46,005 nucleotides of DNA. It comes from Candidatus Nomurabacteria bacterium CG1_02_43_90. Its GTDB lineage: Bacteria; Patescibacteriota; Minisyncoccia; Phycocordibacterales; UBA1550. The DNA is taken from contig MNVN01000015.1 in NCBI GenBank assembly GCA_001871765.1, forward strand, positions 116,543 through 162,547, read 5' to 3'. Numbering within the stretch: the stretch's first letter is position 1; every line of letters begins with the position of its first letter. Under the pieces are notes generated by a model, which was not told the origin of the DNA, ran no database searches, and was given only the letters and a program-made list of their open reading frames with translations. The translations under genes were made by a program, and so were the position numbers. Positions 1-46,005 of this stretch are shown in pieces.

Positions 1-414
1 AATATTACTTGGATCAAAGAGCTCACTAAATGGCAAAAAGATGTTGCAAAATCAGATGAGTTCCTCGAGCATCTCAAAATGGACTTCTTTAAAAATCGGG
101 TGTTTGTGTTTACCCCAAAAGGTGACGTTATCGATCTTCCTGAAGATTCAAGTACTATTGATTTTGCTTATGCTATTCACTCCCGGATCGGCGACCATCT
201 CTCAGGCGCAAAGATAAACGGCAAGCTCGCTTCACTTGAGACAAAACTCAAAAATGGCGACATTGTAGAAATTGAGACGAAAGATAGTTCATCCCCAAAA
301 CGTAAATGGCTCGACTACACAAAGACGACCATGGCAAAACGACACATTCGTGGTTATCTCGAAAAGACAAGCCCAATAGAGATCATTGCGCAGAAATTCT
401 TCCGAAGGAAGTAG
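1..414 (+). CDS. RelA/SpoT-type (p)ppGpp synthetase/hydrolase, C-terminal part (5' end outside window)
   Basis: The frame is open from base 1, so the gene starts upstream; 137 residues are visible. They contain a TGS domain (VFVFTPKGDVIDLP near residues 34-47, then the A-Y-A-I-H-S segment and the N-G-K-L motif), the small RNA/ribosome-sensing domain found after the synthetase domain in long RelA/SpoT proteins that make or degrade (p)ppGpp. The protein stops about 45 residues after the TGS domain, so the helical, zinc-finger and ACT domains of classical RelA/SpoT are absent. A TGS domain also occurs in ThrRS and Obg-like GTPases, but the upstream residues (WIKELTKWQKD, then the D-E-F-L linker) fit the RelA linker. 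The catalytic part cannot be seen. An intrinsic terminator follows. Confidence 0.8.
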   Translation, partial: NITWIKELTKWQKDVAKSDEFLEHLKMDFFKNRVFVFTPKGDVIDLPEDSSTIDFAYAIHSRIGDHLSGAKINGKLASLETKLKNGDIVEIETKDSSSPKRKWLDYTKTTMAKRHIRGYLEKTSPIEIIAQKFFRRK

Positions 415-421
415 CAACAAT

Positions 422-458
422 AAAAAAAACCTGCAAGTACTACGCGCAGGTTTTTTTT
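422..458. terminator. Bidirectional intrinsic terminator between relA/spoT and parB
   Basis: A-tract, stem ACCTGC/GCAGGT (429-434 with 446-451), 11-nt loop, then a T8 tract. The symmetric A and T tracts suit termination of the convergent relA/spoT-like gene and parB. Confidence 0.8.
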
Positions 459-471
459 ATTTCTTAGATAG

Positions 472-1476
472 CTACAGAGAGAAATTCCTCACATTATATA
501 AATCCTCTGATTCCTCCATCGCCTTTTCCTCGTCGGGTTCTGCAAGCTCACCAATACCTGCTGGTGCACCCGCCTCCACAGCAGTCTCTCCAAGAGGTAC
601 TGACACTTCCCCTGTGGGAACCGTCTGCATTTCTTCTTGAAGTCGTTTCAAAAAATTACGCACATCGTCGTTCGAGAAGAAATCAATCACAATCTTCCCT
701 CCTATTTCGCGTTTTTCAATCTGTACACGTGTCCCTAGTCGCTCGGTGAGCGCAGCCTCAAACTCCATCATCTCAGGGTCAAAGTCTGTCCCCTTCTTAC
801 GTACACGATCAACGGCAATACGACGTGCAATACGCTCTGCTTCACGTACGTTAAGTTTCTTGAAAATAATCTCTTTAAAAAGCGTCATCTGCTCTTCTTT
901 GCGATCCGTGAGCATGAGAAGTGGTCGTGAGTGACCTTCATTAATGCGTCGTTCTGCGAGAGCCAGGAGCATTTCCTCAGGGAGCGCAAGGATGCGCAAC
1001 GTATTGGAAACATACTCACGACTCTTCCCTACTTTTGCGGCAATCTGCACATGCTTAAACCCGAAATCATCCGCAAGACGCTGAAATGCTTTTGCTCGAT
1101 CAACGGGGTTCAAATCTTCACGTTGCAAGTTTTCAATAATCGCAAGTTCGAGTTTCATACGGTCCTCTTCCTCTTTTGACTCCTCGCCAATACGAATAAG
1201 CACCGGCACCTGAGTAAGCCCTGCGAGTTTCGAAGCGCGGAGGCGACGCTCTCCTGCAATGAGCTCGTATTCTACAGCAAGTCCACCTTCTACTTTTTCT
1301 ATCTCACGACGCGTTACGACAAGTGGCTGCAAAATGCCGTATTGTTTTATCGAATCTGCAAGGTCACGAAGTTTGTACTCATCAAATTCTTTACGGGGCT
1401 GAAATGGATTTGGTTTTATTTTTTCAACTTCAATCCAAAAGATTGCGTTTTGATACATTTGATTTGCTTGTGACAT
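472..1476 (-). CDS. parB: ParB/Spo0J-family chromosome partition protein
   Basis: This 334-residue protein has the normal ParB layout: an N-terminal CTPase/ParB domain (NPFQPRKEFD near residue 24 and the GERRLRAS CTP-binding box near 76), then the E-N-L-Q-R-E-D-L-N-P-V segment and the helix-turn-helix (GKSREYVSN), and EGHSRPLL near 180. It ends with an acidic tail, so the C-terminal dimerisation region is less typical. ParB binds parS sites, slides on DNA as a CTP-dependent clamp and works with ParA in origin segregation. No parA is adjacent in the window. No Shine-Dalgarno sequence precedes the ATG, and the upstream region is very AT-rich and shared divergently with the gene at 1616. Confidence 0.93.
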   Translation of the reverse strand: MSQANQMYQNAIFWIEVEKIKPNPFQPRKEFDEYKLRDLADSIKQYGILQPLVVTRREIEKVEGGLAVEYELIAGERRLRASKLAGLTQVPVLIRIGEESKEEEDRMKLELAIIENLQREDLNPVDRAKAFQRLADDFGFKHVQIAAKVGKSREYVSNTLRILALPEEMLLALAERRINEGHSRPLLMLTDRKEEQMTLFKEIIFKKLNVREAERIARRIAVDRVRKKGTDFDPEMMEFEAALTERLGTRVQIEKREIGGKIVIDFFSNDDVRNFLKRLQEEMQTVPTGEVSVPLGETAVEAGAPAGIGELAEPDEEKAMEESEDLYNVRNFSL

Positions 1477-1551
1477 ATTTTTTGTTGAGAATTAAATTCT
1501 ATGCGTTTATCTTAACATAAAATTTTATAAGGCAAAATTTTAAAATACATA

Positions 1552-1607
1552 TTGACTATTTTTATAAAAAAATGGTAACCTAAAATACAGTTAACCTATT
1601 CAGGGAG
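1552..1607 (+). promoter_or_regulatory. Promoter and ribosome binding site of the small gene at 1616
   Basis: TTGACT (1552-1557), 18-nt spacer ending in TGG, and TAACCT (1576-1581) form an extended -10 promoter. AGGGAG (1602-1607) sits 8 nt before the ATG. This gene therefore has a conventional leader, unlike the leaderless genes nearby. Confidence 0.5.
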
Positions 1608-1615
1608 TACAAATT

Positions 1616-1858
1616 ATGAACATGCAAAGTCTTGAACAAATGGGTATCGATTCAGATGCCCAACAAGAAGAAACCCTCAGGCGTTTAAAAGAAAAGGGTA
1701 GCCCTGTCGCTGAAGCCCTTGGCCGCCTTCTTGACAAAGTACGCGCAGAAAAAGAAAATGTTCCCAAGGCAGAACCTTTTGTTATCACCCCACAAATGCG
1801 TGCCGAAGCAGTTGGGCGACAACGTATGCTGGATGCACAACTTGGTGAAGACAAATAA
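1616..1858 (+). CDS. Small hypothetical protein (80 aa)
   Basis: Not recognised. An 80-residue, highly charged, probably helical and cytosolic protein (QQEETLRRLKEKG in the N-terminal half, an M-R-A-E-A-V-G-R-Q-R segment near the C-terminus). It has no cysteines or membrane segments. It is supported as a real gene by an upstream promoter, an AGGGAG ribosome binding site 8 nt before the ATG, and a strong terminator immediately after the stop codon, so it is a monocistronic unit. Confidence 0.75.
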   Translation: MNMQSLEQMGIDSDAQQEETLRRLKEKGSPVAEALGRLLDKVRAEKENVPKAEPFVITPQMRAEAVGRQRMLDAQLGEDK

Positions 1859-1885
1859 AAACGCGAGCACACCTCGCGTTTTTAT
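1857..1885 (+). terminator. Intrinsic terminator after the 80-aa gene
   Basis: Stem ACGCGAG/CTCGCGT (1861-1867 with 1873-1879), 5-nt loop, extended by flanking A/T pairs and followed by a T-rich tail. It directly precedes the promoter of the redox locus. Confidence 0.85.
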
Positions 1886-1914
1886 TTGCACAACTCTATA
1901 CCAAGTGGTACACT
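1886..1914 (+). promoter_or_regulatory. Promoter of the flavin/haem redox locus (predicted leaderless)
   Basis: TTGCAC (1886-1891), 17-nt spacer ending in TGG, TACACT (1909-1914). Only 7 nt separate the -10 box from the ATG at 1922, so transcription should start at or within about a base of the start codon. Confidence 0.65.
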
Positions 1915-1921
1915 AATCTAT

Positions 1922-2161
1922 ATGCAAATGACAATATTTTTAGGTCAGGGGCTTGTGTGGTGGACAGGGATGATTGGTGGTTTCTTTTTCTTGCTTCTTA
2001 TTATCACCGGGCTTGTTAAACAGTATAACTATAATATTTTTGTAAGGTGGCAAGTCCCCCTTACCCCGCTTCATCACTGGTTTGGATGGATTTCTCTCGG
2101 GTTCCTTTTTGTTCATTTCCTCCTCGCGCTCTTCAGTTCAATGTGGAGTGTATTCTTCTAA
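1922..2161 (+). CDS. Two-helix membrane protein with bis-His helix, cytochrome b / ferric-reductase-like fragment
   Basis: This is a 79-residue protein with two hydrophobic helices (about residues 12-32 and 50-72). The second helix carries H51, H52 and H65. The H51-x13-H65 spacing is the one used by haem b-binding helices of ferric reductase and NOX-like transmembrane domains, which normally have six helices and two such His pairs. Here one His-pair helix is left, so haem binding would require a dimer; this is inference. The start at 1922 was chosen because the promoter -10 box ends 7 nt before it; an in-frame ATG also exists at 1928. The next gene is a ferredoxin-reductase-like FAD/NAD(P)H protein, matching a split ferric-reductase arrangement. 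It could instead be a non-haem membrane anchor. Confidence 0.7.
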   Translation: MQMTIFLGQGLVWWTGMIGGFFFLLLIITGLVKQYNYNIFVRWQVPLTPLHHWFGWISLGFLFVHFLLALFSSMWSVFF

Positions 2162-2173
2162 CTCAACTTATCT

Positions 2174-2896
2174 ATGTCCCTCTTTAGTACTATCCGCCAC
2201 TGGTTCACCGAAGCCCCTCATTTTAATGGGACGATTATCGCAACGGAGCGTATTGGCTCACGTATTCAAAAAGTAACAGTCGGGCTTCCCAACACCGTTT
2301 CGGGTCCATTCAATCTCGGCTCGTATGTTGTACCCTATACATGGGGTTGTGTCCCTCGTGCATATTCAGTAGCAAAGACTGATGCGCGATCCTTCACTCT
2401 TTTAGTAAGTTTCTCGGGTGGTGGCACTGGAGCACGTTTTTTTCGCGACGCTCCTGTTGGCACGGCAACAAAGTTCTATGGTCCTTTTGACGATTTTCCT
2501 TACCGTTATGGTACGGGCCGACCAAAAGTATTTTTTGCTACGTCTACAGGTGTTGCACCATTCCGTATGATGGTTGATGAGGCAGTAAAAGAGGGGCTCC
2601 CCGCAACACTCTACCTCGGCTCCCCAAAAGAAGGAGACATTTCTCTTCGTGATGAATTCGAAAGAATTTCTCAAGATTATCCATTATTTACCTTTGTGCC
2701 CGTACTCTCAAAAGCTGATCCATCATGGTCGGGAGCAACTGGATACGTAACAGACTTTATTACCAAAAACCCAACGACGATGCGTAAGAGCGACATCTAT
2801 ATCTGTGGTGTCCCTCCTATGACCATGGGTGTTCTTGGTGCTCTCGAAAAAGTACAAGTTCCCAAAAAACAAATATTTGTACAAAAATTCGGATAA
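2174..2896 (+). CDS. Ferredoxin/flavodoxin reductase-type FAD, NAD(P)H oxidoreductase
   Basis: A 240-residue protein with the two-domain ferredoxin-NADP reductase fold. The FAD-binding RAYS motif is at residues 62-65, the NAD(P)-binding TSTGVAP at 123-129, and the YICGVPPM segment near 208-214 matches the conserved C-G motif that positions nicotinamide. It has no iron-sulphur domain and no membrane helix, so it should be a soluble or peripheral enzyme that takes a hydride from NAD(P)H onto FAD and passes electrons on. It lies 12 nt after the bis-His membrane protein and ahead of the FMN-domain proteins, which are the likely electron acceptors. Its true partner is inferred from position only. 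Confidence 0.87.
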   Translation: MSLFSTIRHWFTEAPHFNGTIIATERIGSRIQKVTVGLPNTVSGPFNLGSYVVPYTWGCVPRAYSVAKTDARSFTLLVSFSGGGTGARFFRDAPVGTATKFYGPFDDFPYRYGTGRPKVFFATSTGVAPFRMMVDEAVKEGLPATLYLGSPKEGDISLRDEFERISQDYPLFTFVPVLSKADPSWSGATGYVTDFITKNPTTMRKSDIYICGVPPMTMGVLGALEKVQVPKKQIFVQKFG

Positions 2897-2906
2897 ATGG
2901 TATAAT
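2877..2906 (+). promoter_or_regulatory. Internal promoter for the gene at 2914 (predicted leaderless)
   Basis: TTGTAC (2877-2882), 18-nt spacer ending TGG, consensus TATAAT (2901-2906), then 7 nt to the ATG. It overlaps the end of the reductase gene and would separate expression of the membrane and FMN-domain genes from that of the reductase. Confidence 0.65.
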
Positions 2907-2913
2907 CAAAAAT

Positions 2914-3405
2914 ATGGATAATTCAAAAACTACTATGGAAAAAAATGAAATTTTAGTCGATCGAGGAATGGGACAAGTACGCAAATACGGAATCGCAGTA
3001 CTCCTTGCTCTTCTTGCGTTAAATGGCGTAGCTCTTGGTGCTCTACACCTAATAGAGTCCAATGACACCCGCAACGAGCTTATTAAATATGCCAAAACAA
3101 TCCCTGCTCCCGACGTAACCAAGGCAGAGCAGACCATACATCTTCCCGAGGATATTATTGCGTTACGCTCTGACAACATCGACCGCGCTGGTTTTTACGA
3201 GACATCCATTGGTGAACAAGACTATCTTGTTTATGGTGATGTTAATAAACACTACATGCTCATAAAGTCTGAGGCAACCATCCAAAAAGAGATTTTTAGT
3301 TTTGGAATGGCCCTAAGCGCACTCTATGTGGGCGAAGTCATTATCCTCCTTGGATGGTGGTTATTTGTCCGCACAAAAGTTCGTGAAGTATTCGAAATGA
3401 TTTAA
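2914..3405 (+). CDS. Two-helix membrane protein with an extracytoplasmic loop, unknown function
   Basis: A 163-residue protein with a cytosolic N-terminus, a helix at about residues 25-47, a polar region of about 85 residues, a second helix at about 135-153 and a short basic tail. The layout resembles the sensor part of a histidine kinase or chemoreceptor without the signalling domain, but no known domain is recognised. There is no cysteine, so it is not an iron-sulphur or c-type haem protein. It sits between the reductase and the first FMN-domain protein in a run of same-strand genes with short gaps, so a scaffold or membrane link in that redox system is plausible but unproven. An alternative start lies at 2935. 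Confidence 0.75.
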   Translation: MDNSKTTMEKNEILVDRGMGQVRKYGIAVLLALLALNGVALGALHLIESNDTRNELIKYAKTIPAPDVTKAEQTIHLPEDIIALRSDNIDRAGFYETSIGEQDYLVYGDVNKHYMLIKSEATIQKEIFSFGMALSALYVGEVIILLGWWLFVRTKVREVFEMI

Positions 3406-3416
3406 AAATTAGCACT

Positions 3417-3941
3417 ATGTCTTTATTTACAAAAAATCTAGAGAAATTCCTTATTTTCTTTTTCACTGGGGTTTCTGTCGTACTCATTGTCATGGGCGTT
3501 GCGCGTGCAAAAAAACCAACCTCTCTTGCTGCAGCCCCCGCACCTACTCCAACTCCCGCCCCACAGACAAGCACACTAGGAGCAACAACCATTACAGGGT
3601 CCGCCTACCAGACACCATGGGGAAGTGCTTCTGCTTCTATCACCGTAAAAGGTGGCCAAGTGGTTGCCGTAAGTATGCCTTCTGTACCCAACTCACCCCC
3701 TTCTATTTATGCAGAGCCATACCTTATTGATCAGGCACTGAAAGCTGGTTCTGCAAATATCCAAGGAGTCTCGGGGGCAACCTACACGAGCATCGCGTTC
3801 AAGTCTTCTCTTCAGAGCGCACTCGCACAAGCAACAACGCAAGGGCAGTCGGTCAGCCCAAGTACTAACACAGCCGTAGTCACCCCTACTGCAAAACCTA
3901 CTGTTCCCCAGCGTTATCGCGATGATGATGATGATGATTAG
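3417..3941 (+). CDS. Membrane-anchored single FMN-binding-domain protein (flavinylation target)
   Basis: A 174-residue protein: N-terminal helix (about 11-29), Ala/Pro/Thr-rich linker (34-58), one FMN_bind domain (about 60-140) and a C-terminal run of six aspartates. The domain carries SGAT at residues 119-122 within GVSGATYTS, the NqrC/RnfG-type signal in which the threonine (T122) receives FMN through a phosphoester bond from ApbE. It thus should hold one covalent FMN and carry electrons. ApbE is encoded two genes downstream. The N-terminal 14 residues resemble those of the next gene product, so both share an anchor type. Basic residues follow the helix (R30, K32, K33), leaving the membrane side uncertain. 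Confidence 0.88.
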   Translation: MSLFTKNLEKFLIFFFTGVSVVLIVMGVARAKKPTSLAAAPAPTPTPAPQTSTLGATTITGSAYQTPWGSASASITVKGGQVVAVSMPSVPNSPPSIYAEPYLIDQALKAGSANIQGVSGATYTSIAFKSSLQSALAQATTQGQSVSPSTNTAVVTPTAKPTVPQRYRDDDDDD

Positions 3942-4030
3942 TAGTTCTTTCTGTAAGATTTGTTGTCTTGTTCCGCCTCCACCTTTAATGAGCGCAGAAA
4001 GCTTATTATTAGCTTAACCCTTATATAATC

Positions 4031-5035
4031 ATGTCATCTTTTCAAAAAAACTTAGAGAAATTTTTTGTGTATTTTTTCGCCAGCGTTTCTATGCTTGTGG
4101 TTATTCTGGGTATTGGGCGAATAAAGCAACCGGGCACACTCGGGACTACTCCTGCACCAAGCGACAGTGGAGCAACGGGAGTAGCAACAACAGCAAAAGC
4201 TACCGCGACTATGGTTGCGGGTGCTCAAGTTGTCAATGCGAGCGGAAAAACGTTCCAAACTCCTTGGGGAAATCTCGCCACGACTATACAAGTTAAAGAT
4301 GGTAAAGTCGTTGCGGTTAATATCCCTACACTCCCCGATTCACCTCCTTCAGTATACGCAAAACAATATCTTATCGACCAAGCACTCCGAAGTGGGTCTT
4401 CAAATATTCAGGGTGTTTCGGGGGCAACAATCACCAGCAACGCGTTCAAGGCATCTCTTGAGAGTGCCCTCGCACAAGCAGCAACACAAGGTATTACCGT
4501 AACGGGTGGTCTTTCTTCAAATACGAGTACGGGTGCCAATACAACAACGCAAACGCCCCCACCAGCAGCACCAGCTCCTACGCCAAAAATTACTGCACCG
4601 ACGATAGCTAAAACAACATCAAATACAGCGAGCGCGCCAGCGAGTGTTTCGGGTACATTCACAGGATCTGCATATCAGACACCGTGGGGAAATGCCGTTG
4701 CTTCGGTAACCTTTACCAATGGCAAGATTACGAATGTAACTATGCCACAAGTTCCTAACTCTCCTCCTTCTCAACAAGCAGAGCCGTACCTTATACAACA
4801 AGCTATGGCAGCAGGGAGTGCAAATATTCAAGGAGTCTCAGGGGCAACCTACGCAAGTATCGCCTTCAAGTCATCCCTTGAAAGTGCTATTGCAAAAGCA
4901 AGCGCACAAGGCACAGTAGCCGCAAGTGTAACCAGTACTTCTGGGGCATCAGCAACAAAAACTACAACAGCACAGCCAACCGTTTCGCGAACATACAAGA
5001 CACATAGTGAAAAGAACGAGGATTTTGACGATTAA
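4031..5035 (+). CDS. Membrane-anchored protein with two FMN-binding domains (flavinylation target)
   Basis: A 334-residue protein with an N-terminal helix (about 11-29), a low-complexity linker, FMN_bind domain 1 (about 70-152), a second Ala/Pro/Thr linker (160-205), FMN_bind domain 2 (about 210-292) and an acidic tail. The SGAT flavinylation motifs are at 130-133 and 270-273, predicting FMN on T133 and T273. Domain 2 is closer to the single domain of the preceding gene (shared AEPYLI, AGSANIQGVSGATY and SIAFKSSL) than to domain 1, which suggests duplication and shuffling within the locus. Three flavin domains in a row could act as a wire. It is followed 3 nt later by apbE. The SGAT at 46-49 is in the linker and is probably chance. 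Confidence 0.88.
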   Translation: MSSFQKNLEKFFVYFFASVSMLVVILGIGRIKQPGTLGTTPAPSDSGATGVATTAKATATMVAGAQVVNASGKTFQTPWGNLATTIQVKDGKVVAVNIPTLPDSPPSVYAKQYLIDQALRSGSSNIQGVSGATITSNAFKASLESALAQAATQGITVTGGLSSNTSTGANTTTQTPPPAAPAPTPKITAPTIAKTTSNTASAPASVSGTFTGSAYQTPWGNAVASVTFTNGKITNVTMPQVPNSPPSQQAEPYLIQQAMAAGSANIQGVSGATYASIAFKSSLESAIAKASAQGTVAASVTSTSGASATKTTTAQPTVSRTYKTHSEKNEDFDD

Positions 5036-5038
5036 TTT

Positions 5039-5962
5039 ATGACTGAGCATCGCATATTTCATTCAATGGGGATTCCCGTCCATATCACTATGGTCGGGTT
5101 TTCTTCGTCGGAGGCTGACGCCGCTCTTGCACGCGCAGAAGATATTTTTACCGAATACGATCTTCGCTTTAGTCGTTTCAAGTCGGAGAGCGAACTCATG
5201 AGGCTAAATACAAGTAACGGTTCATGGCACAAAGTAAGTATCGAACTTTTTCAAGTTATCAAAAAATGCGTTGCACTTTCTGCAGAGACCGATGGCAGTT
5301 TCGATCCATCAGTAGGAGGTGTACTTGCTTCTTATGGATACGGATTGCCATTAAATTTTGAATTACCTGAGGTGCTCCCCACCTACCGAGACCTTGCCTT
5401 CAATGACCGCGAACTTTTGATACGCCTCGCACCAAAACAAATCCTTGAGCCTGCTTGTATTGTAAAAGGTATGGCTATTGATATGGCAGGAAAAGCTATT
5501 GTCGAAAAAATGGATACTTCTCGACAAGGGTTTATCATAAACGCAGGAGGTGATATTTTTACTCAGGGTTCATTTGAGGACGGAAAGCAGTGGAACGTTG
5601 CTATTCAAGACCCACGTAGCGCAGACGCGATTATAACGGCTGCGGGGATACAAAATGCAGGCATGGCGACCTCCGGGACCTATCAAACAGGAGGAGAACA
5701 CCATGGTAAAAAATGGCACCATTTAGTAAATATGCAGACAGCGGAATCAGCTCCTGGAATAGTCAGCGCGACCGTTATAGCCCGCACTTGTGAAGAAGCT
5801 GACACGGAAGCATCCCTCGTAATACTCCTCCCTCTTGAAAAAGCAGTCGCCAGACTTGAAGCGCGCCAGCTTCCCTATTTCATTATTTCTGAGAATGGCA
5901 CCGTCACAAAAAATAACACATTTGCGCAACTAGAAATACCTATCGCAACACTTGTTGCATAA
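5039..5962 (+). CDS. apbE: ApbE, FAD:protein FMN transferase
   Basis: A 307-residue ApbE-family protein. Visible family motifs are SRFKSESELMRLN, GSFDPSVGG, the KGMAIDMAGK segment, INAGGDIF and AGMATSGTYQ, together forming the FAD- and Mg-binding site. ApbE splits FAD and attaches FMN to a Ser/Thr of SGAT-type motifs; the two preceding genes contain three such sites, so substrate and enzyme are encoded together. Many ApbE proteins are exported or lipidated, but this one starts MTEHRIFHS with no signal peptide or lipobox, suggesting that it works in the cytosol before or without target export. The stop codon overlaps the following hairpin. Confidence 0.95.
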   Translation: MTEHRIFHSMGIPVHITMVGFSSSEADAALARAEDIFTEYDLRFSRFKSESELMRLNTSNGSWHKVSIELFQVIKKCVALSAETDGSFDPSVGGVLASYGYGLPLNFELPEVLPTYRDLAFNDRELLIRLAPKQILEPACIVKGMAIDMAGKAIVEKMDTSRQGFIINAGGDIFTQGSFEDGKQWNVAIQDPRSADAIITAAGIQNAGMATSGTYQTGGEHHGKKWHHLVNMQTAESAPGIVSATVIARTCEEADTEASLVILLPLEKAVARLEARQLPYFIISENGTVTKNNTFAQLEIPIATLVA

Positions 5963-5996
5963 AAAAGAGCCAGTCTGCATGCATGCAAACTGGCTT
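5961..5996. terminator. Hairpin terminator with nested TGCATGCATGCA palindrome
   Basis: Outer stem GCCAGT/ACTGGC (5969-5974 with 5989-5994) encloses the palindrome TGCATGCATGCA (5976-5987). The T-tract is on the minus strand (A6 at 5961-5966), so it mainly ends the minus-strand gene at 6012, and also sits at the end of apbE. Confidence 0.7.
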
Positions 5997-6011
5997 CTTG
6001 CTTCCTGAGAT

Positions 6012-6152
6012 TTAATTTCGCAAAATCTTTTTTGCATACTCAACATCAAAAATTCCGCGGAATCCAGAAGTAGTAGCTTCGATAACATCCCCGCCGTAAC
6101 CATAAACGAGGAAAATATATTCCCGCCAAATTTTTACCAATATACCTTTCAT
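6012..6152 (-). CDS. Small hypothetical protein (46 aa)
   Basis: Not recognised. The ATG at 6152 is preceded by GAGGAG at a 7-nt spacing, the best Shine-Dalgarno in this part of the window, which decides this start over a longer upstream frame. The product (MKGILVKIWREYIF at its start) is aromatic-rich and basic, without a clear membrane helix. A hairpin with a T-tract follows on the same strand. It is a monocistronic small gene of unknown role. Confidence 0.6.
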   Translation of the reverse strand: MKGILVKIWREYIFLVYGYGGDVIEATTSGFRGIFDVEYAKKILRN

Positions 6153-6253
6153 GATATACTCCTCAAAAAACTTACTGTCACAACTATAAGCATGGCACAC
6201 AAAATAAAGGATTGCAAGTTTTGGTCCTTCCTCTTACGAACCTGTAGCATAAC

Positions 6254-6985
6254 CTAATTACCGTAGTCCCTCTTTATTTTTTTATTAAGTTCGTACACAA
6301 CATCCTTACGTTCAACAATAACCTCCCACCCTTTTTCTTTTGCATGTTCCCAGAGTTTTCTGTTGGGATTAAAACAAATAGGCCGACCAACAAGTTCAAG
6401 AAATGAGATATCTCCTTCAGTATCCCCTACCCCTACGGAGCCTTCAAGTGTGAGCCCTTCTTTTTCGACAGCGCGCTGAAGAACTGTAGCCTTATCTGCA
6501 ATAAAATGCTCGTCGATAACCTTCCCCGTAAAACATCCACCATCATCTGTTTCATAAAATGACCCGTATGTCTTATCAAATCCAATATCTTTACAGAAAA
6601 AATCGAGCGTGCCTTTTGGTGAGCGCGAGATAGCCAAAAGGAAATACCCCTCTTTTTTTAAATCAGCAATAAGCGTCTCGGTGAAATTGTAGGTACGATG
6701 GCGATAGCGCATGACTACAAGTTCTGAAGCTTCCAGGAATTTAGCATATGGTACCCCTTTTATATTTTTCATAAAAACGCCGACGACAGCCATGATATAG
6801 GCTTCGTAATCTCCTTTGCGGTCAAGCCACTGGACCTTTTCTTTTTCATAGTCGGTACGAACCGACACAGGAAACACCCCTTTTTCGATAAATACTTCTA
6901 CCAGTTCAATGAGAAGCGACGACCGAAAAATCGTTCCATCAATATCAAAAATTGCTACTTTGCGGAGGGGTTTTTCTTTGTTCAT
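6254..6985 (-). CDS. HAD-superfamily phosphatase (HAD-IB, SerB-like)
   Basis: A 243-residue protein with all four HAD motifs: FDIDGT (D14 nucleophile, D16 acid/base), a motif II serine in LAISRSP, lysine in the ADKAT segment, and GVGDTEGD for the Mg-binding acids. The cap region between motifs I and II is helical, as in the IB subfamily that includes phosphoserine phosphatase and related small-molecule phosphatases. The substrate cannot be told from sequence. The ATG at 6985 lies 5 nt after the stop of the GDPD gene; a longer frame with TTG would overlap that gene and is less likely. The two genes probably form an operon, suggesting work on glycerophospho-compounds, by inference. Confidence 0.85.
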   Translation of the reverse strand: MNKEKPLRKVAIFDIDGTIFRSSLLIELVEVFIEKGVFPVSVRTDYEKEKVQWLDRKGDYEAYIMAVVGVFMKNIKGVPYAKFLEASELVVMRYRHRTYNFTETLIADLKKEGYFLLAISRSPKGTLDFFCKDIGFDKTYGSFYETDDGGCFTGKVIDEHFIADKATVLQRAVEKEGLTLEGSVGVGDTEGDISFLELVGRPICFNPNRKLWEHAKEKGWEVIVERKDVVYELNKKIKRDYGN

Positions 6986-6990
6986 ATAAC

Positions 6991-7623
6991 TTATAGTAAC
7001 GGAAAATCCGCAGTACAACAATACAGCCCCGTCTGTGTATCAAGCCATACTTTGTCTTTTTTAGTAAAAGCTACTCCAATAATAAATTTAACGTGGGGAT
7101 ACTTCGCAAATATTCGGGGGAGGGAGCATACAGACCAAATGATTTTGAATAGTGTTCTTTCTCTTTTTGTCGCCCAGCCAAAGAGAACAACGTCGGGGTG
7201 ATACGCTTCAATATATTTTTTAATATGATGCGGATATGGGGCGATAATCCCAAGTTTCACTTTGCCGCGATTTTCCCAGGGGAATTTTTCTGCAACAGAG
7301 TGAAACGCAAATAAGGTTGTTCTCTCTTCAAGATTATACTTTCGGAGTATTTCTCCTACCTTCACATAAAGATCAGGGGTATATTCTTTGAACTCAATGA
7401 GGAGCTCAAGATGAGTTACCGACAGAAACAGTAGTGCCTCCTCTAGTTCCAGCACATGCATACTCGTTGCGGGATCATGAGAGACTACAACACTCTGTCC
7501 GTCCGTACTATAGCGAATATCAAATTCTATACCTTCCAAATCAGCATTAGCTGAGTTTTTGAAGGCAAGAAGAGTGTTCTCATTTTCTCCTGCCGACCAT
7601 CCGCGATGTGCAAATATTTTCAT
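6991..7623 (-). CDS. Glycerophosphodiester phosphodiesterase-family protein
   Basis: A 210-residue GDPD-fold protein. The N-terminus carries FAHRGWS, E-N-T and IEFDIRYSTDG followed by VVSHDP, which supply the catalytic His pair and Ca/Mg-binding Glu/Asp of the family; LLIEFKEY adds the later acidic residue. Family members hydrolyse glycerophosphodiesters to glycerol-3-phosphate and an alcohol. It is somewhat shorter than the usual 230-250 residues and has no signal peptide, so it should be cytosolic. The HAD phosphatase gene follows 5 nt downstream. Confidence 0.88.
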   Translation of the reverse strand: MKIFAHRGWSAGENENTLLAFKNSANADLEGIEFDIRYSTDGQSVVVSHDPATSMHVLELEEALLFLSVTHLELLIEFKEYTPDLYVKVGEILRKYNLEERTTLFAFHSVAEKFPWENRGKVKLGIIAPYPHHIKKYIEAYHPDVVLFGWATKRERTLFKIIWSVCSLPRIFAKYPHVKFIIGVAFTKKDKVWLDTQTGLYCCTADFPLL

Positions 7624-7689
7624 AGTATTAATGTTCTCACGCTAAGAATAGACTATTCCTCGACATCTCAAACTTTATCCAAACCCCTC

Positions 7690-8615
7690 TTACTTAAAGA
7701 CCATGACCCCACTATCAAATTTTAAGTCAAAAATGAGTTCTCCTCGTGAGGTGAAAGGTAGCTCGATACTTCGCAAAGCATCTTTGTAAAGTCAGATTCT
7801 TGTGAACCATCACAGTACATCATCGTTGTAATCATTTTCTCGAACGAAATTTTGCTACCGTTCATGACATATTCCCCTCCTCCCCTATTACAGTCAGTTC
7901 CTAAAGAAAAAGTGCTGTCCTTTTTAAAAAGGAGGGTGAACTTTTTTAAAGAGTGTGGTCGTATCTGCGTACCGTCCCCATAGGTTGTATTTATCCAGTC
8001 CCACGTCTTCATTTCCAACGTCATCTGTGCAGGGTCCGCCTCTCCCTCAAAGTTTTGTGCAACCTCACCAAATTGCATCGTTTTAGTGTCAAGAAGGAGC
8101 CATCGACTCTTCCCCACGGACGGTTGCACCGAAAAACTTTCTCCTTTGGCACGTTCTGCATAATTCACCACAACAATATTACCTTTCCCCATCTCGGTAG
8201 TTTGTGGGGAAATACGATCCCCTAAAAATACTCCTTCCGAGCCAATATATCCATGGACGGTGTTCAACCGAGCTACAATATAATAAAAGATACCACTTCC
8301 TCCTGTTTCTTGAGTAACAAGGAAAGCACTGTCTTCCCTGCCATCACCATCAAAGTCATGTTTTACTTCATTGCCAAAATATCGGGTAATAATCTTTGAA
8401 CCAGAGCCTGGTGCTACCTCTGTAACCGAGAGACCATTTTTCAAAAGAACGTTTTGTCCATTAATTTTATACGTTGCGTTATCAAGAGAGGCAGGTGTTC
8501 CAGCATTAAAAGACACGTCATCATTTGCAACATTAAACTTATAGACACCAAGATAGAGCACCCCTAAGAAAATGATGCCGAGGATTAGGGATACCCTTAT
8601 TATTATTTTTCTCAT
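7690..8615 (-). pseudogene. META-domain (DUF306) membrane-anchored protein with a C-terminal frameshift
   Basis: The intact frame (7722-8615) encodes 297 residues: N-terminal membrane helix, a region with the Ca-loop-like HDFDGDGRED, then a META/HslJ-like domain (FTLLFKKDSTFSLGTDCN, GGGEYVMNGSKISF, TTMMYC). The last 21 residues do not fit the family. A one-base shift near 7783-7785 (CAAAG on the coding strand) gives a continuation to a stop at 7690 containing IELPFTSRGELIFDL and FDSGVMVFK, which matches the usual final strands of META domains. So one base appears missing, or a -1 ribosomal shift occurs. The envelope location is inferred from the anchor. A predicted leaderless promoter precedes the gene. 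Confidence 0.72.
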
Positions 8616-8622
8616 ACGATTA

Positions 8623-8628
8623 AATATA
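8623..8628 (-). promoter_or_regulatory. Extended -10 box of the META-domain gene (predicted leaderless)
   Basis: On the coding strand TGG is followed by TATATT and then 7 nt to the ATG at 8615. The -35 region is poor, as is common with extended -10 promoters. Confidence 0.45.
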
Positions 8629-8703
8629 CCACCCTTTGGTTAAAATAAAAACTAGGAGAGGGATGTCTACATTCCTGCTCTTTCTCATAACCTGGTTAGG
8701 TAA

Positions 8704-8730
8704 CAAAAAAAATCCTTCGGGGGCTTTTTT
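8704..8730 (-). terminator. Terminator of the DUF2779 gene
   Basis: A short stem closed by a TTCG loop (TCC TTCG GGG) flanked by long A and T tracts. It overlaps the stop codon of the DUF2779 gene. Confidence 0.6.
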
Positions 8731-10195
8731 ACGAGATGGCTTTAAAAATTTCTACCATCGCCATCGTATCAAGCGCACAATACTTGAGTAAATTTTCTTT
8801 TGTTTTTTGAATTTCAAAATCACTCATACCGCCTCGTATCATATTTTCCCACTCACTGAGTGCCATTGTACCGTTCTGAATATCGAGACTCTTGTATGAT
8901 AGCTCAGGAAGGAGCACGGGAAGGACTTTTTTAATAGATGCACTCCCATAAAAGTCAGGGTGTTGGTAGTCATCTTTAAAAATTTTCATAAGGTCAAAAA
9001 TTCTCTTATTGATATCTTCAAGAAATTCTCGATATTCGGGATGGAGTTCTGCGAGCTCCATGTTCCTCCCTTTTTCAAAGCTCTCATACCATACGAGAAT
9101 ACTTCCCACTGGCCCCACACAAGTTTTGAGCATCTCAAGCAATCCCTTGGTAGCACCTTGTAGCTCGCCCGCAAGATACTCGAAATGTTCTAACGTCCCA
9201 TCTTTTTGAAGTTTGTGTACCGATACTTGAAAAACAATCTGCTGGTTCGTTTTATAGCCATCAAGGAGTGGTATCGGTGTTCCGTAGGTTTCGTAGTCAA
9301 GGAAATAAATAGGGAAAACAAGACGGGAAAGTGTCTCACTGATTGCATCGGTGTTGATCATCGCGCGCCCTGTTTTTTGAAGATGCACCTTGTCTCGCTG
9401 AATATCTGTCAAATCGAAATCTTCGGGAATATCTGCTATCTCTAAAATATCTTGATCAAGAAGGAGACGAAGTTTGTTGCCTTGCACAATATGGTGCACC
9501 GAATATTCAGGTACCTGCGGGTTAAATTTAAAGAAACAGTCACATCGCTGACCATGACTCTTGTAGAGGCAACTACACTCACTAAGTGAAATATTTTCTT
9601 CCTTGAGAAGCGCCAGTGCGTTCACTATCTCATTTTTTACTTCTTCTTTTTCTTCCTGTAATCGCTCCGTAACGTCTTCAACGATAAAAAGCTCATCGAT
9701 ATCAACTTCTCCTGACCTGCGGTACTCTTTGTTGATATAAATAAGATAACTCTGGCCGACGTTTACCCCTGCACGCTCTGCAACAATAGTCTGGAACCCT
9801 ACGTCCTTTATGTGATTGTGTTTGAGGTCAGTTTTTATCTCGGAGCTCGCTTTTACTTCGTAGAGATCCCATTTCCCTGTTTCTATATTAAAATTTAAAA
9901 TATCTATTTTTGCGAAAAGACCTTCGGAGGTTTCAAAAGTTGCTTGAAAAATTGGTTTTGTATCCTGCAATAATTCTTTTGTGCGACTCATAAGGGTTTC
10001 TTTATTACCAGAAACAAAAACGCCTCCAGGGAAAAGTTTTTGTACATACTCTTCCACTTCATATCCATCTTTGATAAGTTTTTGCAAAAACAAAGAAAAC
10101 TCACCCGCGGTGTATTCCTCGGGGCGTTTCTTTTTGAGCCACAAGCATTTACTACACAAAAGGTATTCTTTAAAATCTGTTTTAGTAAGTGTCAT
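8729..10195 (-). CDS. DUF2779 protein: Cas4-like PD-(D/E)XK nuclease fused to a DEDD exonuclease-like domain
   Basis: A 488-residue protein. The N-terminal half starts with a CSKCLWLKKKRPEEY motif, has KIDIL and LYEVKAS (the D...ExK nuclease core) and a later Cys cluster (CSCLYKSHGQRCDC), so it resembles Cas4/RecB-type nucleases with an iron-sulphur cluster. The C-terminal half has YFLDYETYG, VWYESFEKGR, IFDLMKIF and KYCALDT, which fit a DEDD 3'-5' exonuclease core (acidic residues plus YxxxD). Together this is the DUF2779 architecture common in small-genome bacteria. A role in DNA repair or processing is inferred; no cas genes or CRISPR array are nearby, so a CRISPR role is unlikely. Confidence 0.85.
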   Translation of the reverse strand: MTLTKTDFKEYLLCSKCLWLKKKRPEEYTAGEFSLFLQKLIKDGYEVEEYVQKLFPGGVFVSGNKETLMSRTKELLQDTKPIFQATFETSEGLFAKIDILNFNIETGKWDLYEVKASSEIKTDLKHNHIKDVGFQTIVAERAGVNVGQSYLIYINKEYRRSGEVDIDELFIVEDVTERLQEEKEEVKNEIVNALALLKEENISLSECSCLYKSHGQRCDCFFKFNPQVPEYSVHHIVQGNKLRLLLDQDILEIADIPEDFDLTDIQRDKVHLQKTGRAMINTDAISETLSRLVFPIYFLDYETYGTPIPLLDGYKTNQQIVFQVSVHKLQKDGTLEHFEYLAGELQGATKGLLEMLKTCVGPVGSILVWYESFEKGRNMELAELHPEYREFLEDINKRIFDLMKIFKDDYQHPDFYGSASIKKVLPVLLPELSYKSLDIQNGTMALSEWENMIRGGMSDFEIQKTKENLLKYCALDTMAMVEIFKAIS

Positions 10196-10224
10196 ATACG
10201 TAAATCCCTACTGCGAATAAAGTC

Positions 10225-10249
10225 AAAAACGCCCAAAGGGGCGCTTTTT
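10225..10249 (-). terminator. Terminator of the 78-aa gene
   Basis: Stem CGCCC/GGGCG (10230-10234 with 10238-10242) flanked by A5 and T5 tracts, just downstream of the stop at 10257 on the minus strand. Confidence 0.65.
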
Positions 10250-10256
10250 GTGAAAA

Positions 10257-10493
10257 TTATGAAGCAGGATCGCTGTTGTGAGGAAGCCAGTCGATAAGTT
10301 TCTTGCGATGCTGATCAAGGGACCAGAGATCACCGTGGGTAAAAAGTGGCATATGTACCTCTTTGAACTTTTCAAGAAGTGCGGAGGTGACGTGAGGAAA
10401 GCCCTTGGGCATATTCTTATTGTACGATTCCAAAAATTCAGCCTCAGAAATAAGAACTGGGGCATCTTTCATATTTTTCTTTTTGCCTATCAT
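10257..10493 (-). CDS. Small hypothetical protein (78 aa)
   Basis: Not recognised. A soluble, charged protein with the segments VLISEAEFLESYNKNMPKG, ALLEKFKEVHMP and HGDLWSLDQHRKKLIDWLP. No cysteines or membrane helix are seen. An extended -10 candidate (TGG TACTCT) ends 6 nt before the ATG, so it may be leaderless, and a terminator follows the stop. An alternative start is at 10472. Its conserved-looking, non-repetitive composition and own terminator support a real gene. Confidence 0.6.
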   Translation of the reverse strand: MIGKKKNMKDAPVLISEAEFLESYNKNMPKGFPHVTSALLEKFKEVHMPLFTHGDLWSLDQHRKKLIDWLPHNSDPAS

Positions 10494-10584
10494 CCTTTGA
10501 GAGTACCATAAAATAGACTGAAAATCAAGGCTTCCTGGATTCGCACCACCCTAAACTACTCATGTCAAAAACGATAAAATGTAT

Positions 10585-10613
10585 AAAAAAGACCGAGGTT
10601 ATCCCCCGGTCTT
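10585..10613 (-). terminator. Terminator of the DapD-like gene
   Basis: Stem AAGACCG/CGGTCTT extended by GG/CC pairs, with a T6 tract on the minus strand, 15 nt after the stop at 10629. Confidence 0.8.
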
Positions 10614-10628
10614 GTGTATCTACAAATG

Positions 10629-11688
10629 CTACGCTCCCTCGATTTCCTCCAGGAGGCTTCTGTTCCGTGGAAAAGAACTCATGTTGACATGGTTGGTTCC
10701 CTTGTCAAACCAAAAAGTAACTCCTTCGATTAGGCCAAGGTCTTTCACAGAGACAAGCTTCAAAATAGCACCTCCATCTGACCCCCGTATCAATACCGAC
10801 GTTGAGTTTTTAAGAGTACACCCCTCAACCACCACAACAGCATCGCCAAGAGAAACTCCCACCACCGAACCAGTCTCCAGGCGACAATTCCTCCCCATAG
10901 ACAAAGGGGTATCGTCAATACCTTGAAGTATCGTTCCATAGACTTCAGTCCCTCTACCAAGGAAGGTACCTAAAGGAACACCCCTCCCAACAACAACGCT
11001 CATTCCAAGTGAGTCGATACGGTCAATGTAGCACGGGCGACAGCCAACATAGCTTGGTGAAAAAGAAACCCCTTGACGAAAGGCCAAAAGATAAATGCTC
11101 TTTGTAACATCTTCTCTGCTGTGGGGAATGTCACCATCCCAGACAGCACGAGGAAGAACTTGCGAAAGCCCCGTTAGGTTGACCTCGCCGACTTTGAAGA
11201 TACCTAAGCTCAGCGCGTAGAGTTTTAGGCGTCACACTTCCTACATCAAGCGGTGCGTGGTCATCAAAAATAAAGGTAATGACAGGAAAATCTTTCGTCT
11301 TCACCTCAAAAGTCAACAAGTCCTTGAGTAAACTTTGCGCACCTTTCAATGCCTTGATATTTGCGTGGTTTTTTCCATCTCCTTCGAATGGCGCAAAATA
11401 CTTCAATGCTTCAAGTATCCTTCTTGCCGTGAGTTGGACATGCTGCACTCCGTGCATCGGAACATCCAGTGCATGCATCAGAACCGTCGCAGACCCCCTG
11501 TTCTCATTGATGCCAGACACTACAGGATAACGTACCGTTGCAAGATTGCCATCACCTGTATGCATCGCTCTACCGATACCCCAGAGTATCGGAGCCTGCC
11601 AGCCTTCTCTTTCCTGCAAGCGAGCGACAAAAGCATTGAAATCGGCAACCGTTTTTATGACATCAGTATCATCAAACATTTTTCCCAT
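10629..11688 (-). pseudogene. DapD-like tetrahydrodipicolinate N-succinyltransferase, broken by a frameshift
   Basis: Two frames together encode one protein of about 352 residues. The N-terminal part (11131-11688) holds VSGINENRGSATVL and HVQLTARRILEALKYF. The C-terminal part (10629 to about 11222) holds a left-handed beta-helix with MGRNCRLETGSVVGVSLGDA, close to the actinobacterial-type DapD hexapeptide region. Frames switch at AAAA (11223-11226): removing one A joins TPK to LYALSLGIFKVGEVNLTG without a break. DapD succinylates tetrahydrodipicolinate on the way to meso-diaminopimelate and lysine, the peptidoglycan cross-link residue. AAGGGG precedes the ATG by 7 nt and a terminator follows. 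The acyl donor and exact substrate are uncertain, and other acyltransferases share the fold. Confidence 0.72.
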
Positions 11689-11817
11689 TGCTATCCCCTT
11701 CGTAGAAACGATTAAATAACAAAAAGCAACCCTCGCTATTTATAGCATAACGAAGACTACCTGTATAGAGGTGAGAACTAGGGGTGTTTTAATATGACCA
11801 TATTTTATAAAAAAAAT

Positions 11818-11845
11818 TTGCATACCTATAAAAATGTGCTATATT
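11818..11845 (+). promoter_or_regulatory. Promoter of tRNA-Glu
   Basis: TTGCAT (11818-11823), 16-nt spacer ending TGC, TATATT (11840-11845), 11 nt before the mature tRNA. Confidence 0.65.
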
Positions 11846-11856
11846 CCTATGCGTAA

Positions 11857-11928
11857 GGCCCTATCGTCTATCGGCTAGGACATATCCTTCTCAAGGATAG
11901 AAGCGCGGTTCGACTCCGCGTAGGGTCA
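11857..11928 (+). tRNA. tRNA-Glu (anticodon CTC)
   Basis: The cloverleaf folds by eye: acceptor GGCCCTA/TAGGGTC, D stem GTCT/AGGAC, anticodon stem TATCC/GGATA with loop TTCTCAA (CTC reads GAG), T arm CGCGG TTCGACT CCGCG. The CCA end is not encoded and must be added by a nucleotidyltransferase. Confidence 0.95.
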
Positions 11929-12233
11929 CAAAAACGGAAGCATATTTTTCTAGTAAGAAAAATACTGAGTCCGGGGCTGGAAAATTTGTTTTCGACGGAA
12001 AACAAATTATTCTGGCTCACATAGTTCTTGCACGCGGAGTGTTCGATATCTCCCTTGAGACAAAAATTGTGAGCCTGGTCGTCTACAGCTGTCCATCACT
12101 ACCGATGGACAGCGGCGAGCACTTACGTATTTTATGAGTGGAGCGAAGTAAGAGATGAAAATCGTGGTAAAAACTATGTAAAATATTTTTCTCCTTCTTC
12201 TCATCTGATGCCCTATATAAAAAAGTGAGCCCC
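11929..12233 (+). other. Structured non-coding stretch between tRNA-Glu and murF, possible RNA
   Basis: No credible gene is seen. Three perfect inverted repeats stand out: ATTTTTCT/AGAAAAAT (around 11944-11963), an 11-bp stem AATTTGTTTTC/GAAAACAAATT with loop GACG (11983-12008), and a 10-bp stem GCTGTCCATC/GATGGACAGC (12088-12113). GGCTCACA (12014-12021) also pairs with TGTGAGCC (12068-12075). GGGGCTG (11973-11979), TTCGACGG (11991-11998) and TTGCACGCGGAG (12028-12039) resemble the 5' domain of tmRNA, but no tRNA-like 3' half was found downstream. It may be a divergent or broken structured RNA; strand is assumed. Confidence 0.35.
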
Positions 12234-13523
12234 CTACTTTGCCTTCCACCCTTCCTCTTGTCGCACCAAAAGCTCTCTAGCATGTTCTGGTTCTGCCATA
12301 ATTTCCTCGACCGTACGCTCCATACGAATTCCCTGTGACCCTTTTATAAGGATGATATCACCTTGGTCGATAATACTCTCGAGGTACTTACCCGCCGAGT
12401 GCGCATCATCAAACTCAATAACATTTTTTTCGCTCATATCACCCTCAATTGCTCCTTCAACAATATATTTTGCGCGTGGACCAACCGCGATAAGAACATC
12501 TACAAATAAGCCTGCTTGTGCCCCAAGTTTTTTATGTTCATCAATAGTAAATTTACCAAGCTCAAGCATATCTCCAAGTACTGCAATCTTTTTCCCTTTT
12601 GTTTCAATACTTTTGAGGGTGTTGACGGCAGCTTCTGCTGCGATAGGAGACGAGTTGTAGGTATCATCAATAATAGTGGTCCCTTTGATCCCCAGGATAA
12701 CCCGCATGCGCCCTGCAGGACTTATATATTTTGAGAGTCTTTCTATCATGTCCACAATGTTAAATTTCAAATAAACTCCCAGAGTAAGCGCTGCAAGAGC
12801 ACTATATACAGACTGTGCCCCTAAAAATCCCCGCATTGTTACCGGAAAAACATTATCGTCATATTCAAACTTGAAAGTTGTACCAATGGGAACTCCCTGC
12901 TCGTAGGCTATCTGAACATTTGACCCGCGAAACATCACCTCAGTGCCCATGCCATAGGTTAGAGATTTCGCTTTTGTTTTTTCACGAAGAGTCAGCACGC
13001 GCTCATCGTCAGCATTAAGAATAAGCATTCCTCCTGGACGAAGCGCTTTTACTAAATTTGCCTTTTCTTCAAAAAGTTCTTCGGGTGATTTAAAAAATTC
13101 TACATGGACCGGTACTTCTCCAAAACGAGTAATCACCGCGATATCGGGAACAACCCATGAGGTAACTCGTTTTATGTCCCCTGGCTTATCGGCACCAATT
13201 TCAAGGACCAACCACTTTGGATAATGCACGCGTGTGAGAATAGCCAGCGCACCTTTGAGGATATTTTTTGTCCAAAGCGAAGCACTTGACCAGCCATTTT
13301 CACAATCAAGAATCGTGAGCGGGATTCCAATTTCACTATTAAAACTCTTCATGCTCTTACGCGCAACGAGTGTTTCTCCTACGACGGCAAAAATTGCATC
13401 CTTGGTAGAAGTCTTTCCTACGCTGCCCGTTACGGCAATAATTTTGGGGTGATACTTACGAAGTACGAGTTTTGCCTCGGCTTCAATAATCATCGTAATA
13501 ATAGTTCGTATAAGTGTTTTCAT
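12234..13523 (-). CDS. murF: MurF-like UDP-MurNAc-tripeptide:D-Ala-D-Ala ligase
   Basis: A 429-residue Mur ligase from the ATG at 13523. It shows the ATP-binding loop AVTGSVGKTSTKD, the VLEIGADKPGD region with the conserved acidic residue, NADDERV, and IIDDTYNSSP (the MurF-type D-x-Y-N-x-N-P region), then the C-terminal Rossmann domain with AVLGDMLELG and ILIKGSQGIRMERTVE. MurF adds D-Ala-D-Ala to complete the pentapeptide precursor in the cytosol. The ATP loop lies only about 35 residues from the start, so the N-terminal UDP-binding domain of classical MurF is missing, and substrate recognition must differ. It follows ftsI by 7 nt in the division cluster. A start at 13553 would overlap ftsI. 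Confidence 0.88.
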   Translation of the reverse strand: MKTLIRTIITMIIEAEAKLVLRKYHPKIIAVTGSVGKTSTKDAIFAVVGETLVARKSMKSFNSEIGIPLTILDCENGWSSASLWTKNILKGALAILTRVHYPKWLVLEIGADKPGDIKRVTSWVVPDIAVITRFGEVPVHVEFFKSPEELFEEKANLVKALRPGGMLILNADDERVLTLREKTKAKSLTYGMGTEVMFRGSNVQIAYEQGVPIGTTFKFEYDDNVFPVTMRGFLGAQSVYSALAALTLGVYLKFNIVDMIERLSKYISPAGRMRVILGIKGTTIIDDTYNSSPIAAEAAVNTLKSIETKGKKIAVLGDMLELGKFTIDEHKKLGAQAGLFVDVLIAVGPRAKYIVEGAIEGDMSEKNVIEFDDAHSAGKYLESIIDQGDIILIKGSQGIRMERTVEEIMAEPEHARELLVRQEEGWKAK

Positions 13524-13530
13524 AAAGGAA

Positions 13531-15231
13531 TTAGCGGTCAGGGGGAATTTCATAATAGTTTATCAAAAATTTAGCGATTTGCATAAAAGGCAAAGAAAGC
13601 GTGTGCGATGCATATTCTTCTCCCTGTGGGCTTTTCACCGAGAGGAATATAATGAAACGCGGATCGTGGGCGGGGAAATAACCAAAAAAGGTATGCAGAT
13701 AATCGGTCTTTGAATAGCCCCCGTCTTCAACAAGCTGAGCAGTTCCTGTTTTTGCGGCAATACTATAATGCTCCATTTTGAGAGTTCCCCCTATCAGTGC
13801 CTTATCCACCACCACCGTAAGCATACGGGTAATTTCTTCTGAAGTCTCTTTCTTTAATACACGTGGTTCGCTCCCTGGAACATAATCACGTGAGGGCCCA
13901 AGAGAATATTGCGTGCTCTTTACGATATGAGGGGTGACAAGAACTCCACCATTAGCAAGGACCGCGAGCGCGCGAACAGTCTCAATCGGTGTCATGGATA
14001 TTCCTTGTCCGAATGATGCCGTAGCATATTCAACATCGCGTGGACTTTCAAGATTGTGGATATCCCCCACTCCTTCATTCGGAAGGTCAATACCTGTTTC
14101 CTTCCCAAGCCCATATGCTTTAAAATAATCACGAAAACGATCCTTCCCGAGCCGACTCATGACAAAAGCAGCTCCCACATTGAGTGATTGATTCAAAATT
14201 TCTTGTACGGGAACGACTCCACGCGCTCGACCATCATAATTTGAAATACGGCTTTTGTTGAGGATGATGAATCCTGTATCGTCATAAGTAGTACTTGCGG
14301 TCACCACTCCCGCATCAATGCCTGCTGCAACCGTAAGAGGTTTTACGATAGACCCCACTTCATACACTCCTTCCACCATTGGATTTACAAAAACTGCTTG
14401 TTTTTTTTCTTTTGCAAAATTATTGGGGTCAAAAGTAGGAATACCAGCCATTGCATAGATTTCACCAGTTTTTGGATCCATAATTATTCCGCCCGCTCCT
14501 ACTGCGTGATATTTCTCGAGGACATCCTTCTCGAGGACTCGCTCAAGAAATCCTTCTACGGTAGGCTCTATCGTCGTAACAATATCCCCCTCTCGGGCAC
14601 GATCAGAAAGAATAACTGCTCCTGGTTTTAAGAAAAGATCAGCAAAAAAAGACGAATTACTACTGCTCGTACGCGCTAGGGTCTCTTGATAATAACGCTC
14701 AAGTCCATACCTCCCTGTAACTGTAGCACCATTTGAACCTACAAACCCAAGGACTTGTGCAGCAATCTCACCTCCTGGATAAAATCGTTTTTTATCTTTT
14801 TTAAGAATAATGGCTTTATCGTTAAGCATTTTTATTCCAGTAATTTCCTTTTCAGAAAGATGTTTTGCAACCTCTTCATATTGGTCCCCTGTTCGGCCAG
14901 CACGTGCAATAAAGTCTGCACGATCAAAGGAAATATAGGTGAGGAGTTTGTCAGCAAGAGCTTCCTTGTTCGTAATTTTTGTAGGGTCAACGGCAAGCGT
15001 ATAGTCAGGAACTACCGTCGCGGCAGAAATAGTCCGTCCTGTCTTCTCGGAGAAAAAAATAGTCCCTCGATCAAAGGTGTCGGGGGAAATGGTATATTGC
15101 GCTTCTGCTTTGTCGCGGTAATATTCCCCGCGCGTAATTTGTAGGTAACCAAGTTTTGTAGTTAAAAGTATTGCCACACAAAGCACCCCAATATTAATAA
15201 ACCAAATGTTGTAGAGGTGGCTATCTTTCAT
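13531..15231 (-). CDS. ftsI: Class B penicillin-binding protein, FtsI/PBP3 (division transpeptidase)
   Basis: A 566-residue protein with a short cytosolic start, one membrane helix (about 11-28), a dimerisation domain and a transpeptidase domain. The catalytic SxxK is in GSIVKP, the second motif is SLN in QSLNVGAAF, and the third is KTG in AAKTGTAQLV. FtsI cross-links septal peptidoglycan outside the membrane. The position between an ftsL-like gene and murF, downstream of mraZ-rsmH, marks it as the division rather than elongation transpeptidase. No PASTA domains are present. Confidence 0.93.
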   Translation of the reverse strand: MKDSHLYNIWFINIGVLCVAILLTTKLGYLQITRGEYYRDKAEAQYTISPDTFDRGTIFFSEKTGRTISAATVVPDYTLAVDPTKITNKEALADKLLTYISFDRADFIARAGRTGDQYEEVAKHLSEKEITGIKMLNDKAIILKKDKKRFYPGGEIAAQVLGFVGSNGATVTGRYGLERYYQETLARTSSSNSSFFADLFLKPGAVILSDRAREGDIVTTIEPTVEGFLERVLEKDVLEKYHAVGAGGIIMDPKTGEIYAMAGIPTFDPNNFAKEKKQAVFVNPMVEGVYEVGSIVKPLTVAAGIDAGVVTASTTYDDTGFIILNKSRISNYDGRARGVVPVQEILNQSLNVGAAFVMSRLGKDRFRDYFKAYGLGKETGIDLPNEGVGDIHNLESPRDVEYATASFGQGISMTPIETVRALAVLANGGVLVTPHIVKSTQYSLGPSRDYVPGSEPRVLKKETSEEITRMLTVVVDKALIGGTLKMEHYSIAAKTGTAQLVEDGGYSKTDYLHTFFGYFPAHDPRFIIFLSVKSPQGEEYASHTLSLPFMQIAKFLINYYEIPPDR

Positions 15232-15267
15232 CTTATCGAATTGGTAATAATATTTTTCTTTTTAGGT

Positions 15268-15594
15268 TTAACGTGCCATTGAAATCTTCATAGGTTCCGA
15301 AGCTGTCGCTGAAATGGGTGAGCTCGTAAACTTTGCGCTTACTTCATGAAAGCCAAGTGCCTCTGCGCGTGCAAGGGTCACTGAATTTGACTGAGTTAAA
15401 TATTCTGATTCAAGATCTCCTATCTTCATAGAAAGGTCATGCGCACTGCGTGAAAAATGATCACGATCAACCCCAGCAATCGTGAGTGATAATACTGAGT
15501 AGAGATAGAAACTTACTACAAGAGTGATCCCCGCAACCAGTCCCCAGAATATTTTTCGTTCTATGTCATTTAAATCGAGTGTTTTTGTGGTCAT
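15268..15594 (-). CDS. ftsL: FtsL-like short membrane protein
   Basis: A 108-residue single-pass protein: cytosolic N-terminus (TLDLNDIERKIF), a helix at about 14-36, then an extracytoplasmic stretch with a short coiled-coil-like part (SAHDLSMKIGDLESEYLTQ). Sequence similarity in FtsL is weak, so the call rests on size, topology and its place between rsmH and ftsI, the standard position of ftsL. FtsL would join FtsB and FtsQ in activating FtsW-FtsI. Confidence 0.65.
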   Translation of the reverse strand: MTTKTLDLNDIERKIFWGLVAGITLVVSFYLYSVLSLTIAGVDRDHFSRSAHDLSMKIGDLESEYLTQSNSVTLARAEALGFHEVSAKFTSSPISATASEPMKISMAR

Positions 15595-15634
15595 GAAAGT
15601 TTTTGTTTTTAGTTAATAATTTATTGTATTAAAA

Positions 15635-16519
15635 TCAGTTTTTCTTCAGAATCCTTAGTTTTGCACTTCGGGAACGAGGATTTTCTTGTAGTTCTTCGGG
15701 AGAAGCCGTGAGGGGCTTTTTTGTCATTATCGTTGCAAGTCCTTCTTGCGCCTGTGCCCTAAAAAATTCTTTAACGATGCGGTCTTCAAGACTGTGGAAA
15801 GATATCACTGCTATTCGCCCCTTTGGCGCAAGATATTCAAAACCTTTTACAAGACCCTCACGAAGTGCACCAAGTTCATCATTGACTGTAATACGAAGTG
15901 CTTGAAATGTTTTTGTTGCAGGGTGGATTCTTCCAAAACGTGCGGGGAACGGCACACTTTCTTTTATAATCTCGGCTAATGCTCCTGATGTTTCTATTGG
16001 TTTTAATTTTCGATGCTCGATAATCCCCCGTGCGATGCGTCGCGCAAATCTTTCTTCCCCGTATCCATAGATAATGTCCGCGATACTTTCTTCTGCCCAA
16101 TCATTTACAATCTCATGGGCCGTAATACCCTCTCCTTCTGAGCAAAAAGTCATAAGGAGTGGTTCGTCGCGAAGAAAGGAAAACCCGCGGGGAACGACAT
16201 CGAGCTGTCTGCTTGAAAGCCCAACGTCGAGAAGAATTGCATTAACCTTTTCAACTCCTGCTTGTTTGAGGACGTGATCAATATTGCGAAAGTTATCGCA
16301 AGCAAAAAACTTTTTACACTGAGCACTTTTTAAACGCTCTTCAGCGAGGACCAACGAATCAGCATCAGCATCAGTTCCAATCAAAAATCCTGAGCCTCCT
16401 ATTTTTTCGCAAAGAACTTCGCTGTGCCCCCCTAGTCCCACCGTCCCCTCAAAAACAACATCACCAACCTGGAGCTCGAGTCCATCTATTGTTTGCGATA
16501 GGAGAACAGGTATATGCAT
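15635..16519 (-). CDS. rsmH: RsmH, 16S rRNA (cytosine-1402 N4) methyltransferase
   Basis: A 294-residue protein beginning HIPVLLSQTIDGL, with the SAM-binding region FEGTVGLGGHS and GTDADADSL, the family motif LLDVGLSSRQLD, HPATKTFQALRI and ISFHSLEDRIVKEFF, and a C-terminal NPRSRSAKLRILKK. These are diagnostic of RsmH (MraW). It methylates N4 of C1402 in the decoding centre. It starts 7 nt after mraZ in the usual division-cluster order. Confidence 0.97.
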   Translation of the reverse strand: MHIPVLLSQTIDGLELQVGDVVFEGTVGLGGHSEVLCEKIGGSGFLIGTDADADSLVLAEERLKSAQCKKFFACDNFRNIDHVLKQAGVEKVNAILLDVGLSSRQLDVVPRGFSFLRDEPLLMTFCSEGEGITAHEIVNDWAEESIADIIYGYGEERFARRIARGIIEHRKLKPIETSGALAEIIKESVPFPARFGRIHPATKTFQALRITVNDELGALREGLVKGFEYLAPKGRIAVISFHSLEDRIVKEFFRAQAQEGLATIMTKKPLTASPEELQENPRSRSAKLRILKKN

Positions 16520-16526
16520 ATATTTT

Positions 16527-16961
16527 CTAAATCACTCCAATTTCACCAAGTTTTTCGGCAAGAGCGTCTGCACCCTTCTGAATGCGCGCTTTGTATCCTT
16601 GCCATACTTTTTCGTCCCATAGTTCAACGCGCGTAGATACACCAACTACAGCTACTTGTGTCTTGAGGTCAGCAAACTCCTTTAAAAAATCAGGAACGAG
16701 AATACGGCCGATACTATCAACGTCTGTCTCAACTGCACCCGCAAGCATAAAGCGTCCAAAGCCACGGGTATCTGCTTGTCCCATAGGAAGCCCTGCAAGC
16801 TTTTCTGCAACCTTACTCCACTCTTTCATCGGATACACAAAAAGACAGTTATCAAGACCGTGCGTGATCACCACTTTTTTACCAAGCTCCTTCCGAAACT
16901 TTGCGGGCAGTGCGAGGCGTTTTTTTGGATCAAGGGTATGAATGTATTCGCCGATGAGCAT
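16527..16961 (-). CDS. mraZ: MraZ transcriptional regulator
   Basis: A 144-residue protein with two SpoVT/AbrB-type half domains: IGEYIHTLDPKKRLALPAKFRKE-like start and AVETDVDSIGRILVP, each with the D-x-x-x-R-[IL]-x-[LV]-P core. MraZ binds repeats upstream of its own operon and represses the division cluster. Two AAGTGG repeats spaced 10 bp apart lie just upstream (16999-17014). It is the first gene of mraZ-rsmH-ftsL-ftsI-murF. Confidence 0.96.
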   Translation of the reverse strand: MLIGEYIHTLDPKKRLALPAKFRKELGKKVVITHGLDNCLFVYPMKEWSKVAEKLAGLPMGQADTRGFGRFMLAGAVETDVDSIGRILVPDFLKEFADLKTQVAVVGVSTRVELWDEKVWQGYKARIQKGADALAEKLGEIGVI

Positions 16962-16998
16962 GGATGTTTTTGTGAGATTTTTGTGATTTTATGATTCG

Positions 16999-17014
16999 CC
17001 ACTTCATCCCACTT
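16999..17014 (-). promoter_or_regulatory. Probable MraZ operator (two AAGTGG repeats)
   Basis: On the coding strand AAGTGG occurs twice, separated by GATG, giving a 10-bp period. This resembles the mycoplasma-type AAAGTG repeats bound by MraZ. It lies just after the -10 box, in the 5' leader of mraZ. Confidence 0.55.
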
Positions 17015-17020
17015 GATTAC

Positions 17021-17049
17021 ATTATATTACACTTTGCGCCACAGTACAA
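17021..17049 (-). promoter_or_regulatory. Promoter of the division cluster
   Basis: TTGTAC (17044-17049), 17-nt spacer and consensus TATAAT (17021-17026) on the minus strand, about 60 nt upstream of mraZ. Confidence 0.75.
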
Positions 17050-17232
17050 CACTTTATTATACGAGTTATCCACAAGTAAGCGAGCGGAAGTAAAATTACA
17101 ATTTTACGTTCCGAGCGCACGAAGCTGATATTGTGCCCAGTTATATCCACAAGTAACGATTTTCCCTTTTGCCCGACAAAAGAGCAAAAATCGCGCCAAC
17201 GGTGAATACCGTTTTGACGTAGTCGTACAAAC
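17050..17232. other. Intergenic stretch with DnaA-box-like repeats and hairpins
   Basis: A perfect DnaA box TTATCCACA (17066-17074) and a one-mismatch copy ATATCCACA (17143-17151) sit in repeated contexts AGTTAT(AT)CCACAAGTAA. Between them is a 12-bp hairpin CGGAA-GTAAAAT / ATTTTAC-TTCCG. Further on are CGATTTT/AAAATCG enclosing CTTTTG/CAAAAG, and AACGGT GAAT ACCGTT. No gene is seen. It may be a DnaA-responsive regulatory region for the division cluster or an accessory DnaA-binding locus; two boxes are few for oriC. Confidence 0.4.
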
Positions 17233-17261
17233 AAAAAAGCCCAAATTTTTTGAGCTTTTTT
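17233..17261 (-). terminator. Terminator of lysS
   Basis: A6-GC stem (AAAAAAGC/GCTTTTTT) with inner CAAA/TTTG pairs and a T6 tail on the minus strand, 18 nt after the lysS stop. Confidence 0.75.
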
Positions 17262-17278
17262 GCGAAAACTAAAAAACT

Positions 17279-18751
17279 TTAGTTTTCCTTCGGGCGCATT
17301 GTTGGAAACAAAACAACTTCGCGAATATTGCGCGTATTGGTAAGGAGCATAACGACACGGTCGATGCCAATACCTACTCCGCCCGCAGGTGGCAGTCCAT
17401 ATTCTATTGCTTCAAGATAGTCTTCATCAGAAGGTGATATGTCCCCTTCCCCTCCTTTTTTCTTTTTGTCCTGCTCTTCATAACGTGCACGTTGATCGAG
17501 CGGATCATTCAACTCTGAAAAAGCATTCACCATTTCAATACCGCCTACAACAAGCTGGAAACGGTCAATAAGAGTTGGGTCTTTCTCTTGTTTTTTTGCA
17601 AAAGGTGAAAATCCTGCAGGATAGTCAATAATAAATGTTGGCTGAATCATTTTTGGACGTGCAACTTTTTTGTACACATTGTCCATAATCTTTTCGATAG
17701 AGTCGTGCTTTTCAATGCGAACACCAAGACGCTCTGCCGTAAGCACCCATTCATCGCGCGACATTCCTTTAGGGTTCTCAATGGATGCATAACGTTTAAA
17801 AAGATCAAGGAATGGAACAACTGCGAATTTCTTCCCCATATCGATTGCATCTTCTCCTAGATGAACGGTACTACTTTTGAGAACTTTCTTAACCAGTGTC
17901 TTTATGAGTTTCTCTACAAAAGCCATCTGCGAGGCCGCCGTCTCGTAGGTTGCATAGAATTCAAGCATCGTAAACTCAGGATTGTGTGTCATGTCGATAC
18001 CCTCATTCCTGAAGTTTCTTCCCAGTTCATAGACTCGGGGGAAACCACCCACCAGAAGCTTTTTGAGATACAGCTCAGGAGCTATACGCAAGTTGAGATC
18101 AATGTCGAGTGCATTGTGGTGTGTAAGAAAAGGTTCCGCAAGAGCTCCTCCCGCAAGCGACTGCAAAAGAGGTGTCTCAACTTCAAGATATCCCGCATCA
18201 TTCAAGAACGTACGAATCTCCGTAATAATGCGTGAGCGAAGAATAAAACGCGAGCGTACATCAGGTGACATAAGCATATCCAAATAACGTTTGCGAAAAC
18301 GTTCTTCTACATCTTGTAGTCCATGCCATTTATCAGGGAGTGGGCGCAGACTTTTAGAGAGTATTCTCCATCCTTTCACGAGAATTGTTTTTTCTTCGCG
18401 TTTCGTGACAAAAAGAGTGCCCGAAACTTCAACGAAATCACCAATATCAATTGTATCTTGGAAAAGAGTAAAGAGTTCGTCTTTTATTTCGTCACGTTTT
18501 AAAAATCCCTGTATGGTTACTTCGCCATCTCGCAGGTTAAAAAAAAGAAGTGCCCCTTGTCCGCGAATCGCAGTAACGCGTCCCGCAAGGGTCACTTTTT
18601 TCTTTGCCTCCTCAAATTTCGCAAAGGAAGCGAGCGCTTCACTCACTGAAATTGAACGGTTTGTATCAATCGGATACGCAAGCATACCCTTCTCCTTAAG
18701 AATTTCGAGTTTTTTTATTCTCTCGGTTCGGATTTCTTCGATGGAGGCCAT
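17279..18751 (-). CDS. lysS: Lysyl-tRNA synthetase, class II
   Basis: A 490-residue class II LysRS. The N-terminal OB-fold anticodon-binding domain (about 50-140, GRVTAIRGQGALLFFNLRD) is followed by the catalytic domain: motif 1 region FLNDAGYLEVETP, motif 2 in FRNEGIDMTHNPEFTMLE, and motif 3 in GVGIGIDRVVML near the C-terminus. It charges tRNA-Lys in the cytosol. Length is normal. It is transcribed alone between greA and the division cluster. No Shine-Dalgarno precedes its ATG. Confidence 0.97.
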   Translation of the reverse strand: MASIEEIRTERIKKLEILKEKGMLAYPIDTNRSISVSEALASFAKFEEAKKKVTLAGRVTAIRGQGALLFFNLRDGEVTIQGFLKRDEIKDELFTLFQDTIDIGDFVEVSGTLFVTKREEKTILVKGWRILSKSLRPLPDKWHGLQDVEERFRKRYLDMLMSPDVRSRFILRSRIITEIRTFLNDAGYLEVETPLLQSLAGGALAEPFLTHHNALDIDLNLRIAPELYLKKLLVGGFPRVYELGRNFRNEGIDMTHNPEFTMLEFYATYETAASQMAFVEKLIKTLVKKVLKSSTVHLGEDAIDMGKKFAVVPFLDLFKRYASIENPKGMSRDEWVLTAERLGVRIEKHDSIEKIMDNVYKKVARPKMIQPTFIIDYPAGFSPFAKKQEKDPTLIDRFQLVVGGIEMVNAFSELNDPLDQRARYEEQDKKKKGGEGDISPSDEDYLEAIEYGLPPAGGVGIGIDRVVMLLTNTRNIREVVLFPTMRPKEN

Positions 18752-18843
18752 GATGTAAATTGAAAGTTTGTAAACTCTCTAAAATCAAAAGTAAATATAT
18801 TTACTTTATAAACGTTAGGGAATTTTAACTTTATAAGTGGTTT

Positions 18844-19311
18844 TTATTCTACGTTAACAACCCCGCAAGAAACAATCCCAATAGGAGTCTCGTAAGATAC
18901 CTTTTCGTCTTTGCTCTTTCCCATAAGGGCTTCACCGAGGGGTGATTTGTTTGAGATTTTGCCTTCTTTGGTGTTTGCTTCTTCTGAACCAACAATCTGA
19001 TATCGTCGTGAGTCCTTATCTCCGTCGCGTAAAATCGTAACGGTTGAACCAATGCCAATAATACCACCTTTGTGTTTTTCCGTAATAACCACATTCTTGA
19101 TCATCTGCTCGAGCTTTGCAACACGCTCCTCTGTCTCCGCTTGGTTCTGACGCGCTTCGTGGTACTCAGCATTCTCTGAGAGATCCCCTAGCCCTTTTGC
19201 AAACTCAAGTTGCTCTGCAATCTCCTTGCGACGTACACTCTTTAAATGCTCCAACTCCTTTGATAATTCCTCAAATTTCTCCTTACTTAAATATTCTTTT
19301 TCTTCTGACAT
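18844..19311 (-). CDS. greA: Transcription elongation factor GreA
   Basis: A 155-residue protein with an N-terminal coiled coil (LSKEKFEELSKELEHL, then the tip acidic residues in GDLSENAEYHEAR, which carry the D and E that enter the RNA polymerase channel) and the C-terminal FKBP-like domain with ISNKSPLGEALMGK. GreA stimulates cleavage of backtracked transcripts. The ATG at 19311 is used because a promoter -10 box ends 8 nt before it; a longer upstream frame uses a TTG inside that promoter. Confidence 0.96.
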   Translation of the reverse strand: MSEEKEYLSKEKFEELSKELEHLKSVRRKEIAEQLEFAKGLGDLSENAEYHEARQNQAETEERVAKLEQMIKNVVITEKHKGGIIGIGSTVTILRDGDKDSRRYQIVGSEEANTKEGKISNKSPLGEALMGKSKDEKVSYETPIGIVSCGVVNVE

Positions 19312-19319
19312 ATGGGTGC

Positions 19320-19348
19320 ATTCTATCGGTTTCAGTGCCAAAAGTCAA
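19320..19348 (-). promoter_or_regulatory. Promoter of greA (predicted leaderless)
   Basis: On the minus strand TTGACT (19343-19348), 17-nt spacer, TAGAAT (19320-19325), then 8 nt without a Shine-Dalgarno before the ATG. Confidence 0.7.
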
Positions 19349-19409
19349 ACAAACAAAAACACACAAGATTTCTCCAGCGCATTATCTTAAGGAACAGAAC
19401 TCCACAAAA

Positions 19410-21155
19410 CTACTCCGCTCTCAAATACTCCGGCGTATTCTGATGCATCCAATCAAACATTTGACGCATGACAAATACCCCACCAATCGTGTTGGCGTGC
19501 GGCCCGCGTTCCATCACTACTGCAAAAGCGTAGCGTGGTTTTTCATAAGGGAAGAACCCCATAGCCCACGAGTTGATATACTTTTTCCCTGCATCAATTT
19601 CTGCGGTACCTGTTTTACCCGCAACACTTACATAGGGAACATTGAGTCCTGTCTCAGTACCATTATCTACTGCATCCCGCATCCCCTCACGCACAACCTG
19701 GAGGTATTCCTCAGGGATTTGTATTTGAGTTTTTGGAAAGTCTTTTGCAGGTTCTCTCAAAAAATGAGGGGTCACGAGTGCTCCCCCGTTTGCCAGACTT
19801 GCCGCACTTCGAAGTGCCTGAAGTAAGGTAACTTGAAAACCATATTGACCGATAACAGTGTGGTACGTATCCCCCAAACGCCAAGGTTCTCCTTTGAACA
19901 TTTTTGCTTTCCACTCAGGATTTGGTATGGTACCAATTTTTTCATCCGTAATATCTACACCGGTCAAAGAACCGAAACCAAACATGCGGGCATATTTCTC
20001 GATATTTGCAATACCAATACCTCTTTGTTCTTCAAAACCACCGCCGATTTCGTAAAAATACACGTCAGAAGAAATAGCAATAGCACGTCGCATATCAACC
20101 CACCCATGGGCTTTCCAGTCATTAAAAACTGATTTTATACTTGGGTAATAGGGGTTCTGAATTGAAATAGATCCTGTACTGAGAATTTTCTTTTCAGGAG
20201 TTATGACCCCTTCGTTCAACGCACCGATTGCCATAAATGGCTTTACAATAGAACCTGGTGTATAGAGACCCGAAACAGCGCGGTCAAGAAACACTGCTCG
20301 TTTATCGAGCTGGTATCCTTGAATAATTGTTTTATCTTTTGACTCAGAAAGTACTTCACTTTCGTACTCAGGATAGCTCGTTAATGCGAGAAGCTCGCCG
20401 GTCTGGACATCCATAATAGCCCCTGCCCCTGCCATATAGCCACGATCATGTGCAAGATCACGAATAGTTGCATAAAGTTTTTCCTGTACGCGCGCATCAA
20501 TCCCCAACGTGAGCGCAGGACCATTTTGTGGTGGATCGATAATATTTCCGGATTGAGTATTCCCTAAAGCGTCCGTTTCTACTATTTGTAACCCATTCTT
20601 CCCTGATAAAAGTTCATTGTAAGACTGCTCAATACCATCCTTCCCTACAAACACTTCTTGGTAATAAAAACCTTTCGTATCACGTTTTGGATAACTCACG
20701 TACCCAAGTGCGTGACCAAACCCTTCTGCTTTAATATACGAACGATGGGGGAAAGGCATCGCTACTGTCGTGGTTGACTCCGAAGCAATAAGCGCAGTTT
20801 TTGCAATATTGTCATCAAACGAATTCCATGCGAGGGGAACGTTCTTGCGGTCATAAATCACTCCGCGCATAGCAAAGAGTGGCGTATGGTTAAGACGATT
20901 ATTTTCACTTTTTTTAAAAAATTCTTCACCGTGATAAATTTGTAAGTCTGCGACCTTCCCCAGGAATACAATAATGATGAGCAAGAAGACTCCCAGAACA
21001 CCGAAGAGTGAACCTTTCCCAATAGGCTGTTCTATTCGCCCCTCAAATTGGTCTTTATCAAACGAGGGAAGGTTCTTTGAATCAAGAAAAATCTCATCGG
21101 GATCAATGTCTTGTGAAAGTTGTTTGAGGTAATGTTTTGAGATTCTCTTTGACAT
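19410..21155 (-). CDS. mrdA: Class B penicillin-binding protein 2 (elongation transpeptidase)
   Basis: A 581-residue protein with a 50-residue cytosolic start, one membrane helix (about 50-70), a dimerisation domain beginning RGVIYDRKNVPLAWN, and a transpeptidase domain with SxxK in PGSIVKPFMA, SSD in AISSDVYFYEIG, and KTG in VAGKTGTAEID. PBP2 cross-links peptidoglycan along the cell side together with the MreBCD complex; its place directly after mreD in the same run supports the elongation role, in contrast to ftsI at 13531. The ATG at 21155 is preferred over an upstream TTG. An unusual feature is the long charged N-terminal extension. Confidence 0.93.
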   Translation of the reverse strand: MSKRISKHYLKQLSQDIDPDEIFLDSKNLPSFDKDQFEGRIEQPIGKGSLFGVLGVFLLIIIVFLGKVADLQIYHGEEFFKKSENNRLNHTPLFAMRGVIYDRKNVPLAWNSFDDNIAKTALIASESTTTVAMPFPHRSYIKAEGFGHALGYVSYPKRDTKGFYYQEVFVGKDGIEQSYNELLSGKNGLQIVETDALGNTQSGNIIDPPQNGPALTLGIDARVQEKLYATIRDLAHDRGYMAGAGAIMDVQTGELLALTSYPEYESEVLSESKDKTIIQGYQLDKRAVFLDRAVSGLYTPGSIVKPFMAIGALNEGVITPEKKILSTGSISIQNPYYPSIKSVFNDWKAHGWVDMRRAIAISSDVYFYEIGGGFEEQRGIGIANIEKYARMFGFGSLTGVDITDEKIGTIPNPEWKAKMFKGEPWRLGDTYHTVIGQYGFQVTLLQALRSAASLANGGALVTPHFLREPAKDFPKTQIQIPEEYLQVVREGMRDAVDNGTETGLNVPYVSVAGKTGTAEIDAGKKYINSWAMGFFPYEKPRYAFAVVMERGPHANTIGGVFVMRQMFDWMHQNTPEYLRAE

Positions 21156-21192
21156 ATGCAAGTATGGATGAACGCAGTAATTCCCTTCTTTC

Positions 21193-21441
21193 TTAGTTCC
21201 TAACTGCTTTTTTAATACGGAGGACGAGAAGGAAAATTCCCAGAGAGGAGACTAGTCCAATAATACCGAACCCATAAAGAATATTCGTTCCATAGAGAAG
21301 ATCAAGGAGAAGACCAAATACAACAGCCTCCCCATAAAAAGGAAAAAGGTAGACCCCCACTGCAATAAATAAAAGTAAGCACCACCAAGGAAGGTAGAAA
21401 AGTGTAGCAAGGAGGACTAAGTCAAATAAAACTCGTTTCAT
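21193..21441 (-). CDS. mreD: MreD-like small membrane protein
   Basis: An 82-residue, very hydrophobic protein with three predicted helices (VLFDLVLLATLFYLP, then a second and third segment) ending in a basic tail. Classical MreD has about 160 residues and five to six helices, so this is a reduced form. The call depends mostly on position between mreC and mrdA and on the L-L-L-D-L-L-Y-G segment. An in-frame ATG at 21447 is an equal alternative. Confidence 0.7.
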   Translation of the reverse strand: MKRVLFDLVLLATLFYLPWWCLLLFIAVGVYLFPFYGEAVVFGLLLDLLYGTNILYGFGIIGLVSSLGIFLLVLRIKKAVRN

Positions 21442-21451
21442 TATCATATTT

Positions 21452-22246
21452 TTATTTTTTAATTATGACTTCGACTTCATGAATATCTGCAATGTTAAAA
21501 GGTGTCCTAAAAAAAACGTTGACAAAAGGAAGTGCGGGTTCCTCTTCGACAAGGCCCACTGTTCCCAAAATAAGATTTCCCTTAGGAAGTACTACGATAT
21601 CTCCTTTTTCTACTACAGAACCCTTAGGAAGCTTCGCTTCGAAGTTCCCCATGCCACGTCCATGCGCAGAGGAAGGGGTAGATTTCGGGCCAATAAAAAC
21701 AATATTTTCCTCCCCGGGAGAGGAGTAAAGTTTCACTTTTGCCGAAGTTGGATACACCTCAGCAACCACACCAATAACGCCCGCATTCGCATAAACAACA
21801 AGGTCCCCCAGAGCGATGCCGTGGTCGGACCCCGCATCAATACCTAGAATGTCATAGGGTGACCACCGAGGACTCGACAATACTTCTGCAGAAACCCGGT
21901 TATCACTCCCCGCACGCCCAAGAGCGTCCTCTAGTTTCAAAACTTTTTCAGAGAGGAGATTCCTATCGAGCACCTGTACTTGCATACGCGCAACTTCCTC
22001 CCGAAGAATAATATTCTCATAGACGAGTGATCTTTTAATTTTAAAATTTGTCAAAAAAGTGTCCCCACTCTCCAATGCGACTGCGCGTGTTTTCCAAATA
22101 CTTGGAGCAACGATATAGAGCACTTGAGACAATGCGGTTCGAACAGGATTGTAGGAAAGAGCAAAAATGCTTATCGCAACAAAAATAATAAGCGCGAGAT
22201 TCTTCCCTCTTAATAAAGAGTTATCGCGGAGGCGCATCATTTTCAT
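21452..22246 (-). CDS. mreC: Rod-shape protein MreC
   Basis: About 264 residues: short cytosolic start, a membrane helix (NLALIIFVAISIFALSY), a coiled-coil segment (VYENIILREEVARMQVQVL), and the MreC beta-barrel domain with AGSDHGIALGDLVV, GVIGVVAEVYPTSAKV and KGDIVVLP. MreC is the periplasm-side scaffold that joins MreB to PBP2. The exact start is uncertain: 22246, 22240 or 22237, all overlapping the end of mreB, so translation is probably coupled. Confidence 0.92.
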   Translation of the reverse strand: MKMMRLRDNSLLRGKNLALIIFVAISIFALSYNPVRTALSQVLYIVAPSIWKTRAVALESGDTFLTNFKIKRSLVYENIILREEVARMQVQVLDRNLLSEKVLKLEDALGRAGSDNRVSAEVLSSPRWSPYDILGIDAGSDHGIALGDLVVYANAGVIGVVAEVYPTSAKVKLYSSPGEENIVFIGPKSTPSSAHGRGMGNFEAKLPKGSVVEKGDIVVLPKGNLILGTVGLVEEEPALPFVNVFFRTPFNIADIHEVEVIIKK

Positions 22247-23270
22247 GTTCAATAAGAACCTCCCGGAATCCATCCATTTCTTCCAAGATAATCCCCGTTC
22301 CCCGGGCAACTGCTGTTAGGGGGTCATTTGCAACATACACGGGAACATGCAAGGTTTGGGAGAGAAGGTCGTCCAGACCACGGAGAAGCGCCCCCCCACC
22401 AACGAGGATAATGCCACGACTCATTACATCAGAAAGTACCTCGGGTGGTGTTGTTTCAATTACTTCCTTAACCGCATCGACCAAGCCAACGATAGAAACA
22501 CTCATTGCTTCTCGAATATCTGTATCAGTTACGACAACTTCGCGAGGAAGCCCGGTGACGAGATCACGCCCACGAATAACTGCTTCCATGGGGCTTACTC
22601 CTTTTTTAACAGAACCGATCGCAATCTTAACACTTTCAGCAGTACGCTCACCAATCAAGACTCGGAATTCATCGCGAACATAGTTAATAATATCGTTATT
22701 CAAACGATCCCCCGCAATATGTAAATTTTTTGAGCGTACAATTCCCCCTAGTGAAATAACGGCAATATCGGTAGTACCACCCCCAATATCGATGATCATG
22801 TTTCCTACTGGGTCCTTTACGGGAAGCTTGATCCCAATTGCTGCCGCCATCGGTTCTTCAACAATGTGCACCTCACGTGCGCCAGCATTTTTTGCAGCAT
22901 CATACACCGCCCGAATCTCAACACTCGTGATACCCGAAGGTACTCCTACGACTACCCGCGGACGCACGGTCTTTTTACTAATTTTGTTTGCCTTATTGAT
23001 TAGATACGAAAGCATTTCTTCTGTTACTTCAAAGTTTGAAATAACTCCATCAACAAGGGGGCGAATAGCAACTACGTGGCCTGGTGTACGTCCGATCATT
23101 TGCTTTGCTTGTGACCCAAGTGCAACTACCGTACCAGTCTTTTGGTTTACAGCAACCACCGATGGTTCATTGATAACGATTCCATGATCCCGTAAGTAGA
23201 CAAGGGTATTCGCCGTACCGAGGTCGATACCGATGTCGTTAGAAAAGAGTTGGTAAAATTTATCAAACAT
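22221..23270 (-). CDS. mreB: MreB actin-like protein (rod-shape operon copy)
   Basis: A 349-residue MreB. It has phosphate 1 IGIDLGTANTLVYLRDHG, NEPSVVAVN, phosphate 2 IIDIGGGTTDIAVISLGG and the adenosine motif ILVGGGALLRGLDDLL. It forms ATP-dependent filaments under the membrane that guide elongation. It begins 4 nt after proS and is followed by mreC, mreD and mrdA. A second copy lies at 29605; this one has the classical operon context. Confidence 0.97.
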   Translation of the reverse strand: MFDKFYQLFSNDIGIDLGTANTLVYLRDHGIVINEPSVVAVNQKTGTVVALGSQAKQMIGRTPGHVVAIRPLVDGVISNFEVTEEMLSYLINKANKISKKTVRPRVVVGVPSGITSVEIRAVYDAAKNAGAREVHIVEEPMAAAIGIKLPVKDPVGNMIIDIGGGTTDIAVISLGGIVRSKNLHIAGDRLNNDIINYVRDEFRVLIGERTAESVKIAIGSVKKGVSPMEAVIRGRDLVTGLPREVVVTDTDIREAMSVSIVGLVDAVKEVIETTPPEVLSDVMSRGIILVGGGALLRGLDDLLSQTLHVPVYVANDPLTAVARGTGIILEEMDGFREVLIEHENDAPPR

Positions 23271-23274
23271 AGTA

Positions 23275-24534
23275 TTAATTTTTTAACATAGAAGAAAGCT
23301 CGGCGCGGGACACCATAGAAACTTCTCCTGTTGCGCGATCCTTCACTTCAAAAGTTCCGCTTGCTAATGTTTTTGAGGATACAACAATACGGGTAGGAAT
23401 ACCGATCAGGTCACTGTCGGCAAACTTCTCCCCTGCGCGAAGATCGCGGTCATCCCAGAGTACTTCGATGCCTTCTGTCAAAAGTTCGTCATACAACTTT
23501 TGTGCCTCAGCACGAACCGTCGTATCTTCTACACTCCCCAACTCTACAAGATGTACGGCAAACGGCGCAACCGCGCGAGACCACACAAGCCCTTTATCGT
23601 CAGAAAAAATTTCAGCGATAACCCCCATAAGTCGCGTAACACCGATACCATACGAGCCAAGGAACACAGGCTTTTTGTTCCCCTCTTTATCAGTAAAGAA
23701 AAAGTCCATCTGTTCACATTTCCCCGTACCAAACGTAAAAATATTTCCTACTTCTGCAGCTTTCTTTGCCTCAAAATCTTCCTTTTTCTTACCAAGATTT
23801 TGCAACGTTTCCTCATTAAAAATCTCTTCGTTGATTGCAACCGTACCATCTTTGTGTACATAAATGATGTCCTCCCCCGCTTCACAAATTGTTTGAAACT
23901 CGTGACTAAATTTATCCGTAAAAACACCGCCCGAAGCAGACGTGACATACGTAAGGTCACCTAACCCAACCTTTCGATATATATTCAAATATGCTTCGAT
24001 CGCCTTATTATAAAAATCCATATGCTCTGCCTCATCGATGCAATATGAATACATATCCTTCATAATAAATTCCCGACAACGCATGATGCCACTCTTTGCA
24101 CGGGTTTCATTTCTCAGCTTGTTCTGAAACTGATGTACATAGCGAGGAAGATCATGATAACTTGCAATGTGTGCACGCATCATGTTTGTAATAGGCTCTT
24201 CATGCGACCACCCGAACCCTACGTCCGTACCATTTTTTAATTTCGACTTAAACCAAATATCTGCTTTTTCATCATCCCATCGATCAGTCATTTCCCAGAC
24301 CTCTTTATTCTGAAGTGTGGACATAATAATTTCTTGAGAACCCAACCTCTCCATCTCTTCAGCAACAATATTTTTGATATTATTGAGGACACGTAAACCC
24401 AAAGGGAGCATCGAGTATACTCCCGCAAATTCTTTACTAATAAAACCAGCGCGTATAAGGAGCTGTGCATTCTTTGCAGATTCGTCTGCAGGCACTTCCT
24501 TGCGTGTTTTGGTGAAAAGTTGTGACTGCTTCAT
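23275..24534 (-). CDS. proS: Prolyl-tRNA synthetase, class II, short form
   Basis: A 419-residue ProRS. The class II core shows GVYSMLPLGLRVL, RDETRAK-like RNETRAKSGIMRCREFIMKD, the later GSYGIGVTRLMG motif 3, and a C-terminal anticodon-binding domain (VLWDDRDLRAGEKFADSDLIGIP). It is shorter than the usual bacterial form of about 570 residues because the INS editing domain between motifs 2 and 3 is absent, so mischarged Ala-tRNA-Pro cannot be cleared by this enzyme itself. The ATG at 24534 has a -10 box 8 nt upstream. It is the first gene of a run with mreBCD-mrdA. Confidence 0.95.
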   Translation of the reverse strand: MKQSQLFTKTRKEVPADESAKNAQLLIRAGFISKEFAGVYSMLPLGLRVLNNIKNIVAEEMERLGSQEIIMSTLQNKEVWEMTDRWDDEKADIWFKSKLKNGTDVGFGWSHEEPITNMMRAHIASYHDLPRYVHQFQNKLRNETRAKSGIMRCREFIMKDMYSYCIDEAEHMDFYNKAIEAYLNIYRKVGLGDLTYVTSASGGVFTDKFSHEFQTICEAGEDIIYVHKDGTVAINEEIFNEETLQNLGKKKEDFEAKKAAEVGNIFTFGTGKCEQMDFFFTDKEGNKKPVFLGSYGIGVTRLMGVIAEIFSDDKGLVWSRAVAPFAVHLVELGSVEDTTVRAEAQKLYDELLTEGIEVLWDDRDLRAGEKFADSDLIGIPTRIVVSSKTLASGTFEVKDRATGEVSMVSRAELSSMLKN

Positions 24535-24542
24535 ATCTATGT

Positions 24543-24571
24543 ATATTACCTTAAAATTTACGGGAGACCAA
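24543..24571 (-). promoter_or_regulatory. Promoter of the proS-mreBCD-mrdA run (predicted leaderless)
   Basis: On the minus strand TTGGTC (24566-24571), 17-nt spacer, TAATAT (24543-24548), 8 nt to the ATG. The same -35 hexamer TTGGTC occurs before murA. Confidence 0.65.
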
Positions 24572-24624
24572 ATGAGTTGACTCAATCAAGAAAAAATGTT
24601 AAAGTTGTACAAGTCTTAAAAGGT

Positions 24625-24636
24625 GGGCACGTGCCC
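24625..24636. promoter_or_regulatory. Perfect 12-bp palindrome GGGCACGTGCCC
   Basis: A self-complementary GC-rich 12-mer in an AT-rich intergenic region, 32 nt before the start at 24668 and divergent from proS. It could be an operator; no regulator is known. Confidence 0.3.
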
Positions 24637-24667
24637 GAATTATTTGTTTTTTACAAAGGGGAATGAA

Positions 24668-25212
24668 ATGTATTACGCATATCTTTTTATCGCATTTTTT
24701 GTATTCGTGGCAATTGTTGGGATATCGGTCTTTTCTATGAACAAGGAAGTGGAGGAATCGGGAGAAGGAAAATTTTTGACCGATGAAGAAGTGGCCGACG
24801 CAAAAATGCTGAAGGATGCCGAGGAAGCTGAAAGCCTCGAGGACGCTGTCCGGGTGTACCACCACGCGAGACACGGGGAAGCAAGGCGGAGCAGGTTGCA
24901 GAGAGGAAATGCCACTGTGAGGAATTCTGGTGCGAATCACTGTTGGCCGTTTTGCGCGCAAAAACAATCTCTGAACTTCGTGGTGCAGAAAAGATGGCTC
25001 GACTTTGCGGGAATAATCTCGCCCTGAGCTTTGTTCCTCATGCGCATGAATATATTTCAAAGATGGCAGTTGAGTATGCCAAGGGAAACCCTGAAAAAAT
25101 GATCCTCGCAGCAGAAGAGGCTCCCTCAGGAGGCGAAGCGAACCTCATCGCGTTTCTCGACCTCAAAAGTCTGGATTCAGGAAGGGTTGCGTTTCATCGT
25201 CCAGTCAAATAA
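24668..25212 (+). pseudogene. Membrane-anchored hypothetical protein, apparent frameshift
   Basis: Not recognised. AAAGGGG precedes the ATG at 24668. The first frame gives a membrane helix (YLFIAFFVFVAIVGISVF) and an acidic helix (FLTDEEVADAKMLKDAEEAE), then turns into basic, low-quality sequence until a stop at 25027. The next frame, open from about 24837, continues with AEQVAERKCHCEEFWCESLL, AKTISELRGAEKMARLCGN and LIAFLDLKSLDSGRVAFH to a stop at 25212. One missing G in GGGG (24875-24878) would join them into about 181 residues. An intrinsic terminator follows the second stop. It may instead be two overlapping genes, which is less likely as the second has no good start signal. Confidence 0.6.
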
Positions 25213-25226
25213 AGAAGTTCCTTATT

Positions 25227-25255
25227 TAGCCATACGAAAGTGTGGCTATTTTTTT
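25227..25255 (+). terminator. Terminator after the frameshifted 24668 gene
   Basis: Stem TAGCCATAC/GTGTGGCTA with GAAA loop and a T7 tail on the plus strand. Confidence 0.85.
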
Positions 25256-25260
25256 AGAAC

Positions 25261-26355
25261 TTACCCCTGCATCAACTTCACCACATCATGGAACGTTACA
25301 AAGACCATCAGTGTAATGAGGAATAAAAACCCAATACCGTTCACCGCGTTCGCAATCTCAGGTTTAATGCGTGAGCGCGTGATTGTTTCGATAATAATGA
25401 ACAAGAGTCTTCCTCCGTCGAGTGCGGGGAAAGGCAGAATATTAATAACCGCAAGATTGATTGAGATCAATGCCGTCAAAGAGATGAGGTGCATGAAACC
25501 AAGGGCCGAAGCACCTCCCACAATACTTACAATTCCTACCGGTCCTGAAATCTGAGACAAATTTGCTTGCCCGATAAATATATTTTTGAAGAAACTAACC
25601 ATACTCCGAGCGGTCTCTTCCGTAATGGAAATCGTAGTGGTAACTCCCGCGGCGAATGCGTGATAGGGCGAAAGTTTTAAGATACCGATCATATCGAGGG
25701 ATACCCCAATGGCATGCTTTTCGTTAACAATACCGTCTCGGGGACGGACGATCGTCGTTTCTGTCTTTCCGTCACGAAGATATGTCAACAAAAGTTCATC
25801 ATGCGTAGCAATAAATTTTTGAGCTGGTGCGACAAGCGGAGTAAAAAGATGTTCCTCTCCCGCAGAGAGGCCGATAATATTGTCCCCTGCTTTTAAACCA
25901 GCAGTCTGTGCGGGAGACTGCGGAAGCACCTGGGTAATCGTAAGGGCTACCCCTTGAACTTTTTTACCATATATTGAATCATCAAGAGAATAGGGCATTC
26001 CTACCATAAACCCAATACTGATAAGAACCCATGCAAAAAGAAGATTAAAGATAATTCCAGCACTGATAACCCACGCTTGTATAGCTTTTGATTTATTAAA
26101 TAAACTTCGTGATGAGTCTTTTCCTCCGATAGAGTCTGTATCGGGGGTTTCCCCGAATATTTTTACAAACCCGCCAACAGGTAACAGGTTCAGGGAGTAA
26201 ATAGTTTCTCCAATCTTTTTTGAAAAAAGGCGTGGAGGGAATCCAATACCAAATTCATCTACGCGTACCCCCGAACGCTTCGCGGCAATAAAATGTCCTA
26301 GCTCATGCGTCAAAACAAGGATTGCGAGAATAATAATAAAAATAATAACGCTCAT
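25261..26355 (-). CDS. rseP: RseP/S2P-family site-2 metalloprotease with PDZ domain
   Basis: A 364-residue membrane protease. HELGH (H17, E18, H21) lies in the first helix, a PDZ domain occupies about 110-190 (VLPQSPAQTAGLKAGDNI), and NILPFPALDGGRLLF near the C-terminus supplies the third zinc ligand (D of LDGG). It cleaves transmembrane segments inside the membrane, typically anti-sigma factors or leftover signal peptides. It follows frr by 27 nt, a common gene neighbourhood. The substrate is unknown here. Confidence 0.95.
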   Translation of the reverse strand: MSVIIFIIILAILVLTHELGHFIAAKRSGVRVDEFGIGFPPRLFSKKIGETIYSLNLLPVGGFVKIFGETPDTDSIGGKDSSRSLFNKSKAIQAWVISAGIIFNLLFAWVLISIGFMVGMPYSLDDSIYGKKVQGVALTITQVLPQSPAQTAGLKAGDNIIGLSAGEEHLFTPLVAPAQKFIATHDELLLTYLRDGKTETTIVRPRDGIVNEKHAIGVSLDMIGILKLSPYHAFAAGVTTTISITEETARSMVSFFKNIFIGQANLSQISGPVGIVSIVGGASALGFMHLISLTALISINLAVINILPFPALDGGRLLFIIIETITRSRIKPEIANAVNGIGFLFLITLMVFVTFHDVVKLMQG

Positions 26356-26382
26356 AGAAATTTAGAAACAAAAAAATTACGA

Positions 26383-26934
26383 TTACCCTAAAATTTCTTG
26401 CTCTTTCTTGTTCCCCAATGATTCAAAATTGGCATTTGTTTCGTCGACGATCTTTTGTAAATCTTCGAGGGCGCGCGTTTTCTCATCTTCGCTCATATCG
26501 CCATCACGCTCACTTGCAATAATCTCATTCTTTGCTTTTTCGCGCTCCCCCTTGAGTGCGACGCGCGCATCCTCTACTTTGTCGCGTGCGATTTTCGTGT
26601 AGGCAATACGACGCTCAGTCGTAAGCGGTGGGAAGAACATACGAAGTCCGTCACTGTCAGCAGAAATAGACACACCAAGGTTCGCTGCATTAATTGCCTT
26701 TTCGATTTCTTTACCATTTGATTTCTCCCACGGTACGATACGAATCGTGCGTGCATCCTCGTTCGCGATAGTTGCTACATGCTGTACGGCAAGCTGTGCT
26801 CCATACGACTCAATAAACACGCCATCCAGTATCGCACTCGATGCGCGACCCGTATGAATAGATGAAAGCTCCTTCCCCAAATACTCTGTTACCCCTGCTA
26901 CTTTACTTTTAAATTCTGAAAAATCGTATGTCAT
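26383..26934 (-). CDS. frr: Ribosome recycling factor
   Basis: A 183-residue RRF. It contains HTGRASSAILDGV near the start, GVSISADSDGLRMFFPPLTTERR in the middle (split here as ISADSDGLRMFFP and LTTERR), and helical domain residues to the end (DMSEDEKTRALEDLQKI). With EF-G it splits post-termination ribosomes. Length is normal. No Shine-Dalgarno is seen before the ATG. rseP follows on the same strand. Confidence 0.96.
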   Translation of the reverse strand: MTYDFSEFKSKVAGVTEYLGKELSSIHTGRASSAILDGVFIESYGAQLAVQHVATIANEDARTIRIVPWEKSNGKEIEKAINAANLGVSISADSDGLRMFFPPLTTERRIAYTKIARDKVEDARVALKGEREKAKNEIIASERDGDMSEDEKTRALEDLQKIVDETNANFESLGNKKEQEILG

Positions 26935-27007
26935 ATGAGAGATATAGTAGCAGAAATTACAAGGATAACAAAGTAGTTAAGAATAAAATAATTAAGGATA
27001 TTATTCC

Positions 27008-28309
27008 CTATTCTGCCTTTTTATTCGGAGTGTACTTAAGGGAAAATCCGAGCTTCTTTGCTGTTGTTTCGTAGAATTCAATATCTTCTTTATTTTTTTG
27101 TTCGTTGGTTGCACCCGCCGTATGAAGGTAGTTCCCTTCTAAATACTGCCCAAAGACTTTATTTGAAGCTTGCTCGTCTTTGCTTGCCGTATCAAATACT
27201 CTTGAGAGTGTACCATTAAAGGCACCATAAAATTTATCCCATGCAGACTTAGCAACACCTCCACTACCTGCGCGCGCCTCCATCTCCCTCGCAAAAATCC
27301 GCTGATCAGGAAATTCTTTCTGTAAATTGACAATGTATTCTTTTTCTTCTGGTGATACCTCTTTTTTTAGATCCTCTGCTTTAAGTTGAGAGAGGGAAAG
27401 AATTTTACTCATTAATTTAATAAATGGTGAATCTTGATCAGCAATTTCAAATGACCATTCTCCTGTTGGCTCAACAACTTTATAATGAATCCGCGCGCCA
27501 TTTACTCGAGCTAAAATATTTTTTTGAATAACAGCAATAAAATCACCGTCCCCTGAAGGAGGCATCACACGTGCGATACCATTTCCTTCGCGCACTTTTA
27601 CGATTTCTTCAGGGCTCAATAAGCCCGAAAAAGTAGACACCTCTAGCGGGTGGGTATGCACTTCCTCGATTTCTTCCCCTTTTTCACGCGCGTCAGTCTC
27701 CTCTTCAGAAGAAGCTATCGAGGTCTTATTCCCCTCTATTAAAGCGACAGGTTTCCATACTCCATCTTCCTCCTTTACTGAAATTAACATTTTCTCATTT
27801 GTATCAGTCATCACCGATTCATGCAGTTTTTTCATCGCTTGGTCATACGTAGGGAGAGCTTCTTTTTTTTCTACCTGAGCCACATGCCCAAACTCATTCA
27901 CTGTTTGATCAGACGAGGATGGTTCAACAACTTGTTCTTCCGCAAAGGAGTACGCTGGCGACGTAGCACCAAGCACGAGCGCCGTTGTTGTCACGGCCCC
28001 AATCTTACGCGCACGTTCAAGAAAGTCCCCATAGACCTTACGCGCTTTTTCATTGAGTGCACTGAGACGTTCTGCAAAGCCACCATCTTCTAAAACACCT
28101 TTCACCTCTTCCTGTGTTAAATCAAGTTCTACTCCACGCTCTTCAAGAAGAGAGGGGTTTGCAGATTGTTCGCCATTTTTGAGGAGTGCCTCCCCCGCAT
28201 CAATACTTTCTTGCATCTCATCAAAAAATTGTTCAGGGCGACTACTCTTCTCTGGGGTTACGAGAGGGCTCAGTTCCTGCCTGATTTGTGGTTCAACGTT
28301 ATTTTCCAT
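27008..28309 (-). CDS. Hypothetical protein (433 aa) with a hydrophobic segment and an HTHP motif
   Basis: No confident family. Residues about 95-122 contain ARKIGAVTTTALVLGATSPAYSFAEE, a possible membrane or signal-like segment placed unusually deep in the protein (shown as GAVTTTALVLGATSPAYS). The middle contains EIEEVHTHPLEVSTFSG and a GDGDFIAVIQKN strand, a layout reminiscent of JAMM/MPN metalloproteases (E, HxHP, S, D), but the downstream acidic ligand is not clear. The C-terminal 130 residues are helical and charged. It overlaps the 66-aa gene upstream by 11 nt and lies in the delta-prime operon, so it may be co-expressed. Confidence 0.7.
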   Translation of the reverse strand: MENNVEPQIRQELSPLVTPEKSSRPEQFFDEMQESIDAGEALLKNGEQSANPSLLEERGVELDLTQEEVKGVLEDGGFAERLSALNEKARKVYGDFLERARKIGAVTTTALVLGATSPAYSFAEEQVVEPSSSDQTVNEFGHVAQVEKKEALPTYDQAMKKLHESVMTDTNEKMLISVKEEDGVWKPVALIEGNKTSIASSEEETDAREKGEEIEEVHTHPLEVSTFSGLLSPEEIVKVREGNGIARVMPPSGDGDFIAVIQKNILARVNGARIHYKVVEPTGEWSFEIADQDSPFIKLMSKILSLSQLKAEDLKKEVSPEEKEYIVNLQKEFPDQRIFAREMEARAGSGGVAKSAWDKFYGAFNGTLSRVFDTASKDEQASNKVFGQYLEGNYLHTAGATNEQKNKEDIEFYETTAKKLGFSLKYTPNKKAE

Positions 28310-28499
28310 TATGTTGTATATCTTCGCGGAGCTTTGCTATTGCATACACTTCAAGCGCATGATGAGCTTCTCGCAAAACCACTTCACGCTCTTTTTCAAT
28401 CTCAGATAGTCCTTGCTTAAATTGCTTTTTATTCTCTGCGAGGTCGTCCGTCGCATCAGCAAAAATTTGTTGAACTTGTTTTTGATTAGTGATAGACAT
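28299..28499 (-). CDS. Small coiled-coil hypothetical protein (66 aa)
   Basis: Not recognised. The product is almost entirely helical and charged (DLAENKKQFKQGLSEIEKE), suggesting a short coiled coil. It starts 2 nt after the delta-prime gene and its end overlaps the 433-aa gene by 11 nt, so the three are probably translated from one message. Confidence 0.65.
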   Translation of the reverse strand: MSITNQKQVQQIFADATDDLAENKKQFKQGLSEIEKEREVVLREAHHALEVYAIAKLREDIQHNGK

Positions 28500-28501
28500 G
28501 A

Positions 28502-29221
28502 TTATTTTTTATTATCCATGATAATAGCTAAATGCTCAAGTAACATTTTTGGAGACGATCCGCGATCAGCGAGATATGTTTTTGCTTGAAAAAGCTCACG
28601 AAAAATACGCGAGGTTGTCTCATCGGTCTTGCCGACCCTCTGTGTATATAAAGTACGTTCAAGAGTATCTAGTACGCGACGCACCAATTCTCGATCGATA
28701 GGCTCACCTGATTTCTTTTCGGTAAGTTTTTTGATCATGGCAAAGCGATCTTCGAGAGATGCCGTGATAAATTTTCCAGCAAAAATTTTTGATTCATCGG
28801 TTGAACTCGTACTCAACGAAGTAACGAGTACACGGGAACGAAGTGTCGGTAAAAGCATTTCAGCACGGGGAAGGATTATGAAAAAATGAGTATCTGGAGT
28901 TGGTTCCTCAAATGTTTTTAAAAGTGCATTCTGCGCCTCATGGGTAAAAGATTTTGCACCGATGATAAAGATTTTGCGTTTACCAGCAAAGGCGACCCGG
29001 GTTTGAGCATCCTTGAATCCCCGAGCTTCATCAACACCAAGCATCTCGTAGTATTCCACGACCACATCGGGGTTCCCTTTTACTTCAACACCAAGATTAC
29101 AAGCAATCGCAGAAGTAAGGATCGGGAAAATATCATCATACATACCCGCAAGTACGTGCGCGTGATGTAGGTATCCTGTTTTTTTGTAGTGTTCAAAAAG
29201 ATGATCCATGGTTTTCATCAT
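28502..29221 (-). CDS. holB: DNA polymerase III delta-prime-like clamp-loader subunit
   Basis: A 239-residue AAA+ protein without a Walker A loop, as in delta-prime. GKRKIFIIGAKSFTHEAQNA followed by LLKTFEEP, FIILPRAEML and LLPTLRSRV match the sensor/SRC region (the S-R-V stands in place of the S-R-C arginine motif) of DnaX and HolB. It lacks the N-terminal nucleotide-binding core and is shorter than the 330 residues of classical delta-prime. It would help load the sliding clamp. Several ATGs (29221, 29218, 29209) are possible starts. Confidence 0.85.
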   Translation of the reverse strand: MMKTMDHLFEHYKKTGYLHHAHVLAGMYDDIFPILTSAIACNLGVEVKGNPDVVVEYYEMLGVDEARGFKDAQTRVAFAGKRKIFIIGAKSFTHEAQNALLKTFEEPTPDTHFFIILPRAEMLLPTLRSRVLVTSLSTSSTDESKIFAGKFITASLEDRFAMIKKLTEKKSGEPIDRELVRRVLDTLERTLYTQRVGKTDETTSRIFRELFQAKTYLADRGSSPKMLLEHLAIIMDNKK

Positions 29222-29246
29222 ACACTATCTCGTATATTTGTAGTAC

Positions 29247-29277
29247 TTGACAATAAGTATACTAAGTATGCTATACT
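29247..29277 (+). promoter_or_regulatory. Promoter of the 88-aa membrane protein gene
   Basis: Consensus TTGACA (29247-29252), 19-nt spacer ending TGC, and TATACT (29272-29277). A Shine-Dalgarno AAGGGAG lies before the ATG at 29308, so this message has a conventional leader. Confidence 0.65.
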
Positions 29278-29307
29278 AGAGAGAGTCAACTAAGAAGGGA
29301 GTGCATC

Positions 29308-29574
29308 ATGAAAGCATTACTTCTGATTTTCACTGGGGCCCTCGCGTCGGGGACAGTATTGCAAATAGCGGTGCTATGGGAAATAGGCACCATTTTTAAA
29401 ACAGGGCATGATTGGATTCCTGGCTTCGTCCTTTCGTGGGAATTTGTCCGATTCGGAATCCCCTTCGGAGTAGTAGGAGGGGCAACTGTCGCCATAATTG
29501 TTCTCATCGAAATCCTGGTAGAAAAAATAACCCAGGATGAGCTCAAGAGGCGAAAAAATACAGCCCAACAATAA
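29308..29574 (+). CDS. Small two-helix membrane protein (88 aa)
   Basis: Not recognised. Helix 1 spans about 3-23 (LLLIFTGALASGTVLQIAVL) and helix 2 about 52-72 (a Gly/Val/Ile-rich segment), with a charged C-terminal tail (KITQDELKRRKN) probably in the cytosol. It has a consensus promoter, an AAGGGAG ribosome binding site and a strong terminator, so it is an independent unit. It is the only plus-strand gene between minus-strand operons here. Confidence 0.72.
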   Translation: MKALLLIFTGALASGTVLQIAVLWEIGTIFKTGHDWIPGFVLSWEFVRFGIPFGVVGGATVAIIVLIEILVEKITQDELKRRKNTAQQ

Positions 29575-29613
29575 GGCGCTATCGAACCATCGATGGCGCT
29601 CTTTTTATTTTTT
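29575..29613. terminator. Terminator between the 88-aa gene and mreB2
   Basis: An 11-bp stem (GGCGCTATCGA with TCGATGGCGCT, including G-U pairs), loop ACCA, then T-rich tail. It overlaps the stop codon of mreB2. Confidence 0.85.
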
Positions 29614-30618
29614 CGCGAGAATACTTTTCTTGTAGGTTTCTAGGTGCTCAAGGGCAATCCCTGTGCCTTTTACGACACAGTACAATGCATCTTCGGCAAG
29701 CACTGCTTTTACCCCCGTGCGACGTTCAACGAGCTCAGGAAGGTTGCGTAACTGTGACGATCCACCTGTCATAATGATCCCCTGATCGATAATATCCGCA
29801 GCCAGCTCAGGGGGAGTATCTTGGAGAACTTCCTTAATGGCGCGCACAATTTCGCGCAATTCCTTTTCGATTGCTTTTACAATTTCGTTGGTCGTTACCT
29901 GTGCCGTACGAGGAAGTCCTGTAATATAATCACGTCCCTTAATCGTCAGGAGAAGCTCGTCTTCTATAGGTATCGCTGAGCCAATACGAATCTTTATTGC
30001 CTCAGCTGTATGATCACCAATAGCGAGGTTAAATGTTTTTTTAATATGATCCGCGATAGCGTGATCGATTTTGTTGCCTGCATATTTTACCGAAGTCGAA
30101 GCAACAATACCTCCCAGAGAAATTACTGCCACATCCGTTGTGCCTCCTCCAATATCCACGATCATGTGTCCACAGGCCTCATAGATGGGGATTCCTGCGC
30201 CAATTGCCGCGAGAATAGGCTCCTTCACTACATAGGCGCTCTTCGCGCCAGCTTTAATCGTGGCTTCAATAACCGCCCGGCGCTCCGTCGAAGAAACCCC
30301 TGCAGGAACAGAAACCATTACTTCTGGTTTCAAAATGTTCCACTTACCTAGTGCTTTATTAATATAATAGCGAATCATCGCCTCGGTAACACGGTAGTCA
30401 GCAATGACACCGTCTTTCATAGGGCGGTACGCGATGATGTTGTCGGGCGTACGACCAATCATTTGTTTCGCCTCGAGACCAACTGCCATAATGCGGTTGT
30501 CTTGCTGGTTCACCGCAACCACCGAAGGCTCGTTGAGAACAATCCCCTTACCAGGAATATATACAAGGGTATTTGCGGTGCCGAGATCAATACCGATTTT
30601 TCTTACAAAAAATGACAT
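29605..30618 (-). CDS. Second MreB-like actin homologue
   Basis: A 337-residue MreB/Mbl-type protein. It has IGIDLGTANTLVYIPGKG, NEPSVVAVN, VDIGGGTTDVAVISLGG and ITMTGGSSQLRNLPELV-like adenosine motif (MTGGSSQLRNL). The differences from the first copy (for example RRAVIEATIKAGAKSAYVV and a shorter C-terminus) show a diverged paralogue rather than a recent copy. It begins 1 nt after murA, linking filament formation and precursor synthesis. It probably forms filaments under the membrane, with a role distinct from the mreBCD copy. Confidence 0.93.
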   Translation of the reverse strand: MSFFVRKIGIDLGTANTLVYIPGKGIVLNEPSVVAVNQQDNRIMAVGLEAKQMIGRTPDNIIAYRPMKDGVIADYRVTEAMIRYYINKALGKWNILKPEVMVSVPAGVSSTERRAVIEATIKAGAKSAYVVKEPILAAIGAGIPIYEACGHMIVDIGGGTTDVAVISLGGIVASTSVKYAGNKIDHAIADHIKKTFNLAIGDHTAEAIKIRIGSAIPIEDELLLTIKGRDYITGLPRTAQVTTNEIVKAIEKELREIVRAIKEVLQDTPPELAADIIDQGIIMTGGSSQLRNLPELVERRTGVKAVLAEDALYCVVKGTGIALEHLETYKKSILAKK

Positions 30619-30619
30619 G

Positions 30620-31924
30620 TTAGTTAATAGGGTTTTCTGAAATTATTTCAGCGCGTTTAATGTCTACTCCAATCGCGCGTAAACGACTATCGATATTTTC
30701 ATATCCCCGATCAATCGTAGTGTCTACATTATGGATGACCGACTCCCCTTTTGCAATGATTGCCGCGATAACGAAGGCGAGTCCCGCACGCAAGTCAGGG
30801 CTCATGAGTTTGCGCCCGCGAAGCGAAGATTTTCCCCGAACGAGTGCTCGGTGTGGATCCATCATTGTAATCTGTGCCCCCATAGAAGCAAGCGCTTCGG
30901 TGTAGTTGAGGCGTCCTTCAAAAATAGTTTCAAATACTTTACTTTCTCCTTCTGCCTGCGTAAGGAAGACCGTCATGGGTGCCTGGAGGTCAGTGGGAAA
31001 TCCTGGATATTCATGCGTCTTGATGTCAACCGCCATTAACCGTGACGGCGCACGGACAATTATTTCGGTTTTCTTTACTTCAATACCTACTCCTGCACTT
31101 CGTAAAATCTCAATAGGTGATTCCAAATGTGCGGGGTTACAATTGGTTATATGGAGTTCGCGAGCAGCGAGTGCACCAAGAACAAGGAAACTTCCCGCCT
31201 CAATACGATCAGGCATTGTTTTGTAGGTATGACCTTTCCCCGAAAGAAGCTTACCGCCCTTAATGGTGATCGTTGGGGTTCCTACTCCTACAATTTTGGC
31301 CCCGCAGGTATTCAGAAAAGCAGCAAGGTCTGCAATCTCCGGTTCCATTGCAGCATTCTTGATAACTGTTGTACCCTTTGCGAGCACGCCCGCCATCATA
31401 AATGTTTCCGTAACGGTAACGCTCTTATTTTTGAGAAAAAATTCAGCACCCTTGAGTCCGCCCTTTGCTTCGACAAAGTATCGATCTTCTTTCATTGTTA
31501 CGATTGCTCCCATCTTTTCAAAACCATCCACAAAAAGGTCGAGCGGGCGAGCACCGATAACACAGCCACCAGGATGAGGGAATGAAACTTTCCCAAACCG
31601 CGCAAGCACGGGGCCGGTTGCCACGACTGATGCACGCATACGTTTTGCAATCGAGGGAGTAAGGTCACTTGAAAATTTCTGGGGAATAAATACCGTGTAG
31701 GTGCCTTTCTTTGGGTTTGAGACTTCTGCACCCATATCTTTTAAAAGTTCGAACATGCGCTCTGTATCGTTGATGAGCGGAATGTTGGTCAAAGTAACCG
31801 TATCACGAAAAAGAACCGTGGCCGCGATTGCTTTCAAAGCAGCATTTTTTGCACCCGTAACTGCGACGCTTCCGTGCAAGGCACGCTCTCCCTCCAACCC
31901 TTTAATAACAAATGTGTTACTCAT
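30620..31924 (-). CDS. murA: UDP-N-acetylglucosamine 1-carboxyvinyltransferase MurA
   Basis: A 434-residue EPSP synthase-fold enzyme. VTGAKNAALKAIAATVL near the start carries the conserved K and N, HPGGCVIGARPLDL marks the loop region, and the R-A-G segment DLRAGLAFVIAA is near the C-terminus. The catalytic Cys of the usual P-G-G-C-x-I-G motif is present (GGCVIGAR), so fosfomycin sensitivity would be expected from family knowledge. MurA transfers enolpyruvate to UDP-GlcNAc, the first step of peptidoglycan synthesis. It is followed 1 nt later by mreB2. Confidence 0.96.
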   Translation of the reverse strand: MSNTFVIKGLEGERALHGSVAVTGAKNAALKAIAATVLFRDTVTLTNIPLINDTERMFELLKDMGAEVSNPKKGTYTVFIPQKFSSDLTPSIAKRMRASVVATGPVLARFGKVSFPHPGGCVIGARPLDLFVDGFEKMGAIVTMKEDRYFVEAKGGLKGAEFFLKNKSVTVTETFMMAGVLAKGTTVIKNAAMEPEIADLAAFLNTCGAKIVGVGTPTITIKGGKLLSGKGHTYKTMPDRIEAGSFLVLGALAARELHITNCNPAHLESPIEILRSAGVGIEVKKTEIIVRAPSRLMAVDIKTHEYPGFPTDLQAPMTVFLTQAEGESKVFETIFEGRLNYTEALASMGAQITMMDPHRALVRGKSSLRGRKLMSPDLRAGLAFVIAAIIAKGESVIHNVDTTIDRGYENIDSRLRAIGVDIKRAEIISENPIN

Positions 31925-31932
31925 ATCGGTAC

Positions 31933-31962
31933 ATCTTACACCACGAGAAGCATTTTGACCAA
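31933..31962 (-). promoter_or_regulatory. Promoter of murA-mreB2 (predicted leaderless)
   Basis: On the minus strand TTGGTC (31957-31962), 18-nt spacer, TAAGAT (31933-31938), 8 nt to the ATG with no Shine-Dalgarno. Confidence 0.6.
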
Positions 31963-32030
31963 ACGAAAGTGCTGTGCGGTAATATACCAGCAGACACTAT
32001 TCCCTCTTTTTATTTTTATGGCTTTTCCGC

Positions 32031-32036
32031 TACTAT
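32031..32036 (+). promoter_or_regulatory. -10 box of the priA-like gene (predicted leaderless)
   Basis: TACTAT (32031-32036) is followed by AGAAGT-type 6 nt and the ATG at 32043. The -35 region is weak (T-rich). Confidence 0.4.
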
Positions 32037-32042
32037 AGAAGT

Positions 32043-33989
32043 ATGCAGATTATCACCGTTGCCCCTATTGTACGTGGCGTACCCAAGGAATACCTCACCT
32101 ATTTTTCGAAGGAACCTCTCTCGGTTGGCATGGTCATACTTGTTCCTATCCGTACGCGAGAAATTCCTGCGATTGTTATCGAAACAAAAATGGCCCAGAA
32201 CGAAAAAAGTACTCTCAAAAACTCTGAATATATCGTACGCAAAGTATCCAAAACAAAACCGCAACATATCTGGACCCCTGCATTCCTTAGTGCCATTGAG
32301 CACACTGCAAATTTCTCTGCACAAAAAATTGGGGAGACACTCCTTGCCCTTACGCCAAAGATAATTCTCGAAGCGTATATGTCAGGGAACCTTGTCGCAG
32401 AGGAAAAGGTACTCTCGGGTTCTTCCTCTGAGGTATCCGCAATCCAGGGAAACACGCACCAACGAATTGAATCCTACCGACAACTCATCCGTGAATCATT
32501 TGTACGCCATGAATCTGTTTTTATTTGCTTGCCTACAGAAGACGATGTGGAGCGGATTGCAAAAGAGCTTGGGCGTGGCATTGAAGACTACACGTTTTTA
32601 TTTCATGGCAGTGTCTCTTCAAAGAGGGTCCTCGAGAGGTGGCAGAAAGCGAGTAAGGAAAAGCATGCGGTCCTCGTTGTGGGGACAACGCAATACCTTG
32701 GTATTCCGCGTTTTTTTAATACGATTATTCTAGACGAAGAACACGCACGAACATGGAAGACGATGGTGTGCCCCCTTGTTGACCTTCGCATTTTCGCCGA
32801 AGCCTATGCACGTGCAAACAAAAGCACCATCATCTTGGGTGCGCCAATCCTCCGACCAGAAACAATCGAACGCGTCAGAACTAAAGAAATCACTGAGTTT
32901 GGGCGCATATCAGCACACACCGAAGCACCTACTGAATCAGCAAACATCATTGATCCACGAAAAGAAGAAAAAGAAATCCGCGAAAATACCGGGCGTCGGG
33001 AATTTATACTATTCAGTACTCCCGTACGAGAACTTCTCGAAAAAGGAGACCATACGCACGGACATATTTTCCTTCTTGCCTCTCGCAAAGGACTAGCACC
33101 AGTAACTTCCTGCGGGGATTGTGGCACCCTCGTACGTTGCCCAGAGTGTGCAGCTCCCCTTGTTATTCACAAAAAAACGCTCGATAAAAAAGAATCCCAA
33201 ATTTTCATCTGTCATGCGTGTGGATTGATGCGTACCCCCGAAGACAACGTACACGAAACCTGTCCTCAATGTGGCGGATGGAAACTCCAAGGAGTAGGTA
33301 TTGGTATTGACCGTATCGAGGCCGAGGTTGCCACACTCTTTCCCCGCCTCCCCTGTTTTGTACTCGACGGTGACCGTGCAAAAACACGAACCCAGGCAAA
33401 AAAAATAATCGCAGAATTTGAAAAATCACCACGAGGTATCCTCATTGCAACACCCATGGCGATACCGCTCCTTGATGAAGTCGAGAACACCGTGGTTGTC
33501 TCTCTTGATTCCCTTTTTGCTATTCCCGATATTCGTATGTCAGAACGTATCTTTGCACTCATCCTTGCCCTCCGTGAAAAAACAAAAAGTTCTCTCCTTG
33601 TACAAACGCGCGCTGACGACACTAGCCTTTTTGAACAAGCACTTCGGGGTGACCTTACCGCTTTTACCGAAAATGAGCTTGCACTCAGAAAAGCATTCTT
33701 TTACCCACCCTACGGCACGATTATAAAAATCACTCTTCGTGCACCACAGGAAGGAATCGCTTCAGAAATGGAACACCTGAAAACATTCCTCGCTCCGTAT
33801 GCACCTATCGTAACAGGTACGATTGGATGTGAACCATTGCGCAGTGGCAACAATTCAAAAAAACTTTTTCGCATGCATTTGATTTTAAAACTCGCTGAAG
33901 GAATGTGGGTCGATGCGACCCTTCTCGCAAAACTCCGGGCCCTCCCTGCACAGTTCACCACTGAAGTGAATCCTGACCATTTACTGTGA
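32043..33989 (+). CDS. priA: PriA-like primosomal protein with degenerate Walker A
   Basis: A 648-residue protein with the PriA layout: N-terminal DNA-binding domain, a helicase core with ILDEEHARTW (DEEH at 231-234), a zinc-binding insertion (CGDCGTLVRCPEC, then CHACG and CPQCGGW) and a C-terminal helicase lobe with IGIDRIEAEVATLFP. PriA restarts stalled replication forks and loads the helicase. Where PriA has the ATP loop GVTGSGKTEVY, this protein has GNTHQRIESY (136-145): the GKT is gone, so ATP-driven unwinding is probably lost while DNA and partner binding could remain. It is predicted leaderless. Downstream are def and fmt. Confidence 0.88.
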   Translation: MQIITVAPIVRGVPKEYLTYFSKEPLSVGMVILVPIRTREIPAIVIETKMAQNEKSTLKNSEYIVRKVSKTKPQHIWTPAFLSAIEHTANFSAQKIGETLLALTPKIILEAYMSGNLVAEEKVLSGSSSEVSAIQGNTHQRIESYRQLIRESFVRHESVFICLPTEDDVERIAKELGRGIEDYTFLFHGSVSSKRVLERWQKASKEKHAVLVVGTTQYLGIPRFFNTIILDEEHARTWKTMVCPLVDLRIFAEAYARANKSTIILGAPILRPETIERVRTKEITEFGRISAHTEAPTESANIIDPRKEEKEIRENTGRREFILFSTPVRELLEKGDHTHGHIFLLASRKGLAPVTSCGDCGTLVRCPECAAPLVIHKKTLDKKESQIFICHACGLMRTPEDNVHETCPQCGGWKLQGVGIGIDRIEAEVATLFPRLPCFVLDGDRAKTRTQAKKIIAEFEKSPRGILIATPMAIPLLDEVENTVVVSLDSLFAIPDIRMSERIFALILALREKTKSSLLVQTRADDTSLFEQALRGDLTAFTENELALRKAFFYPPYGTIIKITLRAPQEGIASEMEHLKTFLAPYAPIVTGTIGCEPLRSGNNSKKLFRMHLILKLAEGMWVDATLLAKLRALPAQFTTEVNPDHLL

Positions 33990-34022
33990 GATTGTGCTAG
34001 TTTCAACACAATCATCAACTCC

Positions 34023-34051
34023 TTTAAAAAAACAGCCGAGTACGCTATACT
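34023..34051 (+). promoter_or_regulatory. Promoter of def-fmt (predicted leaderless)
   Basis: TTTAAA (34023-34028), 17-nt spacer, TATACT (34046-34051), 9 nt to the ATG at 34061 with no Shine-Dalgarno. Confidence 0.5.
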
Positions 34052-34060
34052 AAAAAAATT

Positions 34061-34660
34061 ATGGTAACGATTGTTCAAAAGGATGCGCCAGTGTTGCGTG
34101 GTAAGGCAGAACCGGTAAATCCAAAAGACTTTGATTCCCCCGGACTCAAAAAAATTCTCAATGATATGGCGGTCGCCATGGAAAAGGAAGAAGACGGTGT
34201 CGCTATTGCAGCGCCACAAATCGGTGTACCACTCCGTATTTTTCTCGTGTCACATCGTGCATTTGAGATTGATGAGGAGCACAACGGCCAAGAAGAGGAC
34301 GGGGAAGAACTTCCTAAAGAAAAAGAACCGCATACTAAATCCAAATACTCAAACATGATATTCATCAATCCCGTTATCACCAAGCTCTCGCGCAAAAAAA
34401 TATGGACCCCTGAGGGATGTCTCTCTGTTCGTTGGCTCTACGGAGAAGTAGCACGTGCCGACAAAGCAACTATTCGCGCGTATAACGAACACGGCAAGGC
34501 ATTCACGCGAGGAGGCAGTGGTCTTATTGCACAAATTTTCCAACATGAAACTGACCACCTGGACGGCACTCTCTTTATCGACAAAGCCCGCAACGTAGAA
34601 GTCATCACCAAAGAAGAACAAGATCGGCAACGACAAGAATATGAACAAGGAAACCAATAA
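34061..34660 (+). CDS. def: Peptide deformylase
   Basis: A 199-residue PDF with all three motifs: GVAIAAPQIG (motif 1), EGCLSV (motif 2, the Cys metal ligand) and QHETDHLDG (motif 3, two His ligands and catalytic Glu). It removes the formyl group from new proteins. An acidic/basic insertion (EEDGEELPKEKEPHTKS) between motifs 1 and 2 is longer than usual. It overlaps fmt by 20 nt, so the pair that makes and removes formyl-Met is translationally coupled. Confidence 0.97.
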   Translation: MVTIVQKDAPVLRGKAEPVNPKDFDSPGLKKILNDMAVAMEKEEDGVAIAAPQIGVPLRIFLVSHRAFEIDEEHNGQEEDGEELPKEKEPHTKSKYSNMIFINPVITKLSRKKIWTPEGCLSVRWLYGEVARADKATIRAYNEHGKAFTRGGSGLIAQIFQHETDHLDGTLFIDKARNVEVITKEEQDRQRQEYEQGNQ

Positions 34661-35576
34661 TATTCGCATTGCTTTTTGGGGAACGTCGCGTATTTCAGTT
34701 ATTGTACTTGAGGAAATGGCGCATGCGGGAATTTTGCCAACCCTTATCATTACTGCTCCTGCAAAACCAAAAGGGCGCAAGCTCGTCTTAACCTCCAGCG
34801 AGGTAAAAGTATGGGCGGACGCACACCATATTCCTACCCTTGAACCAATAGAACTTAAATCAGAAGAATTTGTAAAGACACTCGGGGCGGATTGGGATCT
34901 TTTCATTATCACCTCCTACGGGAAAATAGTTCCACGCACCATTCTCGATTTACCAAAACAGGGCACGCTCAATGTACACCCCTCACTCCTCCCACAGCTC
35001 CGCGGAGCATCCCCTATCCAAAGCGGTATTCTTGCTGACGTTGAGCCGGGCACTACGCATGAAACAGGAGTTACCATCATACAGATTGACGAAGAAGTGG
35101 ACCATGGCCCTATTGTAGTGCAAGAAAAAATTTCAATACCTCATTGGCCACCGAAAGCAAGCAAGCTAGAAGAAACGCTCGGAGTCCTTGGGGGTAAGCT
35201 CCTTGCACAAACAATCCCCTTTTGGGTTTCAGGGTCCATTACACCAAAAGAGCAGTGTCACGACCAAGCAACATATACAAAAAAAATGACCAAGGGGAGC
35301 GGGCAAATATACCTCGATGATGACCCTGTGCGTATGTACCGCAAAATCCGCGCATTCGACGTGTGGCCCCGCGCATTTTTTATTACGCTACAAAAACGAA
35401 GTCTACGTCCAGGACGCGAATCTGTTGATTCGGAGATACGAATCATTGTCACCGAAGCACATCTCGAAAAAGATTTAGTGGGTATTCAAAAACTCGTTCT
35501 CGATCGCGTAATCCCCGAAGGAAAAAAAGAAATGGCGTACAAGGACTTTTTGAGGGGGCAGAGAAATAGCGAATAA
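34641..35576 (+). CDS. fmt: Methionyl-tRNA formyltransferase
   Basis: A 311-residue Fmt. It shows IRIAFWGTSRISVIVLE at the start, LNVHPSLLPQLRGASPIQ (the S-L-L-P-x-x-R-G-A motif with catalytic H and N), and ETGVTIIQIDEEVDHGPI with the catalytic D. The C-terminal tRNA-binding domain is present but short and ends with a basic stretch. It formylates initiator Met-tRNA using 10-formyl-THF. It starts inside def and is followed by a strong terminator. Confidence 0.96.
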   Translation: MNKETNNIRIAFWGTSRISVIVLEEMAHAGILPTLIITAPAKPKGRKLVLTSSEVKVWADAHHIPTLEPIELKSEEFVKTLGADWDLFIITSYGKIVPRTILDLPKQGTLNVHPSLLPQLRGASPIQSGILADVEPGTTHETGVTIIQIDEEVDHGPIVVQEKISIPHWPPKASKLEETLGVLGGKLLAQTIPFWVSGSITPKEQCHDQATYTKKMTKGSGQIYLDDDPVRMYRKIRAFDVWPRAFFITLQKRSLRPGRESVDSEIRIIVTEAHLEKDLVGIQKLVLDRVIPEGKKEMAYKDFLRGQRNSE

Positions 35577-35590
35577 TCAAGAGTGAATAG

Positions 35591-35627
35591 AAAAAACGGC
35601 GTGAGAGTATCACGCCGTTTAGTTTTA
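35591..35627. terminator. Bidirectional terminator after fmt
   Basis: Stem ACGGCGTGA/TCACGCCGT with flanking A and T tracts (35594-35604 with 35610-35620). It ends fmt on the plus strand and the 83-aa gene on the minus strand. Confidence 0.88.
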
Positions 35628-35643
35628 CTAAAAATCTTATTCT

Positions 35644-35895
35644 TTACTTTTTCTTATCACGATCAAGCTTATCAAAAAGATCAATGAACTCTCTAAACAA
35701 GGCTGTGCTCACGAACTCATTCGCTTCTGAATAAGGTATGTCCAGCTCTTTTGCAATATCTTCTATGTCCCTTTGTATATCCTCAAAGCTCAAAGGAAAT
35801 ACTCTTTCTTTTATTTCTCTCATTCTCTTATCCAGAAGATGGAGCGCTATCTCCTCCATGCGTTCTCTAGTAATACCCTCCTTACGATGATTCAC
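35644..35895 (-). CDS. Small helical hypothetical protein (83 aa), GTG start
   Basis: Not recognised. The product is soluble, charged and helical (MEEIALHLLDKRMREIKERV; FEDIQRDIEDIAKELDIP). The start is a GTG with GAGAGG 7 nt upstream; the next ATG lies at codon 13. A shared terminator follows. Its helical pattern could suit a small DNA-binding or adaptor protein, but nothing identifies it. Confidence 0.65.
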   Translation of the reverse strand: MNHRKEGITRERMEEIALHLLDKRMREIKERVFPLSFEDIQRDIEDIAKELDIPYSEANEFVSTALFREFIDLFDKLDRDKKK

Positions 35896-35945
35896 AATGA
35901 AACCTCTCTTAAAGTTTGACGTTAGTCATTAAGTTTTAGAAAAAA

Positions 35946-36469
35946 CTAAAGCGTCGGTTCGATTTTTTCATCCTCAAAACAAATACTGCCATCAGTAGTT
36001 TTTCTACTAAAATAGACACGCCAGGTAAGTTTTTCTCCTCCAAAAATTTTTGGGAGAAAAAGTCTGTCTGCGGGCATCATTTCGTCATACGGAATTTCGG
36101 TAGGAGAAAAGAATACCGGCTTCCCCATCTCACTTCCCTCTTTTGGTACACCGTCAAAAGTAGCAAGCATGAAGAAATAAACAATCATATCGGGTTCACG
36201 ACCTTCGTTTCCTGGCCAAAAAAACTTATCCGAGCCACAAGGTCAAGGTCTTCTTGTTTACCGACAACACCCGACTCATCTTTAAGTTCACGGATAGCGG
36301 TCTCAAGAATTGTTTCTCCTTGATTTTGCTTCCCGCCATATCCATTCCATTTTTTTGTGTCCTTAAGTTCAGCGCCTTCTTTGTGAACGTTCTGTTTCTT
36401 GGGCGCAAGACAAAATCGCCCTTTCTTATCTTGCAAAAAAACTACCGTTGCTAATACTGTTTTGTTCAT
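35946..36469 (-). pseudogene. NUDIX hydrolase (MTH1/MutT-like), split by a frameshift
   Basis: The first frame (36185-36469) holds the start and the NUDIX box GGKQNQGETILETAIRELKD plus ESGVVG, fitting GX5EX7REUXEEXGU with one E to D change. It stops at ATGA, and the second frame (35946-36188) continues with FDGVPKEGSEMGKPVFFS, TEIPYDEMMPADRLFLP and WRVYF, closely following the order of the human MTH1 C-terminal half. The two would be one protein of about 174 residues if a G were added beside CCCG near 36190, giving NPDMIVYFF. MTH1-like enzymes hydrolyse oxidised purine nucleotides. Coupled translation of two chains by ATGA is a less likely alternative. Confidence 0.75.
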
Positions 36470-36539
36470 GATAATACTCCTTTCCTTACCTCTTTCAGAG
36501 TATACTCACTTTCGCTATTTAGTAAACTAGGGGCAAATG

Positions 36540-36567
36540 AAAACCACCCGACATTTCTGTCGGGTGG
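36540..36567 (-). terminator. Terminator of the 137-aa gene
   Basis: A perfect 10-bp stem CCACCCGACA/TGTCGGGTGG with a 4-nt loop and a short T-tract on the minus strand. Confidence 0.75.
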
Positions 36568-36572
36568 CGTAC

Positions 36573-36986
36573 CTACTCAGCAGGAATTTGCTGGGGAGGA
36601 CTTGTGCGAGGGAGCGAAACAAACTCGTTCTCCTTGTTTAACACCAGTTGAGCCTCCCGTACCTTGCACCAATCAAGTGCTTCACGCGCTTCTTCTTTTT
36701 TATTTTGCAAAAGCAAAGTGTGAGCATCTTGGAAAAAAATCTTGAAGAAGTCCTTCACATTCATAGAAAATTGGTGGTGTGTCTTTGGTGACCGAGCAAA
36801 AATCCCAAGCTCAGCAAACTTTTCCACAAGTACTGCTGTGGAATGCTTGTCTTGTTTAGAAAAAAAAGATACTCCCGACTCCTCCAAAAAGTTCATCCCA
36901 ACTGAGTACACACTAGGATTTCGCGCCCATGCATTAACCAATGTACGGTCCCATTTTTTCAACATCGATAATTGCACATCTTCCAT
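36573..36986 (-). CDS. Hypothetical soluble protein (137 aa)
   Basis: Not recognised. The ATG at 36986 is preceded by a GGGGGG Shine-Dalgarno-like run at a 5-nt spacing, which favours it over the longer frame from 37019. The product is mixed helical with a single cysteine, including LKKWDRTLVNAWARNPSVYS, KDFFKIFFQDAHTLLLQNKK and EAREALDWCKVREAQLVL. No membrane segment. A terminator follows. Confidence 0.65.
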   Translation of the reverse strand: MEDVQLSMLKKWDRTLVNAWARNPSVYSVGMNFLEESGVSFFSKQDKHSTAVLVEKFAELGIFARSPKTHHQFSMNVKDFFKIFFQDAHTLLLQNKKEEAREALDWCKVREAQLVLNKENEFVSLPRTSPPQQIPAE

Positions 36987-37062
36987 ACATACCCCCCAAT
37001 ATTTCAAATTTAAAAACAAAACTCCTAACTAGACTTATCACAAAATAACTACTCTTGTCAAG

Positions 37063-37105
37063 GTAATGAAAAACAAGCCTTAGAATAAGGCTTGTTTTTC
37101 ATTAC
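37063..37105. terminator. Perfect 20-bp inverted repeat, terminator of the cyclophilin gene
   Basis: Arms GTAATGAAAAACAAGCCTTA (37063-37082) and its exact complement (37086-37105) with loop GAA; T5 and A5 tracts lie inside the arms, so it may stop transcription both ways. It is longer than any other terminator in the window. Confidence 0.75.
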
Positions 37106-37121
37106 GGTATTTTATGATTGA

Positions 37122-37781
37122 TTACTTTACCTCTATTTTCTCAATAATCATGTCCTCTACGGGGCGGTCGTTCTGCGCCGTCTTTGTGCTCTCTATTACA
37201 GTCACCACATCCATCCCCACAGTAACGCGACCAAACACTACATGCTTGGTATCGAGGAAGTTGTTATTTGCGGTATTAATAAAAAACTGACTGCCATTTG
37301 TATTAGGTCCAGAGTTTGCCATTGCAATCGTACCAATCACATTACTGTTGGCACTATTAGTGCCTCCGAGCTCGTCCGCAAAGCTGTATCCAGGACCGCC
37401 TGTTCCCCACATACTTTGTTTTGCAGTATCTTTTGAAAGGGGATCGCCTCCCTGAATCATAAATCCTTTGATTACGCGATGGAAGCGGGTGCCATTGTAA
37501 AACCCTTCGCTTGCGAGCTTCACGAAATTCTCTACGGTCTTTGGTGTCTTGTCTCCAAAAAGTTCAAGGGTGATTGCTCCCTTATTTGTTGTCATTATTA
37601 CAGTGGTCATAGATTTTGTTGCATTAGTTTCCAAAGGCACTTGATTATTTGTTTCTGAAATGATTTTTTCTGCATCATTTGTGGGCAGAGTTTGTGGAGC
37701 TTTACTTATTGCTCCAATCCACACAATGCCTATCACAAAGATGGCAGCAATAGTTGTTAAAATAATATTCTGTGTACTCAT
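37122..37781 (-). CDS. Cyclophilin-type peptidyl-prolyl isomerase, membrane-anchored
   Basis: A 219-residue protein with an N-terminal helix (about 5-25), a 45-residue linker and a cyclophilin domain. FHRVIKGFMIQGGDPL, GSQFFINT and a HVVFGRV segment contain the active-site residues (R of FHRV, the Q-G-G-D and QFFI). It catalyses cis-trans isomerisation of proline bonds in proteins, here on the outer side of the membrane by topology. It follows hpf by 8 nt. A lipobox is absent, so it is anchored by the helix. Confidence 0.95.
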   Translation of the reverse strand: MSTQNIILTTIAAIFVIGIVWIGAISKAPQTLPTNDAEKIISETNNQVPLETNATKSMTTVIMTTNKGAITLELFGDKTPKTVENFVKLASEGFYNGTRFHRVIKGFMIQGGDPLSKDTAKQSMWGTGGPGYSFADELGGTNSANSNVIGTIAMANSGPNTNGSQFFINTANNNFLDTKHVVFGRVTVGMDVVTVIESTKTAQNDRPVEDMIIEKIEVK

Positions 37782-37789
37782 ATTTGTTT

Positions 37790-38158
37790 CTATTTACTTC
37801 CAAAACGAAGCATCTTTTTAAGAATTCCTCCTCCGCGACGTACGATGGTTCGCGCTTTATCCTTATGTGAAGTTATTTCACGCACCAGTTCATTGCGCAT
37901 ATCATCGATTGCCGCATAAAGATCACTCTTCTCTGAGGTTGCGCGAAAACTTTTCCCGCGTACACGCAAATTTACTTCAGCACGAAACACGTCACCTGAC
38001 TGATGATGGTTATTTATTTTTCCAATTTCTACCTCTGCTACCACGTCCTCACTTTCATGCGGTAAGGTAAACTTTTCAACACTCTGAAGCTTCTCTTCAA
38101 CATAACTCGAAAGAGCAGCAGTCCCCTCCATATTTGTTGTTTTTATATTGATTTTCAT
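37790..38158 (-). CDS. hpf: Ribosome hibernation-promoting factor, short HPF/RaiA family
   Basis: A 122-residue protein: MKINIKTTNMEGTAALSSYV, the beta-alpha-beta-beta-beta-alpha core with FRAEVNLRVRGKSFRA and DLYAAIDDMRNELVREI (the D-x-Y-x-A-I-D signature) and a short basic tail. It binds the 30S decoding site and stores ribosomes as dimers or inactive 70S. The long C-terminal dimerisation domain is absent. The predicted promoter makes it leaderless. Confidence 0.93.
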   Translation of the reverse strand: MKINIKTTNMEGTAALSSYVEEKLQSVEKFTLPHESEDVVAEVEIGKINNHHQSGDVFRAEVNLRVRGKSFRATSEKSDLYAAIDDMRNELVREITSHKDKARTIVRRGGGILKKMLRFGSK

Positions 38159-38164
38159 ACTTCT

Positions 38165-38194
38165 AGTATACCACTTGGTGGATTGTTATGCCAA
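38165..38194 (-). promoter_or_regulatory. Promoter of hpf-cyclophilin (predicted leaderless)
   Basis: On the minus strand TTGGCA (38189-38194), 18-nt spacer ending TGG, TATACT (38165-38170), 6 nt to the ATG. The CCAAGTGGTA leading into the -10 box is identical to that of the redox-locus promoter at 1901-1910. Confidence 0.7.
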
Positions 38195-38216
38195 GCAAAT
38201 AGAATAAAAACGAGGG

Positions 38217-38447
38217 TTATGCCGACACGTCAGGAATAGTAAGGATTTTACTGGGAGAATGGTGGCCAGAAATAATCCTTATTTGTTTAGGATTTATTCC
38301 AAAATGAAGAGCTACGAGCTCAAGAACGCGTGTGTTCGCACGGTTCTGTTCTGCTGGTTCTTTGACCGATACTAAGAAAGTATCCTCCGCACTTTGTACG
38401 AATGATTCTTTTTTAACCTCAGCAGCAACACGAACACGAATATACAT
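38217..38447 (-). CDS. DUF167/YggU-family protein
   Basis: A 76-residue protein from the ATG at 38447. FLVSVKEPAEQNRANTRVLE, LHFGINPKQIRIISG and HHSPSKIL match the family pattern of VxVxAPPxxGKANxxL followed by a G-x-x-S-x-x-K ending. The family's biochemical role is unknown. A TAGTAT -10 box ends 7 nt before this ATG; ATGs at 38456 and further upstream are alternatives. Confidence 0.8.
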   Translation of the reverse strand: MYIRVRVAAEVKKESFVQSAEDTFLVSVKEPAEQNRANTRVLELVALHFGINPKQIRIISGHHSPSKILTIPDVSA

Positions 38448-38483
38448 ACTATTCATACTATTCGTTTTTTGTCTGAATAGCCA

Positions 38484-38528
38484 GAGAAGGGGGTGGTTGC
38501 CTACGGCAACCACCCCCTTCTCTTTTTT
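38484..38528 (+). terminator. 18-bp GC-rich hairpin with T6 tail, oriented to the plus strand
   Basis: Arms GAGAAGGGGGTGGTTGCC (38484-38501) and exact complement (38505-38522) with loop TAC, then T6 on the plus strand. Genes on both sides are on the minus strand; without a T-tail on that side it may still slow or stop pyk transcription. Confidence 0.6.
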
Positions 38529-38547
38529 CTCTAATATTTCTACGTTC

Positions 38548-39981
38548 CTAGATAATCTCTACTAAAACCATATTTGTTCCGCCGACATGACCGAAAGGAA
38601 TACCTGCACCCACCACTACCTTGTCTCCCTTTTTTGCAATTTTATTCTTCAAAACATACTCACGTACATTTTTCATAACCTCATCGATGGTCGTGAACTT
38701 TTCAATACGCACAGGGAAGCAACCAAAGATAAGTCCGAGTTGGCGAATGATGTAACCATTAGGACTCATCGCGATCACTGGTTGTTCAGGGCGATAGCGT
38801 GAGATCATACGCGCCGTAAGTCCCGATTCTGAAAGTGCAATAATCACCTTAGCTCCCACCGTTGAAGCCGTACTCACGACAGAAAACGTAACGGCATCAA
38901 CAACCTCGCGAGAATGCGCGCTCGTATGACTTTCTGAAGTAAGAACATCGCCATAAAGTGCTTCATGGTGAGGGTAATTTTTTTCTGCAATTTCTGCAAT
39001 ATTACTCATCATGGTTACCGTTTCAACAGGGTACTCACCAAGTGCGCTTTCCTCAGAAAGCATGACGGCATCTGCACCGTCAAGGATAGAGTTTGCAACA
39101 TCCGACACCTCTGCACGAGTTGGTACCGGGCTCTTGATCATTGATTCCATCATTTGCGTTGCAACAATAACTGGCTTTCCTGCAACATTACATTTTCGAA
39201 TAATCATCTTTTGGAGAATCGGCACTTCTTGAGCAAGAACCTCCACGGCAAGGTCTCCACGGGCGATCATGATACCATCCGTCTCGGCGAGGATTGCATC
39301 GAAGTTCTGAATTGCTTCTTCTGTTTCAATCTTTGCAATAATCTTTGCGTTTGATTTTGCTTTGGTGAGGACAGCGCGAAGCTCACGAATATCTGAAGGA
39401 CGACGCACAAACGAAAGTGCGACATAGTCAACCTTATTTTCGATACCAAAGATAACATCTTTCTTGTCCTTAGGGGTAAGACAGCTAATTTTCAAAGACA
39501 CACCGGGAAGGTTCACTCCGCGACGACCTTTAGTCTCTCCTCCCACAATAATGCGACATTTAATTTCTGTTCCCTCAATAGAAATAACCTGAAGACGCTT
39601 CTTCCCATCATCCAAAAGGACAAATTCTCCTTTTTTGATTTCCTTGGGGAGCGCTGCATAGTTCACGAAAGCTTTCGTTTCATCACCAACACATGCTTTT
39701 GTGGTGAGTGTAAAGAGACCACCTTTTTTGAGCATGACACGTTCTTGGTAAAAATCTCCAATACGAATCTTTGGCCCAGACAAATCTTGCAAGATTGCCG
39801 TAGGAGTGCCAAGGCGCTCGGCAACCGCACGAATATTTTTCACCTGCGCCAATGCGCCCTCATGTGTACCGTGTGAAAAGTTCAAACGACACATATTCAT
39901 TCCTGCTTTTATTAAACTCGTGAGCATTGCTTCGCTCTCTGATGCTGGCCCAATGGTTGCTACAATTTTTGTCTTCTTCAT
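38548..39981 (-). CDS. pyk: Pyruvate kinase
   Basis: A 477-residue pyruvate kinase. It has TKIVATIGPASES and MCRLNFSHGTHEG at the start, KIETEEAIQNFDAIL, GIMIARGDLAVE (with K-I-E-T catalytic Lys and acidic metal ligands), PVIVATQMMESMI, the DGADAVMLSEESALGEYP segment and a C-terminal domain. It converts phosphoenolpyruvate and ADP to pyruvate and ATP, likely a main ATP source in such a cell. It is the only glycolytic gene in the window. Confidence 0.97.
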   Translation of the reverse strand: MKKTKIVATIGPASESEAMLTSLIKAGMNMCRLNFSHGTHEGALAQVKNIRAVAERLGTPTAILQDLSGPKIRIGDFYQERVMLKKGGLFTLTTKACVGDETKAFVNYAALPKEIKKGEFVLLDDGKKRLQVISIEGTEIKCRIIVGGETKGRRGVNLPGVSLKISCLTPKDKKDVIFGIENKVDYVALSFVRRPSDIRELRAVLTKAKSNAKIIAKIETEEAIQNFDAILAETDGIMIARGDLAVEVLAQEVPILQKMIIRKCNVAGKPVIVATQMMESMIKSPVPTRAEVSDVANSILDGADAVMLSEESALGEYPVETVTMMSNIAEIAEKNYPHHEALYGDVLTSESHTSAHSREVVDAVTFSVVSTASTVGAKVIIALSESGLTARMISRYRPEQPVIAMSPNGYIIRQLGLIFGCFPVRIEKFTTIDEVMKNVREYVLKNKIAKKGDKVVVGAGIPFGHVGGTNMVLVEII

Positions 39982-40055
39982 ATAAAATTCTTTTTCACAA
40001 TTTTCTTACATAATAATTCAACCATCATACCAGAAAAGGTCTTCTCTACAAAAAT

Positions 40056-40084
40056 TTTACAAATCCTCACGGTTTTGTTATTAT
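40056..40084 (+). promoter_or_regulatory. Promoter of tRNA-Asn
   Basis: TTTACA (40056-40061), 17-nt spacer, TATTAT (40079-40084); an overlapping TATACT lies at 40082-40087. Confidence 0.5.
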
Positions 40085-40096
40085 ACTTTTTGTAAT

Positions 40097-40171
40097 TCCG
40101 CGGTAGCTCAGTGGTAGAGCAAGCGACTGTTAATCGCTTGGTCGTAGGTTCGATCCCTACCCGCGGAGCCA
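40097..40171 (+). tRNA. tRNA-Asn (anticodon GTT), with encoded CCA; integration site
   Basis: Acceptor TCCGCGG/CCGCGGA, D arm GCTC/GAGC, anticodon stem AGCGA/TCGCT around CTGTTAA (GTT reads AAC/AAT), T arm GTAGG TTCGATC CCTAC, G discriminator, CCA encoded (40169-40171). The opposite-strand recombinase gene ends inside its T arm and acceptor stem. Confidence 0.97.
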
Positions 40172-41671
40172 GTTAGGACTATCAGCTAGTTCTAGTACTA
40201 AATTAAACGGAGAAGCTATTGCAAAATATAGCTCTTTTCCGTTTACAGTCGGGTTCTGAAGTATGTAATTCAAAAATGCTCTTTTCTCAGCAGGTTCAGA
40301 ACTGTTTTCAAAAATGGTCTTTGCCCTGCGTGCCACTGAAATGACCGTAGCAACGGTTGTTTGGTAATCATAGTCCGCTTTTCTATGTTCAGAAAGTTCA
40401 ATTTCTAGCTCTTGCATCTTGTCCTGATACTCTTGATGCTTTTTGTCATAGATGTCCTTAGTAATACTCTGGTCTAGGTAAGCTTCAAGAAGACGATTAT
40501 CTTTTGATTTGTAATTTTCATAATCAGTCCTTATTCGGTTCATCTGTGCCTTATGGAATACAACTTCGGCTTCAGTGTTCTTTCGTAGCTCATCAACAAG
40601 ACCATTCTGTGTTTCCTCAGTGATGCTTTCAAATCGCTCCAAGACCTCATAAATGGGCTTCAGAAGCTCTAGTTCGTTCACATAGACCCTTTCACATATC
40701 TTCTTGGAATTAGTGCAAGAACCGATTACATATTCCTTACCGCTTGGCTTAATTTTATGCTCAAATGAGATGGCACAACCGCAGTTATGGCACTTCAAAA
40801 GCCCTTTGAATATAAAGTCCTTAGAATGTGCCTTAGAGGGCATTTTAGTGCGTTTTGAGCGTACTTCTTGGCACTTATCAAAGAGTTCTCTTGAAATAAG
40901 TCTTGGATATTTGTGAGCATAAGCACCGTACTTTTTTGATATAGCAATACCACAATAAAAACTATCCTTTAACATATTTTCTACACAGCTTTTGGATAGC
41001 TTAAAACCCTTGAGACTACGAAGTCCAAGTTTTGTCATTTCTATTCGTATGGTTTCAAGAGAGTGATTTCCAGTTGCATAAAGCTCAAACATCTTTGCAA
41101 CAAGATGACCTCGTTCGGGGTCAATGATTATATCCTTACGCAGTCTCTTTTCTACATCCAAAGCAACATTCAAATAACCTAACCGAACAGCTCCTGTCCA
41201 TTCGCCATTTCTTCGCTTCTGCTCAAATGCTCTTTTTACATTGTCGCCAATCGCATCAGAATAGTATTTAGCTAGACCCAAGCTCATACCAAACTGGAAC
41301 TTTTCTACGGCTGACATCTGGCTGTTTATTACCTGACCCTCTGACACAAAATGAAGCTCAATTTTGTCAGCTACAGCAAGTTCATATAGTCGTGCAACTC
41401 GTTTATCAAATACACTTCTTGAAAGACGGTCTACTTTATCAAAGCAGACAGCAATTTTTTCTTTCTTAATTATGTTCTCAACAAACTCAAGTAACTTATC
41501 AAACTCGTCTCGTTTTTCTTTGTAAGCACTCTCGTCAAAGCTATACGACTTTACGACATCAAAAGATTTCTTGTTGCAGTAACTTCTAATACGCTCAATT
41601 TGAGCAGGTAAAGAGTTACCAGCTTCTTTTTGTTCTTCAGTTGATACTCTTGAGACATTTATTGCTTTCAT
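40157..41671 (-). CDS. Large serine recombinase (integrase)
   Basis: A 504-residue protein. The N-terminal resolvase domain holds the catalytic serine in NVSRVSTEEQ (S9), the later arginines in DKVDRLSRSVFDKR, and QFGMSLGLAKYYSD. Then a recombinase domain (WTGAVRLGYLNV), a zinc ribbon (LKCHNCGCAISFE with two later Cys) and a long coiled coil (RTDYENYKSKDNRLLEAYLD). It inserts and excises circular DNA at att sites. The last codons (NWLRG and the stop) are within tRNA-Asn, so insertion fused the gene to the target. It follows the restriction gene by 4 nt. Confidence 0.93.
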   Translation of the reverse strand: MKAINVSRVSTEEQKEAGNSLPAQIERIRSYCNKKSFDVVKSYSFDESAYKEKRDEFDKLLEFVENIIKKEKIAVCFDKVDRLSRSVFDKRVARLYELAVADKIELHFVSEGQVINSQMSAVEKFQFGMSLGLAKYYSDAIGDNVKRAFEQKRRNGEWTGAVRLGYLNVALDVEKRLRKDIIIDPERGHLVAKMFELYATGNHSLETIRIEMTKLGLRSLKGFKLSKSCVENMLKDSFYCGIAISKKYGAYAHKYPRLISRELFDKCQEVRSKRTKMPSKAHSKDFIFKGLLKCHNCGCAISFEHKIKPSGKEYVIGSCTNSKKICERVYVNELELLKPIYEVLERFESITEETQNGLVDELRKNTEAEVVFHKAQMNRIRTDYENYKSKDNRLLEAYLDQSITKDIYDKKHQEYQDKMQELEIELSEHRKADYDYQTTVATVISVARRAKTIFENSSEPAEKRAFLNYILQNPTVNGKELYFAIASPFNLVLELADSPNWLRG

Positions 41672-41675
41672 AAAA

Positions 41676-42758
41676 TTATTCTTCGTCGGTTACATACTTA
41701 ACAACATCTACTTTATCAAGTGCCTTTCTAAGAAATTGTGCCATTTCCGCATCTTTCATTTTAAGAATTGGATGTTCATAGCCAACATCCTTTTTTAATA
41801 ATTCAGCAATAGTTCTTGGCCAGTAAGCTAAACTCATTTGAATAATTGACCCTCCAACTGCTTTAGCTAATTCTTCAATAGAACTTTTTTCTCCTATTCT
41901 ATCTACAACAATATAGGTACCCATATAATGTGTCTGTCTTCCAAAAGTCATTTCTCGTTCAAATCTTGTAACTTTATCTAATGATATTTCTGGATTGCCT
42001 CTACCAATAAAACCAATATCAAACCTAATCCCTTGTCCTGGTTTTATGATTATTGTAGCGTCACTCTCTCTTTTTTCAGTTGAACTAAGCCAGAAAACTT
42101 TTTCCAGCTTGTCAGGTGGGTTATTATGGTCAATAAGTGTAAAACCAAGAATTTCTAATAGCGAACCGAGCACTAATCTTTCAAACATTTTCCCATAAGT
42201 TGATTTTTCTGAACCTCTAATAGTTAGCGTTTGTGCACCAATAGCCAAAAAAACTTTCATAATTAATGTCCAGCTAACTTGCGTATCTTTACCTTCAAAC
42301 TTAAAGTTTCCCTCTAGTGCTCCACAATTCTTTTCAAAATCAGTAACAGCATCTATTAGTGTCTCATCAAGTTTTTTCCTGTAATTATCAAGCTCATCAG
42401 GGTTGTCTCGTAGTATATTTTGAACGGCCTTATCTGTTAGACCCAGCAACCATTCAAGTATCCATTTCTCGTCCTTCTTTTTAGTAACCTTAAGTTCTTC
42501 AACTGCTTTTTCAGAAAGGTTTTGCAAGAAATCCTTATCTTGGTTACAACCTCTAAGAAACATAGCAAGTAATGCACCGTTAGATATTGCTAATCTTCTT
42601 CGTGTAATAAACTCAGTAGAATTTCTAACATTTTCACCGCTCAAAACAGAAAACACAGCTTCTCTTACGGCTTCGTTACCAATTTTTTTTATTACTTCTG
42701 GTCCTTTACTTACGAGAAGTTCTTTTTCTTTTTTAGGATAATTACTTACTATTTTCAT
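41676..42758 (-). CDS. Probable type II restriction endonuclease (tentatively CfrBI-like)
   Basis: A 360-residue cytosolic protein. Helical N-terminal half, then a possible nuclease core: STYGKMFERLVLGSLLEILG, RESDATIIIKPGQGIRFDIG and GRGNPEISLDKVTRFERE, with acidic and lysine residues in a PD-(D/E)XK-like order. It overlaps the methyltransferase by 4 nt (ATGA), the classical coupling of a restriction-modification pair. The CfrBI-like family is suggested from memory of family style only; the site is unknown. The main support is the methyltransferase partner. Confidence 0.65.
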   Translation of the reverse strand: MKIVSNYPKKEKELLVSKGPEVIKKIGNEAVREAVFSVLSGENVRNSTEFITRRRLAISNGALLAMFLRGCNQDKDFLQNLSEKAVEELKVTKKKDEKWILEWLLGLTDKAVQNILRDNPDELDNYRKKLDETLIDAVTDFEKNCGALEGNFKFEGKDTQVSWTLIMKVFLAIGAQTLTIRGSEKSTYGKMFERLVLGSLLEILGFTLIDHNNPPDKLEKVFWLSSTEKRESDATIIIKPGQGIRFDIGFIGRGNPEISLDKVTRFEREMTFGRQTHYMGTYIVVDRIGEKSSIEELAKAVGGSIIQMSLAYWPRTIAELLKKDVGYEHPILKMKDAEMAQFLRKALDKVDVVKYVTDEE

Positions 42759-43954
42759 AAAAGTTTTTTATTAACTGATTTAATTGGTGGACAGTTAATG
42801 CAAACTATATTTTCTGCTTCATTTGCTAATAACTTTTCCATTCTTTGTCTAATAATATTCACATAGCCCTTATCATTATCCAATAAGACAAAGCGTCTAC
42901 CTGTATTGATAGATGCCTCTCCAACTGTTCCAAGTCCTGCGAAAGGGTCCATTACAACATCACCTTTGAACGAATAGTAATTTATAACCTTCTCAGCTAA
43001 TTTTAATGGAAAAATTGCTGGGTGGTCCTTAGAATGACTAGGTGATATCTTCCAAATATTTGTTACATCGTACCCATCAGGAATTTTTGACTCCCTTACT
43101 AGTTTTTGTGAGGGATGGTTTCTAATAAACCAATCAATCAACTTATCACTTTTTTTTCTATAGACTAATACATATTCAGTAACTGGTACTGGCTTATACT
43201 GAAGAGGGTTTCTATCTGCCGAGAACCTTCTTCCTCTGCCTGTTGCCCAACCAGCCCCTTCAGGTTTCTGCCATATAATATCATCAACAAACTCAAATCC
43301 TTCCTCAATAAATAGACGATGAAAATCAAAAGGGACAGCCAGTCTCTTGGATGCTTTACTTCTATTTTCTCGTCTTATCAAAATAGGTGATATATTAAGT
43401 ACGAAAAATCTTCCTTCTACCAATACTCTTTCACAAGCACGGATAATTTTTCTCATTTTATTAAGATAATCTTCATAGTCCACATATTCTGAATACTCAG
43501 GCCTTGCGTTATAGTATGGCGGAGAGGTAAATATTAACTCTACAGAGTTTTTGGATAATTCAGAGAGTAATTTTTCACTATCTCCTTGTGCTATTGTGTT
43601 ACGCATTTGAGATTGAATGTAAGTATCTCTTTTAGTCTTTATTTTTTGCTCAGAAGTATCTCTTTTAAGTAATCTCTGTTCAAGAAATTCTTTTTTTGTA
43701 CTTCTTTTTTCATCAACTAACGATGTCTTGGCATCTATAACAATTTCTCCAATTCTGGATTTATCAGATTTATTTATTAGAGCTATTCTCCATATATGAC
43801 TTCTGTCATCTACCTCGGGTAGCCCGAAAGTAATTGCCTTATCTAGTTCATATTCTTTCATTAAACTTAAGGCGATTTCACGAGCAGAAATAGCATCTTT
43901 AATTAAATATTTCCGTCTGTCTGCAACTGTAATTTTTGTTTTCTCTTTTTTCAT
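42755..43954 (-). CDS. DNA methyltransferase, beta class (N4-cytosine or N6-adenine)
   Basis: A 399-residue protein. The catalytic motif IV TSPPY (143-147) comes before motif I MDPFAGLGTVGEA (336 onward), the permuted beta order. SPPY favours N4-cytosine; N6-adenine is possible. A target-recognition region lies between them (GAGWATGRGRRFSADRNP). The first 110 residues are an extra domain of unknown function. It modifies the host DNA to protect it from the endonuclease encoded directly after it. It begins 4 nt after the HTH gene. Confidence 0.92.
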   Translation of the reverse strand: MKKEKTKITVADRRKYLIKDAISAREIALSLMKEYELDKAITFGLPEVDDRSHIWRIALINKSDKSRIGEIVIDAKTSLVDEKRSTKKEFLEQRLLKRDTSEQKIKTKRDTYIQSQMRNTIAQGDSEKLLSELSKNSVELIFTSPPYYNARPEYSEYVDYEDYLNKMRKIIRACERVLVEGRFFVLNISPILIRRENRSKASKRLAVPFDFHRLFIEEGFEFVDDIIWQKPEGAGWATGRGRRFSADRNPLQYKPVPVTEYVLVYRKKSDKLIDWFIRNHPSQKLVRESKIPDGYDVTNIWKISPSHSKDHPAIFPLKLAEKVINYYSFKGDVVMDPFAGLGTVGEASINTGRRFVLLDNDKGYVNIIRQRMEKLLANEAENIVCINCPPIKSVNKKLL

Positions 43955-43958
43955 ATAT

Positions 43959-44144
43959 TTATTTCGTACTCACTTTTTTGAGAAAAGCTTGAAACTCATC
44001 CTTATCAATCCGATACTCACGCCCGATTTTGTATGCTTTAATTTTCTTAGCATTTATATAACGGTAAATTGTCATTATATTTACCTGCAACGCCCCTGCT
44101 AATTCTTCGGCTCTGTAAAACTCTTTTTCTTTAGTCATAGTCAT
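43959..44144 (-). CDS. Excisionase-family helix-turn-helix protein
   Basis: A 61-residue winged-HTH protein. FYRAEELAGALQVNIMTIYR, YINAKKIKAYKIGREYRI and a short final helix match the excisionase/MerR-like fold that binds DNA at integrase att sites or promoters. It may direct excision with the serine recombinase or act as a controller of the restriction-modification genes just downstream. An in-frame ATG at 44138 is an alternative start. Its promoter is at 44161-44189. Confidence 0.85.
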   Translation of the reverse strand: MTMTKEKEFYRAEELAGALQVNIMTIYRYINAKKIKAYKIGREYRIDKDEFQAFLKKVSTK

Positions 44145-44160
44145 AGTTTTTTACCTTATA

Positions 44161-44189
44161 ATTATACTTTACTCCACTTTACATAGCAA
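44161..44189 (-). promoter_or_regulatory. Promoter of the HTH-methyltransferase-endonuclease-recombinase run
   Basis: On the minus strand TTGCTA (44184-44189), 17-nt spacer, consensus TATAAT (44161-44166), then TAAGG as a possible ribosome binding site 9 nt before the ATG at 44144. Confidence 0.7.
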
Positions 44190-44193
44190 ACTG

Positions 44194-44493
44194 CTAGCAC
44201 ATCGTTCCAGATAGTAGTTCGGCAAAAGCTCGTTTCTTTTCGGGTAGTGTCCACCTGGGATTGTTTTCACAGCTCAATTTGTAGCAACAAGCAATACTTT
44301 CCCAAATAGCAAGCTCCCTCTCAGGGTTCAAATCCCTTTGAAAATTACTAATTGTTTCTTCAATGGAGCTAGTTTCAACTTCCCTGAGTATCACTTTGAA
44401 CTTAATCACTCGGTCAATAAAGCCCTCTGGCAGAACTTCGTATCTAATTCCGCTTGGCTTTATCTCGGATATATCAATGAGTTTCTTTTTCAT
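44194..44493 (-). CDS. Hypothetical protein (99 aa) of the element
   Basis: Not recognised. A soluble protein with YEVLPEGFIDRVIKFKVIL, EETISNFQRDLNPERELAIW and several cysteines (IACCYKLSCEN), which could bind metal but have no known spacing. Its start overlaps the replication gene by 20 nt, so it is probably translated with it. Confidence 0.65.
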   Translation of the reverse strand: MKKKLIDISEIKPSGIRYEVLPEGFIDRVIKFKVILREVETSSIEETISNFQRDLNPERELAIWESIACCYKLSCENNPRWTLPEKKRAFAELLSGTMC

Positions 44494-45613
44494 ATTTTTT
44501 AGTTTTATAAGGTTTGTAATCTGCTAATTTTTTGTCTAATTGAGTAACCCAATCCCTAAGCTTGTTCTTGGTAATCAGCTCACTTGCTTGTTGCATATCC
44601 TTTGCTATGCGATACCAAGTTCTATCGTGGGAACGCTTTGAGATAATTGTTCTGAGTTGTCGCATTCCGTTTTCATCTCTTGCGAGTTGGAACAAACCAA
44701 GAAGATAAATTGCTTGTTTTGGCTTAAGCTTTTTATCAGCCATAAACAATATTCGGAGTATGTCTTTTACGCTTATAGCGATTGAAAACAGTCCAAGATT
44801 TCGCTCCTTGATAAGCTTCTGCCAATAGCTATTAACAACTTTCTTACTTAGCTCAGTGCTGAACACTTCTTTGAAAGTTGGGTTTTTCGCATATCCCAAT
44901 TCTTCAATTACCTTGTTCATTTTCTGCTTGTGGTTCAGTCGTATCTCAAACCGTATAACCTCATTAAGTTCTGGGTCTTTATTCAACTCTGCAAACAAGC
45001 TTCTCTGATAAGGATTTTGGTCTTTGTCTATTGCTCGCTTTTTGTCCTTACCCAAGTCAGCAATTTTGTCGTAAATAACTAGCTGATGAGCTGTGGTATG
45101 AGCATATAAACTCTGACCGTCATTCATAAAGCGTGTTTTTGCGAAATCAAAACTCTTTCGTAGGTTCACTTTGTTCATCTCAGAAATCAGATGAGTAACC
45201 GTATATCCGTCTTCTACCTGAATGTTTTTTGAGAAGTGAACAGAGCTTACTGATGCCTTTTCAAGGATTGATTTTTTTGCAACTATTCCCATTGTTTTTA
45301 ATCGGTCTTGAAGCATTTCAATGACCTGAGAGAAATCTTTATCTTCAAGTTCATCTAGGTTGTTGAGGTAAAGCAATTTAGGTACGGAAAACTCAATGCG
45401 AACATTGGCATCCTGACCATAGTTTTTACGCCTATAACCTGTCAGACGAGGAAAATACAGACCACTATCCAAATCTCTCTTTGAGGGATTTTTTACAAAC
45501 TTGTCATACTGGTCTGTCTTGGAATGCAAGTTCCAAGTGGGCACACCGTAAGATGATAAATCTAGGACTGTGAGCTTGTCTTTCGGTATCAATAGGCACA
45601 CAGTATCAATCAT
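44474..45613 (-). CDS. Phage/plasmid replication protein, gene II/X-like (rolling-circle initiator)
   Basis: A 379-residue protein. Start MIDTVCLLIP resembles filamentous phage gene II proteins. Other matching features are the HQLVIYDKIADLGKDKK strand (Tyr and Lys like the gene II nicking region) and VIRFEIRLNHKQKMNKVIEE (R-F-E-x-R as in gene II). Such proteins nick one strand at the origin for rolling-circle replication. The frame extends upstream to 45709, but that part overlaps a better small gene in another frame, so 45613 was chosen. Members of this family have also been described on plasmids. Confidence 0.75.
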   Translation of the reverse strand: MIDTVCLLIPKDKLTVLDLSSYGVPTWNLHSKTDQYDKFVKNPSKRDLDSGLYFPRLTGYRRKNYGQDANVRIEFSVPKLLYLNNLDELEDKDFSQVIEMLQDRLKTMGIVAKKSILEKASVSSVHFSKNIQVEDGYTVTHLISEMNKVNLRKSFDFAKTRFMNDGQSLYAHTTAHQLVIYDKIADLGKDKKRAIDKDQNPYQRSLFAELNKDPELNEVIRFEIRLNHKQKMNKVIEELGYAKNPTFKEVFSTELSKKVVNSYWQKLIKERNLGLFSIAISVKDILRILFMADKKLKPKQAIYLLGLFQLARDENGMRQLRTIISKRSHDRTWYRIAKDMQQASELITKNKLRDWVTQLDKKLADYKPYKTKKYEKETH

Positions 45614-45770
45614 TTTTTTCTTTCTTAATCTGATAAAGAGCAGGATTTTGTTTCTTATCTTCTTTGATAAGCCACGCAAAAGCACCGACCAATTTGTTCT
45701 TGTCTTCAAGCGATAAATCGTTTATGTTGAAGCCAACTTTCGGCTCTTGTGGTTTAGTAGTACCCTGCAT
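45606..45770 (-). CDS. Small hypothetical protein (54 aa) upstream of the replication gene
   Basis: Not recognised. The frame encodes a soluble, charged 54-residue protein (FNINDLSLEDKNKLVGAFAW, LIKEDKKQNPALYQIKKEK). Its stop overlaps the replication gene start by 8 nt (ATGATTGA), as expected for coupled translation. The hairpin at 45771-45798 directly abuts its ATG. Confidence 0.6.
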   Translation of the reverse strand: MQGTTKPQEPKVGFNINDLSLEDKNKLVGAFAWLIKEDKKQNPALYQIKKEKND

Positions 45771-45798
45771 AAAAACACAATCTTACGATTGTGTTTTT
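45771..45798. repeat. Perfect 12-bp inverted repeat directly before a start codon
   Basis: Arms AAAAACACAATC and GATTGTGTTTTT with 4-nt loop. On the minus strand it ends immediately before the ATG at 45770. It may be a terminator for the gene at 45828, a translation-control hairpin, or an origin element for the replication protein. Confidence 0.6.
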
Positions 45799-45827
45799 AG
45801 AATATAATATCGTTCACTTAAGTTTGC

Positions 45828-46005
45828 TTAACTTACACTGATATATTTAGGGTCCAACCGAGCAGAATGTTTGGTTAGTTCAAATAGATTTTCAACTTGC
45901 GGAATAGTAAGTTTAACTTTTTTGTTGAACTGGTAAATTGCATTTTTTACCGCAATTTCATTTACATCATTACCGCCAAGAGTTTCGCTTATATCGTATA
46001 AACTC
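45828..46005 (-). CDS. Hypothetical protein, C-terminal 58 residues (5' end outside window)
   Basis: Open from the right edge to a TAA at 45828. The visible residues (SLYDISETLGGNDVNEIAVK, then NAIYQFNKKVKLTIPQVENL and FELTKHSARLDPKYISVS) look like real protein with helical character. No family is recognised. It is on the same strand as the replication genes and belongs to the element. Confidence 0.6.
   Translation of the reverse strand, partial: SLYDISETLGGNDVNEIAVKNAIYQFNKKVKLTIPQVENLFELTKHSARLDPKYISVS

Follow-up and report, generated by a model that had tools for sequence, protein, structure and literature searches.

A two-helix protein at the head of a flavinylation operon

The window analysed here is a 46,005-nucleotide stretch of contig MNVN01000015.1 from Candidatus Nomurabacteria bacterium CG1_02_43_90, an organism with an ultra-small genome. 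An open reading frame on its forward strand (1922-2161, +) encodes a 79-residue membrane protein (MQMTIFLGQGLVWWTGMIGGFFFLLLIITGLVKQYNYNIFVRWQVPLTPLHHWFGWISLGFLFVHFLLALFSSMWSVFF), which we describe as a putative half-cytochrome b, predicted to work as a homodimer. AlphaFold2, supplied with an alignment of 12 homologues, models this unit as a hairpin of two helices, residues 2-42 and 47-78 (mean pLDDT 84), the second of which carries H51 and H65, with 13 residues between them, and an additional histidine, H52 (H51 and H52 codons at 2072-2077, +; H65 codon at 2114-2116, +). The reading frame and the model thus agree with the original prediction of a two-helix protein of this length with a single histidine pair on one helix. 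The segment between the two membrane spans carries two basic residues, K33 and R42. Basic loops of membrane proteins face the cytosol, according to the positive-inside rule, and on this basis the loop would be cytosolic, with H51 near the inner side of the membrane and H65 near the outer side.

The unit heads an operon of six genes, all on the same strand. It is followed by an FNR-type FAD/NAD(P)H reductase of 240 residues (2174-2896, +; NAD_binding_1 E 8.6e-18), which is the separate reductase that had been proposed to adjoin it; this protein carries RxYS and GTGVAPF-type motifs, has no Fe-S domain and is closest to the NqrF, BenC and MmoC reductases. Next lies TM163 (2914-3405, +), an operon-conserved protein consisting of a small extracytoplasmic beta domain between two transmembrane helices, with no Pfam match and no conserved histidine; a Foldseek search with its model (pLDDT 76) returned nothing significant. 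The TM163 extracytoplasmic domain is four-stranded, and the protein is kept only in operons of the Yonathbacteria type. The remaining genes encode an FMN_bind protein with an N-terminal transmembrane helix and one SGAT flavinylation motif (3417-3941, +; PF04205 27.2 bits, cutoff 22), a second protein in which both the FMN_bind domain and the SGAT motif occur twice (4031-5035, +; PF04205 51.5 bits in two stretches) and ApbE, an FAD:protein FMN transferase (5039-5962, +; PF02424 E 1.4e-48). An SGAT motif can be read in each of the three FMN_bind domains, and the locus combines apbE, an FMN_bind substrate with an S/T-G-A-T/S motif and a transmembrane domain. Judged by these encoded features, the operon is predicted to specify an extracytosolic flavinylation electron-transfer system. 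The original prediction had missed the ApbE/FMN_bind operon, which is what defines the system.

All nine relatives that we retrieved share this gene order, the L011 contig ending early; the number of FMN_bind domains varies. Across the genus, this number ranges from one to several per operon (4031-5035 in the window; L014:6130-7545; L012:6419-7507), and such multi-flavinylated expansions could lengthen electron transfer. Scans of the sequence for sigma-70 promoters and terminators scored barely above shuffled controls. At the far end of the window, a low-GC tail (40157-45709; GC 0.34-0.37) with an apparent large serine recombinase, a DNA methylase-like reading frame and further unplaced reading frames looks like an integrated mobile element.

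Conservation and distribution of the unit

The 79-residue protein is found in 10 of 16 genomes of the genus, at 66-79% identity and always in the same position beside the reductase gene; FNR and ApbE accompany it in all ten, and the other six lack all three. Public records of the carriers in the genus are Candidatus Yonathbacteria and Nomurabacteria MAGs. Two lineages outside the genus, BP6.bin83 (L048) and a Magasanikbacteria MAG (L049), encode the unit in the same gene order at 61-64% identity. The contig of the latter also has apparent genes for ribosomal proteins L10 and L7/L12. The comparison that had been suggested, with short membrane proteins beside reductase genes of other CPR genomes, thus places the unit next to FNR in both the genus and these two lineages. 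No match came from viral contigs, for which we used profiles of both unit and tandem, or from plasmids, for which we used the tandem protein described below. Further matches in G064 (L027), G022 (L028), G475 (L114), G558 (L115), L029 and Niabella (L052) were discarded because they were unrelated proteins, reading frames or sequence beyond the unit.

Differences between the window copy and its homologues fall mostly at third codon positions (e.g. 14/6/39), with dN of 0.12-0.31 and saturated dS, confirming that the reading frame is a real gene under purifying selection. Least probable by far among the explanations we weighed is that the unit is a functionless remnant of a full ferric-reductase-FNR gene, left by decay or gene fission: the phylum often encodes full-length PF01794 proteins (in 51 of 187 genomes), one of them in an FMN_bind/ApbE cluster (L158), but the reading frame is intact in all ten operon-bearing members of the genus with a strong third-position bias, 61-64% identity is retained in other lineages and no TM4-TM6 sequence is left between the unit and FNR, and the reading as non-functional debris is already refuted.

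Across 22 two-helix units, 12 of them single and 10 derived from tandem proteins, H51 and H65 are invariant down to about 30% identity, as the haem-binding idea had required. Of the remaining columns, only G16, N36 and L68 never vary, while K33, Q44 and G55 are present in 21 of the 22. H52 is replaced by K in L116 (G740) and by Y, I, P or V in tandem units, which points to H51-x13-H65 as the functional pair, to which H52 does not belong; H51 would be the inner-haem ligand and H65 the outer-haem ligand.

Relationship to DUF4405 and ferric-reductase domains

All Pfam matches of the window protein lie below curated cutoffs: DUF4405 (PF14358) at 21.9 bits (E 2.6e-4; cutoff 26.7), Ni_hydr_CYTB (E 4e-3) and Ferric_reduct (PF01794; E 0.03, 14.7 bits, cutoff 28), the last of which also matches nine of 12 relatives below its cutoff. 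The relatives raise these scores, with 25.9 bits for DUF4405 in the single-unit protein L116 and 33.4 bits, above the cutoff, in the tandem protein L082; one tandem relative exceeds the cutoffs of both DUF4405 and Cytochrom_B561 (PF03188). Foldseek found nothing better than E 3 with the two-helix model, as expected of a hairpin, and the unit profile had only chance matches among sequences of solved structures (best E 0.82).

The single-unit profile aligns with CPR ferric-reductase domains in hhalign at 88% probability (P 2.8e-6), compared with P 0.46 for the reversed control; reversed controls as a whole gave 0.2-0.5, NqrB-like domains 0.03 and the best of 91 unrelated membrane reading frames 0.0067. 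The unit also aligns with small CPR proteins of the DUF4405 type (92.5%, P 5e-7), a set of three sequences of which two are above the cutoff. The first of these alignments shows homology to the ferric-reductase TM2-TM3 hairpin that is remote but real. The unit's two-helix module with a conserved H-x13-H is a trait of DUF4405, which is characterised by four central histidines in one chain or in a homodimer; the 79-residue chain contributes one pair. The unit lies in a zone shared by DUF4405, ferric reductases and cytochrome b561, marginally nearest to DUF4405. Of the original proposal of a reduced, split ferric reductase, the remote homology stands, while membership of that family does not: the PF01794 score is half its cutoff, and two helices with one pair take the place of six transmembrane helices with histidine pairs on TM3 and TM5.

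Tandem forms and other small relatives

A phylum search with the FNR profile turned up, in one family-level lineage, a 151-residue protein with four transmembrane helices whose gene overlaps the start of FNR. This protein, from a clade of distantly related CPR genomes, comprises two copies of the 79-residue unit, head to tail, directly upstream of the reductase. Both halves match the 79-residue profile (domain E 1.8e-14 and 7.3e-17), the single and tandem profiles align at 98.8% (hhalign, P 1e-16), and the tandem relatives hold four histidines, as two H-x13-H pairs, in one chain. Against a CPR ferric-reductase domain, the first pair falls on the TM3 pair and the second on the TM5 pair, an alignment that is weak when taken alone (P 2e-4, 45.9% probability). 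Because the two pairs of the tandem protein align with those of ferric reductases, it is plausible that two units assemble into a single four-helix core with two haems, in which case the 79-residue protein would work as a homodimer. The tandem form gives independent support for a homodimeric cytochrome half.

One genome, G577, has both forms: a tandem protein and a single unit of 85 residues, at 42-46% identity, which lies in a cluster ordered FMN_bind-ApbE-unit-FNR. In G740, an 86-residue unit follows FMN_bind and ApbE with no FNR adjacent. Tandem units (L082:5224-5679, -; L083:5248-5703, -; L084:4763-5218, +; L104; L105) lie beside FNR with no FMN_bind or ApbE nearby, and the fused form may feed another acceptor. 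Other tiny two-helix CPR proteins of the DUF4405 type have 99 (L223:1477-1776), 82 (L224:1474-1722) and 66 (L230:1480-1680) residues, and single-module DUF4405 proteins seem to be recurrent in CPR. The last of these, an H-x13-H protein encoded beside a cupredoxin-like gene in another CPR genome, means that the window protein is not the smallest of its kind, as had been claimed.

Membrane conduits of CPR flavinylation loci

FMN_bind is present in 31 of 315 genomes of the phylum, and we read 29 regions with FMN_bind, all from outside the Yonathbacteria genus and G577, for the protein that fills the position of membrane conduit. In 26 of them it is of the NqrB/RnfD-FNR type: in 25, the neighbour of FMN_bind(-ApbE) is a protein of 490-532 residues with 6-9 transmembrane helices and a C-terminal FNR, and in L163 the same architecture is split in two. 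For part of these 26 the assignment relies on size, number of helices and position: nine were scanned, of which seven exceeded the PF03116 cutoff, L176 fell just under it and L171 showed the FNR domain only. The L158 region contains a full Ferric_reduct-FNR protein in its FMN_bind/ApbE cluster, and the L167 and L177 regions have no conduit protein nearby. In Yonathbacteria and the G577 lineage, the two-helix unit occupies this slot. The computation shows that membrane conduits are interchangeable around the FNR and FMN_bind parts. A scan of G000 for PF03116 and PF01794 gave no match, ruling out that the window holds an ordinary CPR ferric-reductase or NqrB operon.

Two further observations concern reductases elsewhere. 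In G006, a genus member that is 88% complete, the two-helix operon is accompanied by an NqrB-FNR/ApbE cluster (C58:10480-12694), which is either a second system or contamination. Many CPR genomes encode proteins of about 940-960 residues (e.g. L098:12823-15690, L097:3593-6421) that appear to be ADP-forming acyl-CoA synthetases (CoA-binding and ATP-grasp domains) with a C-terminal FNR-type NAD(P)H/FAD reductase domain, an odd addition to an enzyme of substrate-level phosphorylation.

A putative homodimeric di-haem conduit

Several known systems resemble the window operon in part. NQR/RNF-like clusters, found mainly in Actinobacteria and CPR according to the paper defining flavinylation systems (PMC8238504), are the common CPR form and share FNR, FMN_bind and ApbE with unidirectional transfer from NAD(P)H to extracytosolic flavin, but their conduit is NqrB/RnfD (PF03116) fused to FNR, where the window has a two-helix unit. 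Ferric-reductase/MsrQ-like proteins with FNR (PF01794; NOX, FRE) share an H-x13-H helix, which aligns with their TM3, and a cytosolic FNR donor, and MsrQ-like systems are likewise associated with FMN_bind and ApbE (PMC8238504); unlike them, the window protein has one hairpin in place of six transmembrane helices, one histidine pair per chain and an unfused reductase. Cytochrome b561 (PF01292, PF03188) has a similar H-x13-H hairpin (a sub-threshold match), whereas its domains are longer multi-helix single chains with other partners. Closest is DUF4405/FezC (PF14358; Huang et al. 2024, PMC11334425), which likewise has a two-helix histidine-pair module associated with ApbE and flavinylated proteins, and in FezC the haem sites are predicted to be completed by homodimerisation, as we propose for the window unit. 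Haem b binding has been demonstrated experimentally for a DUF4405 protein and FezC, the latter modelled as a homodimer (PMC11334425). Published flavinylation-associated DUF4405 proteins have six transmembrane helices and four histidines per chain, whereas the window unit, encoded by a CPR genome, is one module whose FNR partner is a protein of its own. Haem-b DUF4405 cytochromes are thus already known; what is new is a minimal single-module variant in a CPR flavinylation operon.

We hypothesize that the 79-residue protein is a minimal cytochrome-b half-module that pairs into a homodimeric di-haem wire from NAD(P)H to extracytosolic flavin, a reading to which we give a probability of roughly two in three and for which we infer the dimer, the haem, the direction of flow and the acceptor. 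Two copies would pair in parallel with their second helices face to face, binding two bis-His b haems, one between H51 and H51' on the cytoplasmic side and one between H65 and H65' on the outer side. The resulting core, with four helices and two histidine pairs, would correspond to TM2-TM5 of ferric reductases and NOX and to DUF4405 cytochromes. Electrons from NAD(P)H would pass through the FAD of the separate FNR to the inner haem, and from the outer haem to FMN covalently attached by ApbE at SGAT motifs in the membrane-anchored FMN_bind proteins, whose flavins may reduce an extracellular acceptor such as ferric iron or another oxidant.

The partner in the membrane is the point at which the strongest alternative differs, according to which the unit binds haem only in a hetero-complex or holds a single haem, for example with non-His ligands from the helices of TM163 or FMN_bind, in the manner of YedZ and STEAP. 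Short ferric-reductase proteins with two or three histidines do exist, YedZ and STEAP keeping the surface-proximal haem only (PMC3591440), and TM163, with its two transmembrane helices, is a constant member of the Yonathbacteria-type operon. However, our search for conserved membrane histidines in TM163 and the FMN_bind proteins found none, which makes a second copy of the unit the simplest partner; the single-unit loci of G577 and G740 have no TM163 counterpart among their reading frames, the tandem form holds all four histidines in one chain, and H51 and H65 are both invariant. We therefore consider this alternative unlikely, and a homodimer would be the natural way of completing a bis-His di-haem core.

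A second alternative, less likely still, is that the unit is a mere membrane anchor or docking subunit for FNR, with structural or metal-binding histidines, while electrons cross by a diffusible flavin or quinone. The protein is tiny, and NqrB/RnfD, the conduit of some CPR flavinylation systems, contains no haem. An anchor fits poorly with an invariant set that adds only three residues to the two histidines, with an H-x13-H spacing equal to the haem-ligand spacing of ferric-reductase domains and DUF4405, and with the preservation of both pairs in the tandem version; moreover, no other product of the operon could move electrons across the membrane. The anchor reading also draws on the absence of ferrochelatase, which is the main point against haem in general: the enzyme was found in none of the 16 genus genomes by a search that was positive in nine of 14 control genomes, and haem would therefore have to be imported or scavenged. 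This objection is weakened by the 51 of 187 phylum genomes with ferric-reductase domains, which also require haem. Also counted against the homodimeric di-haem wire are the sub-cutoff Pfam scores, the lack of a fold match, the unexplained TM163, the G740 unit without an adjacent FNR and the weakness of the alignment between tandem and ferric-reductase domain. On balance, the sequence evidence indicates that the 79-residue protein is probably a minimal DUF4405/FRD-like half-cytochrome that forms homodimers and belongs to a CPR flavinylation system.

Implications for CPR electron transfer

If the homodimeric wire is correct, a haem path from NAD(P)H to the outside would need a membrane protein of only about 79 residues, and bacteria in which no ferrochelatase is seen would scavenge their haem. 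Around a constant set of FNR and FMN_bind parts, flavinylation operons would swap unrelated conduits (NqrB/RnfD, ferric reductase and the two-helix cytochrome). More speculatively, and in our estimation doubtful, the unit might be a living half-module from which DUF4405 and ferric reductase/NOX arose by tandem duplication, with CPR displaying both stages, homodimeric single and fused tandem, in working operons and a di-haem wire built from a 79-residue homodimer. The coexistence of single and tandem forms makes a two-fold internal origin of the ferric-reductase/NOX and DUF4405 domains directly testable.
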